Positions 1 through 51,335 of a stretch of 51,335 nt of DNA are shown here, piece by piece. The notes beneath the pieces are model-generated. The model worked only from the letters and a program-made list of their open reading frames with translations, did not search any database and had not been told where the DNA came from. The stretch comes from Psychrobacter sp. PG1 (GTDB taxonomy: Bacteria > Pseudomonadota > Gammaproteobacteria > Pseudomonadales > Moraxellaceae), in NCBI RefSeq assembly GCF_014897815.1, contig NZ_JABUZG010000068.1, positions 1 through 51,335 on the forward strand. Direction: 5' to 3'. Both the position numbers and the translations under genes were made by a program. The number at the start of each line of letters is the position of its first letter. Positions within the stretch are counted from its first letter, which is position 1.

Positions 1-1
1 T

Positions 2-352
2 TCCTTTATTACCCCAGCATACTTTTTGATACACCACCAAGTATTTATCATGTCGAGCCGTTTTGAAGGGCTGAACCTAGCGGTGCTAGAAGCGATGGCA
101 AGTGGCTGTGTCGTTATGGGAAGTACTGCAATGGGAGTAAAGGAGTTGATTGAAGACAACAAGGATGGCTTCTTGTTTTCAGTCGGGGCAGCAACAGAGC
201 TGGCGAATATCATCGCGACTGTACTATCTAATCCATCAAACTACCAAGCACTAGCAACGGCAGCTAGAGAGAAAGTTTTAGTTCATTATGATAAAAAACA
301 GGTCACTCAAGCGTATTATCAATTATTTCAGAATTTATTAACAAGCTGTTAA
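2..352 (+). CDS. Glycosyltransferase family 4, C-terminal fragment (cut by window start)
   Basis: This is the C-terminal part of a GT4 sugar transferase of the GT-B fold, probably acting in surface polysaccharide or LPS synthesis at the inner face of the cytoplasmic membrane. The reading frame is open from base 2, so the gene begins outside the window. The visible part carries the family's nucleotide-sugar binding segment, SSRFEGLNLAVLEAMASG, in which the two glutamates (FEG and LEAMA) match the EX7E motif. This is followed by the usual GVKELIEDNKDGFLF stretch and a helical tail. It lies 27 bp upstream of a GT2 gene on the same strand, which suggests one glycan operon. The donor and acceptor sugars cannot be told from sequence. 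Confidence 0.9.
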   Translation, partial: SFITPAYFLIHHQVFIMSSRFEGLNLAVLEAMASGCVVMGSTAMGVKELIEDNKDGFLFSVGAATELANIIATVLSNPSNYQALATAAREKVLVHYDKKQVTQAYYQLFQNLLTSC

Positions 353-379
353 TTATAAAGTTTTTAATGTGAGTGTTGT

Positions 380-1342
380 ATGAATAAAGAAGATCTAACA
401 ATTGGTATTTTAATACCTGTTTATAATGTAGCGGATTATGTAGAAGAGTGTATAGAATCAATACTCACTCAAATCGATACTAGAGCATCTATTTTAATAA
501 TGAACGATGCTTCGACAGATAATAGTGCAGCTATTATCAAGCGTTTTGAAAATTACCCTCAAGTGCAAATCTTCGATGCGCCTTATAATAGAGGTTTGTC
601 AGACACACGCAATGCGCTTTTCGATATGGGCCAAACAGAGTATATCTGGTTTATTGACTCTGATGATGTTATGTACGAAGGTGCTTATAAATCTGTCATG
701 TCTCAAATAGAAAAATTGAACTCGGATGTGCTATGTGCCGATTATGTATCATTACGAGGAAAAAAAGAGGTAAATAAAAAAGGGTTTATAGGCACGTCTA
801 ATAAAAATTATATCAATAAGAGCAATAGCTTCTTAGATAATATTATTGAAAATAATAGTAATCATGTTTGGAATAAGGTTTTTAGAAGACAGATAATACA
901 AGACATAAGGTTTAAAGAAGGATTGAATTTTGAAGATATTTTGTATATGACTGATATCTCATTAAAGAGTTTTCAATATAGCTATTTAAAATAGCCTGTA
1001 ATAAAGTATCGTGAGCGTGAAGGGTCTATTTTAAAGAATATCGACAAAAAATACGTAGATGATTATTTATATGCTTTCACTTATCGCGTTGAAAACTATC
1101 AGAGAGATGGTGAAAAAGATGGCTATCATTATTTGCTGTATAAAGTATATAAACGTTATATAGGGCTGTTAAATAAAATCGCTAAAAACCATCAGGAAGA
1201 TTTGTTAAAAGACACCTATGCTCAATACAATAAGTACTTCTCAGAGCTTTATCTTGTTGCTAATAAAGAGCTGCGAATACATCAAAGAATAACTCTGAAT
1301 ATTAAACGTTCCAAATTAGACAAAATTCTGAAAGGTATGTAG
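380..1342 (+). pseudogene. Glycosyltransferase family 2, interrupted by an in-frame TAG
   Basis: The first 204 codons encode a GT-A fold GT2 domain. The N-terminal strand is IGILIPVYNVADYVEECI, followed by MNDASTDNS and the metal/nucleotide-binding DSDD motif (WFIDSDDVM, about residues 93-101). A TAG stop at 992-994 ends the frame. The same frame then stays open to 1342 and reads PVIKYREREGSI just after the stop, which is typical GT2 sequence (family members often have YR.R.GSI here). So one 320-codon gene has been split by a nonsense mutation rather than a frameshift. The truncated product lacks the C-terminal third. The downstream part has no good ribosome site of its own; a TTG at 1133 is the only start-like codon noted. 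It could still be functional if the amber is suppressed, or if this is a sequencing error. Confidence 0.85.
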
Positions 1343-1345
1343 ACC

Positions 1346-2350
1346 ATGCAAAAGATCTTTAACGTTATCCGTAATAAGCCCTTTAAGGTTTTCTATAATG
1401 GCCTAGTGCCTAGAAATGTAAGGAAGCGCTGGAATTATCAGTATGATGATAAAATTAAGCAAGAAAAAGTAGCCTCTTACTGGAGGATGGTTCTTGATCA
1501 ATACGCTGACAAAAAAATAGAAAAGTATGATACTCCACCAATCAAAAAAGAACTGGTAGGCAAAAAAATTATTTGGCAATATTGGGGACAGGGATTAGAA
1601 AATTTACCGGAAATGGTGGAAATATGTTTTTCTTCAGTAGACAGTCATGCTCACGATTATCAGGTTATCAGAATTACTGATGAAAACATAAATGAATATA
1701 TAAAGCTTCCAGAGTTTGTTGATGAAAAACGTAAAAATGGAGTTTTTAGACCAGTATTCTTTTCTGATTTGCTGCGTGTTGCATTGTTGTCAATCTATGG
1801 TGGGGTTTGGCTAGATGCTTCCGTTTTATTAACAGATAGGCTACCCAAGGAATATGCAAACTGTAATTTTTTTATGTATAGCCGTGATCCTAACTCTCTT
1901 AATAAAAATTGGGGTACAAATGATACACATTTTTACTTTAATTGGAGAGATGAATTTAAAGTAAAACATCTTAGTAGTATTATGTTTTCTAAGCCAAACT
2001 CAATGATTACAAAGACCTTGGTTGACTTGCTGCTTTATTATTGGGAAAATGAAAGTAAAATTGAGTATTACTTTTTCTTTCAAGTAATGATTAATGAATT
2101 AAAGGAGTCAAAAATTATAGATTTTGAATTTCCTGTTATTGATGATACTTTTCCACATTTATTACAATCTGAGATAAAAAAGCAATTTAATGAAGACGAA
2201 TACAAAAAAATAGTTTCACAAGCTAGTATTCATAAGTTGACTATTCATGAGGCTTTCAAGGAAGAGTATTTCGAAAAACAAACATATTATGGCTATCTAA
2301 AAAATAGATATATATATATAAATAAAGGGGCTGTAGTAGATAAGGATTAA
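1346..2350 (+). CDS. Capsular polysaccharide synthesis-type glycosyltransferase (Caps_synth/GT32-like)
   Basis: The protein is 334 residues. It resembles the capsular polysaccharide synthesis family: KIIWQYWGQGLENLPEMV near residue 75, then FSDLLRVALLSIYGGVWLDASV, where D157 lies at the position of the family's acidic sugar-nucleotide site. It probably transfers a sugar during surface glycan assembly. It begins 3 bp after the broken GT2 gene, with AAAGG about 10 bp upstream, so the two look co-transcribed. Its last seven codons (GAVVDKD) and its stop lie inside the left end of the IS1595 element, so the native C-terminus has been replaced. Without the element the frame would run on to a TAG at 3128-3130. 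Codon use is AT-rich, as in its neighbours. Confidence 0.75.
   Translation: MQKIFNVIRNKPFKVFYNGLVPRNVRKRWNYQYDDKIKQEKVASYWRMVLDQYADKKIEKYDTPPIKKELVGKKIIWQYWGQGLENLPEMVEICFSSVDSHAHDYQVIRITDENINEYIKLPEFVDEKRKNGVFRPVFFSDLLRVALLSIYGGVWLDASVLLTDRLPKEYANCNFFMYSRDPNSLNKNWGTNDTHFYFNWRDEFKVKHLSSIMFSKPNSMITKTLVDLLLYYWENESKIEYYFFFQVMINELKESKIIDFEFPVIDDTFPHLLQSEIKKQFNEDEYKKIVSQASIHKLTIHEAFKEEYFEKQTYYGYLKNRYIYINKGAVVDKD
2319..2326. repeat. IS target-site duplication, left copy (TAAATAAA)
   Basis: This 8-bp direct repeat is identical to 3042-3049 and directly abuts the IS1595-family element. It overlaps the coding end of the upstream glycosyltransferase. Confidence 0.9.
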
Positions 2351-3041
2351 ACATCACACCATATTCTCAGAGTTTTAAGCTGAGTAGACGGTGATCCATA
2401 GTTGAATCTAAACTCACACTCTTTTAAAAATAAATGGAAGTTCTTCTTATCGATCCCATTATATTTTCTGAGTATTCGTTTAGACTGGTTCCAAAAGTTC
2501 TCAATGCCATTGATGTGATTGTTTTTACCGCAAGTAAACTCTTTAGAGTGATTGACTCTGAGGTGTTTAAACTCGCTCACATCTAACGCATTGTAACTTC
2601 GATAACTATCAGTATAAACAAAGCTGTCAGGCTTGATTTTACGCTTAATAACAGACATTAGAGTCGTCTGTTTGGTGTCTGCTACGACAATGGTATAAAC
2701 CTTACCATTTCGTTTTAGAATACCAAATACAGCTGTCTTACCAGCAGCCCCGCGACCTCTTTTGCCTTTGCGTACGCCGCCAAAGTAACTTTCATCTAAT
2801 TCGACTTCACCATCAAAGAGCTCATCAGCTTCTAATGAGAGATGGTCGTCTATTACAAGTCTAATTTTATGATAAAAAAGTGCCGCAGTGTTAGGTTGAA
2901 TGTCGAGCAAGTCTGCGGCTGTTCTAGCAGTCACTTCAGCCGTGAAAAACTCTAAGAGCCTTCGCTGTACTTTTTTACTTAGTTTACAACGGGTTATCTT
3001 CATAAAAGTAGTCTAGCATAGTGCTTATCTACTACAGCCTC
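2327..3041 (-). mobile_element. IS1595-family insertion sequence (IS1016-like), complete, 715 bp
   Basis: The ends are 18-bp inverted repeats with one mismatch: GGGGCTGTAGTAGATAAG at 2327-2344 and, on the opposite strand, GAGGCTGTAGTAGATAAG at 3024-3041. The element is flanked by identical 8-bp direct repeats, TAAATAAA, at 2319-2326 and 3042-3049. Length, a single transposase gene, and 8-bp target duplication all fit the IS1016 group of the IS1595 family. The intact ends, intact transposase and perfect target duplication suggest a recent, possibly still mobile insertion. It sits at the convergent 3' ends of a plus-strand glycosyltransferase and a minus-strand HtrL/YibB-type gene. Confidence 0.93.
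2347..3003 (-). CDS. IS1595-family transposase (ISXO2-like DDE domain)
   Basis: The 218-residue protein catalyses transposition of the surrounding 715-bp element. An N-terminal helix-turn-helix-like region (AADLLDIQPNTAALFYHKIR) precedes an ISXO2-like DDE domain. The first acidic residue is in GEVELDESYFGG, the second in VYTDSYRSY, and the last in HINGIENFWNQSKR. The glycine/lysine/arginine turn after the first Asp (GVRKGKRGRG) is also typical. The protein appears full-length for the IS1016 group and has no frameshift. Its ATG lies about 20 bp inside the right inverted repeat. Confidence 0.93.
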   Translation of the reverse strand: MKITRCKLSKKVQRRLLEFFTAEVTARTAADLLDIQPNTAALFYHKIRLVIDDHLSLEADELFDGEVELDESYFGGVRKGKRGRGAAGKTAVFGILKRNGKVYTIVVADTKQTTLMSVIKRKIKPDSFVYTDSYRSYNALDVSEFKHLRVNHSKEFTCGKNNHINGIENFWNQSKRILRKYNGIDKKNFHLFLKECEFRFNYGSPSTQLKTLRIWCDV

Positions 3042-3049
3042 TAAATAAA
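3042..3049. repeat. IS target-site duplication, right copy (TAAATAAA)
   Basis: This is the right copy of the 8-bp target duplication. It directly precedes the stop codon (3050-3052, complement) of the minus-strand HtrL/YibB-type gene, which was therefore left intact by the insertion. Confidence 0.9.
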
Positions 3050-3919
3050 TTAAGCATGAAATTTTTGCATGGTTCCAAACCAATTTTGCTCACCATTGCT
3101 ATTTTTACCAAGATAGTGAAATTTAAATAGATTGGATTGCTTAAGATGACACATTAAATAAACACCTTGATCATCGTCCACAATGTTTTTTTGAAATAAT
3201 TCTTCTTGACAATTTTTTACAACATTAAAGAACTCTCTCCAAATATTTTGATTAGCTACTGTTACGCCACCTATGATAACTGCTCTATTATTTAAAATAG
3301 CAGATAAAACTTTGTTTTTTGTATGAGGGAAGTTGGGATTGTTAAAAAATAAAAAAAACTTGTCTTTTGTTAATGTGAAAAAATGAACATGTAAGTCATC
3401 AAAAGGGTAGTACCAATTATTAATACCTAGCAGAGTAGTATTATCTCTACAATATCCGAAGTCTACCCAAGCAACCAGATCATTAGACAAGTTAAAATCT
3501 TCAATAGCTTTGTTTACAAAGTAAGTTTTTAGATTAGTTACTAGGACATACTTTTCAGACCAATACTCAGGGTTGAGCTTGTGTTTATCGGGTATTTTAC
3601 TCTTGAAATTATTGCTGTTAATTATCGATTTAATTTCATCTAGTAAGTTTCTAAACTTTTTTTCTAAATCAATAATGATGATCTTGGTTGGTTTGTTACC
3701 TCTTAATTTTCTGATATAAGGCTTCATTTCCTCAAAGGTAAATACAACCATTTCATTATCGAGTTTTGCTAAGTTCTCAAAATATGATAGGTATGTTTGA
3801 TTATCCCTAAGTAGATGAGAAGGGTGTCCTTTTTCAGTGGACCAATCACCTCTACCAATATCAAAATAGGCAGTAACAATTGTGATTGACTTTTCAGTTG
3901 TTGATATTGAATTATCCAT
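3050..3919 (-). CDS. HtrL/YibB-family protein (surface glycan locus)
   Basis: The product is about 289 residues and resembles the HtrL/YibB (WlaTC-like) family, whose biochemical role is not established but which sits in LPS and capsule loci. Supporting segments are ITIVTAYFDIGRGDW near the N-terminus, a YLSYFENLAKLDNEMVVFT block, and DLVAWVDFGYCRD in the middle. I chose the ATG at 3919, 2 bp after the upstream gene's TAG. A start at 3946 would add nine residues and overlap that gene. The two minus-strand genes are probably one transcript. The 3' end abuts the IS target duplication but keeps its own TAA. It is AT-rich like the rest of the glycan locus. Confidence 0.75.
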   Translation of the reverse strand: MDNSISTTEKSITIVTAYFDIGRGDWSTEKGHPSHLLRDNQTYLSYFENLAKLDNEMVVFTFEEMKPYIRKLRGNKPTKIIIIDLEKKFRNLLDEIKSIINSNNFKSKIPDKHKLNPEYWSEKYVLVTNLKTYFVNKAIEDFNLSNDLVAWVDFGYCRDNTTLLGINNWYYPFDDLHVHFFTLTKDKFFLFFNNPNFPHTKNKVLSAILNNRAVIIGGVTVANQNIWREFFNVVKNCQEELFQKNIVDDDQGVYLMCHLKQSNLFKFHYLGKNSNGEQNWFGTMQKFHA

Positions 3920-3921
3920 TA

Positions 3922-4722
3922 CTACCGCCAATAATCTTTTAGCCAAGGGCTTGGCTTAACATGACGATACCACTTGCCTCCGCTACCATTGATGGCATCT
4001 GGCGGATTAATCTCACCATGAAAGATGACAATCTTTGCACCATCCAGCAGAGTAGGTGCGCGCACAAAGTTAAAGGGAATAGGGGCGATGCATTGGTACT
4101 TGAAGCTGACACACCATGTTTTATCCCAATACTCTAAATGATGATGCTCACGTAAATAGTTAGACAGATAAGCCTGCTCATGGCGCACTTGGGTACGAAT
4201 GGTAGCAAAGTTACGCTCAAAGTTTGCGAGCAAATCAGGATAGGTGTTCATGCCAATGTTGAAACGATAAACAGAGCTATTACCAATCATTCGCCACGGT
4301 TTTTTCCAATCACGGATAATCACCACGCTGTCCTTGTGCTGAGCTTGATAGGTAAAAAAGGCGTCTATGTTATCAACAATAACAATGTCGATATCTAAAA
4401 ATAAAGCCACACCTTTAAGACCATATAGTTCAGGTTTGAAAGTCGTGAGTTTTTTCCAACCACGCTCAGGTCCAGCAGGCAAATCCATCTTTGGAATAGG
4501 ATGGCAAGTCACAGCAGGGTCGATACCGCTGCTATCATCAGTGAGGCAGATCATTTGAAAGTCTAAGGTCAAATGGCGACTGACCATATTATAAAGACGG
4601 TTGACGTACTCAGCGCCGTATTTGTTACCCCATTTCATACAGATAACATAACGCTGCTCAGCAGTGCTGCTGCGTGCGTGCGTGTGGTCTTTCGATGAGG
4701 TATTGGTTACGTCAGTTGCCAT
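3922..4722 (-). CDS. Glycosyltransferase, GT8-like
   Basis: The protein is 266 residues and looks like a cytoplasmic nucleotide-sugar transferase. After a polar N-terminal tail it opens with RYVICMKWGNKYGAEYVNRL, followed by the MICLTDDSSG segment. The LFLDIDIVI strand carries a DxD motif (D110, D112) for metal and nucleotide-sugar binding, and the C-terminal IVIFHGEINP fits a GT8-like fold. It is the first gene of a two-gene minus-strand unit with the HtrL/YibB-type gene downstream. Base composition is less AT-rich than the genes at 1-3.9 kb, hinting that this is the native edge of the locus. Substrate is unknown. Confidence 0.8.
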   Translation of the reverse strand: MATDVTNTSSKDHTHARSSTAEQRYVICMKWGNKYGAEYVNRLYNMVSRHLTLDFQMICLTDDSSGIDPAVTCHPIPKMDLPAGPERGWKKLTTFKPELYGLKGVALFLDIDIVIVDNIDAFFTYQAQHKDSVVIIRDWKKPWRMIGNSSVYRFNIGMNTYPDLLANFERNFATIRTQVRHEQAYLSNYLREHHHLEYWDKTWCVSFKYQCIAPIPFNFVRAPTLLDGAKIVIFHGEINPPDAINGSGGKWYRHVKPSPWLKDYWR

Positions 4723-4755
4723 AATGCACTCATATTAATATAAATAAAAAATATT

Positions 4756-4928
4756 TAGGGCGTGTTCTCATTTTTAACATGGTGATAAAAATGAGATAAA
4801 TTGTCGCCAAACAAGAAAGTAGCGCAGACAATATTGAGTTATTGACGGACTATTTGACGCTATTTGGCAAAATTTAGTCATCTCTAATCCATTTATAAGA
4901 CGATCGATTGAACTGAGGACACGCCCTA
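4756..4928 (-). repeat. MITE-like element, copy 1 (inverted relative to copies 2 and 3)
   Basis: This is a non-coding 173-bp element including flanking TA on both sides. Termini are TAGGGCGTGTTCTCA at the left and TGAGGACACGCCCTA at the right, which are near-perfect inverted repeats. The reverse complement aligns along its whole length with the copies at 12170-12343 and 47115-47288, sharing blocks such as CAATTTATCTCATTTTT and GGCAAAATTTAG. The TA at each end fits TA target duplication, as for IS630-type or IS427-group IS5-type elements. The parent transposon is not in the window. It occupies the gap between the GT8-like gene and the lipid A acyltransferase. Confidence 0.85.
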
Positions 4929-5018
4929 GTAACGTTCAAAGGTACAAAAGTAAGCCGATATTATCACAGCTATGATTCACGATATCTCTAAACGTTTGGC
5001 TAATTGTAAGGTCATTGT

Positions 5019-5984
5019 TCATTGTTCATGGCCAGCGCGCGTGATTGTATCATGAACGTTTTGATCAGCCCGCTTGTTATCACGAATGAATTTGGCCAAA
5101 GTTTTTTCATCAACGTTGTAAGGATTCCCTAATGTGGGAATGTGTTTGAAACGTCGATAGCCCCACATATAGTGACTGCATTTTTCTTCAATCATCTGTT
5201 GCATGGCTTGGTTAAGTGCATAAGCGGCGGTCTCGGCATGACGATCATAAAGTGCTGGATCATCGAGCTTATAACAATAAATGTCAAATCCACGACCATC
5301 GTCACGGCGAATACAAGATAAGCCGACCAAGGCACATCTGGTTTTACTAGCAAGTTTAGAAGCAAGAGTACTGGTTAGCGTTTTAATACCAAAAAAGGGC
5401 ACAACCACGCCGCCCGAAGGATCAGGAACATGATCGGGTAAGACGATACTAAAGCCACCTTGTTTGAGGGTTTTAAATATGGCTTTGACACCGCTACCAT
5501 CGGTTGGTACTAAGGTCGCATTAAGCCTTGAACGCCCTTGTAGCACAAAGTTGTTGGTAATGTCACCTTTGACAGGTTTGTACATAATGGTTGGGGAACC
5601 AAATTGATTGAGCCAAGCGTTCATCATCTCCCATGTACCGAGATGCGGCACGATAGCGAGCATGCCGTTGGCACTCGCAAGTCCTTCTAATAAAATGTCT
5701 TTATTATGAACGTCGCGAATCTGAGCGATACTCCACTCAGGTGGCATGGCCCAGCTTTTAATCGATTCAATACTGGTCAAACACTGGTGATAAATAATCT
5801 CTTTGGTTAACACTTGTTTTTGCACATCAGTCAGCTTAGGCGCAATTAACGCCAAATTGATACTGACTGTACGCATGATACTAAAATTGGGTATCTTGAT
5901 AATCACCCACGCAACAAAACGTGCCAGTATCTGCAAGACAGACAATGGCACGATTTTAAAAATGTGATACGGATTCATAACCAT
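5019..5984 (-). CDS. Lipid A biosynthesis lauroyl-type acyltransferase (LpxL/HtrB family)
   Basis: The 321-residue protein would add a secondary acyl chain from acyl-ACP to Kdo-lipid A (or its analogue) at the inner membrane. The catalytic HX4E motif is visible as H114-LGTW-E119 in IVPHLGTWEMMN, with FGSPTIMYKPVK and the LPDHVPDPSGGVVVPFFG region following in family order. The N-terminal 40 residues are hydrophobic and basic, as in the anchoring helix of the family. ATG at 5984 or 5978 are both possible (MVMNPYH). It lies 61 bp downstream of aspS on the same strand and may be co-transcribed with it. LpxL, LpxM and LpxP cannot be separated by eye. Confidence 0.88.
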   Translation of the reverse strand: MVMNPYHIFKIVPLSVLQILARFVAWVIIKIPNFSIMRTVSINLALIAPKLTDVQKQVLTKEIIYHQCLTSIESIKSWAMPPEWSIAQIRDVHNKDILLEGLASANGMLAIVPHLGTWEMMNAWLNQFGSPTIMYKPVKGDITNNFVLQGRSRLNATLVPTDGSGVKAIFKTLKQGGFSIVLPDHVPDPSGGVVVPFFGIKTLTSTLASKLASKTRCALVGLSCIRRDDGRGFDIYCYKLDDPALYDRHAETAAYALNQAMQQMIEEKCSHYMWGYRRFKHIPTLGNPYNVDEKTLAKFIRDNKRADQNVHDTITRAGHEQ

Positions 5985-6045
5985 TCACACGGTGATGAAT
6001 CACGTAATAAGTACTGAAAAAAATATCCGGACATCGTTAGACCAT

Positions 6046-7887
6046 TTATTGCGCAGGTTTGTTGGTGTCAGCCTGTGCTTTTTCGCGCACACGGATACCA
6101 AGATCACGTAGCTGCTTGCTATCAACTTCAGCAGGTGCTTGAGTTAGTGGGCACTCAGCAGTTTTGGTTTTCGGGAAAGCGATAACATCACGGATAGAGT
6201 CTGCGCCTACCATGAGCATAATTAAGCGATCTAAACCAAAGGCCAAGCCACCATGCGGCGGCGCACCGAATTTTAAGGCGTCAAGTAAGAAGCCAAACTT
6301 ATCTTGAGCTTCTTGCTCGCCGATACCTAACGCTTCAAGTACGGCTTGCTGCATATCATAGGTATTGATACGTAAGCTACCACCACCAACTTCTGTACCA
6401 TTTAGTACCATATCATAAGCGATAGAAAGGGCAGATTCTGGGTTGTTTTTCAATTCATCAACAGAACCTTTAGGTTTAGTAAACGGGTGATGCATTGACG
6501 TCCAACGACCATCGTCCGTTTGCTCAAACATTGGGAAATCGGTGACCCAAAGTGGTGCCCACAGACAAGTAGTCATTTCAAGGTCTAGACCAATTTTTTG
6601 ACGTAGTGCGCCGATTGCGTCATTGACGACACTGGCTTTATCCGCACCAAAGAAAATAATATCGTTGCTTTCTGCACCAGTACGCTCAATCAAGCTTACC
6701 AAGACGTCATCAGTCATATTTTTGATGATAGGAGACTGAAGACCAGATTCTTGGTCAACGCCGTTGTTGATGTTGCTCGCATCATTGACTTTGATATAAG
6801 CCAAACCACGTGCACCATAAATGCTAACGAATTTGGTATAAGCATCGATTTGCTTACGGCTTAATGACGCGCCACCAGGGATGCGTAGGGCAGCAACACG
6901 ACCTTTAGGATCGTTAGCAGGACCGGCAAATACTTTAAAATCAACGTCTTTCATTAAATCAGCAACGTCGATGAGTTTTAATGGAATACGTAAGTCAGGC
7001 TTGTCTGAGGCATAGTCACGCATTGCTTCAGCGTAAGTCATGCGTGGGAATTGCTCAAACTCAACATCCATCATGGTTTTAAATAAATGCTTAATCAAAC
7101 CTTCGTTGATGTTCATGATTTCTTCTTCATTTAAGAAAGAAGTTTCAATATCGACTTGGGTAAATTCAGGCTGACGGTCAGCACGTAAGTCTTCATCACG
7201 GAAACATTTAGCGATTTGATAATAACGATCAAAACCTGACACCATCAGCAACTGTTTAAATAGTTGTGGTGATTGTGGCAAGGCGAAAAAGTTACCTGGG
7301 CGTGTGCGTGATGGCACAAGATAATCGCGCGCGCCTTCTGGTGTCGCACGAGTCAAGATAGGGGTCTCAACGTCTAAGAAACCATGGTCATCTAAGTAAC
7401 GACGAATGGCGGACGTGGCTTTAGCACGGAAAACCATACGCTCTTGCATTTGCGGACGACGCATATCAAGATAGCGGTATTTCAAACGCAAGTCTTCTGA
7501 TACCGTGGTTTTCTCATCATTTAATGGGAAAGGCGGTGTTTCAGATTTTGCCAATACTTCAATTTCTTTGCCCAGCAGCTCAATCTGACCACTGGTCATA
7601 TTATTGTTTTCAGTACCCGCGTAGCGTTGACGTACGCGACCAGTGATTTTTAGCACATATTCAGGACGTACCGCATCAGCCATTGCAAAGGCTTCTGGCG
7701 TATCAGGGTCAACGACGACCTGCAAGATACCAGCGCGGTCACGCATGTCTAAAAAAATCACGCCACCGTGATCGCGACGACGATGTACCCAGCCTACGAT
7801 ACTGATGGTTTGATCGATGAAGCTTTCGGTTACGGCTCCGCAATATTCGTCTCGATATTCGCTATGCGTCATAGTGCTTTGCGTCAT
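6046..7887 (-). CDS. aspS: Aspartyl-tRNA synthetase, probably non-discriminating type
   Basis: The 613-residue class II synthetase charges tRNA-Asp in the cytoplasm. An N-terminal OB-fold anticodon domain ([15 protein letters not shown], about residues 28-42) precedes the catalytic core. Motif 2 is [20 protein letters not shown] and motif 3 is [15 protein letters not shown], with the bacterial GAD insertion between them. H40 in RRRDHGG and a glycine near 91 (RYAGTEN) match the residues that make the Pseudomonas aeruginosa enzyme non-discriminating (H31, G81). Such enzymes also charge tRNA-Asn and need GatCAB. The first ATG gives [17 protein letters not shown]; the second (MTHSEY) is equally plausible because no strong ribosome site decides. 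The acyltransferase gene follows closely. Confidence 0.97.
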
Positions 7888-8240
7888 AATATAATTATCC
7901 AGTTGTCAGCCCAATTCGAAATACAATAATGCAGCCATTGCTGTACGATTCAAGCTATCCGCTAAAAACGCACAAATAACGCGATTAAGACAAATGGTCA
8001 TCACGTTGGCTACAGAAAATTTGGTGTAAACGCATATTATGCCTAATCTGCCCTTGTTATACAACCAGTGGCGTCCAATCAAAGCGTAGGAAAGTATCAG
8101 TAATGGGCGTATTTATTCAGTAACATTTGCATCGGGTTAAATATTGTCATTTTGCTTGAAAATATCAGCCACTGTGCACATATCAGGCTCACTTATAAAA
8201 TCTTATTAAAATTATTCTAATCATGTAAGGAATGCTACTC
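7888..8240. other. Divergent intergenic region between aspS and sohB
   Basis: This stretch of about 350 bp lies between two divergent genes and must hold both promoters. A TTATAAAAT block about 45 bp before sohB could supply a -10 element, but the -35 is not clear. There is no hairpin with a T-run, no repeat copy and no coding potential. A TAA at 8226-8228, in frame just upstream of sohB, rules out an N-terminal extension of that gene. Confidence 0.5.
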
Positions 8241-9221
8241 ATGCTTTTTCACCCTGCTAAGAACCCTGTTGAGCTACAAGTTGTTCATCTAAATAAAAGC
8301 CAAGAACAACGCCGTGAAGACTTAATGGAGGCAACTCAAGGTAAAGCCGCGCTTAAGCAATTCAAAAAAGTAATGGCTAAAAAAGCCAAGCAAGCATTGA
8401 AGGCAAAAAGCAAAAATAAGAAAAAAAACAGTGATAATAAATCACAAGTGTTCGTTCTCGACTTTGACGGTGATATCAAAGCCACGGCAGTCAAGCATTT
8501 ACGCGAAGAAATCAGCACATTAATCAGCAGTGCAAATAAAGGCGATGAAGTCGTGGTACGTCTTGAATCAGGCGGCGGGTTGGTTCATGGTTATGGTTTG
8601 GCAGCAGCGCAATTGGCACGTCTAAAAGAGGCTGGTTTAAAATTGACAGTCTGTGTCGATAAAGTCGCGGCCAGTGGCGGTTATATGATGGCTTGTGTGG
8701 CAGATAACGTAGTGGCTGCGCCCTTTGCTATTATTGGCTCAATCGGTGTGGTATCACAGTTGCCAAACTTTCATAAATGGCTAAAAAATCATGACGTCGA
8801 TTATGAGATGTTTACCGCTGGTGACTATAAACGTACCGTTACTATGTTTGGTGAAAATGATGCTGACGACCGTGCCAAGTACCAAGAAGAGCTTGAGCAA
8901 ACGCATGAGTTATTCAAACATTTCGTTAACACCTATCGTCCAGCATTGGATGTCGCAAAAGTAGCAACAGGCGAGCATTGGTATGGTGAAGACGCACTAA
9001 AATTGAATTTAATTGACAGCCTACAAACCTCAGACAGCTATATTTTAGAGCGTATGGACGACAATGAAGTCTATGCACTGCATTCACGTCAAAAGCCAAC
9101 GCTCGCCGAGAAGTTGGGATTGTCACAAGCTGCCGAAGCAACGGTGAATATTGCGATTGATAAGCTGCCAGATGCGCTAGCACGCTTTGATTTTAATAGC
9201 CGTTTAAATATCCTAAAGTAG
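8241..9221 (+). CDS. sohB: Peptidase family S49, SohB-type
   Basis: The 326-residue protein is a signal-peptide-peptidase-like serine protease with a Ser/Lys dyad. S145 lies in DKVAASGGYMMA and K197 in AGDYKRTVTMFG. The surrounding blocks (RLESGGGLVHGYGLAAAQL, GSIGVVSQLPNF, ATGEHWYG) match SohB closely. E. coli SohB starts with a membrane helix; here the protein starts with a soluble segment and a very lysine-rich stretch (residues 42-62), and an in-frame TAA just upstream excludes a longer form. I chose ATG 8241 because AAGGA at 8227-8231 lies 9 bp before it and is too close to the ATG at 8232. A hairpin follows the gene. Confidence 0.9.
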   Translation: MLFHPAKNPVELQVVHLNKSQEQRREDLMEATQGKAALKQFKKVMAKKAKQALKAKSKNKKKNSDNKSQVFVLDFDGDIKATAVKHLREEISTLISSANKGDEVVVRLESGGGLVHGYGLAAAQLARLKEAGLKLTVCVDKVAASGGYMMACVADNVVAAPFAIIGSIGVVSQLPNFHKWLKNHDVDYEMFTAGDYKRTVTMFGENDADDRAKYQEELEQTHELFKHFVNTYRPALDVAKVATGEHWYGEDALKLNLIDSLQTSDSYILERMDDNEVYALHSRQKPTLAEKLGLSQAAEATVNIAIDKLPDALARFDFNSRLNILK

Positions 9222-9265
9222 TTTTCAGTTTTCCACTCTAAATAGAAGCATTGTTTGTATTTTGT

Positions 9266-9297
9266 AAAAGGCGTGTCCTAGCGGGTCGCGCCTTTTT
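9266..9297 (+). terminator. Rho-independent terminator after sohB
   Basis: AAAAGGCG pairs with CGCCTTTT across a 15-base loop and the descending arm ends in a T-run. It lies about 45 bp after the sohB stop. Confidence 0.7.
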
Positions 9298-9439
9298 GCT
9301 GTTTATTCATAAATGCTGTGTTATAAATGTGGCATACAGAACAGAGTATACGCACGTACACTATAAGATTAGTATTGGGCTTTTTATAAAAGCTTTATGT
9401 GAACGTGATGAAAATCATTAACCATCAGCAAGGAAAAGG

Positions 9440-10717
9440 ATGCCAGCTATGTCTGAAAATACATTGATGTTTACCGCCACCGAACATGGTCAAGCCATGT
9501 ATGCCAAAGTCAAAGCATTTATCGAAACTCATATTGAACCAATAGAAGCACAGTTTTGGGCGGATTGTCATGCGCAAAACCCAGACGGTAATTGGAAAAA
9601 TTGGCAATGGCCAGAAAAATATGAGATTTTGCGTAAACAAGCACGCGAAGCCGGTCTATGGAATTTATTTTTGCCAGATGACACGCTAGGGGCAGGGCTG
9701 TCGGTGACCGATTATGCACCGATTGCCGAGCTCACTGGACGTAGTTTATTAGCGCCTTATGTGTTTAACTGTAATGCCCCCGATAGTGGCAACATGGAGC
9801 TATTATGGCGCTATGGTTCAGAGGAGCAGCAAGACAAATGGCTCACACCAATCTTAGAAGGTAGAACGCGTTCGGTATTTTGTATGACTGAGCCTGATGT
9901 CGCCTCCAGTGATGCGACCAATATGCAAGCGACAGCTGTGGTTGATGGCGATGAGATTATTATCAATGGCAGTAAATGGTGGTCATCGGGTCTGGGTGAC
10001 CCTGCGGTCGACATTTTGATTGTGATGGCGTACACGCCTGATGAGAATAAAGACCGTCATCATCAACATTCGATGGTATTGGTCCCAGCAAAGACAGCGG
10101 GTGTCAACATCGAGCGCATGCTCAAAGTCTTTGGCGATTATGATGCGCCGCATGGCCATGGTGAAGTCAGCTTTGATAAAGTACGTGTGCCCGTCAGTCA
10201 CTTTATCGGTGGTGCAGGTATGGGCTTTGAGATTGCACAAGGTCGCCTAGGACCAGGTCGTATTCACCATTGCATGCGCTGTATTGGCGCTGCCGAAAAG
10301 TCGCTAGAGCTGGCTGTTAAGCGCGGCATGGAGCGTACGGCTTTTGGTAAGCCGTTATTACAACTGGGTGGTAATTTTGAGCGTATCGCTGAGGCGCGTA
10401 TTAAGATTGACCAAGCGCGTTTATTGACATTATATGCAGCGCAAAAAATGGACGCGCAAGGCACAAAAGCGGCATTGACTGAAATCTCTGCTATTAAAGT
10501 GGTTGCGCCAACCGTGCTACAAGAAGTGGTCGATATGGCGATTCAGATTCATGGTGGCATGGGCGTTTGCCAAGATACGATGCTACCTGCATTCTTTGCG
10601 CAAGCACGAGCGCTGCGCTTAGCCGATGGTCCTGATGAAGTGCATAAAACGATGATTGCTAAGTTAGAATTAAAGCGTCAGGGTTTTATTCGCCCTTCTA
10701 AACCTGGTAAATCCTAA
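9440..10717 (+). CDS. Acyl-CoA dehydrogenase family protein, ACAD10/ACAD11-like
   Basis: The 425-residue protein has the full acyl-CoA dehydrogenase fold. FCMTEPDVASSDATNM and NGSKWWSSGLGDP form the flavin/substrate region, AQGRLGPGRIHHCMRCIG the middle, and the C-terminus reads IQIHGGMGVCQDTML then RLADGPDEVH. At the place of the usual catalytic glutamate (YEG in MCAD) this protein has D396 in ADGPDEVH, as in ACAD10/11-type enzymes. Known relatives (LvaC; the dehydrogenase half of ACAD10/11) work on phosphorylated 4-hydroxyacyl-CoA made by an APH-like kinase. Such a kinase is encoded 153 bp downstream. Two starts are possible, 9440 or 9449 (MSENTLM); AGGAAAAGGA precedes both. The exact substrate is inferred only. 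Confidence 0.9.
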   Translation: MPAMSENTLMFTATEHGQAMYAKVKAFIETHIEPIEAQFWADCHAQNPDGNWKNWQWPEKYEILRKQAREAGLWNLFLPDDTLGAGLSVTDYAPIAELTGRSLLAPYVFNCNAPDSGNMELLWRYGSEEQQDKWLTPILEGRTRSVFCMTEPDVASSDATNMQATAVVDGDEIIINGSKWWSSGLGDPAVDILIVMAYTPDENKDRHHQHSMVLVPAKTAGVNIERMLKVFGDYDAPHGHGEVSFDKVRVPVSHFIGGAGMGFEIAQGRLGPGRIHHCMRCIGAAEKSLELAVKRGMERTAFGKPLLQLGGNFERIAEARIKIDQARLLTLYAAQKMDAQGTKAALTEISAIKVVAPTVLQEVVDMAIQIHGGMGVCQDTMLPAFFAQARALRLADGPDEVHKTMIAKLELKRQGFIRPSKPGKS

Positions 10718-10784
10718 GTTTAGTTATTCATAAATTTATAGAAACTGATTTAAATAACCATCTGTTTAACTTAATTTCTCATTG

Positions 10785-10816
10785 AAATTCACTATTACAC
10801 CGTTAATAGTGAATTT
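10785..10816. promoter_or_regulatory. 13-bp hairpin/palindrome between ACAD-like and kinase genes
   Basis: AAATTCACTATTA at 10785-10797 is the exact inverted repeat of 10804-10816, with a 6-base loop. No T-run follows, so it is not a typical terminator. It could be an operator or an mRNA-stabilising structure between the two genes of the same pathway. The kinase start follows 55 bp later. Confidence 0.5.
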
Positions 10817-10870
10817 TCAGCCCTATACTCACTGATAAAACATAATTGACCACAGGATAAGGAATGTCAT

Positions 10871-12148
10871 ATGGCAACTGCTAATCAAAGCAAAACTACC
10901 ATTGAAGAAGTAGCTAATAAAATCTTAGATAAAGGCGGTGAGGTTCGTGAGGGTGAAGAGCTTGATACCAAAGCGGTCAGCTCATGGCTACGTGATCAGG
11001 GTGTGGATATAAAAGGCGAACCTACCGTTACTCAATTTTCAGGTGGTGCCTCAAACTGGACCTATCGTTTGCAATATGAAGGCGAAGGTAAAAGCCAAGA
11101 TTTAATTTTACGCCGTCCACCAAAAGGTACCAAAGCAAAATCAGCACACGACATGGTGCGCGAATATACGGTTCAAAAATCCTTAGAAGATGCTTATCCT
11201 TATGTACCTAAAATGGTCGCGCTATGTACCGATGAAGATGTTATCGGCGCTGACTTTTATGTCATGGAGCGTATGGAAGGTATCATTCCTCGTGCCAATT
11301 TGCCAAAAGGCATCGATTTAAATGAAGAGCAAACGCGTGCATTATGTACCAATGTCATCGATGCTTTGATTGAATTGCATCAAGTCGATTATAAAGCGCA
11401 TCCTGATTTGGTCCATCTTGGACGCGGTGAAGGTTATTGCGAACGTCAAGTAACTGGCTGGGACAAGCGTTATGTCAAAGCCAAAACGTCTAACGTCCCA
11501 AGTTTTGCCTTAGTCCGTCAATGGCTCGGTAAGCATACGCCTGCTGATAGTAAGACTTGCCTCATTCATAATGATTGGCGCTTTGATAATGTGATTTTGG
11601 ATGCAGCAGATCCGACCAAGGTGATCGGCGTACTCGACTGGGAGATGGCGACCTTGGGCGATCCTTTGATGGATTTGGGCAGCGCATTGGCGTATTGGAT
11701 TGAAGAAGATGACAACATCATTATGCAGCAGTCACGCCGTCAGCCCACCCATTTAAAAGGCATGATGACTCGCGATGAGGTGGTTGCTTATTATCTTGAG
11801 CAGACAGGTCTAGAAATAGACAACTGGACGTTTTATGAAGTGTTTGGGTTATTCCGTCTAGCGGGTATCGTTCAGCAGATTTATTACCGCTACTATCATA
11901 AACAAACGACCAATCCCGCCTTTAAAAATTTCTGGATTATTGTGCACGTATTACATGCCAAATGTCTTAAACTGATTGCTCAATATGAAGGTGAGATTTT
12001 GTTTACTAGCCGAGTACAGCCGCATCTACAGGATATGGGTGTTGATGCTGCGATGATTGAGCAGTTGCCAAGTCCTATACAGGCTGTGATTAAAGGTATT
12101 TTGCCAAAGAGCTATTTTGGACAAAGCGCACCTAAAGCTGAAGAGTAA
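10871..12148 (+). CDS. APH-family phosphotransferase, ACAD10/11 kinase-domain-like
   Basis: The 425-residue protein has an aminoglycoside-phosphotransferase fold. The nucleotide loop is FSGGASNWTYRL near residue 55, the catalytic loop is CLIHNDWRFDNVI (H233, D235), and the metal-binding aspartate is D256 in GVLDWEMATLGDPLMDLG. DWEMATLGDP is characteristic of the kinase half of human ACAD10/11 and of bacterial LvaA, which phosphorylate the hydroxyl of 4-hydroxyacyl-CoA. It is not expected to be an antibiotic resistance gene. Together with the upstream ACAD-like gene it forms the two halves that are fused in animals. The ATG at 10871 follows CAGGATAAGGA. A MITE copy begins 22 bp after the stop. 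Confidence 0.88.
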   Translation: MATANQSKTTIEEVANKILDKGGEVREGEELDTKAVSSWLRDQGVDIKGEPTVTQFSGGASNWTYRLQYEGEGKSQDLILRRPPKGTKAKSAHDMVREYTVQKSLEDAYPYVPKMVALCTDEDVIGADFYVMERMEGIIPRANLPKGIDLNEEQTRALCTNVIDALIELHQVDYKAHPDLVHLGRGEGYCERQVTGWDKRYVKAKTSNVPSFALVRQWLGKHTPADSKTCLIHNDWRFDNVILDAADPTKVIGVLDWEMATLGDPLMDLGSALAYWIEEDDNIIMQQSRRQPTHLKGMMTRDEVVAYYLEQTGLEIDNWTFYEVFGLFRLAGIVQQIYYRYYHKQTTNPAFKNFWIIVHVLHAKCLKLIAQYEGEILFTSRVQPHLQDMGVDAAMIEQLPSPIQAVIKGILPKSYFGQSAPKAEE

Positions 12149-12169
12149 GCAGCTTAAAAATTAAAAATC

Positions 12170-12343
12170 TAGGGCATATCCTCAATTGAATCGAGCATTC
12201 TCTAAATGGGTTAAAAATGGCTGAATTTTGCCAAACTGCGTCAAATAGCTTATGAATATCTTGATATTATTTGCGCTATTTTCCTTGTTTGGCGGCAATT
12301 TATCTCATTTTTTTCACCATTTTTAAAATGAGGACAAGCCCTA
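12170..12343 (+). repeat. MITE-like element, copy 2
   Basis: This 174-bp copy, including the flanking TA on each side, has termini TAGGGCATATCCTCA and TGAGGACAAGCCCTA. It is full length, same orientation as copy 3 and inverted relative to copy 1. It splits the kinase gene from the histidine phosphatase gene by adding most of the 240-bp gap, so it may interrupt or modify what was a continuous operon. Confidence 0.87.
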
Positions 12344-12388
12344 GTACGTTGAAAAATTATAAGAGTGCGATTAATAAGGCAGTATTTT

Positions 12389-13147
12389 ATGACAACCATA
12401 CTTTTGGCCCGTCATGGTCAAGCGTCATTTGGACAAGAGAATTACGATCAACTCTCAGAGCTGGGTGGCAAGCAAGCGCAGATGCTAGGTCAGCATTACG
12501 CGACGACTCAGCGTCGAATTGATGCGATTTTTACTGGTAGTTTGGTTAGGCAGCAAGACTCTGCACATCATTTTTGGCAGCGTTATCAGTCATTTTTTGA
12601 TAGCGATAGCAATATCTCTAGTAAGCCTGCGATCGATATAAGTGCACCGGATAGCTATGTACTGCCACAATTTGATGAATTTAATCATAAGGACGTGTTT
12701 ATAAAGTCTAATCCTGCTTTCATGAGTAAAGGTGCTATTGCCGCTGAGATTGCGCAAGCAGAAGTGCCGTCTATGCGTTTAGCGGAGCTGTTTGATGCTG
12801 CAATGCAGCGCTGGCATGCGGGTGGGGATGACGGTGATTATATTGAGAACTGGCCACAATTTAATGAGCGGGCAAAACAAGCGCTTGAGCAAGTGCGTTT
12901 GCAAGTGGCTAATCTGAATTTAGAGCGTGATAGTACGGTGCTGGTGTTTACTTCGGGCGGCATTATTTCGGCTATTACCGCGCAGTTATTACAACAAGGC
13001 AGTCAGACTGCGTATCAAATTAATAAAAGCTTGGTTAATACGGGCGTGACGTCTATTACTTTAAAAGCGCAGAGTACACGGCTATTGTCTTTAAATGAAT
13101 ACAGTCACTTATTTTCTGATGGCAAACGCTTCGTGACGTGGCGATAA
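12389..13147 (+). CDS. Histidine phosphatase superfamily protein, second catalytic His absent
   Basis: The 252-residue protein begins MTTILLARHGQASFG, with the RHG motif and the phospho-accepting H9. The long middle part (residues 60-170) is acidic and helical. Near the C-terminus, where phosphoglycerate-mutase-like enzymes have a second histidine (SHGG), this protein reads VFTSGGIIS, so S189 replaces it. The protein may still form a phosphohistidine but with altered chemistry. I chose ATG 12389 because AAGG lies 9 bp upstream and because the RHG motif then starts at residue 8; an earlier start at 12365 is less likely. It follows the kinase gene beyond the MITE, and its place in the cluster suggests removal of phosphate from a cluster intermediate. 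That role is inference. Confidence 0.85.
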   Translation: MTTILLARHGQASFGQENYDQLSELGGKQAQMLGQHYATTQRRIDAIFTGSLVRQQDSAHHFWQRYQSFFDSDSNISSKPAIDISAPDSYVLPQFDEFNHKDVFIKSNPAFMSKGAIAAEIAQAEVPSMRLAELFDAAMQRWHAGGDDGDYIENWPQFNERAKQALEQVRLQVANLNLERDSTVLVFTSGGIISAITAQLLQQGSQTAYQINKSLVNTGVTSITLKAQSTRLLSLNEYSHLFSDGKRFVTWR

Positions 13148-13242
13148 CATAGCATGTGATGGCCGGTGAGACATCAAGGTCATAATTCAGCCACAATTAA
13201 GCCGTGATTAACATCAGGATAAAATGATCACTCTAAACACGC

Positions 13243-13271
13243 AGCAGATTTTTATGTTATTAAAATCTGCT
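13243..13271. promoter_or_regulatory. 10-bp palindrome upstream of the SDR gene
   Basis: AGCAGATTTT at 13243-13252 is the exact inverted repeat of 13262-13271, with a 9-base loop. TATGATAAT follows directly and could be a -10 region. It may be a weak terminator for the phosphatase gene or an operator at the SDR promoter. Confidence 0.45.
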
Positions 13272-13374
13272 ATGATAATTGTTGAGTATTTTTATGACAG
13301 ACAAGCCGCACTTATCAATTTGCGATATTATAGACTGTCAACTTCATATAATATGGATGTAAACAGGACGTTCT

Positions 13375-14244
13375 ATGCAAAATAAATTGATCAATTTAGT
13401 CACTAAAAGCGCCAAACAAAGTAAAAATCAGCTATTTAGCGCGATTGTGCCCGCACGATACCTAAAAGGTTTAAATAAGCAGCAGATTGGTCGTGGTAAA
13501 ACAGTATTAATCACGGGTGCCAGCTCAGGACTGGGCGAAGGCATGGCAAGATTGTTTGCTAAGCTTGGCTATAATTTGGCGATTTGCGCGCGTCGTACCG
13601 ACCGTCTAGAAAGTCTACAATCAGAGTTAATGGCAGCGTATCCTGATATTCGTGTTGAATATCGAGCATTAGATGTCAGCGACTATGATGCCATATTCAA
13701 TGTATTTGATGCGTTCGCAACTGACTTTGGTCATATCGATCGTGTGGTGGTCAATGCAGGAGTCGGGGATAGTCGCCGTATTGGTAAAGGGCGCTTCGAT
13801 ACCAACCGCCGCACCGTTGAGATTAACTTTGTCTCTGCGCTCGCGCAATGTGAAGCGGCGATGAATATATTCCGCGCACAAAACAGCGGTCATCTGGTGG
13901 TGATATCAAGCATGTCAGCAATGCGTGGACTGCCTAAGCATTTGACCGCTTATGGCGCAAGTAAGGCAGGTCTGGCTCATCTGGCAGAAGGCATTCGTGC
14001 TGATATGTTATTAACCAAATTGCCCATTAAAGTCTCGACCATCTATCCGGGTTATATCCGTACTGAAATTAATGAAAATGCCAAATCACTACCGTTTGAA
14101 GTGGATGCAGATACGGGTACCAAATCCATCGTTGCAGCGATTGAGGCTGGAGTAGATGAAGCTTGTGTACCAAGTCTACCGTGGTCTATTGTCGGTCAAG
14201 CAATGAAGCATTTACCATTGCAAGTGGTTAATAAAGTCAATTAG
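13375..14244 (+). CDS. Short-chain dehydrogenase/reductase (cluster oxidoreductase)
   Basis: The 289-residue SDR carries the cofactor motif TGASSGLG at residues 47-54, VVNAGVGD in the middle, and the catalytic Y193-GAS-K197 with the serine in ISSMSA. CARRTDR after the second strand favours NADP(H). About 40 basic and hydrophobic residues precede the Rossmann fold, longer than in minimal SDRs. It is the last gene of the plus-strand fatty-acid cluster (ACAD, kinase, phosphatase, SDR). In the levulinate pathway an SDR (LvaD) reduces a 4-keto-acyl-CoA to the 4-hydroxy form; a similar role here is only an inference. A very long hairpin terminator follows. Confidence 0.88.
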   Translation: MQNKLINLVTKSAKQSKNQLFSAIVPARYLKGLNKQQIGRGKTVLITGASSGLGEGMARLFAKLGYNLAICARRTDRLESLQSELMAAYPDIRVEYRALDVSDYDAIFNVFDAFATDFGHIDRVVVNAGVGDSRRIGKGRFDTNRRTVEINFVSALAQCEAAMNIFRAQNSGHLVVISSMSAMRGLPKHLTAYGASKAGLAHLAEGIRADMLLTKLPIKVSTIYPGYIRTEINENAKSLPFEVDADTGTKSIVAAIEAGVDEACVPSLPWSIVGQAMKHLPLQVVNKVN

Positions 14245-14288
14245 TAACTATTTGACTTCATTGCTTTGGTATCAACAGCAATAAAGTC

Positions 14289-14350
14289 AAAAAGAAGACA
14301 ATAAAAAACCCTCAACCTTAATGCTGAGGGTTTTTTATTGTCTTCTTTTT
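14289..14350. terminator. Bidirectional terminator with perfect 26-bp stem
   Basis: The 26-base arms (14289-14314 and 14325-14350) are exact inverted repeats around a 10-base loop. The GC core is CCCTCA/TGAGGG, flanked by A-rich and T-rich tracts, so T-runs follow the core on both strands. It lies between the convergent SDR and fadD genes. Confidence 0.93.
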
Positions 14351-14370
14351 AAACATCTAAAATCTATGCA

Positions 14371-16071
14371 CTACAGGGTTTGAGGGTTATCGGACAGATG
14401 CTTTTCACGTAACTTTTGACGCAATATTTTACCCACATTACTCTTTGGCAACTCGCTGACAAATTCGATATGACGTGGGCATTTATAACCAGTCAAATTG
14501 TCCAAAGCAAACTCTTTAATATCACTCTTGGTAACATTATTATCAGCAGGGACGATATAAATTTTGACTGCTTCGCCTTGGTGGTCATCAGGAATACCGA
14601 TCACTGCGCAATCAATGATGCCTTTATAATCTAGCATGACTGACTCGATTTCATTTGGGAAGACGTTAAAGCCTGAAACCAAAATCATATCTTTTTTGCG
14701 ATCAAGTAAAGTGATATAGCCCTGTTCATCCATACTGATGATATCGCCAGTACGGAAGTAACCATCACTGGTAAAGTCATTGCTATTGTCTTTATTAAAA
14801 TAGCCTGAAGTGATGTTTGGGCCTTTAATGCACATCTCGCCAGCTTGATGTAAGCCGACACGATTACCTTCATCATCAACGACAATGATATCTACGCTAG
14901 GGACTGGTATACCAATCGTACCGTTAAACTTGCGATCAGTGATGACGTTAGCCGTACCAGCTGCAACCCCTTCAGTCATCCCCCAACCTTCGACCATCGG
15001 GCAGCCAGTGACTTCTAACCAGCGAGCAGCTGTTTGTTCAGTTGCTGCCATACCACCTGCTTGTGAGATGCGCAGTGAGCTAAAGTCCAAATCTTTAAAG
15101 GTTGGTTGGTCAAGTAAGCCTTTAAACAAAGTATTCACTGCTGGCAATATATGGAACGGCTGTTTTGACAGCGTTTTAACAAAGCCTGGCATATCGCGTG
15201 GGTTAGGAATCAAGATAAAGGTGTAACCCGAGCGCATGCCTAACAGGGTCAGCATAAAGGCAAAAATATGATACAGCGGTAACGCCATGACCATATTGAT
15301 ATAGACCTCATTAATATCTGAGGTGATAGGGCGGTACCAAGCTTCTGACTGCATCGCAGCGGCGACAACGTTACGCTGAGTCAAAACAGCGCCTTTCGAC
15401 AAACCAGTCGTTCCACCAGTATATTGCAAAATTGCTTTTTGTTGCAGTGTGGTTTTTGGTGCTTGGATAGGCAAATTTTTGCCTTTCTTCAGCACATCAG
15501 GAAACTTGGTCACATCGTATTTAGGGTCATTCAGGTTATATTTAGGCACTAAGCGTTTGACCTGACGGATAACCGTATTGACCAAAATACCCTTTAGCCC
15601 CATCATATCGCCCATTTTCGAGAGGACAATACGCTTGATGTCGGTTTCTTCAATGACTTGTTCGAGCGCTTGAGCAAAGTTATCAACCACAAAAATAACC
15701 TGAGCACCCGAGTCGTTCAACTGATGGCGCAGCTCACGACCGGTATACAGTGGGTTAACAGGGGTACACACGTAGCCCGCTCGCAAAATACCAATCATCG
15801 TTGGCAGATATTGCGGCACGTTTGGCATCATGAGTGCGACCACACTGCCTTTAGGAATGCCTTGCGCTTGTAACCATGCGGCAACGGCCAGTGAGGCTTT
15901 ATCCACATCACCATAAGTATGAGTGACACCCATACAAATAGTCATAGGATGCATACGAAAACGATTGAAACATTCCTCATACAGCTCTATGAGGCTCTCA
16001 TATTGATCAGGATTAATGGTCTTGGGTACGTTTTCTGGATATTGCGCCAACCAAGGCTTATCTACTGTCAT
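14371..16071 (-). CDS. fadD: Long-chain fatty-acid--CoA ligase, tandem paralogue A
   Basis: The 566-residue AMP-forming ligase activates fatty acids to acyl-CoA with ATP at the cytoplasmic face of the inner membrane. The P-loop YTGGTTGLSKGA (from residue 217), EGWGMTEG, GYFRTGDI and the C-terminal KSNVGKILRQKLRE, with the adenylation lysine, are all present. A second, very similar gene lies directly upstream at 16709-18406 on the same strand, so this is a tandem duplication like the fadD1/fadD2 pair of pseudomonads. It has its own upstream region of over 600 bp and is probably transcribed separately. ACAD- and SDR-encoding genes face it across a strong terminator. Confidence 0.95.
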   Translation of the reverse strand: MTVDKPWLAQYPENVPKTINPDQYESLIELYEECFNRFRMHPMTICMGVTHTYGDVDKASLAVAAWLQAQGIPKGSVVALMMPNVPQYLPTMIGILRAGYVCTPVNPLYTGRELRHQLNDSGAQVIFVVDNFAQALEQVIEETDIKRIVLSKMGDMMGLKGILVNTVIRQVKRLVPKYNLNDPKYDVTKFPDVLKKGKNLPIQAPKTTLQQKAILQYTGGTTGLSKGAVLTQRNVVAAAMQSEAWYRPITSDINEVYINMVMALPLYHIFAFMLTLLGMRSGYTFILIPNPRDMPGFVKTLSKQPFHILPAVNTLFKGLLDQPTFKDLDFSSLRISQAGGMAATEQTAARWLEVTGCPMVEGWGMTEGVAAGTANVITDRKFNGTIGIPVPSVDIIVVDDEGNRVGLHQAGEMCIKGPNITSGYFNKDNSNDFTSDGYFRTGDIISMDEQGYITLLDRKKDMILVSGFNVFPNEIESVMLDYKGIIDCAVIGIPDDHQGEAVKIYIVPADNNVTKSDIKEFALDNLTGYKCPRHIEFVSELPKSNVGKILRQKLREKHLSDNPQTL

Positions 16072-16708
16072 ACTTAGCGTCCTTAAATGTTGTGATACGT
16101 TAAGGTTCTATAAAAGAGTAGTCACATCCTTGTCAACAATATAAATCATCGCCTTGAGAGCAATGGATTGTCGCGTGCTATCCTATTGATTCACAGACTG
16201 CTAAAATACGGTGACCTTTATATAAATTATTTAACTACAAGCTCATTTCACTATAAAAAGCAGTGGTCTAAATACAGTAAACAGCTGGTTACTATTGTCC
16301 TTACTAAGAAAAGCACCACTTGCTCATAAACTGATCTGAATTGAACGACTATCGACTCACACTAATAAAAAATAGCGTGACTTATTTTGGCAACACATTA
16401 ACATAACTACAATTGATATTGTTATTTTTATACAAGAACTTGATAGTTTATAATTAAGTTTGATAAAGCAAAAAATATATGTTGTAACAGCATAGAGGAT
16501 AAGCGGTTAGCAACAAGGTGCGAACGGTATTTCTCTTGGAAATTTGTGAAATATTATAAGAATCATCTATTTTGTAAGAAAAGTTGTTACGTAAAAGCAT
16601 TAACATTATAGTTACAAATGAATGACTTTCTGTATAAGAATGATAGATTCACATAAAAAAAGCGCTCTACATATGATGTAAAACGCTTTTTGATAATGAT
16701 TTCTTTAT
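16072..16708. other. Intergenic region between the two fadD genes
   Basis: This 637-bp gap contains the promoter region of the downstream fadD. Bases 16118-16203 align loosely with 18451-18543 upstream of the other fadD (shared GTCACATCC/GTCATATCC, TGTCAA and GCGTG...TATTGA...CTGCT blocks), so the duplication carried regulatory DNA with it. The rest is AT-rich. I see no coding potential apart from the terminator at its 3' side. Confidence 0.6.
16657..16691 (-). terminator. Rho-independent terminator after fadD paralogue B
   Basis: AAAAAGCG pairs with CGCTTTTT; an inner TAC/GTA pair extends the stem. On the minus strand the T-run follows, 18 bp after the stop of the fadD gene at 16709. Confidence 0.8.
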
Positions 16709-18406
16709 TTACAATTGTGGGTTGTCCGACATATGCTTTTCACGCAGTTTTTGACGTAATACTTTACCCACATTACTCTTTGGCAACTCGCTGACAAATT
16801 CGATATGACGCGGGCATTTATAGCCAGTCATATTGTCCAATGCAAATTCTTTAATGACGTCCTTGGTGACATTGTTATCGGCAGGGACGATATAAATTTT
16901 GACCGCTTCACCTTGATGCTCATCGGGAATACCAATCACCGCACAATCAATAATACCATCACAATCTAGCATCACTGATTCAACCTCATTTGGGAAGACA
17001 TTAAAGCCTGAAACCAAAATCATGTCTTTTTTACGGTCTAATAATCTAAAGTATCCTTTTTCATCCATGCTGACGATATCGCCAGTGCGAAAGTAGCCAT
17101 CTGCCGTAAAGTCATCACTACTGTCTCTGTTAAGATAACCTGAGGTTACGTTAGGACCTTTGACACACATCTCACCAGCTTCGTTTACACCAACGCGATT
17201 GCCTTCATCATCGATGACAATGACATCGACACTAGAGACAGGCACACCAATCGTACCGTTGAACTTGCGATCAGTGATGACGTTAGCGGTACCTACAGCG
17301 ACCCCTTCTGTCATACCCCAACCCTCAATCATAGCGCAACCAGTGACTTCTAACCAGCGTGCCGCTGTCTGCTCAGTTGCTGCCATACCACCTGCTTGTG
17401 AGATGCGTAGTGAGCTAAAGTCTAACTCTTTAAAGTTTGGATGATCAAGTAAGCCTTTAAACAAGGTATTCACCGCTGGCAATATATGGAACGGCTGTTT
17501 TGATAAGGTTTTAATGAATCCTGGTATATCACGTGGATTAGGTATCAAGATAAAGGTGTAGCCTGAGCGCATGCCGAGTAGACTGAGCATAAAGGCAAAA
17601 ATATGATAGAGCGGTAACGCCATGACCATATTGATATAGACCTCATTAATCTCTGACGTAATCGGTTTGGTCCATGCTTCTGATTGCATCGCAGCCGCGA
17701 CGATATTGCGCTGCGTTAAGATAGCCCCTTTAGATAGTCCTGTTGTGCCACCTGTATACTGTAAAAATGCTTTTTGATCTAATTGCATTTTTGGTTTATG
17801 GAAAGGAAGGCTTTTGCCTTTCTTCAGCACATCAGGAAACTTGGTCACTTCGTGCTTAGGGTCATTCAACTTGTACTTAGGCACTAAGCGTTTGACCTGA
17901 CGAATGATGGTATTCACTAAGATACCTTTTAAGCCCATCATGTCGCCCATTTTTGATAGGACAATACGCTTAATATTGGTCTCATCAATGACTTGTTCGA
18001 GCGCTTGAGCAAAGTTATCAACCACAAAAATAACCTGAGCGCCAGAATCATTTAATTGATGGCGCAGCTCACGACCAGTGTAAAGTGGGTTAACTGGGGT
18101 ACACACATAACCCGCCCGCAAAATACCAATCATCGTTGGCAGATATTGCGGCACGTTTGGCATCATAAGTGCGACTACACTGCCTTGAGGCAGCCCCTGC
18201 GCCTGCAACCATGCAGCAACGGCAAGTGAAGCTTTATCAACATCATCGTAGGTATGGGTCACGCCCATACAGATACTCATAGGGTGCAGACGAAAGCGCT
18301 CAAAGCATTCTTCGTACAGCTCCATGATGCTGCTATATCTATCGGGGTTGATAGTTTTTGGTACACCATTAGGATAATGGGCAAGCCAAGGTTTATTCGG
18401 CGTCAT
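16709..18406 (-). CDS. fadD: Long-chain fatty-acid--CoA ligase, tandem paralogue B
   Basis: The 565-residue ligase has the same motif set as its neighbour: YTGGTTGLSKGA, EGWGMTEG, GYFRTGDI and KSNVGKVLRQKLRE. The two proteins differ at 13 of the first 60 residues but at only 9 of the next 137, so divergence is uneven. The two copies may differ in chain-length preference or in regulation, as reported for pseudomonad FadD1/FadD2. Both have the same start context (TCATA/TCATAC with AGCGTCCTT on the complement), supporting ATG at 18406. It is preceded by a long non-coding stretch and followed by its own terminator. Confidence 0.95.
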   Translation of the reverse strand: MTPNKPWLAHYPNGVPKTINPDRYSSIMELYEECFERFRLHPMSICMGVTHTYDDVDKASLAVAAWLQAQGLPQGSVVALMMPNVPQYLPTMIGILRAGYVCTPVNPLYTGRELRHQLNDSGAQVIFVVDNFAQALEQVIDETNIKRIVLSKMGDMMGLKGILVNTIIRQVKRLVPKYKLNDPKHEVTKFPDVLKKGKSLPFHKPKMQLDQKAFLQYTGGTTGLSKGAILTQRNIVAAAMQSEAWTKPITSEINEVYINMVMALPLYHIFAFMLSLLGMRSGYTFILIPNPRDIPGFIKTLSKQPFHILPAVNTLFKGLLDHPNFKELDFSSLRISQAGGMAATEQTAARWLEVTGCAMIEGWGMTEGVAVGTANVITDRKFNGTIGVPVSSVDVIVIDDEGNRVGVNEAGEMCVKGPNVTSGYLNRDSSDDFTADGYFRTGDIVSMDEKGYFRLLDRKKDMILVSGFNVFPNEVESVMLDCDGIIDCAVIGIPDEHQGEAVKIYIVPADNNVTKDVIKEFALDNMTGYKCPRHIEFVSELPKSNVGKVLRQKLREKHMSDNPQL

Positions 18407-18959
18407 AGTCAGCGTCCTTGAAGTTTAAAATAGGGTGAATTCTGTCGTAAAGCAGTCATATCCGTGTCAATAAAACACATCAGCGCTGACGTAAACCGTT
18501 TGCCGCTGAGCGTGATAATATCCTTATCTATTGACTGGCTGCTAGGTTTTATTGCTATCGTACAAAACGACTTAATCATTATTAAAGGATAATGACGTCA
18601 ATTGAACGAACAGATCGCTTAATTGTAAAAGCATTTTTGCTCTTAAATAAGCTCCACCTGTTATCTAACACTAAGGTATCAGAAAATAATGATACATTTA
18701 AGCAATACAGTAGCATGAATGTCATCAAATATTATACTAATATGAAATACTGAGCAGTGCATAAATAAAGCTGAAAAATATGATTTTTATGGAATTTCAC
18801 GTGACTAGATAGATGCGCTGTTTGTCATTTAAGATACGCTATTCGCCACTTAATAAGTATAGAAATGAATGAGTTGAGCAAAAAAATTATCATAGCCAAC
18901 ATCAATATATCAACTATAGATTTGTCAGCACTCCAACTGAATGCAGTTATGCTCAATTA
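18407..18959. other. Intergenic region between fadD and fetB
   Basis: This 553-bp gap contains the promoter side of the upstream-most fadD and the 3' flank of the minus-strand fetB. The segment near 18451-18543 resembles the region upstream of the other fadD. There is no credible reading frame, repeat copy or structured RNA that I can recognise. Confidence 0.5.
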
Positions 18960-19751
18960 TTAAGGTAATATCAGTTGCTTGTTTTGATTAAAAAAGCGTC
19001 GATAAATGAGTAAAGCGCTGATCGTACAGCCGAGCGTACTGCTCACACATATCAAAAACATAGTGACTATCTGATAGCGAATCGCTTGAGTGGGGTCAGC
19101 GCCAGCCAATATTTGACCCGTCATCATTCCGGGCAAGCTAACGATACCGACGACTAGCATAGAGTTCAGCGTTGGAGTCATGCCATTGACAATGGCGGCG
19201 CGTATTGGTTCATGTACCGCTTCAAATGGGCGAGCAGATAGGCTGAGCATCATCTCTATACGTCCTTGCTGCTCATGAAAGGATTCAATCAACTGGTTGC
19301 TGGTCAATGAGATAGCGGTGAGCGAATTGCCCAATATTAGCCCCAATATAGGAATAACGAATTGCGGTGTGTACCAAGGCTGTACCTTTAAAATAACCAT
19401 GATGGCTATGGCAGTGACTAATATAGCCGAAGCGCTCACTGCTAGCAAAGTGTCAGTTAACAAACCTTTATAGCTGCGTTTGACGCGATTTTTGGCAGCA
19501 GCGCCTGCAATCAAGGTCATGATGGTCAAAATTAACAGGACTTCATACCACTGTTCACGAGCGAAAATCCATGCCAATATCAAGCCGATAAAACTGAGCT
19601 GGAGCACCGTGCGGATAGCCGCGATTAACAGCGTTTTGGTCAGCTGTAAGCGTAGCCGCCAAGAGATAATAAGAACGATGATAATTAAGCTGCTGGCAAG
19701 GGCAATATCACCGTAAGTTAAAAATACTTGTATGTCATCTGTACCGCTCAT
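18960..19751 (-). CDS. fetB: ABC transporter permease, FetB/UPF0014 family
   Basis: The 263-residue membrane protein has about seven hydrophobic segments. The family block ILGNSLTAISLTSNQLIE is followed by RIEMMLSLSARPFEAVHEPIRAAIVNGMTPTLN and LPGMMTGQILAGADP, which are diagnostic of FetB (YbbM). In E. coli FetA/FetB are linked to iron export and oxidative stress resistance. The ATPase gene lies 100 bp upstream on the same strand, so fetA-fetB form one unit here. Substrate by homology only. Confidence 0.9.
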   Translation of the reverse strand: MSGTDDIQVFLTYGDIALASSLIIIVLIISWRLRLQLTKTLLIAAIRTVLQLSFIGLILAWIFAREQWYEVLLILTIMTLIAGAAAKNRVKRSYKGLLTDTLLAVSASAILVTAIAIMVILKVQPWYTPQFVIPILGLILGNSLTAISLTSNQLIESFHEQQGRIEMMLSLSARPFEAVHEPIRAAIVNGMTPTLNSMLVVGIVSLPGMMTGQILAGADPTQAIRYQIVTMFLICVSSTLGCTISALLIYRRFFNQNKQLILP

Positions 19752-19851
19752 AGTGGCTCATTATATAAACTGACGAATATAAGATAGACGTTAATACGAA
19801 TTTGTTAAAAAAAGTCATCTTAAAGAGTGACCTGACAGGCTTAGCTCAACG

Positions 19852-20730
19852 TTAGAATATCTCAGTTAATACCCCTGCTTGCATCTGCCAATGCTGATCG
19901 GCTAACGGCATGATGTCTTGTGTATCGTGAGTTACCCACAGTAATGTACGCTGCTCATCTGCCTCTAACCAGTTCATGAGTAGATTGACGAGCTGGGCTG
20001 ATGTGTCACTATCTAGGGCCGCGGTAGGCTCATCTAGTAATAACACCCGAGGGTTCAATTGTAAGAGGCGTAACGTGTTGACCAGTTGCCGCTCACCGCC
20101 CGATAGATGATAGATTTCTTGCTGCAAAAAGTCAGCGCTGCGTTGCAATTGCTCAAGCTGTGCGATATGCCAGTCGATATCAAACCTGCGATGCTGATGC
20201 GCTTGTAGCTGATAAGGCATTTGCAAGTTCTCAAGCACACTGCCTTCTAATAATTGTGGGTGCTGGGCGAGTAGGGCAACGTGCGTGCGCCACTGTATCG
20301 GTGCAGTATCATGGATACTACAATAAGCACTACTGGTTGATTGGTCATCAGAGCGCAAACGCACATTGCCGCCGCTCATTGGCAGTAGTCCAGCCAATAC
20401 CCGTAATAATACCGATTTACCACTGCCAGAAGCGCCTGTTAACACGGTTACTTGACCTGCTAACAGCTTGCCTGTGGCGCCATCGATTAATAATCGTTGA
20501 TGTGCAGGTATGATTGGCTGAGAGACAGAGTTTGGTCTTAGTTTGCCGATCCATCTTTGACAAATGGTAGATAGCGCAGATGTTGTGGCTTCTGTGGCCT
20601 CCATATTTTTGTCATTAATATTTTTATCGCCAACCTTATTCTCATTATAGGCAGGTATGCTGGCTGTATGTTTACTATGTACCTGAATATTCTCGAATAT
20701 CAGTATCGGTTTATTATTATGAAGATGCAT
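19852..20730 (-). CDS. fetA: ABC transporter ATP-binding protein, FetA-like, with N-terminal insertion
   Basis: The 292-residue ATPase should power the FetB-like permease encoded just downstream. Walker A is GASGSGKS at residues 99-106, the signature LSGGERQLVNTLR and Walker B VLLLDEPTAALD follow, and VTHDTQD gives the H-loop. E. coli FetA is about 225 residues. The extra length lies between the first strand (ILIFENIQVHS) and LLAGQVTVLTG and is a polar, low-complexity stretch rich in Asn, Asp, Glu and Thr (about residues 19-75). A second in-frame ATG at residue 43 would still leave much of it. A 15-bp tandem repeat lies directly upstream. Confidence 0.87.
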   Translation of the reverse strand: MHLHNNKPILIFENIQVHSKHTASIPAYNENKVGDKNINDKNMEATEATTSALSTICQRWIGKLRPNSVSQPIIPAHQRLLIDGATGKLLAGQVTVLTGASGSGKSVLLRVLAGLLPMSGGNVRLRSDDQSTSSAYCSIHDTAPIQWRTHVALLAQHPQLLEGSVLENLQMPYQLQAHQHRRFDIDWHIAQLEQLQRSADFLQQEIYHLSGGERQLVNTLRLLQLNPRVLLLDEPTAALDSDTSAQLVNLLMNWLEADEQRTLLWVTHDTQDIMPLADQHWQMQAGVLTEIF

Positions 20731-20745
20731 AAGTCGTTATCGCCA

Positions 20746-20865
20746 ATTATTCAGCCACTAATTATTCAACCATTCAGTATCTAACTACTAAGTATCCAAC
20801 CACTAATTATCCAACCACTAATTATCCAACCACTAATTATCCAACCACTAAGCATTCAACTGCTC
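20746..20865. repeat. 15-bp tandem repeat (unit ATTATCCAACCACTA), about 8 units
   Basis: Three identical units (20806-20850) are flanked by one close unit (20791-20805) and by more degenerate units on both sides, some 14 or 16 bp long. The array fills the gap between fetA and the thioesterase gene and runs into the thioesterase 3' end, supplying its stop codon. Read on the minus strand, each unit is TAG-TGG-TTG-GAT-AAT, so every exact unit carries the same in-phase stop. Confidence 0.92.
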
Positions 20866-21435
20866 GTGGATCGCTTGCTCAATGGCATCGCGTAAATGCT
20901 TTGGAACACGAATAGGGCGCATGGGCATGGCACTAGCAACCGCAGTATCTACCTTACTATTGGATAGCGGTTTGGTTTTGACTTGGTTTTGCACACAAGC
21001 AATGACGATTTTGCCACTACTTAATAAACTGCTAGCATTATTGGCATTGCTATTAGCATGATCAGGAGAAAGGCTGTCTGGGCTGTGACGATGAATGCTC
21101 TGGTAAAAGATAATGCTGGCAGGTTTTAACTCGACTTTATCGATGCGCACACTGATGACTTCATCTAACAAAATAGCTCTTTTATATTGCAAGTCTGCTT
21201 GACTGACGACAAAATGCTGGATTTCTCCATCGTCAGTCTGCAAAAAATACCCGTTTAAATTCAGTTCCCCAAACCAATCACGGCGGCAGTTTTCAAAAAA
21301 CACCAAATGATTGGCATGGTAGACTATACCGCCTGCATCAGTATGGTTAATATAGACATTATAATTTTTGGTAAACAATGGCGTATATTCGCCGTCTACA
21401 CTTGCCACTGTGTTTTTGCTGTTATTTTTTATCAT
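20848..21435 (-). CDS. Acyl-CoA thioesterase, 4HBT/YbgC-like hotdog protein
   Basis: The 195-residue protein has the hotdog-fold active-site segment HTDAGGIVYHANHLVFFE, with the catalytic aspartate at D33, then NCRRDWF and a VVSQADLQYKRAILLDEV strand. It should hydrolyse short- or medium-chain acyl-CoA in the cytoplasm. YbgC proteins are usually near 135 residues. This one is longer because of a polar Ser/Asn-rich insertion (about 115-135) and a C-terminal tail. Its last codons and TAG stop lie in the 15-bp tandem repeat. It is the first gene of a probable unit with fetA-fetB. Confidence 0.87.
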   Translation of the reverse strand: MIKNNSKNTVASVDGEYTPLFTKNYNVYINHTDAGGIVYHANHLVFFENCRRDWFGELNLNGYFLQTDDGEIQHFVVSQADLQYKRAILLDEVISVRIDKVELKPASIIFYQSIHRHSPDSLSPDHANSNANNASSLLSSGKIVIACVQNQVKTKPLSNSKVDTAVASAMPMRPIRVPKHLRDAIEQAIHEQLNA

Positions 21436-21656
21436 AAAGATGCTCGGTCATTGTTTTAATAAATATTGTTCGATGTTCATGATTCGATGGCCAAAATTTG
21501 ATAGCAGCCATATTAACCACAACTACTCTAGCTTAAGATATCAGGGCGCGCAACAGTTAGGTCGGTCGACGTCTGTTATGATAGTGGATTATGCATTTTC
21601 ATAGCCCATTTCTTTATATTAGCACCGTATTTTCATCAATTAGTATAGGATAATTT

Positions 21657-22481
21657 ATGACCCGTTTTGTCAGTTTTAATATCAATGGTATTCGCGCTCG
21701 TCAACATCAGCTTGAGGCCGTGCGAGAAGTGATCGATCCTGATGTGATGGGTCTACAGGAAACCAAAGTACATGATGAACAGTTTCCCTTGGAAAACATA
21801 GAGAGTCTGGGCTATCACGTAGAGTACTTTGGTCAAAAAGCCCATTATGGCGTGGCATTACTATCCAAGGTTTCACCTATATTTGTGCAAAAGGGTTTTC
21901 CTGGTGAAGATGACGAGGCACAGAAGCGTTTTATTCATGCACGATATGAATTTGACGGTCGTGAAATTGATGTGCTCAATGGTTATTTTCCACAAGGAGA
22001 GAGCCAAGACCATCCGACTAAATTCCCGATGAAGCGGGCTTATTATGCAGATTTAATGGCGTATATCGATACCCTAAAAGCAGAAGGTCGCTCGCTCATA
22101 ATCATGGGTGATATGAATATTGCCCCAGAAGATACTGATATTGGCATCGGCGACGTCAATGCTAAGCGCTGGTTGAAAAATAGAAAGACCTCATTTTTAC
22201 CAGAAGAACGCGAGTGGTATGCGGCGCTGATGTCACGCGAGCTGACAGATACCTATCGCTTACATTATCCAAAAAGCACAGAGCTATATAGCTGGTTTGA
22301 TTATCGCAGTCATGGGTTCAATGATGAGCCGAAACGTGGCTTGCGTATCGATCATATTTTGTGCAGCTCGGATCTTGTTGAGGCCTGTGTTGATGCTGGG
22401 ATTAGTTATGAGCTACGGGCGATGGAAAAACCGTCTGATCATGCGCCAATTTGGTCGGCATTTGATTTAAAAAAACGGTAA
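21657..22481 (+). CDS. xthA: Exodeoxyribonuclease III (AP endonuclease)
   Basis: The 274-residue Mg-dependent enzyme cleaves DNA at abasic sites and trims 3' ends during base excision repair. The endonuclease/exonuclease/phosphatase fold is seen as [12 protein letters not shown] at the start, [13 protein letters not shown] with the metal glutamate, [24 protein letters not shown] with the Asp-Asn pair, LRIDHILCS, and KPSDHAPIW with the catalytic histidine. Length is close to the 268 residues of E. coli XthA. AGGATAATTT precedes the ATG. It is divergent from the thioesterase gene and 127 bp upstream of argJ. Confidence 0.95.
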
Positions 22482-22608
22482 TATTTATATAGGTCGCGTT
22501 TGATACTTCACCAGCAGTAGCGTCATGGTTGAAGGCTCAACGCATCTTAGTATTTACCACATCATCTGTTATAAATAATGATAAAAATTTTACAATAAGG
22601 ATTGAACC

Positions 22609-23832
22609 ATGGCAGTCGGAAATGTTGCAGTACCTGATATTATTTATCCTATCGAAGGAATCAAGCTAAGCGCCACAGCCGCAGGCGTACGCTATAAAGA
22701 CCGAGATGATTTAGTGGTGGTTGAGATCGCTGATACCGCGACCACTGCGGTTGTGACCACCAAAAACACCTTTTGTGCTGCGCCTGTACGGGTGTTGCGT
22801 GAGCATTTTGCCAAGATGAGTCCGCGTTATTTGGTCACTAACACAGGTAATGCTAATGCTGGGACGGGTGCTGATGGCAAACGTCGAGCCGTTGATATCT
22901 GTGCCGCTCTGGCGAGTAAGGCTGGCGTGGATAGTAATGCAATATTGCCATTCTCGACTGGTGTCATTGGCGAGCCATTAAATAGCGATGCGGTCATCGC
23001 GGGCTTAGATAATGCACTTGCCAATTTGGGGGCTGATAATTGGCTTGCCGCGGCGAATGGTATTCGCACTACAGATACGATTCCGAAGCTCGCTAGCCAA
23101 AAAATCGATGTGGCGGGTGTCAGCTATCATGTGACAGGTATGTCGAAAGGCTCAGGCATGATACGCCCTAATATGGCAACCATGCTGGGTTATGTGGCAA
23201 CTGACGCCAATATCGCCGCTGACTTATTACAAGAAATGCTAAGTGCCATCAATGAGCAGTCTTTTAACCGCATCACTGTCGATGGCGACACTTCAACCAA
23301 TGATTGCTGTGTGTTGATCGCCACGGGTGCTGCCAGCTCAGATATCATTGATAGTCCAGAACATCCGCATTATCAGGCTATATTTTCGGCTTTGACCGAG
23401 GTGTTTGTCCGTCTGGCGCAATTAATCGTACGTGATGGCGAGGGTGCTACCAAGTTTATGACCGTCAACGTCACTGGTGGCAAGACAATGCAAGAGTGCT
23501 GCGATGTGGCATATGCGGTCGCGCATTCACCGTTGGTCAAAACCGCGTTCTTTGCTAGCGATGCCAACTGGGGTCGTATCTTAGCGGCAGTGGGTTATGC
23601 TGGTATCGAAGACTTGGATACGGAACAAGTGGATGTCTATTTAGATGAAGTCATGATTTGCCAGAATGGTGGCGTCGCTCCTAGTTATACGGAAGCGGCA
23701 GGTAAGACCGTCATGAGTCGCCCTGAGATTACCATTCATATCGATCTTGCTCGCGGCGATGCCAGTGACACCGTTTATACTTGTGATTTGTCCTATGACT
23801 ACGTCAAAATTAATGCGGATTATCGCAGTTAA
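22609..23832 (+). CDS. argJ: Ornithine acetyltransferase / glutamate N-acetyltransferase (ArgJ)
   Basis: The 407-residue protein recycles the acetyl group from N-acetylornithine to glutamate in arginine synthesis. It is made as a precursor that cleaves itself between Ala190 and Thr191 in the motif KGSGMIRPNMATMLGY; the new N-terminal threonine is the nucleophile. VTNTGNANAGTG and NWGRILAAVGYAG are further family blocks, and the C-terminus YDYVKINADYRS is intact. Whether it also uses acetyl-CoA (bifunctional type) cannot be seen. AATAAGGATTGAACC before the ATG gives a good ribosome site. A terminator follows about 60 bp after the stop. Confidence 0.96.
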   Translation: MAVGNVAVPDIIYPIEGIKLSATAAGVRYKDRDDLVVVEIADTATTAVVTTKNTFCAAPVRVLREHFAKMSPRYLVTNTGNANAGTGADGKRRAVDICAALASKAGVDSNAILPFSTGVIGEPLNSDAVIAGLDNALANLGADNWLAAANGIRTTDTIPKLASQKIDVAGVSYHVTGMSKGSGMIRPNMATMLGYVATDANIAADLLQEMLSAINEQSFNRITVDGDTSTNDCCVLIATGAASSDIIDSPEHPHYQAIFSALTEVFVRLAQLIVRDGEGATKFMTVNVTGGKTMQECCDVAYAVAHSPLVKTAFFASDANWGRILAAVGYAGIEDLDTEQVDVYLDEVMICQNGGVAPSYTEAAGKTVMSRPEITIHIDLARGDASDTVYTCDLSYDYVKINADYRS

Positions 23833-23891
23833 AAACTATTGATAATTATTAAAAACTAAAACCAACCATTTTTTTGGTCTATTTATCATCA

Positions 23892-23920
23892 AGCCAGGGC
23901 ATGTATTGCTCTGGCTTTTT
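23892..23920 (+). terminator. Rho-independent terminator after argJ
   Basis: AGCCAGGGC pairs with GCTCTGGCT (one mismatch) over a 7-base loop, followed by TTTTTATT. Confidence 0.85.
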
Positions 23921-24286
23921 ATTGTGCACATTAAGTATGTGTCAATAAGTATGTATCAATTTACCCTGTTATTTCATACGTTCCATTAACATCAGTTGCA
24001 AAAGCTGACGTTACTTTACAAAGCAGTTATAGAGCAGAAGACGAGTTGCGCTCTATACTGGCCTCAGTAAACAAACAATAGACGACATTATTGAGACGTA
24101 ATAGGTTTATTCGGTAAAGCTAAATCAGGTAAATACTCTTGCTTGGCTCAATATTGACAGTAGTATTACACCCATCGCAAAAATTGACTGATATTTTCAA
24201 ATATATATTTACCAGCATGATGTGTCCAAAACAATAATCTCAAACCATCAATAATGTATTTATAACAATTAACTGAGGATTTAATA
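23921..24286. other. Intergenic region upstream of the DUF4377-type lipoprotein gene
   Basis: This gap of about 370 bp holds the promoter of the lipoprotein gene. A short direct repeat, AAGTATGTGTCAAT/AAGTATGTATCAAT, occurs near 23932-23960. No gene, strong hairpin or MITE copy is visible. Confidence 0.45.
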
Positions 24287-24685
24287 ATGAAAAAATTAGT
24301 ACTTGCAGCAGTAATGACCGCCTTTGCCCTGTCAGGTTGTTCTACCATGGGTATGGATAACGAACGTACGATGGTTGTCGATGGGCAACCTATGAATGTT
24401 AAAGTGGTTAACATTCCAAGTTTTGAAATAGAAGTAGCACCACTGAAAGCCGTCTGTGAGCTGTCAACAACTGAGGGTACTAAGGTTGAAGCAGAATGCC
24501 TACAGTATCGCCAGACTTATCAGAAAAACTACACACCTTTAAACGGCAATATTCAGGGCTTCACTTATGAGCCAAACTATCGTTATATTCTAGATGTTCG
24601 CCAAGAAGTAATGATGGATGAAAATACTAACATGGCCAAGCCAGTTTGGATTCTAAACGAAGTGGTTTCAAAAACAGCTGAGTAA
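24287..24685 (+). CDS. DUF4377-type outer-membrane or periplasmic lipoprotein
   Basis: The 132-residue protein starts with a lipoprotein signal peptide: MKKLVLAAVMTAFALSGC, with the lipidated cysteine at C18. The mature part has two further cysteines (VCELS and ECLQY) and the block NIQGFTYEPNYRYILDV, which matches the DUF4377 pattern found in secreted heat-shock-like and META-domain proteins. Function is unknown. CTGAGGATTTAATA precedes the ATG, giving a good ribosome site. It stands alone, with a long upstream gap and a strong terminator downstream. Confidence 0.8.
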   Translation: MKKLVLAAVMTAFALSGCSTMGMDNERTMVVDGQPMNVKVVNIPSFEIEVAPLKAVCELSTTEGTKVEAECLQYRQTYQKNYTPLNGNIQGFTYEPNYRYILDVRQEVMMDENTNMAKPVWILNEVVSKTAE

Positions 24686-24726
24686 TGAATCATTGAGCAT
24701 GTCTAGTTAGTAACCACATCTAACTA

Positions 24727-24771
24727 AAATAAAAAAGACCTCTAATTCTTCATTAGGGGTCTTTTTTATTT
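24727..24771. terminator. Bidirectional terminator between lipoprotein gene and sdaA
   Basis: AAAAAAGACC(T)CTAAT pairs with ATTAG(G)GGTCTTTTTT around a 5-base loop. A- and T-tracts on both sides suit both convergent genes. Confidence 0.88.
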
Positions 24772-24826
24772 CAGCAAATACTTGGGAATGTGATGTCAGG
24801 ATAAGCTATATTAAACAATCGTTATG

Positions 24827-26260
24827 TTAGCACTGACTATATTTTACACTGACGCCATGAGTGGCAGTAGGGATACGATTGTCTGCATAAACGGCAAGAC
24901 CGCCTCGTGAGGTTTCTTTGTATTTATCTAGCATATCCGCACCAGTGACTTTCATGGTTTCAATCACTTTATCTAAAGAGACAAAGTGCTGTCCATTACC
25001 ACGGCAAGCAAGTCGCGCCGCATTGACAGCTTTGACAGCACCCATGGCATTGCGCTCGATACAAGGCACTTGCACTAGACCGCCTACAGGGTCGCATGTT
25101 AGACCTAAGTTATGTTCGATACCAATTTCGGCCGCATTCAGGCATTTAGCTGGATCACCGCCTAAGATTTCTGCCAATGCAGAAGCTGCCATGGCACAAG
25201 CAGAACCAACTTCACCTTGGCAACCAACTTCAGCGCCAGAGATGGAGGCATTCTGTTTGATTAAACTGCCAATAGCAGTCGCATTTAACAAAAACTTGCG
25301 TGCACCATCTTGGCTATAGCTTGATAAAAAGTCGCGATAGTAATGCATCACCGCAGGAATAATACCTGCTGCACCGTTGGTGGGGGCAGTGACGACATTT
25401 CCACCATTGGCATTTTCTTCATTGACCGCCAAGGCATATAAATCAATCCAGTCCATGGCAGCGAGTTTGTCATTTTTGGTAATGGGTTGGTTTTTCTCGG
25501 CGCACAATTGTAGATGTAACGCTTGGGCACGGCGTTTTACATCCAAGCCACCAGGTAATATGCCACTGTTTTGACAGCCTCGCGTCACGCAGTCCTGCAT
25601 TGACTCCCAAATAGAGTCTAAATAAACAAAAACTTCTGATTGATTGCGGTAATGACATTCATTTGCCAATACCAATTCACTCACGCTTAAGTGGTGTTGA
25701 CGACATTGCTCCAGCAATTCTGCGGCGCTGTTAAAGGGGTAAGGAATGGCGTCAATGGTCGGCGTGGCGTTATCTTCATCCGGATTGGTGGCATCCTCTT
25801 CATTGATAACAAAGCCGCCACCTACCGAATAATAGGTTTGTTGATAATGACTGCCGTCGGTCAATAATGCACGGATAGTCAAGGCATTAGGATGGTAGGG
25901 CAAAACGGTTTCGTCATACCAGTGAATATCGCGCTCTGTCTCAAAGGCAATAACATGCGTGCCTGCTATATTGAGCTGTTTGTCCGAAAAAATCGGTGAC
26001 AAATATTGACTGGTCAAACGGGTATCGATCGTACTAGGAGCATGCCCAAGCAGCCCTAACAATATAGCAGTATCGGTTGCATGCCCTTTGCCAGTGGCTG
26101 CCAAAGAGCCATAAAGCTCAATTTCAACGCCTGTAATAGCCGTCAGCTCTGTTTGCTTGGTTAATGAGCCCAAAAAAAGATTGGCGGCGACCATGGGTCC
26201 TACCGTATGTGAGCTTGATGGGCCAATACCAATTTTAAATAAATCAAAAACACTAATCAT
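24827..26260 (-). CDS. sdaA: L-serine dehydratase, iron-sulfur, single-chain
   Basis: The 477-residue enzyme deaminates L-serine to pyruvate using a 4Fe-4S cluster. The N-terminal beta domain begins [22 protein letters not shown], a family signature. The C-terminal alpha domain contains [30 protein letters not shown] and [14 protein letters not shown]; the cysteines of the first two blocks are the likely cluster ligands. Both domains are fused in one chain, as in E. coli SdaA. It is monocistronic and convergent with the DUF4377-type lipoprotein gene. A short insertion rich in Asp, Glu and Asn (around residue 160) separates conserved blocks. Confidence 0.96.
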
Positions 26261-26799
26261 AATAACTTACCAAGTTTTTTAAGTGCACTAACATGTTGTA
26301 TAGCTGCTTTAGGCACTTTCATTGAGAATATAACAGGCAGCTCTCGCTTATAGCACCGACAAAGGTGTAGAGGAAGCACCGCCCATGGAAGTATTAACGC
26401 AAAAGAGGAAAAATGGTGATTGAATAATAACTTTTATTTGTTTTGAAACTCCGCTATCATGCTCGGAGCTAATGGCTATGTAACATCCTGTAAGTTGATT
26501 GTCGCTGCAGAGTACACTGAGTCATAAGCGACCATAACCATTTTTTAGTTAAACATATCCGACCACATACATCTACCAAAACATGGTCACCATACCAAAT
26601 AATACTTTTGGTTTGCCATATTGCAACATAAATGAATGAATCAGGGCGACATATTATAAATGAAAAGATGCGGATTTTACTCGTTATCGTAATTTCTAGC
26701 CACATATTCTTGCCGATTGATGCTCTGATTTAACGCAATTTTTATTTTTCATTTACTGTTGTCTATTATTTTAGCCCAGTTTACATAGGACAAGCGTGT
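26261..26799. other. Divergent intergenic region between sdaA and the NCS2 permease gene
   Basis: The gap is 539 bp. It should contain both divergent promoters. A minus-strand frame of 78 codons (26469-26705) has no ribosome site and no recognisable domain, and its composition does not look coding. A decayed gene cannot be excluded. No repeat or riboswitch was recognised. Confidence 0.45.
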
Positions 26800-28233
26800 A
26801 TGCCCTCTCAAAAAGACCCTTCCTCGCCTTTAGAAAACAGCGCTCAAGCACCATCTGCTGAACATGGATTAGAGGCTGCGGCGATCAGTCCTCCGTACAA
26901 TACAGACTTTGAAAATGGACGCTGGTTTCCGACATGGCGTCCTTATCAAGGCGATTTAGATCGTGATCCAGTCGGTATCAATGAATATTTGCCACCGTCA
27001 AAAAGCGTGCTATTAGGTGTACAGCATACTTTTGCGATGTTTGGTGCGACTGTGCTTGCACCGCTGTTAATGGGCTTTGATCCCAACTTAGCCATTTTGA
27101 TGTCAGGTATCTGTACGGTGATGTTCTTTCTGATCACTGGTGGGCGTATGCCGAGCTATTTGGGCTCAAGTTTTGCTTTCATTGGTCCCGTTATCGCTGT
27201 GACAGCTTATGCAGGCGCAGGGTTCAATGGTAATTTGAATGTCGCTTTGGGCGGCATCATGGCTTGCGGTATCATTTATGCGTTAATTGGGCTGCTGGTG
27301 ATGAAAACGGGTACTGGCTGGATTGAGCGTTTGATGCCGCCTATCGTTACTGGTGCTATCGTGATGATTATTGGTCTTAATTTAGCGCCAGTGACCATTC
27401 AAGGGGTGTCTGCCAATCAGTTTGATGCTTGGATGGCTACCTTGACCGTATTACTCATCAGTGGTGTGGCTGTCTTTACACGTGGTATGCTGCGTCGTCT
27501 GTTATTACTGGTTGGTTTAATATTATCCTATTTTGCCTATTTTATCATGACCAACGTCATGGGTTTTGGCGCGGCGATTGACTTTAGTGGTGTGGCAGCT
27601 GCTTCGTGGTTTGGTTTACCTAGTATCCATACGCCTCGCTTTGAGATGAGTGCTATTATTCTGATTGCGCCTGTGGCCTTTATTTTGGTGGCTGAAAACT
27701 TAGGGCATTTTAAGGCTGTCGAAGGTATGACCAAAGCTCGTGTAACGCCTTATATGGGTCGAGCATTTTTTGCTGATGGTTTGGCAACCACTTTTTCAGC
27801 AGGATTTGGCGGTACTGGTGTGACGACTTATGCTGAAAACATCGGTGTGATGGCGGTGACTAAGGTGTATAGCACAACAATATTTGTCGTGGCAGGCGTG
27901 GTAGCTATTTTGTTAGGGCTATCACCGAAATTTGGTGCCATCATTCAGACGATACCAGCCGCTTTATTGGGCGGTGCGTCCATTGTGGTGTTCGGTTTGA
28001 TTGCTATTGCAGGCGTCAAAATTTGGATAGACAGTCGTATCGACTTTAGCAAAAACAGCAATCTAATTATCGCGGCCGTGACCGTTATTATGGGTACCGG
28101 TAACTTTAGTTTGCATTTAGGCGGCTTTGATTTGGGCGGTATCGGTACGGCAACTTTGGCAGCGATTGTCTTAAATGCGTTATTTAACCAAGGATCTGAA
28201 GCGAAGGCTGCTCATCAATCATTGGCTAAGTAA
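26800..28233 (+). CDS. Uracil/xanthine permease, NCS2 family (UraA/RutG-like)
   Basis: The 477-residue inner-membrane protein has about 14 transmembrane segments and imports a nucleobase with protons. The core reads VQHTFAMFGATVLAPLLMGFDPNLAILMSG, then GGRMPSYLGSSFAF and the substrate region VAENLGHFKAVEGMT (Glu) and GGTGVTTYAENIGVMAVTKVYS. The sequence is closest to what I know of E. coli RutG, but no other rut gene is nearby, so I give no symbol. About 65 polar residues precede the first membrane segment, longer than usual. It is monocistronic and ends in a strong bidirectional terminator. Confidence 0.93.
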   Translation: MPSQKDPSSPLENSAQAPSAEHGLEAAAISPPYNTDFENGRWFPTWRPYQGDLDRDPVGINEYLPPSKSVLLGVQHTFAMFGATVLAPLLMGFDPNLAILMSGICTVMFFLITGGRMPSYLGSSFAFIGPVIAVTAYAGAGFNGNLNVALGGIMACGIIYALIGLLVMKTGTGWIERLMPPIVTGAIVMIIGLNLAPVTIQGVSANQFDAWMATLTVLLISGVAVFTRGMLRRLLLLVGLILSYFAYFIMTNVMGFGAAIDFSGVAAASWFGLPSIHTPRFEMSAIILIAPVAFILVAENLGHFKAVEGMTKARVTPYMGRAFFADGLATTFSAGFGGTGVTTYAENIGVMAVTKVYSTTIFVVAGVVAILLGLSPKFGAIIQTIPAALLGGASIVVFGLIAIAGVKIWIDSRIDFSKNSNLIIAAVTVIMGTGNFSLHLGGFDLGGIGTATLAAIVLNALFNQGSEAKAAHQSLAK

Positions 28234-28292
28234 TCAGCTTTTATGATGCTGAGGTTTTATACCTATCAGATAACGACGATAACAGCGTATAT

Positions 28293-28346
28293 CACTCCAT
28301 AAAAAGCGCCCATGCTATCGGTAGCATGGGCGCTTTTTATGGAGTG
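28293..28346. terminator. Bidirectional terminator with perfect 25-bp stem
   Basis: Arms at 28293-28317 and 28322-28346 are exact inverted repeats around a 4-base TCGG loop. The core AAAAAGCGCCCATGCTA is GC-rich next to an A/T tract. It separates the convergent permease and DMT transporter genes. Confidence 0.93.
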
Positions 28347-28380
28347 GCAGCAAGTGCACGATAAAAATGCAGAATAAAAG

Positions 28381-29313
28381 CTACTTGTAGTCTCGCTTGT
28401 AAAATTTTGAGAAAAACCGATAACGTCGTAGGGCGCGCGGCTTAGGTTTCAGTGAGCCCAAATAGATTGCAAACATGGTCAACAGAGCACCGCTCCACTG
28501 TAAGCTATTAATTGGTTTGTCCAGCCAGCTATAATCAATGACCAATGCGGCAATAGGTTCTGATAATAATAATAATCCAGTTAACGCCAAAGACAGCTTA
28601 GGAATGGAATAGGCAATTAGCCCCCACGCCAAGCATTGCATCACCGTACCGTAGATGAGCACCCAGCCAATCTCAGACCAAGTGTTTGGTAAAATATGAC
28701 CCATATCAAACACAAACATAGGAACAATCATCGCCAATACACCACCGATACTAATCAGCTGCATCAGCATAAATATAGGTGTGGGTTCAGTATCATGCGT
28801 CTTACGGATAAAAGTCATCGATGCTGCTAGCATTGCCCCTGAGACGATACCAGTGATGAACCCCCAGGTGGCGGCGCTGTTATGCGCAAACTCAGGACTG
28901 CCTATCATGGCCACACCAAACATGGCTAAAAACAAACTGATGAGCTGCAATATAGATTGGCGCTCGTTAAAATATAAGAACCCAATGGCGGCTAAAAAGA
29001 AAATCTGTAGGCTATTCAATAAAGTCGAGATACCAGGGCCGACCGCATAAATACTCTCGTGCCAGAGCGCCAGATCTAAGCCTAAAAAGACACCTGATAA
29101 TAAACCATAAAAAATAGCGCGCCTTGAGCGGGGTAGACGCTGTCCCATGATTTTGGCCAATACAGCGAATACGACACCTGAAATAGCCAAGCGCCAAAAT
29201 GCCATTGCCCAACCACCAATATCAACGTGAGCGACAATCAAACTACCCAGACCAAAGATAATACAACCAATGACCAACCCAGTAGAGGCAGAGCGTGAAG
29301 AAGCAATCGCCAT
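28381..29313 (-). CDS. DMT superfamily transporter, EamA family
   Basis: The 310-residue inner-membrane protein has about ten hydrophobic segments arranged as two EamA repeats. The first ends near the LNSLQIFFLAAIGFLYFNERQS block, and the second shows ALTGLLLLSEPIAALVIDY, the typical place of the conserved glutamate. Members export amino acids or other metabolites; no substrate can be assigned. The C-terminal 25 residues are strongly basic and cytoplasmic. It is convergent with the permease gene and divergent from the WG-repeat gene. Confidence 0.88.
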   Translation of the reverse strand: MAIASSRSASTGLVIGCIIFGLGSLIVAHVDIGGWAMAFWRLAISGVVFAVLAKIMGQRLPRSRRAIFYGLLSGVFLGLDLALWHESIYAVGPGISTLLNSLQIFFLAAIGFLYFNERQSILQLISLFLAMFGVAMIGSPEFAHNSAATWGFITGIVSGAMLAASMTFIRKTHDTEPTPIFMLMQLISIGGVLAMIVPMFVFDMGHILPNTWSEIGWVLIYGTVMQCLAWGLIAYSIPKLSLALTGLLLLSEPIAALVIDYSWLDKPINSLQWSGALLTMFAIYLGSLKPKPRALRRYRFFSKFYKRDYK

Positions 29314-29716
29314 ACAATGTCCTTATATCCGTATTATTATTTTATCTTACTGTATCAACGATGACGCCAATGAATACTGACGCTAATACAAGCCGTATTG
29401 TCTAGGTTTTGACGCTAAAATGAAATGGTCAAACCATCATTTATGCTTATTGTTTGATTTATTATCAAGATATTAGGTTTTATCTCTTATATGCTAGGTA
29501 TAAAATCAACGATGACCTTAAGCTTCTCTCATATAAGAAAATCTCTATAACAATGCGAATATATGGTGGAGACATTCTTACAGGAACGATGTTGGCGTGG
29601 ATATCACTATTTGCTAATCTAGTGGTTTATAATCTCTGTAGTGGCACAATAAAACAGGATAGTTTCTTATTAGTCTTTACCTCAAGTACTTAAATACCAT
29701 TAGCCTAGGTTCATCT
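29314..29716. other. Divergent intergenic region between the DMT transporter and WG-repeat genes
   Basis: The gap is about 400 bp and AT-rich. A 79-codon plus-strand frame (29454-29693) starts with TTG, lacks a ribosome site and shows no domain. The region must hold both promoters, but I cannot fix their boxes. Confidence 0.45.
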
Positions 29717-30718
29717 ATGTTGCGACGTTCATTATCCCTACAACAACGACCATTGATATCTGGTTTTGCTATCGCCATCTTTGCTATTACGCTATTTATG
29801 GTGCCAAGCGTACAAGCGGCCAGTTGCAAAATTCCAAAAAGTTATTATAAAAACGTGGCTTGTACGGCAAATAGCGGCTATTTTTTGGCGACAAAAGATT
29901 TCGGCGCGCCTGTTGCTCTGATTAATAGTAAGGGCAAAAGCGTCGTTGATTTATCACGCTATCAAAAAGTTGATGCCAGTAAGATATCGGCAGGTTTACT
30001 TCCTGTACTGCGCAACGGTCATGTCGGTTATCTTAATATGCAAGGTCGTGAAGTAGTACCTGCGATGTATGATGTGCTTAAAGAAGGACAGGGTTGGGCG
30101 CGTCCCGTCTCTAACGGGCGTATCGTGGTAAAGCAGGATGGTAAATATGGGGTCATTACTACTAGTAATAAAACCATCGTGCCATTTTCGTCCGCGATTA
30201 GTGACATTGATGATTACCAAAATGGTGTCACCCGTGTACGTAAAAATCAAGCAATCAGTTGGATTGATGAAAACGGTAAAACGACCAGTGACCCAAATGG
30301 TAGTAACAACGAGCAATCCACGACGCCACGAGCACCTGCCAGCGCTAATGGCAATGCATCCTCATCCAACCAGACACTTCCCAATCGTTTTACGATGCTA
30401 CAACCGCGTCAGCAAGATGGCAAATGGGGATTTATCGATGACAATAATGTGACCATGATTACCTATTCTTTTGATGAAGTACGTCCCTTTGCCGAAGGCT
30501 TGGCTGGCGTGCGCATCGATGAGAACTGGGGCTTTGTTAATCTTGGTGGCGAGTTGGTGATTCCTTTTCGCTTTGCCAATAGCGGTGTGTCAGCTGGTGA
30601 TCTTTATCAAGGCAAACCCGCCTTTACCTTTACTGGTGGTAAAGCGTGGATTGGCAATCTAAAAAACGGCAATAAAATGTGTATCGATAAAGAGGGTACA
30701 GGAGTAGGCTGTGATTAA
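29717..30718 (+). CDS. Secreted WG-repeat (KWG) protein
   Basis: The 333-residue protein has an N-terminal signal peptide (hydrophobic core about residues 14-30, cleavage likely after VQA). The mature part contains WG-type repeats of about 40 residues: RNGHVGYLNMQGREVVPAMYD, QDGKYGVITTSNKTIVPF, QDGKWGFIDDNNVTMITYSFDEV and IDENWGFVNLGGELVIPFRF. A Ser/Asn/Thr-rich linker (about residues 193-218) separates two repeat blocks. Four cysteines, two near each end of the mature protein, could form disulfides in the periplasm. The function of such proteins is not established; binding or structural roles are suggested. It is a single-gene unit with its own terminator. Confidence 0.85.
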   Translation: MLRRSLSLQQRPLISGFAIAIFAITLFMVPSVQAASCKIPKSYYKNVACTANSGYFLATKDFGAPVALINSKGKSVVDLSRYQKVDASKISAGLLPVLRNGHVGYLNMQGREVVPAMYDVLKEGQGWARPVSNGRIVVKQDGKYGVITTSNKTIVPFSSAISDIDDYQNGVTRVRKNQAISWIDENGKTTSDPNGSNNEQSTTPRAPASANGNASSSNQTLPNRFTMLQPRQQDGKWGFIDDNNVTMITYSFDEVRPFAEGLAGVRIDENWGFVNLGGELVIPFRFANSGVSAGDLYQGKPAFTFTGGKAWIGNLKNGNKMCIDKEGTGVGCD

Positions 30719-30776
30719 GCGGCGCGTCCAAATCTAAAGACTTACATGATCTAATGACCTAGGTAAAATATCCAGC

Positions 30777-30832
30777 ATAAAAAAGAGCGTAAACCCTATG
30801 AATCAATAGTAGGATTTACGCTCTTTTTTATT
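30777..30832. terminator. Bidirectional terminator after the WG-repeat gene
   Basis: AAAAAAGAGCGTAAA pairs with TTTACGCTCTTTTTT, with a partly paired inner stem, between the convergent WG-repeat and alpha/beta hydrolase genes. Confidence 0.9.
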
Positions 30833-30856
30833 ACAGATTTTATTATGAGTAAATAG

Positions 30857-31885
30857 CTATTTTTCTAATAAATGATTACTGATTAAATCCACCATATAAG
30901 GTTGATAGTATTCAGGAATATCATGCGCCATGCCTTCGATTAAATGAAACTTGGCATTCGGAATGGTCTTGGCAACCACACGACCTTGTGAGGCGGGCAG
31001 TAGTCCATCTGCGCTACCATGCAGTACGATAGTCGGTGCTTTGACTTGCTTGCTAAACCGGCTAATAGAGCCTGACGCCAAGATAGCATTGAGCTGTTGT
31101 ACCGTGCCGAGCGGATGAAAGTTGCGCTGATAACGCAATTTGGCAATTTCACGCACCATACGTACGTTGACATGCCCAGGCGTACCGACTGTCTTCATAA
31201 ACCACACGCTATGGCGCACGATATCGCGCTCAGAATGACTTTCAGGGCGGTTGATCAGGGTATATAGCTGCTTAGGTTTCGGTGGTTTTAAAAATGCACG
31301 GTTGGTCGTGGTAAACATCAACGCCATACGCTGCACTAAACTTGGATAACGTGCCGCTACGATTTGCGCAATCATGCCGCCCATAGAAGCCCCAATCAGA
31401 TGGGTTTTTCCCAACTGCAACGCCTTAATCAAACGAGCGGTATCTTCTGCCATATCCGTTAAATTATAAGCAACTTGCGTACCTTTATTGGACAACCCGG
31501 TTTGCAGGCGCATCATCATTTTTAGCTGACTGATACGCGGTAGTCCATCAATCTGCACTTTAGAAGACAGACCAATATCACGATTATCAAAACGAATGAC
31601 AAAAAACCCGGCATCAATAAGGCGCTTGATAAAATTATCTGGCCAAAATATCATCTGTGAGCCAAGTCCCATAATCATGAGCAGTGGTGGATTATTAGGA
31701 TTACCACCTGCCTCAACACACAGCTCAATGCCATCGCCGATATCAATCATTGATTGATACAGATGCTTGCTAAGGTCAGAGTCTCGCCATTGGTGCGCGC
31801 CAAACTTTTGCCACTCAGGAGTAGGGTAGCCACCTAAGTTTTCTGGTAGGGTTGCCGATGGTTTGATGTCATTCGATGTTGTCAT
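30857..31885 (-). CDS. Alpha/beta hydrolase
   Basis: The 342-residue enzyme has the alpha/beta hydrolase fold. The oxyanion strand is LLMIMGLGSQMIFWP, followed by FDNRDIGLSS. The nucleophile elbow is GASMGG with S167. The acid is in VLHGSADGLLP and the histidine in IEGMAHDIPEY. The substrate cannot be told; relatives include esterases, lipases and epoxide- or ester-cleaving enzymes. It lies 27 bp downstream of a rubredoxin gene on the same strand, so they may be one transcript. Confidence 0.9.
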   Translation of the reverse strand: MTTSNDIKPSATLPENLGGYPTPEWQKFGAHQWRDSDLSKHLYQSMIDIGDGIELCVEAGGNPNNPPLLMIMGLGSQMIFWPDNFIKRLIDAGFFVIRFDNRDIGLSSKVQIDGLPRISQLKMMMRLQTGLSNKGTQVAYNLTDMAEDTARLIKALQLGKTHLIGASMGGMIAQIVAARYPSLVQRMALMFTTTNRAFLKPPKPKQLYTLINRPESHSERDIVRHSVWFMKTVGTPGHVNVRMVREIAKLRYQRNFHPLGTVQQLNAILASGSISRFSKQVKAPTIVLHGSADGLLPASQGRVVAKTIPNAKFHLIEGMAHDIPEYYQPYMVDLISNHLLEK

Positions 31886-31912
31886 GAAGTGTCCTAATTA
31901 GAGGGTCGTCTA

Positions 31913-32077
31913 TTACAGCTCAAGCATCTCAAAATCAAGCTTGCCCACACCGCACTCTGGGCAGGTCCAATCATCAGGGATGTCATCCCATTTGGTGCCT
32001 GGGGCAATCCCTTCTTCGGGACAGCCGAGTGCTTCATCATATATCCAGCCGCAGACGATACATTCATAACGTTTCAT
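31913..32077 (-). CDS. rubA: Rubredoxin, 54 residues
   Basis: This small gene encodes a one-iron electron carrier. Four cysteine ligands are in the canonical pattern: C6-IV-C9-G and C39-PE-C42-[19 protein letters not shown] and [14 protein letters not shown] are standard rubredoxin segments. The ATG is at 32077 and TAA ends at 31913. The partner reductase is not in the window. Rubredoxins of gammaproteobacteria often serve alkane or fatty-acid hydroxylases, but I see no such gene here, so the partner is open. Confidence 0.95.
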
Positions 32078-32432
32078 AAATAGTCCTATCGAGCATTATC
32101 AGTGTTTATAATCCGTGTTACAGGGTGTTTTTGACGTTCATATTTACAATCATAGCCGTTAGATGAGACTGTAAAAGCGCACATAGTTTAGCATATAACC
32201 GTGATTTTCGTCGTTAAGTTTACACTTGTATATTGAGATTGATTGGTTTTTATCAAGGGGTTTAGGTCTTCTGTCTGTCAGTAAGTACCTGTACGCTTAT
32301 GTGCTCAACTGCGATATTTCTATCAATTATGTTATAATAAGCGCCGCTAAATTCACAGTATTCGCCATCATTTATCGTTGATATATTATTATCTAAATTA
32401 CATTATCTAAGTCATATACGCTAAGGGTTACC
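32078..32432. promoter_or_regulatory. Divergent promoter region between rubA and apt
   Basis: A consensus TATAAT at 32333-32338 lies about 95 bp before the apt start and could be its -10 box; no good -35 is seen at 17 bp. The other side must contain the rubA promoter. No other gene, repeat or hairpin stands out in the 355-bp gap. Confidence 0.45.
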
Positions 32433-33002
32433 ATGAGCATTAATGCTGCCGCTACATCTAAAAATGTCGAAAATGAGTCGTCTAATAAGCTCAATACGGA
32501 TCATCCCTTTTGGCAAGTGATTCGCACAGTACCAGACTTCCCGAAAGTCGGCATTGATTTTTATGATATTATGCCGTTACTGCGCAGTCATATTAATCAG
32601 GTGATAGATGCATTGCTCGCCGCACTGCCTGAAGGCGTGATGGACGAGGTAGATTGTTTGGGTGCAGTTGAAGCGCGTGGTTTTGTCTTTGCAAGTTTGC
32701 TTGCAGGTCGATTGGGCAAAGGAATGATTTTGCTACGTAAACCCGGTAAGCTGCCACCGCCCGTTGCCAATAAAGCGTATGCTCTAGAATATGGTAAAGA
32801 CACGCTTGAGATGCAAAACAATCTACCGCCTGAGCGCGTGCTATTGGTCGATGATATTTTAGCCACAGGCGGTACTTTAACCACCGCTTATGAGTTGTGT
32901 AAATCGGCAGACCATACCGTGGTGGGGGCGTTAGTATTGCTAGATTTGGTTGATTTGCATGGCGAATTTCCAGTGCCTGTCTATACGGTCTTAAAGGCTT
33001 AA
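32433..33002 (+). CDS. apt: Adenine phosphoribosyltransferase
   Basis: The 189-residue purine salvage enzyme joins adenine to PRPP to give AMP. The type I PRTase PRPP-binding loop is VLLVDDILATGGT at residues 137-149. FPKVGIDFYDIMPLL near residue 37, LGAVEARGFVFASLLAGRLG and LLRKPGKLPPP are further Apt segments. About 24 polar residues precede the conserved start of the domain. CTAAGGGTTACC before the ATG is a plausible ribosome site. It is monocistronic with a strong terminator downstream. Confidence 0.96.
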   Translation: MSINAAATSKNVENESSNKLNTDHPFWQVIRTVPDFPKVGIDFYDIMPLLRSHINQVIDALLAALPEGVMDEVDCLGAVEARGFVFASLLAGRLGKGMILLRKPGKLPPPVANKAYALEYGKDTLEMQNNLPPERVLLVDDILATGGTLTTAYELCKSADHTVVGALVLLDLVDLHGEFPVPVYTVLKA

Positions 33003-33036
33003 AACTGGCAACGCTTAGTGAATAGCGTGAAATGAA

Positions 33037-33084
33037 GCAATCAAAAAAGCGCGCTGAATGAGTTTAGCGCGCTTTTTTGATTGC
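33037..33084. terminator. Bidirectional terminator with perfect 19-bp stem after apt
   Basis: GCAATCAAAAAAGCGCGCT and its exact inverted repeat flank a 10-base loop, between the convergent apt gene and the small exported-protein gene. Confidence 0.92.
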
Positions 33085-33100
33085 CTGTCTTTGGTTTGTC

Positions 33101-33577
33101 TTAACGTACGTTACTTGTCTTGCTGGTAAGGTAAGTTTTACACGCCTGTTCTATTAGCATGCGACTGATCGTTTTTGGCTTGGTTATCTTAAAATCTTTG
33201 GTGGTTAATATGGGTTTTTCTGATTGCCAAGATTCTAATACCTTGTTATTGGCATCATAGTTAACGTAAGCGCGTCTATAGTAACTGGCGTCTTTACAAG
33301 AGATGAGCAATTGCTGATCGCTATGATGAATCGCTTTTTCTTTACCTTCCTTATCTACTTTTGTTTCATCTTTTTGTGCAGGGTATGTTCTGCGGATAGA
33401 TACGGTGATGTTTTCGACACTTTTTTCGTCTATGATATTGATGTCGGAGCTTTCAATAGAGTCCAAGTCTAAGCTAAAAATTGATCCAGTAGGACTTTCT
33501 GATATTTTTGACCAGTTCACTGCATGCGTGCTGACTGCTAGAACACCACCCACTAATAACACTGATAGCCGTTTCAT
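33101..33577 (-). CDS. Small exported protein, possibly surface-adhesin-E-like
   Basis: The 158-residue protein has a cleavable signal peptide (MKRLSVLLVGGVLAVSTHA). The mature part begins VNWSKISESPTGSIFSLDLDSIE and ends with IEQACKTYLTS. Two cysteines (ISCKDA and QACKT) could pair. The order W, 'SIE', 'CK' and the late cysteine faintly recalls the surface-adhesin E family, but I would not rely on it. ATG at 33577 is chosen because AAGG precedes it; the earlier TTG adds two residues. It sits 142 bp downstream of the transaldolase gene on the same strand. Confidence 0.7.
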   Translation of the reverse strand: MKRLSVLLVGGVLAVSTHAVNWSKISESPTGSIFSLDLDSIESSDINIIDEKSVENITVSIRRTYPAQKDETKVDKEGKEKAIHHSDQQLLISCKDASYYRRAYVNYDANNKVLESWQSEKPILTTKDFKITKPKTISRMLIEQACKTYLTSKTSNVR

Positions 33578-33719
33578 AATCAAGCCTTGCTTCTTGTTGT
33601 GAGAAGTGAGCCATGATAGCCAACTTACTATTAGCAGGCAAATTTCTTTTATAACCTGCGACTGAGGTTTGTAAAGTGTTGATCATATTCATCACCGTTT
33701 ATATCGCTCGACGCTCATA

Positions 33720-34664
33720 TCAATGACGCATCGCTGCTAACATCTGAGCAAGCTCATCACGAGCACCAATAAAGCCATCGATACCTTTTGGTAATAAATC
33801 TTGTGTAACCGTGTCTTGTTGATAGGCGCTACTATATTCCTCTCGCGTTAGACTCACGCGTTTCATGTCAGCCACATCTAATGACATGCTAGGTGACAGT
33901 TGCTGTATCACCTCAGTATCCATCGCTGCCAGCGCGTCGATAAGGTCAGGCGCGATGGTCAATAGATCACACCCTGCTAGCGCCAATATCTGTTCAGTCG
34001 AGCGGAAGCTTGCGCCCATCACTTGCGTATTATAGTTATGCTGCTTGTAGTATTGATAAATGCGCTTTACAGACTGCACGCCCATATCATCAGAAGCGGG
34101 CACGTTTTGACGATTTTGTTGGCGTTTTTGCCAGTCTAAAATACGACCAACGAAAGGCGATATCAGTGTCACGCCTGCATCCGCACAGGCAATTGCTTGA
34201 TGCTGTCCAAATAACAACGTTAAATTGCAGTGAATATTTTGGGTTTCAAGATAGCGTGCTGCCTCAATACCTTGCCATGTCGCGGCCATCTTAATTAATA
34301 CGCGCTCTGAGTTAACCCCTGCTTTTTGGTAAGCTTCCATAAATGCTAAGGCTTTATCAATCGTCGCCTGAGTGTCATAAGACAAACGAGCATCCACTTC
34401 GGTAGAGACGCGGCCTTGGATAAGCTCTAAAATATCACAGCCAACCTGAATGGTTAGCGCGTCAATCACTGCATCTATATTGCCATTATGACGACTCATG
34501 GTTTCTGACAGCATGCCTTGGTTGTCAGGATGGAGGAGTGCTTTGGTAATGAGGCTTGGATTGGTGGTCGCATCGATAGGTTTTAAGCGCGCAATGGCGG
34601 CAAGGTCGCCAGTATCAGCGACAATGGTGGTCATGGTACGAAGCTGTTGTAATGCGCTCATCAT
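33720..34664 (-). CDS. tal: Transaldolase
   Basis: The 314-residue enzyme moves a dihydroxyacetone unit between sugar phosphates in the pentose phosphate pathway. The N-terminal block KPIDATTNPSLITKAL and the Schiff-base lysine near K125 in ERVLIKMAATWQGIEAAR are diagnostic. CNLTLLFGQHQAIACADAG and ISPFVGRILDW follow in TalB order. Two adjacent ATGs (34664, 34661) are possible; the second is better spaced from AAGGA. It is followed on the same strand by the small exported-protein gene. Confidence 0.95.
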   Translation of the reverse strand: MMSALQQLRTMTTIVADTGDLAAIARLKPIDATTNPSLITKALLHPDNQGMLSETMSRHNGNIDAVIDALTIQVGCDILELIQGRVSTEVDARLSYDTQATIDKALAFMEAYQKAGVNSERVLIKMAATWQGIEAARYLETQNIHCNLTLLFGQHQAIACADAGVTLISPFVGRILDWQKRQQNRQNVPASDDMGVQSVKRIYQYYKQHNYNTQVMGASFRSTEQILALAGCDLLTIAPDLIDALAAMDTEVIQQLSPSMSLDVADMKRVSLTREEYSSAYQQDTVTQDLLPKGIDGFIGARDELAQMLAAMRH

Positions 34665-35181
34665 ATATCCTTTTTGATCAAAAACAGATTGTGTTCAGTT
34701 ACGTGGTGATTTTCTACTTTATAGTGCTATTTGCTATCAGTTTTAGACTGTAACATAGTTTTGAGTGGATGTTCCTTCATAGTTTTGCCGTACATCGCTG
34801 CCATATTGCCTCTGTTTGCCAATATTGACGAATTTACGCGCATTTACACATGGGCACTGTCGATAGTTTTTGTTATAGTAGACCGGGTCAGCGATCTGGC
34901 TGTTACATTTGCATGCTGGTGTGTGTGACTAACATGCGACAACACTAGACGATAGCGCTCGCAGTGCAGGGTGCTTTTGGGAGGCTGCTTGCTATTTAGT
35001 GTGATTTCTATCGAATATCATTGCTAGTATGCTTGACACCTCTGACCGTCATTGAGTGCTGACTCAGTAATGAGATGAATGATTACTAATAATTAGAAAT
35101 ACGTAAAGACTTCAAAGTTAAAAAGCAGTACCTAACTAGTAAAAAAACTCAGTAATAATTTTAGAAAAAGGATAGGCGGTA
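34665..35181. other. Divergent intergenic region between tal and pheA
   Basis: This 517-bp gap holds the tal and pheA promoters. TTGTTATAGTAG near 34870 looks like a possible -10 region for rightward transcription. I see no leader peptide rich in Phe codons with an attenuator hairpin, so classic pheA attenuation is not supported. A hydrophobic 65-codon frame (34731-34928) starts with TTG without a ribosome site and is not called. Confidence 0.45.
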
Positions 35182-36363
35182 ATGAGTGAGCAGTCATCAG
35201 AGCAAAACACGGATAAGCTAAATCAAGCCATCGCAGGGGCTAACGATACTGCAACTGAAAAAGCGTTTTTGGACGATATTCGCCAAAGTATTGATACAGT
35301 AGACTGCGAAATCCAGACACTGATTAATAACCGTGCCAAGTTGGCTCAGCAAGTGGCCGCAGTAAAGAAACAGCACATTGTCAATAACCCAACTGCCGAC
35401 AATAGCAATCCTATTTTTTATCGCCCTGAGCGTGAAGCGCAAGTGCTAAAAGCGGTGATGGAACGCAACACAGGTCCGATCGCTGATGACAAAATGGCGC
35501 GGCTGTTCCGTGAAATTATGTCGGTCTGTCTCGACTTAGAAGCACCGCAGCGCATTGCTTTCTTGGGACCAGTAGGCACATTTACTCATGCTGCTGCGCT
35601 CAAGCATTTCGGTAAAGCCGCTGATACCGTACCAATGACCACCATCACTGATGTATTTCGTGAAGTTGAAGCGGGCACAGCGATGTATGGTGTGGTGCCA
35701 GTCGAAAACTCGTCTGAGGGTGTGGTTAACCATACGTTAGATGGCTTTTTGTCTTCTACCTTAAAGATAATTGGAGAAGTTGAGCTGCCGATTCATCAGA
35801 ATTTCTTGGTCGCTGAGCATACCAAACTTGATGGTTTAAGCCGTATTTACTCGCATCAGCAGTCACTAGCGCAGTGTCGTCATTGGCTCGATGTCAATTA
35901 TCCTAATGTCGAGCGCGTGGCGGTATCGAGCAACGGCGAAGCGGCCCGCCGCTTGAAAAATGAATGGCATTCAGCAGCAATCGCCGGTGATGTGGCTGCT
36001 GCAGAATATGGCTTGCATAAGCTATATTCAAATATCGAAGACAACCCGAGCAATACCACGCGATTCCTTATCATCGGTCACGAAGCGATTGCGCCATCAG
36101 GTCAGGATAAAACGTCTATCGTTGTGTCAGCACATGACAAAGCGGGCGCATTGATCGAGATTTTGAAGCCTTTGTCTTATCATGGCGTGTCGATGACCAG
36201 TATCGAAACCCGTCCTGAGCGTCCGAATAAGTGGGCATACGTATTCTTCATTGACATGAATGGTCATATTGACGAGCCAAACGTCAGCGCTGCTATCGCT
36301 GATATCCGTCCATTGGTAAAAGATGTGCGTGTTCTAGGTTCTTATCCAAAAGCAGTGCTATAG
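35182..36363 (+). CDS. pheA: Chorismate mutase / prephenate dehydratase (P-protein)
   Basis: The 393-residue bifunctional enzyme converts chorismate via prephenate to phenylpyruvate. The chorismate mutase domain (about residues 25-115) has the family's RQSIDTVDCEIQTLINNRAKLA helix. The dehydratase begins near residue 125 with RIAFLGPVGTFTHAAALKHFG. A C-terminal ACT domain (from about 312) reads SIVVSAHDKAGALIEILKP and has ETRP in place of the usual ESRP phenylalanine-binding motif. Feedback inhibition by phenylalanine is likely from the ACT domain. AAAAAGGATAGGCGGT before the ATG is a good ribosome site. It leads the aromatic block pheA-hisC-tyrA::aroA. Confidence 0.96.
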   Translation: MSEQSSEQNTDKLNQAIAGANDTATEKAFLDDIRQSIDTVDCEIQTLINNRAKLAQQVAAVKKQHIVNNPTADNSNPIFYRPEREAQVLKAVMERNTGPIADDKMARLFREIMSVCLDLEAPQRIAFLGPVGTFTHAAALKHFGKAADTVPMTTITDVFREVEAGTAMYGVVPVENSSEGVVNHTLDGFLSSTLKIIGEVELPIHQNFLVAEHTKLDGLSRIYSHQQSLAQCRHWLDVNYPNVERVAVSSNGEAARRLKNEWHSAAIAGDVAAAEYGLHKLYSNIEDNPSNTTRFLIIGHEAIAPSGQDKTSIVVSAHDKAGALIEILKPLSYHGVSMTSIETRPERPNKWAYVFFIDMNGHIDEPNVSAAIADIRPLVKDVRVLGSYPKAVL

Positions 36364-36526
36364 TCCCTCTACTGTAAAAGAGTCATGGTGTTTACCTTGC
36401 GTGAAGCATCACATAATCATCTGCACTCGGTTGCCTTGGTTACCCTTGACTCGCTTTGAAATTGAACCAACGATATAACGCCGAATGGGTCACATCACTT
36501 GCCAAAATCATATCTAAGGATAAATC

Positions 36527-37669
36527 ATGCCGTCATCTCATTCAGTAGAGTCAAATTTATCACCGCTTGTACCTGCCTACGATAGTATTTTAGAGCTAGT
36601 GCCTTATCAAACGGGCAAGCCGATTGAAGAGTTGACGCGTGAGTATGGCGTCTCAGATGTGGTAAAACTTGCCAGTAATGAAAACCCAAGAGGCTGCTCA
36701 CCGCACGTCACGCTAGCGATTACTGAGCAATTGGGTCAGTTGGCACGTTATCCTGATGGCAACGGTTACTATCTAAAACAAGCACTGGCTGACTTCAATG
36801 ATGTCAGTGTCGAGCAGATTACTTTGGGTAATGGCTCTGATGATTTGCTTGATATTTTAGCGCGTAGTTTTGCTAGTGCTGACGATGCTATCGTTTACAG
36901 TCAATATGCCTTTATCGTTTATGCGATGTTGGCTAAAATACAAGGGGCGACAGGTATAGAAGTGCCTGCAAATCGCTTCGGTCATGATCTAAAAGCGATG
37001 AGTCAAGCGGTTCAAGACAACCCCAATACTAAAATAGTCTTTATCGCCAATCCTAATAATCCAACTGGCACGCAGCTTGAACCTCAAGAGTTACGAGCAT
37101 TTATGGCTAGTATACCAAGCTCGGTATTGGTGGTATTAGATGAGGCGTATATTGAATATAGCCCTGAGAGTAATAATCGGGCGTTGTTAGATGAATTTGA
37201 TAATGTCGTCATCGTGCGCACTTTTTCCAAAGCTTATGGACTGGCGGGTTTACGTGTCGGTTATGCGCTTAGCTCAGTGGCTGTCGCGGACTTACTCAAC
37301 CGAATCCGTCAACCATTTAACGTGAGTAGAGTGGCTTTGGCGGCGGCGGCGGCGGCACTTGCTGACTCAGACTTTATTGAAAAAACTCGTCTGATGAATG
37401 ATGAGCAAATGCGCTGGTTAGAAAAGCAGTTTGACGCATTAGGCTTGGGGTTTATTAAGTCGCATGCCAACTTTATTATGGTAGAAATAGCCGTTGAGAT
37501 GGAAGACATCACCGCTGCTTCTATTCATCAAGCATTGCTAGAGCAGGGTGTTATCGTCCGTCCATTAGAGGGCTATGGCTTACCTCATTGGCTGCGTATC
37601 ACAGTAGGGGTGGCAGAAGAAAATATGCGCCTGATTGATACACTGCGCTCAATCTTGACTGATAATTGA
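36527..37669 (+). CDS. hisC: Histidinol-phosphate/aromatic aminotransferase (HisC2-like)
   Basis: The 380-residue PLP enzyme of fold type I carries the cofactor lysine at K235 in RTFSKAYGLAGLRVGY. ANPNNPTGTQ and VLDEAYIEY are the other PLP-contacting blocks, and LASNENPRG near residue 45 is the substrate arm. The family makes histidinol phosphate. Its place between pheA and tyrA, as in Pseudomonas, suggests it also transaminates phenylpyruvate, hydroxyphenylpyruvate or prephenate. A second hisC elsewhere in the genome is expected but not visible. ATCTAAGGATAAATC precedes the ATG. Confidence 0.93.
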   Translation: MPSSHSVESNLSPLVPAYDSILELVPYQTGKPIEELTREYGVSDVVKLASNENPRGCSPHVTLAITEQLGQLARYPDGNGYYLKQALADFNDVSVEQITLGNGSDDLLDILARSFASADDAIVYSQYAFIVYAMLAKIQGATGIEVPANRFGHDLKAMSQAVQDNPNTKIVFIANPNNPTGTQLEPQELRAFMASIPSSVLVVLDEAYIEYSPESNNRALLDEFDNVVIVRTFSKAYGLAGLRVGYALSSVAVADLLNRIRQPFNVSRVALAAAAAALADSDFIEKTRLMNDEQMRWLEKQFDALGLGFIKSHANFIMVEIAVEMEDITAASIHQALLEQGVIVRPLEGYGLPHWLRITVGVAEENMRLIDTLRSILTDN

Positions 37670-37756
37670 TCAGAAGTATGTTAGGTCGTTTTGGATAAGT
37701 AAATAATTTATTAATCATTTTCATGACACTAGCGTCGGCTTGTTTTAGTCATTCTG

Positions 37757-40147
37757 ATGCTAGTTTGTTTAACGAGAAAAGCCGTGAGTCGCCAGCAAAA
37801 CAATATAAGCAATCAAAACAATAATATGCAGTGTATGAATACTCAGCCGCCGTTATTTAAACAGATTTGTGTGATTGGTCTAGGGCTTATCGGTGCGAGC
37901 CTTGCCCAAGCCATTAAAGACAATGGTTTGAGTGAGCGCTTAGTGGCGGTTGATAGACATGTACCAAGCATCGACGAAGCCATTCAGCACGGCTTATTAG
38001 ACGCTGGTAGTGCTGTCTTAAGTGAGGTAGTGTTTGGTAGTGATTTGATTGTTATCGCTGTACCAGTACAGGCTGTGCAAGCCGTATTTATCGATATCAA
38101 AGCGGCGATGGATAATGGACAACTTGCCACTGATTGCATCATTACTGATGTTTGTAGCACCAAGGTCAATATCATTGACGCTGCCAAAGCCGTCTTTGGC
38201 TCATTGCCTATAGGTCTTGTTCCAGCGCATCCGATTGCGGGTGCTGAGAATTCAGGATATCATGCCAGACGCGCGACATTGTTTGTGAATCATAGTGTCA
38301 TTATCTGCGAGCTGCCAACGACCAATGATAACGCTATCGCTAAGCTGCGGCAGTTATGGGAAGCGGTGGGTGCAAACGTTATGTCAATGGATGCGGAACA
38401 CCACGATCGTATATTGGCGCATACCAGTCATTTGCCACATCTGCTTGCCTTCAATTTGGTTGAGCAGCTGGCAAGCCATGATGATAATTTAGATATGTTT
38501 CGCTATGCAGCGGGCGGCTTTCGTGACTTTAGCCGCATCGCTGCCAGTGATCCTAAAATGTGGCATGATATATTTTTTGCCAACGAAAGCGCGATTGTTA
38601 GCGCCCTTGATGAGTATGGCGTTTACCTACAGACCATGCGTCAGCTTATCATCGATAAAGATTCAACCGCCCTGATGGGACTTTTGGGCCGCGCGCAAGC
38701 CGCACGGCGACATTTTGGCCATATGTTAGCCAGCACCCCTTATACGGATACTTCTGCCATGTCAGCTTCTTATAATATTACTCCTAGCAATACTGTATTG
38801 GGCACTATTGCCATTCCTGGTGACAAGTCTATCTCGCATCGCAGCATTATGCTGGGCAGCCTTGCGACAGGCGTGACCAATGTCACTGGATTTTTGGAAG
38901 GGGAAGATGCGCTTGCCACCTTGCAAGCATTCCGTGATATGGGCGTGACCATTGAAGGGCCTGATAACGGAAAATTGACCATTCATGGCGTGGGTATGAA
39001 CGGTCTGAAACCGAGTAAAACACCATTGTATATGGGCAACTCAGGTACTAGCATGCGCCTGCTGGCTGGTATTTTGGCGGCGCAATCATTTGACAGCGTG
39101 TTGACAGGCGATACCAGCCTGAACAAGCGCCCAATGGAGCGTGTGGCCGCACCTTTACGCGAGATGGGCGCAGTCATTCAAAGCACGGGTCATAGTGGTA
39201 CGGCGCCACTTAGTATCACTGGTCGAGCGACTATCGGTAAGCCATTACAAGGCATCGATTATGAGATGCCTGTGGCTTCTGCGCAGATTAAATCCTGCTT
39301 GTTGCTGGCTGGACTTTGGGCAGAAGGCACCACAACCGTTACCCAACCGGAAGTCAGTCGTGACCATACCGAGCGTATGCTTTCAGCTTTTGGTTATCCA
39401 GTAACGGTTGATGGCAACCGCATCAGTGTAGCAGGTGGCGGGCAACTCACAGGTGGTGATATTGCTGTCCCTGCTGATATATCCTCTGCGGCATTTTTTA
39501 TGGTCGCTGCTGCGATCAGCCAAAATAGCGAGCTGACCTTGACGCAAGTAGGTATTAATCCGACACGCACGGGCATTATCGATATCTTAAAATTAATGCA
39601 AGCAGATATTAGCCTAAGCAATGAGACACATGTGGGCGGCGAACCAGTGGCTGATATCACTATTCGTAGCTCAAGCCTAAAAGGTATTGATATCCCAGAA
39701 TATTTAGTACCATTAGCGATTGATGAATTCCCAGTATTGTTTATTGCTGCCAGCTGTGCGCAAGGTCGTACGGTGTTAACTGGTGCTAAAGAGCTGCGCG
39801 TAAAAGAGTCTGATCGTATTGCAGTTATGGCAGAAGGATTACAAACACTGGGTATTGACTGTACAGTGACGGAAGATGGGCTAATCATCGAAGGTAAGGG
39901 CATTGAACGCGAAGGTATTGAGGGTCAAAATAGCAAGGTCAATAATAGCCAGCCTGTCTTTGGTGGCGGTCATATTACCTCGCACCATGATCATCGCATT
40001 GCTATGAGTTTTGCCATTGCCAGCTTACGTGCATCCAAGCAAATTACTATTGAAGGCGTTGAGACCGTCAATACCAGTTTCCCAGAATTTGCAGAGCTTG
40101 CCAATCACATTGGAATGTCTATTAAAGTTGATAATGCTGCGGTTTAA
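37757..40147 (+). CDS. tyrA-aroA: Prephenate dehydrogenase / EPSP synthase fusion (TyrA::AroA)
   Basis: One 796-codon frame joins two enzymes of the shikimate and tyrosine routes. Residues about 30-330 are an NAD(P)-dependent prephenate/arogenate dehydrogenase: VIGLGLIGASLAQAI, VPAHPIAGAENSGY, HTSHLPHLLAF. From about 345 the EPSP synthase follows: IPGDKSISHRSIMLG (K at the PEP/shikimate-3-phosphate site), GNSGTSMRLLAGIL, NKRPMERVAAPLREMG, and GGGHITSHHDHRIAMSFA near the end. The fusion is known in Pseudomonas, Acinetobacter and Psychrobacter relatives. The start is unsure: 37757 has no clear ribosome site, and GTG 37784 or ATGs at 37826/37835 would remove Asn/Gln-rich residues that have no family counterpart. 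Confidence 0.94.
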   Translation: MLVCLTRKAVSRQQNNISNQNNNMQCMNTQPPLFKQICVIGLGLIGASLAQAIKDNGLSERLVAVDRHVPSIDEAIQHGLLDAGSAVLSEVVFGSDLIVIAVPVQAVQAVFIDIKAAMDNGQLATDCIITDVCSTKVNIIDAAKAVFGSLPIGLVPAHPIAGAENSGYHARRATLFVNHSVIICELPTTNDNAIAKLRQLWEAVGANVMSMDAEHHDRILAHTSHLPHLLAFNLVEQLASHDDNLDMFRYAAGGFRDFSRIAASDPKMWHDIFFANESAIVSALDEYGVYLQTMRQLIIDKDSTALMGLLGRAQAARRHFGHMLASTPYTDTSAMSASYNITPSNTVLGTIAIPGDKSISHRSIMLGSLATGVTNVTGFLEGEDALATLQAFRDMGVTIEGPDNGKLTIHGVGMNGLKPSKTPLYMGNSGTSMRLLAGILAAQSFDSVLTGDTSLNKRPMERVAAPLREMGAVIQSTGHSGTAPLSITGRATIGKPLQGIDYEMPVASAQIKSCLLLAGLWAEGTTTVTQPEVSRDHTERMLSAFGYPVTVDGNRISVAGGGQLTGGDIAVPADISSAAFFMVAAAISQNSELTLTQVGINPTRTGIIDILKLMQADISLSNETHVGGEPVADITIRSSSLKGIDIPEYLVPLAIDEFPVLFIAASCAQGRTVLTGAKELRVKESDRIAVMAEGLQTLGIDCTVTEDGLIIEGKGIEREGIEGQNSKVNNSQPVFGGGHITSHHDHRIAMSFAIASLRASKQITIEGVETVNTSFPEFAELANHIGMSIKVDNAAV

Positions 40148-40454
40148 TACCACAAACTATATTAACTTGCTGAATAGTATTATTGGCTTTTGCAAGGTTG
40201 AGCTTTAAAGTACTGACTTGTAAAATGCTGGCTACAGCATTCAATAAAGTCTAAAAAGTTGCTCATTAGCCTTGATGTAAATGTTATTTTCAAAGTTGTT
40301 ATCGTTAGCAATGTGTTGATGCCTATATTGGCATGAGCGCATTGCTTTTTAACTTGTATCCTATCTGTAGTGACCCTGCGCTTTTGCCATTGAATTGATA
40401 TAAACATTAATATGGGGCAAGAGTGCGCTTTGCTCTAAAAAGTTGTACTGTACT

Positions 40455-41417
40455 ATGACCACCCAAAACGTCATCAAAAAACCAGTTACGCCCATTAAAA
40501 CAACCAGACGTGGCATCATCACCGCACTCATTGCCTTTTTTATCTGGGGTGGGTTTCCATTATATTTTAAACAATTGGCCGCCTACGATGCGACCGAGAT
40601 TATCGGTCATCGTATTATTTGGACGTTTGCTTGCTTGCTTATCGTGTTGGTAGTCACCAAGCGCTGGCAATGGATCGATACCTTAAAGAAAAATCCGAGA
40701 TGGATCGCGTTCTCATTTATATCGGGTTTGATTATTGCCACCAACTGGCTCACTTATGTATGGGCCGTCAATCACGACCGTATTCTCGAAGCCAGTTTGG
40801 GGTATTTTATCGGACCATTGGTGGGCGTTGCGCTATCGATGATTTTATTCAAAGAGCGCTTACGTACGCTGCAATGGGTTGCCATCGGTTTCGCCTTATT
40901 ATCCGTAGTCATTCAAGTGGTTATGATTGGTAGCTTGCCATGGATATCACTGATTTTAGCCTTTAGTTTTAGTACTTATGGCACCATTCAACGGCAGACA
41001 CCTTTGACGGCAGTCGATGCTATGTTTGTCGAAACAACGATGTTGGTGCCGATTTGCTTATGGTGGTTCTGGCAAGCAGATGTGGTCAGCAGTCAATTGA
41101 GTTTTTGGTTTAGTCCGAATATTTGGCTACTAATGATCGCAGGGCCGATTACCTTGATACCGCTATTATTGTTTAATAAATCTACCAAGCTCGTTGCTTA
41201 TAGCATTTTAAGTTTTATGAATTATCTGACGCCGACCTTTATCTTCTTCTTAGCGGTGTTCTATTATAACGAGCCATTTGATTTACAGCGTCTTGCAGTG
41301 TTTGGTTTGATTTGGTTTGGTCTGTTATTATTCAGCATTGACTTATGGCGTCATCGCCCTAGTAAAGCGCTAAAAGCTGCGCGTTTGCGTGAAGAGGCGT
41401 TGCAGAAAACCAATTAA
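40455..41417 (+). CDS. rarD: RarD-type EamA transporter
   Basis: The 320-residue inner-membrane protein has about ten transmembrane segments. GIITALIAFFIWGGFPLYFKQL and ATEIIGHRIIWT form the RarD start, followed by NWLTYVWAVNHDRILEASLGYFIGPL, the best family marker. In E. coli RarD was linked to chloramphenicol sensitivity; its natural substrate is unknown. ATG 40455 is chosen over a TTG at 40443. It stands 51 bp upstream of folB. Confidence 0.93.
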   Translation: MTTQNVIKKPVTPIKTTRRGIITALIAFFIWGGFPLYFKQLAAYDATEIIGHRIIWTFACLLIVLVVTKRWQWIDTLKKNPRWIAFSFISGLIIATNWLTYVWAVNHDRILEASLGYFIGPLVGVALSMILFKERLRTLQWVAIGFALLSVVIQVVMIGSLPWISLILAFSFSTYGTIQRQTPLTAVDAMFVETTMLVPICLWWFWQADVVSSQLSFWFSPNIWLLMIAGPITLIPLLLFNKSTKLVAYSILSFMNYLTPTFIFFLAVFYYNEPFDLQRLAVFGLIWFGLLLFSIDLWRHRPSKALKAARLREEALQKTN

Positions 41418-41467
41418 AAAACCTGAGTTCAAAATTTAATTAAAATTTAGCAAACAAGGATGAGAGC

Positions 41468-41878
41468 ATGTTTCATACCGAATCTGATGTAGTATTCGTT
41501 AAAGGCTTGACAGTAGAAGCAGTCATCGGTGTTTACGCGTGGGAGCGTGCAATCACGCAGCCGCTGCTGATTGATATAGCACTTGAAACAGATATCAGCC
41601 GTGCGGCTATCTCAGATGATGTCAATGATGCGCTGAATTATAAAGCGGTTTGCGATGATGTGAGCGCGTGGTGTCAAGCAATTAAAGCGCAGTTGCTAGA
41701 GCATTTAGCGGGGCAAATCGCTGATAAGTTGCTTGCCAAATATAGCTGTCATAAAATCACTTTAAGCATTGCTAAGCCTACTGCTATAAAGCAAGCCGAT
41801 GCGGTTGGGGTACAGATCACGCGTTATGCAACGGTCATTGAAAATAAGCCAATTGTAAGCAAGGACGATGATGCATAA
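41468..41878 (+). CDS. folB: Dihydroneopterin aldolase
   Basis: The 136-residue enzyme cleaves dihydroneopterin in folate synthesis. Family blocks are FVKGLTVEAVIGVYAWERAITQPLLIDI, with the pterin-contacting glutamate, and LNYKAVCDDVSAWC. LLEHLAGQIADKLLAKY is the helix with the substrate glutamate, and ISIAKPTAIKQADAVGVQITR carries the catalytic lysine area. AAACAAGGATGAGAGC precedes the ATG. It overlaps folK by 11 bp, so the two are translationally coupled. Confidence 0.94.
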   Translation: MFHTESDVVFVKGLTVEAVIGVYAWERAITQPLLIDIALETDISRAAISDDVNDALNYKAVCDDVSAWCQAIKAQLLEHLAGQIADKLLAKYSCHKITLSIAKPTAIKQADAVGVQITRYATVIENKPIVSKDDDA

Positions 41879-42464
41879 TATGCATAAAAATTTGGCTGAT
41901 TTGAGTCTTGAAACGCTAAAAAAGCAGACGCCTGAACAGTTGGAAACACAATCTGTGACGGCAGTATTATTGGCTTTAGGCAGTAATTATCAAGCTGAAC
42001 ATTATCTGCCGCTTGTCCGAAAGGATCTAGCGGCGCTAGGGGAAATACAGTTATCTACTGCGTTTGAAAATCCTGACTTTACATCGACCGAAGCGCAACC
42101 AAAGCCCGATTATACCAATCAGTGCGTTTATCTGCGTTTGGTAGAGCCAATGACACTGCAACAGTTACAGCAGGTTTTTAAAGATCTTGAAGGTGACTGT
42201 CATAGACAGCGTCTAACAGAAGCTCAGACGCCAATAAAAAAAGTTACGATGGATATCGACATTCTATTGATAGAAACGCTATTAATAGGAGCTATGTCTG
42301 ATGAAAATAGCCTAAGCAGCAATAAGGAATTTGAAGAGTCTAATTGGATTGTAATGGCAGATCGTTACCCATTCAAAGCGCATGAAAGAGCAGGGGTAGA
42401 GGAGTTGATTAAAGGTCATTTTTTAAAAGGTCACATGAAGCAGCCAAGATGCTATTCTAAATAA
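41868..42464 (+). CDS. folK: HPPK (2-amino-4-hydroxy-6-hydroxymethyldihydropteridine pyrophosphokinase), divergent
   Basis: The 198-residue protein is the next folate enzyme after FolB, adding pyrophosphate from ATP to the pterin. VTAVLLALGSNYQAEHYL is the HPPK N-terminus. The two metal-binding aspartates are in VTMDIDILLIE. The stretch before it (GDCHRQRLTEAQTPIKK) replaces the usual LGR.R...GPR, so the sequence is divergent. The N-terminus has a 25-residue extension, and the C-terminal half contains an insertion rich in Ser/Asn. Overlap with folB supports the call. ATG ATG at 41868/41871 are both possible. Confidence 0.85.
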   Translation: MMHNMHKNLADLSLETLKKQTPEQLETQSVTAVLLALGSNYQAEHYLPLVRKDLAALGEIQLSTAFENPDFTSTEAQPKPDYTNQCVYLRLVEPMTLQQLQQVFKDLEGDCHRQRLTEAQTPIKKVTMDIDILLIETLLIGAMSDENSLSSNKEFEESNWIVMADRYPFKAHERAGVEELIKGHFLKGHMKQPRCYSK

Positions 42465-42572
42465 GTAGAAGTTATTGAAGACACGCCTTAGTGTTTTTCT
42501 TAAAACCTCTCAAAATAAAAGCTGAGCAAAATGCCTAGCCTATATCACATTTAAAAAGTTTAACTATTACGC

Positions 42573-43307
42573 CTACTGTGCGGTCAAACCACCATCAACG
42601 ACAAACTCTGAACCTGTCGAGTAGCTTGAGTCATCAGAGGCTAAAAACAACACCATGCCGCTGACTTCTTCTGGCTGAGCCACACGCCTCATCGGAATAG
42701 TTTTGGCAAATGCTTCAACCGCATCTTTGGTATCGCCTTGCATAATCATCGGTGTGGCAATGACGCCTGGATGAATGGAGTTCACGCGAATGCCATGAGG
42801 GGCACACTCTAATGCTGCCGCTTTGGTCATACCGCGTACCGCAAACTTAGAATCGGTATAACCGATAGCGCCGCCAACCAAGCCATTAATTGATGAGATA
42901 TTGATGATAGAACCTTGTTTGGCGGCTTTCATCGTTGGAATGACTGCTTTCATGCCTAAAAAGACCGATACTTGGTTAATCTCTAGAATCTTGCGATACG
43001 CTTCTACCGAGGTATCTAAAATAGATTTGTGAGTGGTGATACCTGCATTATTAACCAGTACATCAATTCGACCAAATTTTTCCTGTGTTTCTTTAGCGAC
43101 TTGCGTCCAATCTTCTTCACTAGTGACGTCATGCTTAATAAATAGAGCGCTATCGCCAAGCTCTTTTGCTAATGCATCGCCTTTATCAGAGTTGATGTCG
43201 GTCAAGACCACTTTAGCGCCTTCTGCCATACACAAACGTGCATGAGTCTCGCCCATGCCTTGGGCGGCACCAGTAATAATGATAACTTTATCTTGTAAAC
43301 GAGCCAT
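42573..43307 (-). CDS. Short-chain dehydrogenase/reductase, hydroxysteroid/alcohol dehydrogenase type
   Basis: The 244-residue classical SDR has TGAAQGMG at residues 12-19, the NNAGI block at 86-90, the catalytic S138/S139 region, Y150 and K154, and the C-terminal GSEFVVDGG. VLTDIN after the second strand, with Asp at the strand end, favours NAD(H). Close relatives are annotated as 3-alpha/20-beta-hydroxysteroid or cyclopentanol dehydrogenases; the real substrate is unknown. ATG 43307 is preferred (AGGAAAACTC upstream) over an earlier start at 43355 which would add 16 unrelated residues. It is convergent with folK. Confidence 0.92.
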   Translation of the reverse strand: MARLQDKVIIITGAAQGMGETHARLCMAEGAKVVLTDINSDKGDALAKELGDSALFIKHDVTSEEDWTQVAKETQEKFGRIDVLVNNAGITTHKSILDTSVEAYRKILEINQVSVFLGMKAVIPTMKAAKQGSIINISSINGLVGGAIGYTDSKFAVRGMTKAAALECAPHGIRVNSIHPGVIATPMIMQGDTKDAVEAFAKTIPMRRVAQPEEVSGMVLFLASDDSSYSTGSEFVVDGGLTAQ

Positions 43308-43480
43308 GAGTTTTCCTGTTTTTTTAGTTATGAATAATGAAAGAGTATAGGACACAATCGCTAAATACTCCTTAGTGATTATGAAACCAAAAGTGAATAC
43401 TTTATGCTTTTAAAGGATAGCTTTAAACATAGCTTTGAATAATGTTTTGGGCTGATTTTTTTAAATAATGTAGTGAGGAA

Positions 43481-44026
43481 ATGATGTACAACGACATATT
43501 AAATTTCTGTTTTGATGAGGTGGGTAGTGAGAAGTTTTTTGAGAAAGACATAGTGTTTGATCAAGTATTAATAGAGCGATACAGCGGTATACTTGAGCAA
43601 GCCGCCGCCGTAGAATTTTATACATGGCGAAGCAGCATAAAAGGGCGTTTAGCAGAAATTATTATATTGGATCAATTTTCACGCAATATTTACCGTGATA
43701 CGCCAGCGGCTTTTGCCCAAGATGCGATGAGTCTCGCGCTCGCGCAAGAAGCGGTTGCTGCAGGTGCATTAGAGGCGCTTGAAACGATGGATGAACGTAA
43801 GTTTTTATTGATGCCTTATATGCACAGCGAATCAAAACTGATTCATCAGCAAGCAGAAAAGCTATTTAAGCAATATACCAATGCAGACACCGTGGATGCT
43901 GAGCTTAAACATAAAGTGATTATCGATCGTTTTGGTCGTTATCCACATCGTAATGACATCTTAGGGCGGGTTTCGAGTAGCGAAGAAATAGCGTTTTTGA
44001 CCCAGCCTGACTCATCTTTTTTATAA
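43481..44026 (+). CDS. DUF924 family protein
   Basis: The 181-residue protein matches DUF924: an N-terminal ILNFCFDEVGSEKFFEKD, the central GRLAEIIILDQFSRNIYRDTPAAFAQD, and FLLMPYMHSESKLIHQQAEKLF. The last third has RFGRYPHRNDILGR. The family is alpha-helical, TPR-like and of unknown function. ATG 43481 or 43484 may be used; GAGGA lies directly before. It is a single-gene unit ending in a hairpin. Confidence 0.9.
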   Translation: MMYNDILNFCFDEVGSEKFFEKDIVFDQVLIERYSGILEQAAAVEFYTWRSSIKGRLAEIIILDQFSRNIYRDTPAAFAQDAMSLALAQEAVAAGALEALETMDERKFLLMPYMHSESKLIHQQAEKLFKQYTNADTVDAELKHKVIIDRFGRYPHRNDILGRVSSSEEIAFLTQPDSSFL

Positions 44027-44083
44027 ATGTTGTCTGTTAACTAGCTAGTCCATAAAGCGCTGCTTATCAATTGGTTAAAATAG

Positions 44084-44109
44084 AAAAAGAGGCTGTTTGG
44101 CCTCTTTTT
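44084..44109. terminator. Terminator between DUF924 gene and cysE
   Basis: AAAAAGAGG pairs with CCTCTTTTT around a short loop, with A/T tracts on both sides, between two convergent genes. Confidence 0.85.
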
Positions 44110-44136
44110 TATTCAGTATTGACGACAGCTAGAAGA

Positions 44137-45063
44137 TTACTTCTGCTCAGCGCCTATCTCATCTATATCGGCACGGCCAATCACATCGATATCTTCTAAG
44201 CATAGTTTGTCATATTCTTTTTTACAAAAGTTAGGATCGATTTTGCACATCGCTGCTTGTAGTTGATCGAGGCGATTTTCTGATTGTTGAATATGCTCTA
44301 GCATTTTAGCAAAAGCTTCAGCTACAGGATCTTGTGAGGATGGGTCGATACCATAGGCTTGAAAAGCAGTTTCGCGTGCTGAGCGGTTGGTGGCTTTTTC
44401 ATCTATTGATTTTTTATCTATGCCATTATCTGTAGAAGCAGCTTGCGCCACTTTTTCTTGTTGCTTGGCATCATCGACTTTTTTGACAATTGGATTGCCC
44501 TTTTCATCATGATGGTCGGATATCATCCGAGCGGCGCTGCCGACCATGGTCGCACCTGCTGGTACTGCCTTTACTACGACGGCATTTGAGCCAATTTTGG
44601 CGCCTTTACCGACAGTAAATGGTCCCAATACTTTAGCACCAGCACCAACGATAACCCCATCTTCCAAAGTAGGGTGGCGCTTGCCATTATTCCAAGAGAC
44701 GCCGCCAAGCGTTACCCCGTGATAAAGCGTCACATCATTGCCAATCTCTGCCGTTTCGCCAATAACGATACCCATACCATGATCAATAAAAAACCGTCGA
44801 CCGATTTTGGCAGCAGGGTGTATCTCAATACCCGTAATGATGCGTGAACCATATGAGATAACGCGCGCCGCCAGTTTTTGTTCATGATTCCAAAGATAAT
44901 GGGCACCGCGATGTAGGACGAGCGCGTGGATGCCAGGATAAGTCAAGATGACTTCCAGACTATTACGCGCAGCAGGATCACGGTTAAATACCGCATCGAT
45001 ATCTTCTTTTAGGTCTTTTTTGATGCGTGAAAGTGATTTGAATAAGGCCGTTGGCAATGACAT
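44137..45063 (-). CDS. cysE: Serine O-acetyltransferase with extended C-terminus
   Basis: The 308-residue enzyme acetylates L-serine with acetyl-CoA as the first step of cysteine synthesis. The left-handed beta-helix region starts near residue 80 ([25 protein letters not shown]). D94 and H130 (GKRHP) match the catalytic Asp-His pair, and [10 protein letters not shown] is typical. After the hexapeptide domain (about residue 190) comes a polar, charged stretch, then a helical C-terminus with [11 protein letters not shown] and two cysteines. The N-terminal domain is short. ATG 45063 is chosen because AGGA lies 8 bp upstream and the sequence before it is unlike CysE. Many gammaproteobacterial CysE end soon after the helix; the tail here is unusual. 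Confidence 0.93.
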
Positions 45064-45212
45064 AAATTGTCCTATCGTATTTTTGATTACAATCAATTTA
45101 GTTATAGCAGCTTTGCAGCACAAAATATAGCGATGAGCGATAAATAAAAACAGACGACTGACAGATGAAATACCAGTCATTGACAATTTATCTATAGGCA
45201 ATTATTTATGAT

Positions 45213-45656
45213 TTAGCTATCACTGACAACATATTTTAGCAGTTCGACAACCTGCTCAGGCGTTTGCGCCCATGCCATTGCCGCCGCATCGACTTCTTTT
45301 AGCGGATGGATAATATCTTCAGCATGAAGGGTAATGTACGGCTTGCTTAAAGCCGCGCAGTAGCCGGCATCGAAGGCAGCGTTCCACTGCTTATATTTAT
45401 CACCAAAACGAATGATAGCAATATCGCATTTTTGAATCATGTTTTTGGTGCGAATCGCATTAACTTTTGATGACTGATGGTCGCGCCAGAAGCCATTGTC
45501 ATTTTTACCGAGTACGTCACCGGCGGCATCACTGGCTTCATGTTCAGTGACTGCTGAGGTAAAGGTAATGTTTAAACCTTGGTCTTTCGCGCCTTGCATG
45601 ATTTTTTGTCGCCAGTCGGTGTGTATTTCTCCGGACAAATAAACGTTCCAATTCAT
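45213..45656 (-). CDS. YtoQ family protein
   Basis: The 147-residue protein matches the YtoQ / nucleoside-deoxyribosyltransferase-like group: NWNVYLSGEIHTDWRQKI at the start, FTSAVTEHEASDAAGD, NAIRTKNMIQKCDIAIIRFGDKYKQWNAAFDAGY in the middle, and PYITLHAEDIIHPLKEVDAAA near the end. Function is not known. ATG at 45656 or 45659 is supported by AAGGA upstream; a start at 45701 adds unrelated residues. It lies between cysE and trmJ on the same strand. Confidence 0.9.
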   Translation of the reverse strand: MNWNVYLSGEIHTDWRQKIMQGAKDQGLNITFTSAVTEHEASDAAGDVLGKNDNGFWRDHQSSKVNAIRTKNMIQKCDIAIIRFGDKYKQWNAAFDAGYCAALSKPYITLHAEDIIHPLKEVDAAAMAWAQTPEQVVELLKYVVSDS

Positions 45657-45771
45657 CATTAATTCCTTTTTATTATTGAATCCTATCATTTTTAAAATCA
45701 TAGCATTTGTAAATGCTACGGCTGCTAATGCAATAGCAACTCAACGCCTGAAAATTTGCATATTAAAAGCT

Positions 45772-46665
45772 TTAGTCTTTTGCAAGTTTGGCAATCAGAG
45801 CACTGAGTAGCTGATACTCTTTTTGATCAAGCTGTAAGCGTGAGCCCAGTCGTGACAGTCGCGATGGTAATGACTTCAAGTTTTCACTATCGGCTAAACC
45901 TCGTTGAGCCATCAGTTCAGTGGTGCGCTCGGTTAGCTGTTGCAGTTGTTGCTGAGTAATCGCGGGCTCATCCCATTGCTGACGTAAATGTACATCGAGC
46001 ATTGGCTGAGTAGTAGTGCTCAAAGCAGTATCTAAACTATCCGCTGTCTGAATGTGTGATTGCGCGTAAGCAAAAATAAAGCTAGCGATTACTTGCACGG
46101 CTGACGCGACATTGAGTACAGGATAAGCAGGGTTGGCATCGATTTGGATATGATAATCGGCATAAGCCAACTCTTCATTGGTCAATCCACGATCTTCACG
46201 CCCAAATAGGATAGCGATATTTGGTTTACTAGCAGTAGCAGCCGATAGGGTATCAGCGTTGCTATCGTCTTTGCTCGACGCAGACTGTTTATCGATAAAA
46301 TCAAACATAATCTTAGCAGCTTGCGTGGGTGTCACGATAGGGCGGGGCAAATGACGACTGCGACTGCTAGCAGCAAATACCAGCTGGCAATCCGCAATAG
46401 CAGATTCTAAAGTAGGTGCAATGATGGCTGATGATAGCAGCTCGCTGCCACCTGCTGCATGAGACACACTGGTTTCATCAATTGGTAGCTTGGGATCGAC
46501 AACTGTCAAACGAGACAAACCCATTGTGTGCATCGCGCGCGCTGCTGAGCCAATATTGGCAGGCAAAGTGGTATTAACCATGACAACTTGCACACAAGCC
46601 AAATAGTCGCTCACTGTATGATGGACAGTAGATGCTGCTAATATAGGGGTAGGATCATTACTCAT
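45772..46665 (-). CDS. trmJ: tRNA (cytidine/uridine-2'-O)-methyltransferase TrmJ
   Basis: The 297-residue SPOUT enzyme methylates the 2'-O of nucleotide 32 in tRNA. MVNTTLPANIGSAARAMHTMGLSRLTVVDP opens the domain, and the SAM knot is in IAILFGREDRGLTNEEL and YPVLNVASAVQVIASF. A short Ser/Asp-rich insertion (about residues 128-145) precedes the knot, and a C-terminal helical domain follows. Its ATG overlaps the stop of the Hpt gene (TAATG), so translation is probably coupled. Confidence 0.93.
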   Translation of the reverse strand: MSNDPTPILAASTVHHTVSDYLACVQVVMVNTTLPANIGSAARAMHTMGLSRLTVVDPKLPIDETSVSHAAGGSELLSSAIIAPTLESAIADCQLVFAASSRSRHLPRPIVTPTQAAKIMFDFIDKQSASSKDDSNADTLSAATASKPNIAILFGREDRGLTNEELAYADYHIQIDANPAYPVLNVASAVQVIASFIFAYAQSHIQTADSLDTALSTTTQPMLDVHLRQQWDEPAITQQQLQQLTERTTELMAQRGLADSENLKSLPSRLSRLGSRLQLDQKEYQLLSALIAKLAKD

Positions 46666-47042
46666 TATAATCCCAGTCTTAGATTGATTTCTTGTTCTGC
46701 GCGTTGCAATGCGACGGCGATATTTTCAATCAGTGCCGCTTGCTCGCTGATAAGACGCTCGCGGCAGCGCTCTTGTAACTGGCTGCTCAAGTTCATTAAT
46801 TGGGTCGTGCCCAAGTTGGCGCTAGCCCCTTTTAACGCATGAGCAACCTCAAAACCATTGGCATTGTCATTTTCTTGCTGAGCGACTCGCAGCGCACTTA
46901 CTCGCTGCTGACTATCAGTGATATACACTTGTATCAAGTCAGCAAAGTCTTCTTCTAATAAATCACGCATGTCTTCAAATTGCTCATGATTAATGATTTC
47001 TTCAGCTTGGTGAGCCATATTTTTATTTGGGGTTTCATCCAT
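46665..47042 (-). CDS. Hpt (histidine phosphotransfer) domain protein
   Basis: The 125-residue helical protein is a free-standing phosphotransfer domain. The phosphorylated histidine is H68 in HALKGASANLGTTQL, followed by the typical leucine-rich helix MNLSSQLQERCRERL. No histidine kinase or response regulator gene is in the window, so its partners are unknown. The TAATG overlap with trmJ links the two translationally. A MITE copy begins about 70 bp upstream of its ATG. Confidence 0.88.
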   Translation of the reverse strand: MDETPNKNMAHQAEEIINHEQFEDMRDLLEEDFADLIQVYITDSQQRVSALRVAQQENDNANGFEVAHALKGASANLGTTQLMNLSSQLQERCRERLISEQAALIENIAVALQRAEQEINLRLGL

Positions 47043-47114
47043 GGTTTTATGTCCAATTCTAAAAGTTAAAACGGTAAAGGGTTTGTAATAAATACGTCAA
47101 TGTTCTTTAAGTAT

Positions 47115-47288
47115 TAGGACGTGTCCTCAATTCAATCAATTACTCTCTAAATGGGCTAAACATGGCTAAATTTTGTTAAACATCGTCAAATAGCTTATCA
47201 ATATCTCGATATTAACTGTGCTATCTTCCTTGTTTGACGGCAATTTATCTCATTTTTATCACCATTTTTAAAATGAGGATACGCCCTA
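47115..47288 (+). repeat. MITE-like element, copy 3, inserted at the dnaE stop codon
   Basis: This is a 174-bp copy including TA at both ends, with termini TAGGACGTGTCCTCA and TGAGGATACGCCCTA. It aligns along its length with copies 1 and 2. Its right edge overlaps the last three bases of dnaE: the TAG stop is made of the flanking TA and the first base of the element. It also fills most of the gap to the Hpt gene and so forms part of that gene's upstream region. Confidence 0.9.
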
Positions 47289-50200
47289 GCTATAATGGAA
47301 ATGCAAATTGTCTTCACTAACCATATTCTTTAATTGCTGTAAGTTGTCATCGTTGGGGTAGATGCGCCAGTGCTCAGATAGCCCTACGTTAGCGATGCCA
47401 AATTTCTCATAAATGCTCAGTCCCAGTGGCAGACAATTATCATTAATGGAGGTGTCGGTATTGCTCAAAGCATTATTGGCATAACTTTGATTAGCACTAT
47501 TTTGATTCATGTCATTTTCTAGCGCCAATAAATCATTGCCATTTTCATCATACAGACTTCCGCCCATCGCAGCATCGTAGCCACTATTGCCATTAAAGCT
47601 GCCACTTTGCTCGTCTTGCTCGTTGTCATGAGAAAGTTTTGGTGCTGGAATAATGCTGGCTTGTGCGGACTTGAGTAACGGTTGCAGTCGCGTCAGCAGA
47701 TTGATATCGCTGCCATGAATTTTGATACTGATTTTTTTCATCCATCTTAGGCGCGCATCGACCATGCTCATGGCACTATCAAGACGGGCAAATAAACGCC
47801 CATCACGCTCACGAATGCTGCCTTTGATGATGACGACTTCATCAATTTTCAACTGTTCTTTGACACGATTAAAACGCTCGGCATAGCAGCTTACTTCCAG
47901 CCTTGAAGTGCCGTCATCTAAAATAATGACGTTGCGATTACCAAAGTTGGCAATATCAATAATCAATCCGGCGAAATAACAGCTACCGTTATAGCCCGTG
48001 TCAGTCAGTTTGTCGAGACGAGTGCCTGAGGTATAGCGTTTTAACTCATCCAAGTATTCATTGATTGGATGACCCGTCAAATACAATCCCAACGTGTTCT
48101 TTTCTGCTTTTAAACGATGTTTATCACCCCAGATTAGCTCTGGCGTCATCACTAACGGTGGCGCGGCGACGACACCGTCCATTTCACCGAATAAATCCAT
48201 CATGCCGATTTCGCGGTTTTGACGGTCTTGTTCAGCAGCTTGTACGGCACTTGGCAGCTGGCTCATTAATGCGCCGCGAATCTCGTACGCTTCATCGGCT
48301 GGTAAATCTGGTCGCAGGGTAGCTGCAAAGTCATCAAAACAACCAGCGTTTATCAGTCCCTCTAAAGTGCGTTTATTAACCTTTTTGATATCAACGCGGC
48401 GGCAAAAATCATATAGATCTTTAAACGGACCTTCACGGCGGCGTGCATCAACGATAGACTCAACCGCACCTTCACCAACGCCTTTAATCGCACCCAAGCC
48501 ATAAATGATATTGGTTGGGGTATCGGCAACAAAATGCCACTCACTGCGATTTACCGATGGATTAACAACGGTTAAATCAAAGTTTTCACGGCAATCATTG
48601 ATAAAGAACACCACGTTGTCAGTGTTGTTCATATCTGATGTGAGTACGGCTGCCATAAACTCAGCAGGATAGTATTGCTTTAGATACGCGGTCTGATAAG
48701 CGAGTACACCATAAGCAGCCGAATGCGAGCGGTTAAAGCCGTAACCGGCAAACTTCTCCATCAAATCAAACACACCGCCTGACGTTGCTTCATCAATACC
48801 TTGCTCTGTTGCACCAGTAATAAAGATATCGCGCTGCTTAGCCATTTCTTCAGGTTTCTTTTTACCCATGGCACGGCGAAGCATATCTGCGCCGCCCAAG
48901 CTGTAGCCTGCCATGACCTGCGAGATTTGCATGACCTGTTCTTGATAGACAATAACGCCATTGGTATTTTCTAAAATCGGCTCAAGATTGGGATGATCAT
49001 AAATGACTTCCTCACGACCATGTTTGCGGTCGATATACATCTCTACCATGCCAGCGTCCAGCGGGCCTGGGCGATAAAGCGCACACATGGCGATCACATC
49101 TTCGATATTGGTCGGTTGTAATTTCGCCAGATATTTTTTCATGCCCATACTTTCTAGCTGAAAAACGGCAGTGGTTTTGGCATCTTGCAAGAGCTTGTAG
49201 GCTTTTTTATCATCTAATGGTAGGTCTTCTAATACCAACGCATCTTTGCCTTCTTTGGCACGGCGCAGATTGATATTTCTGACCGCGGCATCAATCACCG
49301 TCAAGTTACGTAGACCCAAGAAGTCAAATTTTACTAGCCCAACGGCTTCAACGTCATCTTTATCAAACTGGCTGACACGGTGACCTTCATCATCACAATA
49401 AATCGCGCTAAAATCTGTGATTCTGTGCGGCGCAATCAATACGCCACCCGCATGTTTACCCACGTTCCGGCAAATACCTTCAAGCTTAATCGCCATTTCC
49501 CACACTTCAGTGGCATCTTCGTAATCCATATTGTCAGGATTGGAGATTAAGTCTTTGAGCTGCGGCTCTTGTTCGAGTGCTTGACTGAGGGTGATACCTG
49601 GTGTTTTGGGAATAAGTTTCGACATTTTGCTGGCAAGGAAATAGGATTTACTTTGTGCGCGCGCGACATCTCGAACTACCGCTTTTGCTGCCATCGTACC
49701 AAAGGTAATGATTTGCGAGACCGCTTCACGACCATAGGTTTGCGCCACATAATCAATAACGCGGTCGCGACCTTCAATACAAAAGTCAATATCGAAATCG
49801 GGCATGGAGACACGCTCAGGATTTAAGAAGCGCTCAAATAATAAGTCGTAATGAATAGGGTCGAGGTCGGTAATATTGAGCGAATAAGCAACGAGCGAGC
49901 CTGCACCAGAACCACGACCAGGACCGACTGGTACGCCATTGGCTTTTGCCCAGCGGATAAAGTCCATGACGATGAGGAAGTAACCAGGAAAGCCCATTGA
50001 AAGAATAACCTTTAGTTCATACTCTAAGCGGTCATCATATCTTTGTCGAAAGTCGTTCCAATTATCGCTACGTTTCTCGATGGGGAATAGTTTATCTAGT
50101 CGATTATTCAGACCCCGTATTGATTCTGCACGGAAAAACGATTCAATCGTCTCACCTTCGGGCACAGGAAAGTCAGGTAGTACGTTGATACCAAGCGTCA

Positions 50201-50996
50201 ACGTCACATTACAGCGGCTTGCTAAGCGCAAAGTATTATCTATAACCTGCGGAATATCAGCAAATAGCTGCTGCATTTGTGCTTGGGTTTTAAGATATTG
50301 CGCATCAGAATAAGTTTGCGGGCGATTTTGGTCGGCAAGTACGTAGGAGCCTGCGATACAAACCCGCGCTTCGTGAGCATCGAAATCATCCTGCTCTAAG
50401 AAACGCACGTCATTATGAGCAATGATAGGAATATGATGCTTAGCACCCGAATGAATAGCCGCTTTAATAAAGGCGTCTTCACCTGAGCGATTGGTACGCT
50501 TAATCGCAAAATATAAGCGATCAGCAAATTGCGCTTGCCATTCTATTAGCAGCTCATCGGCTTTTTCTGGCATAGATCCAACCAGTGCCTGACCGACATC
50601 TGATTTTTCAGTAAATAAGACAATCACGCCTGCCGCATGCGCTAAAATATGACTGCGCTTGACGACTGGTACACCATGATTGGCATCGTCGGCGCGTCCT
50701 TCGGTAAAGCCGAGCGATACGATACGAGTGATGTTTTGATAGCCCTCGTTGTCCATCGCGAGTAGGGTGAGCCGAGTGTCTTCATTTTCCATGATGACTT
50801 CACTGCCGATAATGGGCTTGATACCCGCACCTAGGCAAGCACGATAAAACTTCACCGTGGCATACAGATTGGACAAATCGGTCAATGCCAGCGCGCGCTG
50901 ATGGTCAGCCGCCGCAGCTTTCACTAGCGGCTTGATACGCACGATAGAATCAGTGATTGAATATTCGCTGTGGATGCCAAGGTGTACAAATGCCAT
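47286..50996 (-). CDS. dnaE: DNA polymerase III alpha subunit
   Basis: The 1236-residue polymerase is the replicative catalytic subunit. The N-terminal PHP domain (FVHLGIHSEYSITDSIV) is followed by the palm; the metal-binding aspartates are D400 and D402 in MPDFDIDF, and the third lies in LVKFDFLGLRN. GRGSGAGSLVAYSL, ITFGTMAAKAVVRDVAR and GFNRSHSAAYGVLAYQTAYLK are standard alpha-subunit blocks. An OB domain (NVIILDDGTSRLEVSCYAERF) comes late. A low-complexity insertion rich in Asn, Asp, Ser and Gly (about residues 1125-1187) separates the OB region from the last 49 residues and makes the protein longer than E. coli's 1160. The stop codon is formed by a MITE edge. Confidence 0.97.
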   Translation of the reverse strand: MAFVHLGIHSEYSITDSIVRIKPLVKAAAADHQRALALTDLSNLYATVKFYRACLGAGIKPIIGSEVIMENEDTRLTLLAMDNEGYQNITRIVSLGFTEGRADDANHGVPVVKRSHILAHAAGVIVLFTEKSDVGQALVGSMPEKADELLIEWQAQFADRLYFAIKRTNRSGEDAFIKAAIHSGAKHHIPIIAHNDVRFLEQDDFDAHEARVCIAGSYVLADQNRPQTYSDAQYLKTQAQMQQLFADIPQVIDNTLRLASRCNVTLTLGINVLPDFPVPEGETIESFFRAESIRGLNNRLDKLFPIEKRSDNWNDFRQRYDDRLEYELKVILSMGFPGYFLIVMDFIRWAKANGVPVGPGRGSGAGSLVAYSLNITDLDPIHYDLLFERFLNPERVSMPDFDIDFCIEGRDRVIDYVAQTYGREAVSQIITFGTMAAKAVVRDVARAQSKSYFLASKMSKLIPKTPGITLSQALEQEPQLKDLISNPDNMDYEDATEVWEMAIKLEGICRNVGKHAGGVLIAPHRITDFSAIYCDDEGHRVSQFDKDDVEAVGLVKFDFLGLRNLTVIDAAVRNINLRRAKEGKDALVLEDLPLDDKKAYKLLQDAKTTAVFQLESMGMKKYLAKLQPTNIEDVIAMCALYRPGPLDAGMVEMYIDRKHGREEVIYDHPNLEPILENTNGVIVYQEQVMQISQVMAGYSLGGADMLRRAMGKKKPEEMAKQRDIFITGATEQGIDEATSGGVFDLMEKFAGYGFNRSHSAAYGVLAYQTAYLKQYYPAEFMAAVLTSDMNNTDNVVFFINDCRENFDLTVVNPSVNRSEWHFVADTPTNIIYGLGAIKGVGEGAVESIVDARRREGPFKDLYDFCRRVDIKKVNKRTLEGLINAGCFDDFAATLRPDLPADEAYEIRGALMSQLPSAVQAAEQDRQNREIGMMDLFGEMDGVVAAPPLVMTPELIWGDKHRLKAEKNTLGLYLTGHPINEYLDELKRYTSGTRLDKLTDTGYNGSCYFAGLIIDIANFGNRNVIILDDGTSRLEVSCYAERFNRVKEQLKIDEVVIIKGSIRERDGRLFARLDSAMSMVDARLRWMKKISIKIHGSDINLLTRLQPLLKSAQASIIPAPKLSHDNEQDEQSGSFNGNSGYDAAMGGSLYDENGNDLLALENDMNQNSANQSYANNALSNTDTSINDNCLPLGLSIYEKFGIANVGLSEHWRIYPNDDNLQQLKNMVSEDNLHFHYS

Positions 50997-51335
50997 AGAA
51001 GACTCTTACTAGTACGATCAAAAGCTATAAGCTATCGATAAAATAAAGGATATGTATCCGTTATTTATATGGATGTTCAAAGGTAAATAAGACCTCGATA
51101 GCCATGTTGATACGTTTTAAATGGGGTCGTCAATAATAGCATTATTTGCCGTAGACAGCCACTGATTCAAAGGGTTTAATCTGAGTGAGAGGATTTGTTT
51201 TTCTTATTTATAAAGGTGAAATTTTGCTGTGTTTTGTCTTAATATTCGATAAAATAAACATTTGTTTTTAGATGGTGTGATGTACTGCTAGTTTTACTAT
51301 AGTAGATCTTTTATAAAAGTGGTACATTAGTTTTA
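50997..51335. other. Upstream region of dnaE, to window end
   Basis: This AT-rich 339-bp stretch should hold the dnaE promoter (minus strand). I see no gene, repeat copy or strong hairpin. Promoter boxes cannot be fixed. Confidence 0.4.

Follow-up and report, generated by a model that had tools for sequence, protein, structure and literature searches.

Four consecutive genes of Psychrobacter sp. PG1, which encode an ACAD10/11-type acyl-CoA dehydrogenase (ACAD), an APH-fold kinase, an atypical histidine phosphatase (PHOS) and an SDR oxidoreductase, probably form a conserved lipid-catabolism module that handles hydroxylated fatty acids via phosphorylation and elimination. The PHOS proteins carry a serine in place of the second catalytic histidine. 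Neither this signature nor the wide conservation of the module was found in our literature search and, as far as that search goes, both are new here.

Organization of the gene cluster

The window (the whole analysed stretch of 51,335 nt) contains the following features:

8232..9221, + strand, S49 peptidase (SohB-like), upstream of the cluster
9440..10717, + strand, ACAD10/11-type acyl-CoA dehydrogenase, predicted 4-phosphoacyl-CoA phosphate eliminase (425 aa; R269, HCMR 277–280, D396)
10871..12148, + strand, APH-fold kinase, predicted hydroxyacyl-CoA kinase, clade A (425 aa; R192, D235, N240)
12168..12345, MITE-like insertion of about 176 bp with inverted ends, between the kinase and PHOS genes
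12389..13147, + strand, PHOS, atypical histidine phosphatase (252 aa; R8-H9-G, R54, E97, S189)
13375..14244, + strand, SDR oxidoreductase of the PRK08251/NF006099 type, final gene of the conserved module (289 aa)
14296..14343, strong bidirectional hairpin between the SDR and fadD genes
14371..16071, − strand, first fadD, long-chain acyl-CoA ligase, facing the cluster and outside the conserved module
16709..18406, − strand, second fadD (87.6% identity to the first)

The ORF list places the four genes at 9440–14244 consecutively on the + strand, and Pfam assigns Acyl-CoA_dh N/M/1 to the ACAD (C-terminal domain, 1.2e-33), APH to the kinase (1e-50), His_Phos_1 to PHOS (5.4e-15), adh_short to the SDR (4.7e-41) and AMP-binding to both fadD products. 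This bears out the layout described in an earlier, sequence-only reading, i.e., four genes in a row on one strand facing two fadD genes. The PHOS reading frame may be opened by a GTG at 12365 (260 aa), while the start common to its relatives is the ATG at 12389 (252 aa). With intergenic distances of 153, 240 and 227 nt, the genes may or may not be co-transcribed.

Conservation of the module

Gene order was surveyed in 80 named loci, several of them from MAGs; being the best 80 of the 537 confirmed relatives listed, they favour the kinase clade of the window and the Moraxellaceae. The order ACAD-kinase-PHOS-SDR, with an additional, different SDR (SDRa) permitted, recurs in 50 of the 80 loci, thus indicating an arrangement beyond chance; gene order, which the sequence-only reading had singled out for such a survey together with co-occurrence, is conserved. 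In 66/80 loci an SDR with at least 45% identity to that of the window is encoded no more than 4.5 kb from the kinase, and the gap between the kinase and PHOS genes does not exceed 113 nt in 60 of 61 loci. In the window this gap is 240 nt and includes the MITE-like insertion. SDRa is present in 26/80 loci, often between the ACAD and the kinase. It was considered as a hidden fifth gene of the Psychrobacter sp. PG1 genome and rejected, the best match there being 35% identical, with no clear orthologue.

Among 398 genomes, PHOS was found in 70, the kinase in 131 and both in 68, so that 68 of the 70 PHOS genomes also have the kinase (Fisher p = 4.8e-37, a value that ignores relatedness and genome size). 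The kinase adjoins PHOS in at least 35 of the 70 PHOS genomes, and at most 35 have no listed kinase within 6 kb. PHOS is absent from 16 of the 71 loci with full flanks. Carriers of the module include Acinetobacter, Psychrobacter, Shewanella, myxobacteria and actinobacteria, and span several bacterial phyla.

The fadD genes do not belong to the conserved unit. Within flanks of up to 8 kb, 8 of 10 Psychrobacter loci had a facing fadD; the 70 others had none in this orientation, and two of them bear a same-strand fadD-like gene upstream. The facing arrangement is thus confined to Psychrobacter among these loci.

Properties of the dehydrogenase and the kinase

The best relatives of the ACAD in the PDB are 4hr3 (507 bits) and ACAD11 (414–410 bits), the next family scoring 139 bits; this wide gap assigns the protein to the ACAD11 type, and its identity to ACAD11 is 51.1% (206/403). 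According to the accessible part of PMC12440821, ACAD11 residues R626, HCMR (H634–R637) and D753 are essential or specific for phosphate elimination, and the same active-site Arg, HCMR and Asp are linked there to the phosphate-eliminating ACAD10/11 and LvaC. In our alignment, they correspond to R269, H277-C-M-R280 and D396 of the window protein. Among the 72 aligned ACADs (the window and 71 of the 80 named loci), D396 is present in 72/72; R269, H277 and R280 are found in 71/71 and C278 in 69/71, one row being gapped there. The catalytic residues and the score gap support the earlier assignment to ACAD10/11-like dehydrogenases. By its active-site residues the protein is of the ACAD10/11-LvaC kind, with a predicted phosphate-eliminating activity.

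The kinase is 36.2% identical to the kinase part of ACAD11 (106/293), whose D220, N225 and CoA-contacting R176 align with D235, N240 and R192. Residues R97, E98, R192, H233, D235, D239, N240 and D256 are invariant in 81/81 sequences (the window and 80 loci). The Arg next to the alpha-C Glu is thus conserved (R97-E98), its equivalence to ACAD11 R86 not being surely mappable. In a midpoint-rooted tree of 64 rows, the window kinase falls into clade A (38 rows, 100/99) and the ACAD11 kinase into the sister clade B (21 rows, 100/99). PHOS is found beside kinases of both clades. The suggestion that the kinase is of the ACAD10/11-Lva kind therefore holds for the catalytic residues, but in the tree its clade is sister to that of the ACAD11 kinase. 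We looked for a characterised substrate among clade A kinases and found none; given the separate clade and the 36% identity, the substrate and the position phosphorylated could differ from those of ACAD11.

The sequence-nearest solved kinase is PDB 9o56 (245 bits); ACAD11 scores 170 bits and the 25-hydroxysteroid kinase 41 bits. The AF2 model (pLDDT 85.8) matches best the fold of 3dxp; 9o56 is absent from the 50 fold matches listed, and the 25-hydroxysteroid kinase 9fsg is present among the fold neighbours. No kinase relatives were found in viral contigs. An antibiotic-resistance kinase was rejected by the gene context and by low scores: 27.6 with NCBIfam APH(3') against a cut-off of 205, and with the kinase profile at most 33 bits for antibiotic kinases vs. 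229–396 bits for ACAD11 and its kin. Judged by sequence, the protein is predicted to be a hydroxyacyl-CoA kinase.

A serine signature in PHOS

The AF2 model of PHOS (pLDDT 89.8) has a histidine-phosphatase fold, and the protein shares with branch 1 of the superfamily (PhoE, CobC, RosC, HFP 9mmh) the RHG nucleophile motif, the second Arg and the acidic Glu. The difference concerns S189, which stands where the superfamily has the fourth phosphate-pocket (second catalytic) His: in HFP this is H149, described as conserved in all superfamily members (PMC12051542). The profile alignment places S189 opposite the His of CobC (3hjg), HFP (9mmh) and PSP1 (4ij5), and three other His_Phos_1 proteins of the same genome, inspected by eye, keep the His in the matching motif.

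Serine occupies this position in all 62 cluster copies and in 59/59 further distinct copies, the latter remaining from 61 distinct sequences after exclusion of two that duplicate the window protein or a named copy. Both sets keep R8, the nucleophile H9, R54 and the acid E97 without exception. Earlier motif readings from 11/13 loci (without G171 and G146) and from 16/19 loci are superseded by the 61 sequences. The phosphatase had been called atypical from the sequence, and it is definably so. Since solo PHOS genes also carry the serine, the signature marks a PHOS subfamily, kinase-adjacent or not; this weakens the claim that it is exclusive to kinase-adjacent copies. A search for papers on a histidine phosphatase without the second histidine found none. 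From the sequence, loss of the pocket His may leave PHOS weak or inactive.

Comparison with lva and with ACAD10/11

The module resembles the lva operon in combining an APH kinase, an ACAD and an SDR, with a CoA ligase nearby in Psychrobacter. It differs in the added phosphatase, in the lack of an LvaB-sized gene, in the type of the SDR and in the fadD genes, which here lie on the opposite strand and are not conserved. LvaB is a 12 kDa protein, according to the accessible text of PMC6692424. No ORF of this size is present in the cluster gaps (153, 240 and 227 nt), which are too short for such a gene, so the earlier remark that no LvaB is visible stands within the cluster; nor was an obvious LvaB seen, by eye, among small ORFs beside the class-sample kinases. 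The SDR scores 414 bits with NF006099 (PRK08251 type; cut-off 253), and none of the results mark it as LvaD-like.

The phosphatase had also been regarded as an addition foreign to lva. Yet the available part of PMC6692424 (2019) describes an lva-type cluster in Pseudomonas citronellolis LA18T where kinase, histidine phosphatase, ACAD and SDR occur together and lvaB is absent, so the idea of a phosphatase next to an lva-type kinase is not new. The order there is kinase-phosphatase-ACAD-SDR, with a levulinate regulator, transporter and ligase in addition, and the two phosphatases are compared here by description. PMC5757984, in its accessible portion, mentions a histidine phosphatase on its own, without a cluster of this kind.

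The mammalian ACAD10/11 route was established by two papers (2024 and 2025). It shares with the module the active-site Arg, HCMR and Asp of the ACAD, the catalytic residues of the kinase and the two-step logic, whereas the bacterial kinase and ACAD are separate proteins and the kinase belongs to a sister clade. ACAD10 further has a HAD domain, in place of which the module has a histidine phosphatase and an SDR. As reported in the part of PMC11342911 at hand, this domain is missing part of its catalytic motif and reduces the activity of the kinase, bacterial orthologues of ACAD10 parts show activity in vitro, and 4-phosphohexanoyl-CoA was accompanied in the producing cells by 4-phosphohexanoate, which the authors ascribe to likely hydrolysis of the CoA adduct.

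The 25-hydroxysteroid kinase of Sterolibacterium (9fsg) is a further APH-fold enzyme whose phosphate is subsequently eliminated to an alkene, unlike the module kinase in its steroid alcohol substrate and distant in sequence. It illustrates that the fold phosphorylates other alcohols too; its lyase partner is not identified in the accessible part of PMC8449060.

In genus g181, 96 of 99 genomes have the ACAD at E ≤ 1e-90. Eight stretches from this genus contain no recognisable lva operon, and one of them (L302) has ACAD-kinase-PHOS. P. aeruginosa PA1827–PA1831 is presumably a matching locus; our literature search on it found no paper.

Proposed pathway and alternatives

In the proposed route, the kinase would phosphorylate the hydroxyl of a hydroxyacyl-CoA, most likely at C4, and the ACAD would eliminate this phosphate, the resulting 2-enoyl-CoA entering beta-oxidation. 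The SDR would likely interconvert keto and hydroxy forms, and PHOS would likely remove phosphate from stalled intermediates, for example a 4-phospho free acid arising by thioester loss and unusable by the ACAD; the predicted effect of PHOS is to reset the pathway or hold it back. For the kinase and eliminase steps we infer the chemistry by analogy with ACAD10, ACAD11 and LvaA/LvaC; the C4 position, the chain length, the SDR role and the action of PHOS on phospho-acyl species are suggested with less support. The lva-like route of the sequence-only reading is partly supported. The kind of kinase and ACAD stands and the gene order is conserved; the points to amend are the kinase (in a clade sister to that of ACAD11), the phosphatase (known from another lva-type cluster), the facing fadD genes (specific to Psychrobacter) and the SDR (PRK08251 type). 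Counting against the proposed route are the kinase lying outside the ACAD11 clade, the lack of PHOS in 16/71 loci, the up to 35 of 70 PHOS genomes with no listed kinase within 6 kb, the possible weakness of a PHOS that has lost the pocket His, and SDRa without a clear orthologue.

As a possible but rather doubtful alternative, PHOS is a degenerate phosphatase that binds the kinase and restrains or supports it, replacing LvaB and paralleling the ACAD10 HAD domain. The pocket residue lost in every copy (62/62 and 59/59), the position of PHOS within 113 nt after the kinase in 60/61 loci, the P. citronellolis cluster with a phosphatase and no LvaB (PMC6692424, accessible part) and the HAD precedent (PMC11342911, likewise) all speak for it, but R8, H9, R54 and E97 are invariant as in a working catalyst, PHOS is encoded apart from the kinase in many genomes, and some clusters have no PHOS.

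It is also conceivable, though we consider it unlikely, that kinase and ACAD together process a different hydroxylated substrate, such as a sterol side chain or another acyl-CoA position, rather than on 4-hydroxy fatty acids. The separate kinase clade and the presence of 9fsg among the fold neighbours are consistent with this, as is a small protein encoded between PHOS and the kinase in one same-order genome (L083), which we take to be an SCP2-like domain. The 25-hydroxysteroid kinase, however, scores 41 bits against 170 bits for ACAD11, and the ACAD shares its active site with ACAD11 and, in the available text of PMC12440821, with LvaC. A chance operon of unrelated fatty-acid genes with a resistance or house-keeping APH-type kinase, for which APH family membership and generic annotations in plasmid records might speak, is highly improbable in view of an order conserved across phyla with one particular ACAD type, the APH(3') score far below its cut-off and the kinase profile.

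Returning to the module, a bolder version, which we put forward tentatively, is a widespread ancient phospho-hydroxyacyl-CoA operon in which a dedicated phosphatase subfamily lacking the fourth His accompanies the kinase as a checkpoint, where PHOS would restrain the kinase or clear stalled phospho-acids. If true, bacteria would thereby have solved independently the problem that the degenerate ACAD10 HAD domain addresses in animals. In PHOS, either a textbook active site would still work in altered form, or a phosphatase would have become a regulator. With the bacterial parts separable, kinase, eliminase and control step can each be tested singly, and many annotations as "phosphotransferase", "histidine phosphatase" and "SDR" could then be read as one pathway.

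Elements flanking and interrupting the cluster

The hairpin at 14296..14343 is likely a terminator; the MFE of region 14230–14400 is −56.3 kcal/mol vs. a shuffled mean of −27.6 kcal/mol (z −8.9). An S49 gene stands beside PHOS also in four genomes of another family. The MITE-like insertion is present in the window and at locus L098 and absent from L099, L101 and L104, and in its own genome, where 40 of 108 candidates were scored, it gave at least 41 match rows.

Locus Layout

An ORF listing and family profile scans bore out, in position and family, the six genes of the sequence-only reading, a four-gene module facing two fadD genes:

9440-10717, + strand: ACAD10/11-like dehydrogenase (ACAD)
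10871-12148, + strand: kinase
12389-13147, + strand: atypical histidine phosphatase (PHOS)
13375-14244, + strand: SDR
14296-14343: hairpin between the SDR gene and fadD
14371-16071, - strand: fadD
16709-18406, - strand: fadD

The host genome is 3.49 Mb, and the window lies on contig C76. For PHOS, the ORF listing gives GTG 12365 as the start, and ATG 12389 is the start common to its relatives; its named close relatives are Psychrobacter proteins. The module genes are separated by 153, 240 and 227 nt. As a consensus scan found no + strand terminator in these three gaps, and a strong hairpin (171 nt around it scored, z -8.9) lies 3′ of the SDR gene, the module may be co-transcribed.

The tandem fadD genes (14371-18406) are 87.6% identical across 564 residues and are likely a duplication; within the fetched flanks of ten Psychrobacter loci, two copies were seen in 3 and one in 5. 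A MITE-like repeat of ~176 bp with inverted ends CTAGGGC.T.TCCTC occurs in the window at 4756-4929, 12168-12345 and 47115-47289, with at least 41 match rows in the genome (a lower bound, 40 of 108 candidates being scored). One copy parts the kinase from PHOS in this strain and at L098, and is absent from L099, L101 and L104.

Conservation of the Module

Of 60 genomes from the genus, 55 carry the kinase, although its frame is broken in two. Among 185 class-level genomes, 25 carried the kinase, 23 ACAD and 14 PHOS, the latter at most about 4 kb from the kinase or ACAD in 12 of 14 (own genome included; exceptions G076 and G166). A survey of gene neighbourhoods showed that ACAD-kinase-PHOS-SDR, with a second, different SDR (SDRa) allowed, is kept in exactly this order in 50 of the 80 named loci, the best 80 of 537 confirmed relatives. 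Within 4.5 kb, these loci contained ACAD (71), a PRK08251-type SDR (66), PHOS (61) and SDRa (26), and PHOS started at most 113 nt past the kinase match in 60/61. The exact order spans records of Pseudomonadota, Myxococcota (L129) and Actinomycetota (L174); PHOS adjoins the kinase in a Bacteroidota MAG (L147), and plasmid records extend the range to Deinococcus, Streptomyces, Sulfitobacter, Caballeronia and Ideonella. By contrast, PHOS was absent from 16 of the 71 full-flank loci, and the SDR lay directly 3′ of the kinase in several of these.

ACAD and Kinase

In a PDB comparison, ACAD scored highest against 4hr3 (507 bits), followed by ACAD11 (414-410 bits), and no other chain exceeded 139 bits; identity to ACAD11 is 51.1% over 403 aligned residues. 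According to PMC12440821, ACAD11 shares R626, the HCMR motif and D753 with LvaC, the motif is needed for activity, and phosphate elimination leaves FAD not terminally reduced. The window equivalents are R269, H277-C278-M279-R280 and D396. When the window was aligned with 71 of the 80 named loci (n = 72), R269, H277, M279 and R280 were present in all rows not gapped at these columns (71/71), C278 was kept in 69/71 and D396 in 72/72.

The kinase is 36.2% identical to that of ACAD11 over 293 residues; for comparison, LvaA is 29% identical to the ACAD10/11 kinases according to PMC11342911. R192, D235 and N240, corresponding to ACAD11 R176, D220 and N225, are invariant in 81/81. The AF2 model (pLDDT 85.8) matched the fold of 3dxp best, then Rv3168 and the 25-hydroxysteroid kinase. 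A maximum-likelihood tree of 64 rows (the window kinase with those from 27 named loci out of the 80, 28 from the class sample and 5 from plasmids, plus 3 PDB fragments) separated clade A (38 rows: window, 9o56, Deinococcus) from clade B (21 rows: ACAD11, 3dxp), each supported 100/99. Because of this split, the window kinase lies outside the ACAD11 kinase clade despite its ACAD11-type residues. The Psychrobacter kinase also has a C-terminal extension of ~40-70 residues compared with most relatives from other genera; its open frame is 432 aa vs. 356-392 aa in the six closest of these, the alignment spanning matched parts only.

Proposed Mechanism and Role of PHOS

According to published work on ACAD10/11 and LvaA/LvaC, kinases of this type phosphorylate the 4-hydroxyl of acyl-CoA, and ACAD then expels the phosphate to give 2-enoyl-CoA. 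By analogy, the module rather probably follows this route, the C4 position being the weaker part: the kinase would phosphorylate the 4-hydroxyl, and ACAD would eject the phosphate from the phosphoacyl-CoA to yield 2-enoyl-CoA. For PHOS, the most likely role predicted is to clear stalled phospho-acids or phospho-acyl-CoAs, since cells making 4-phosphohexanoyl-CoA also form 4-phosphohexanoate (PMC11342911), a free acid of a kind that ACAD would be unable to process.

A rival reading, in which PHOS is a degenerate phosphatase serving as a kinase partner, is suggested by the loss of the pocket histidine (S189 in PHOS), by the phosphatase of P. citronellolis, present where LvaB is missing, and by a precedent in the HAD domain of ACAD10, which is missing part of its motif and lowers kinase activity (PMC11342911). 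For P. citronellolis, PMC6692424 describes a histidine phosphatase adjoining LvaA, LvaC and LvaD homologues, remarks on the missing LvaB and suggests phosphate removal from 4-phosphovaleryl-CoA. The same paper, citing Rand et al. 2017, places lvaABCD homologues in Alpha-, Beta- and Gammaproteobacteria. The module is thus only partly new: a phosphatase beside an lva-type kinase is already known, yet searches of the open-access literature, mostly of paper listings, turned up no description of the gene order as conserved, of a separate kinase clade or of the serine signature, which appear to be new.

PHOS-Kinase Partnership

Among 398 Pseudomonadota genomes, 131 had the kinase, 70 PHOS and 68 both. 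At least 35 of the 70 had a listed kinase within 6 kb of PHOS, and all 36 such pairs were on the same strand; the remaining 35 had no nearby kinase among the matches listed, where some may be missed. Solo PHOS genes occurred in several genomes (20 fetched stretches). Since PHOS is also paired with clade B kinases (G216, G073, G146, Sulfitobacter, Caballeronia), the partnership is not bound to a single kinase clade.

A SohB-like S49 peptidase gene (8232-9221) adjoins the cluster in Psychrobacter. In family f2, four of the fetched genomes (G541, G423, G603 and G298; L253, L255-L257) likewise have an S49 gene beside PHOS, which may point to an ancient common neighbourhood. The arrangement sohB-PHOS-kinase-SDR was found in G423, G603 and G298 (genera g181 and g182, probably Pseudomonas). 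At L083, from a genome of the same order, a 104-aa protein (8515-8829), which we take to be SCP2-like, is encoded between PHOS and the kinase and is possibly an acyl or sterol carrier.
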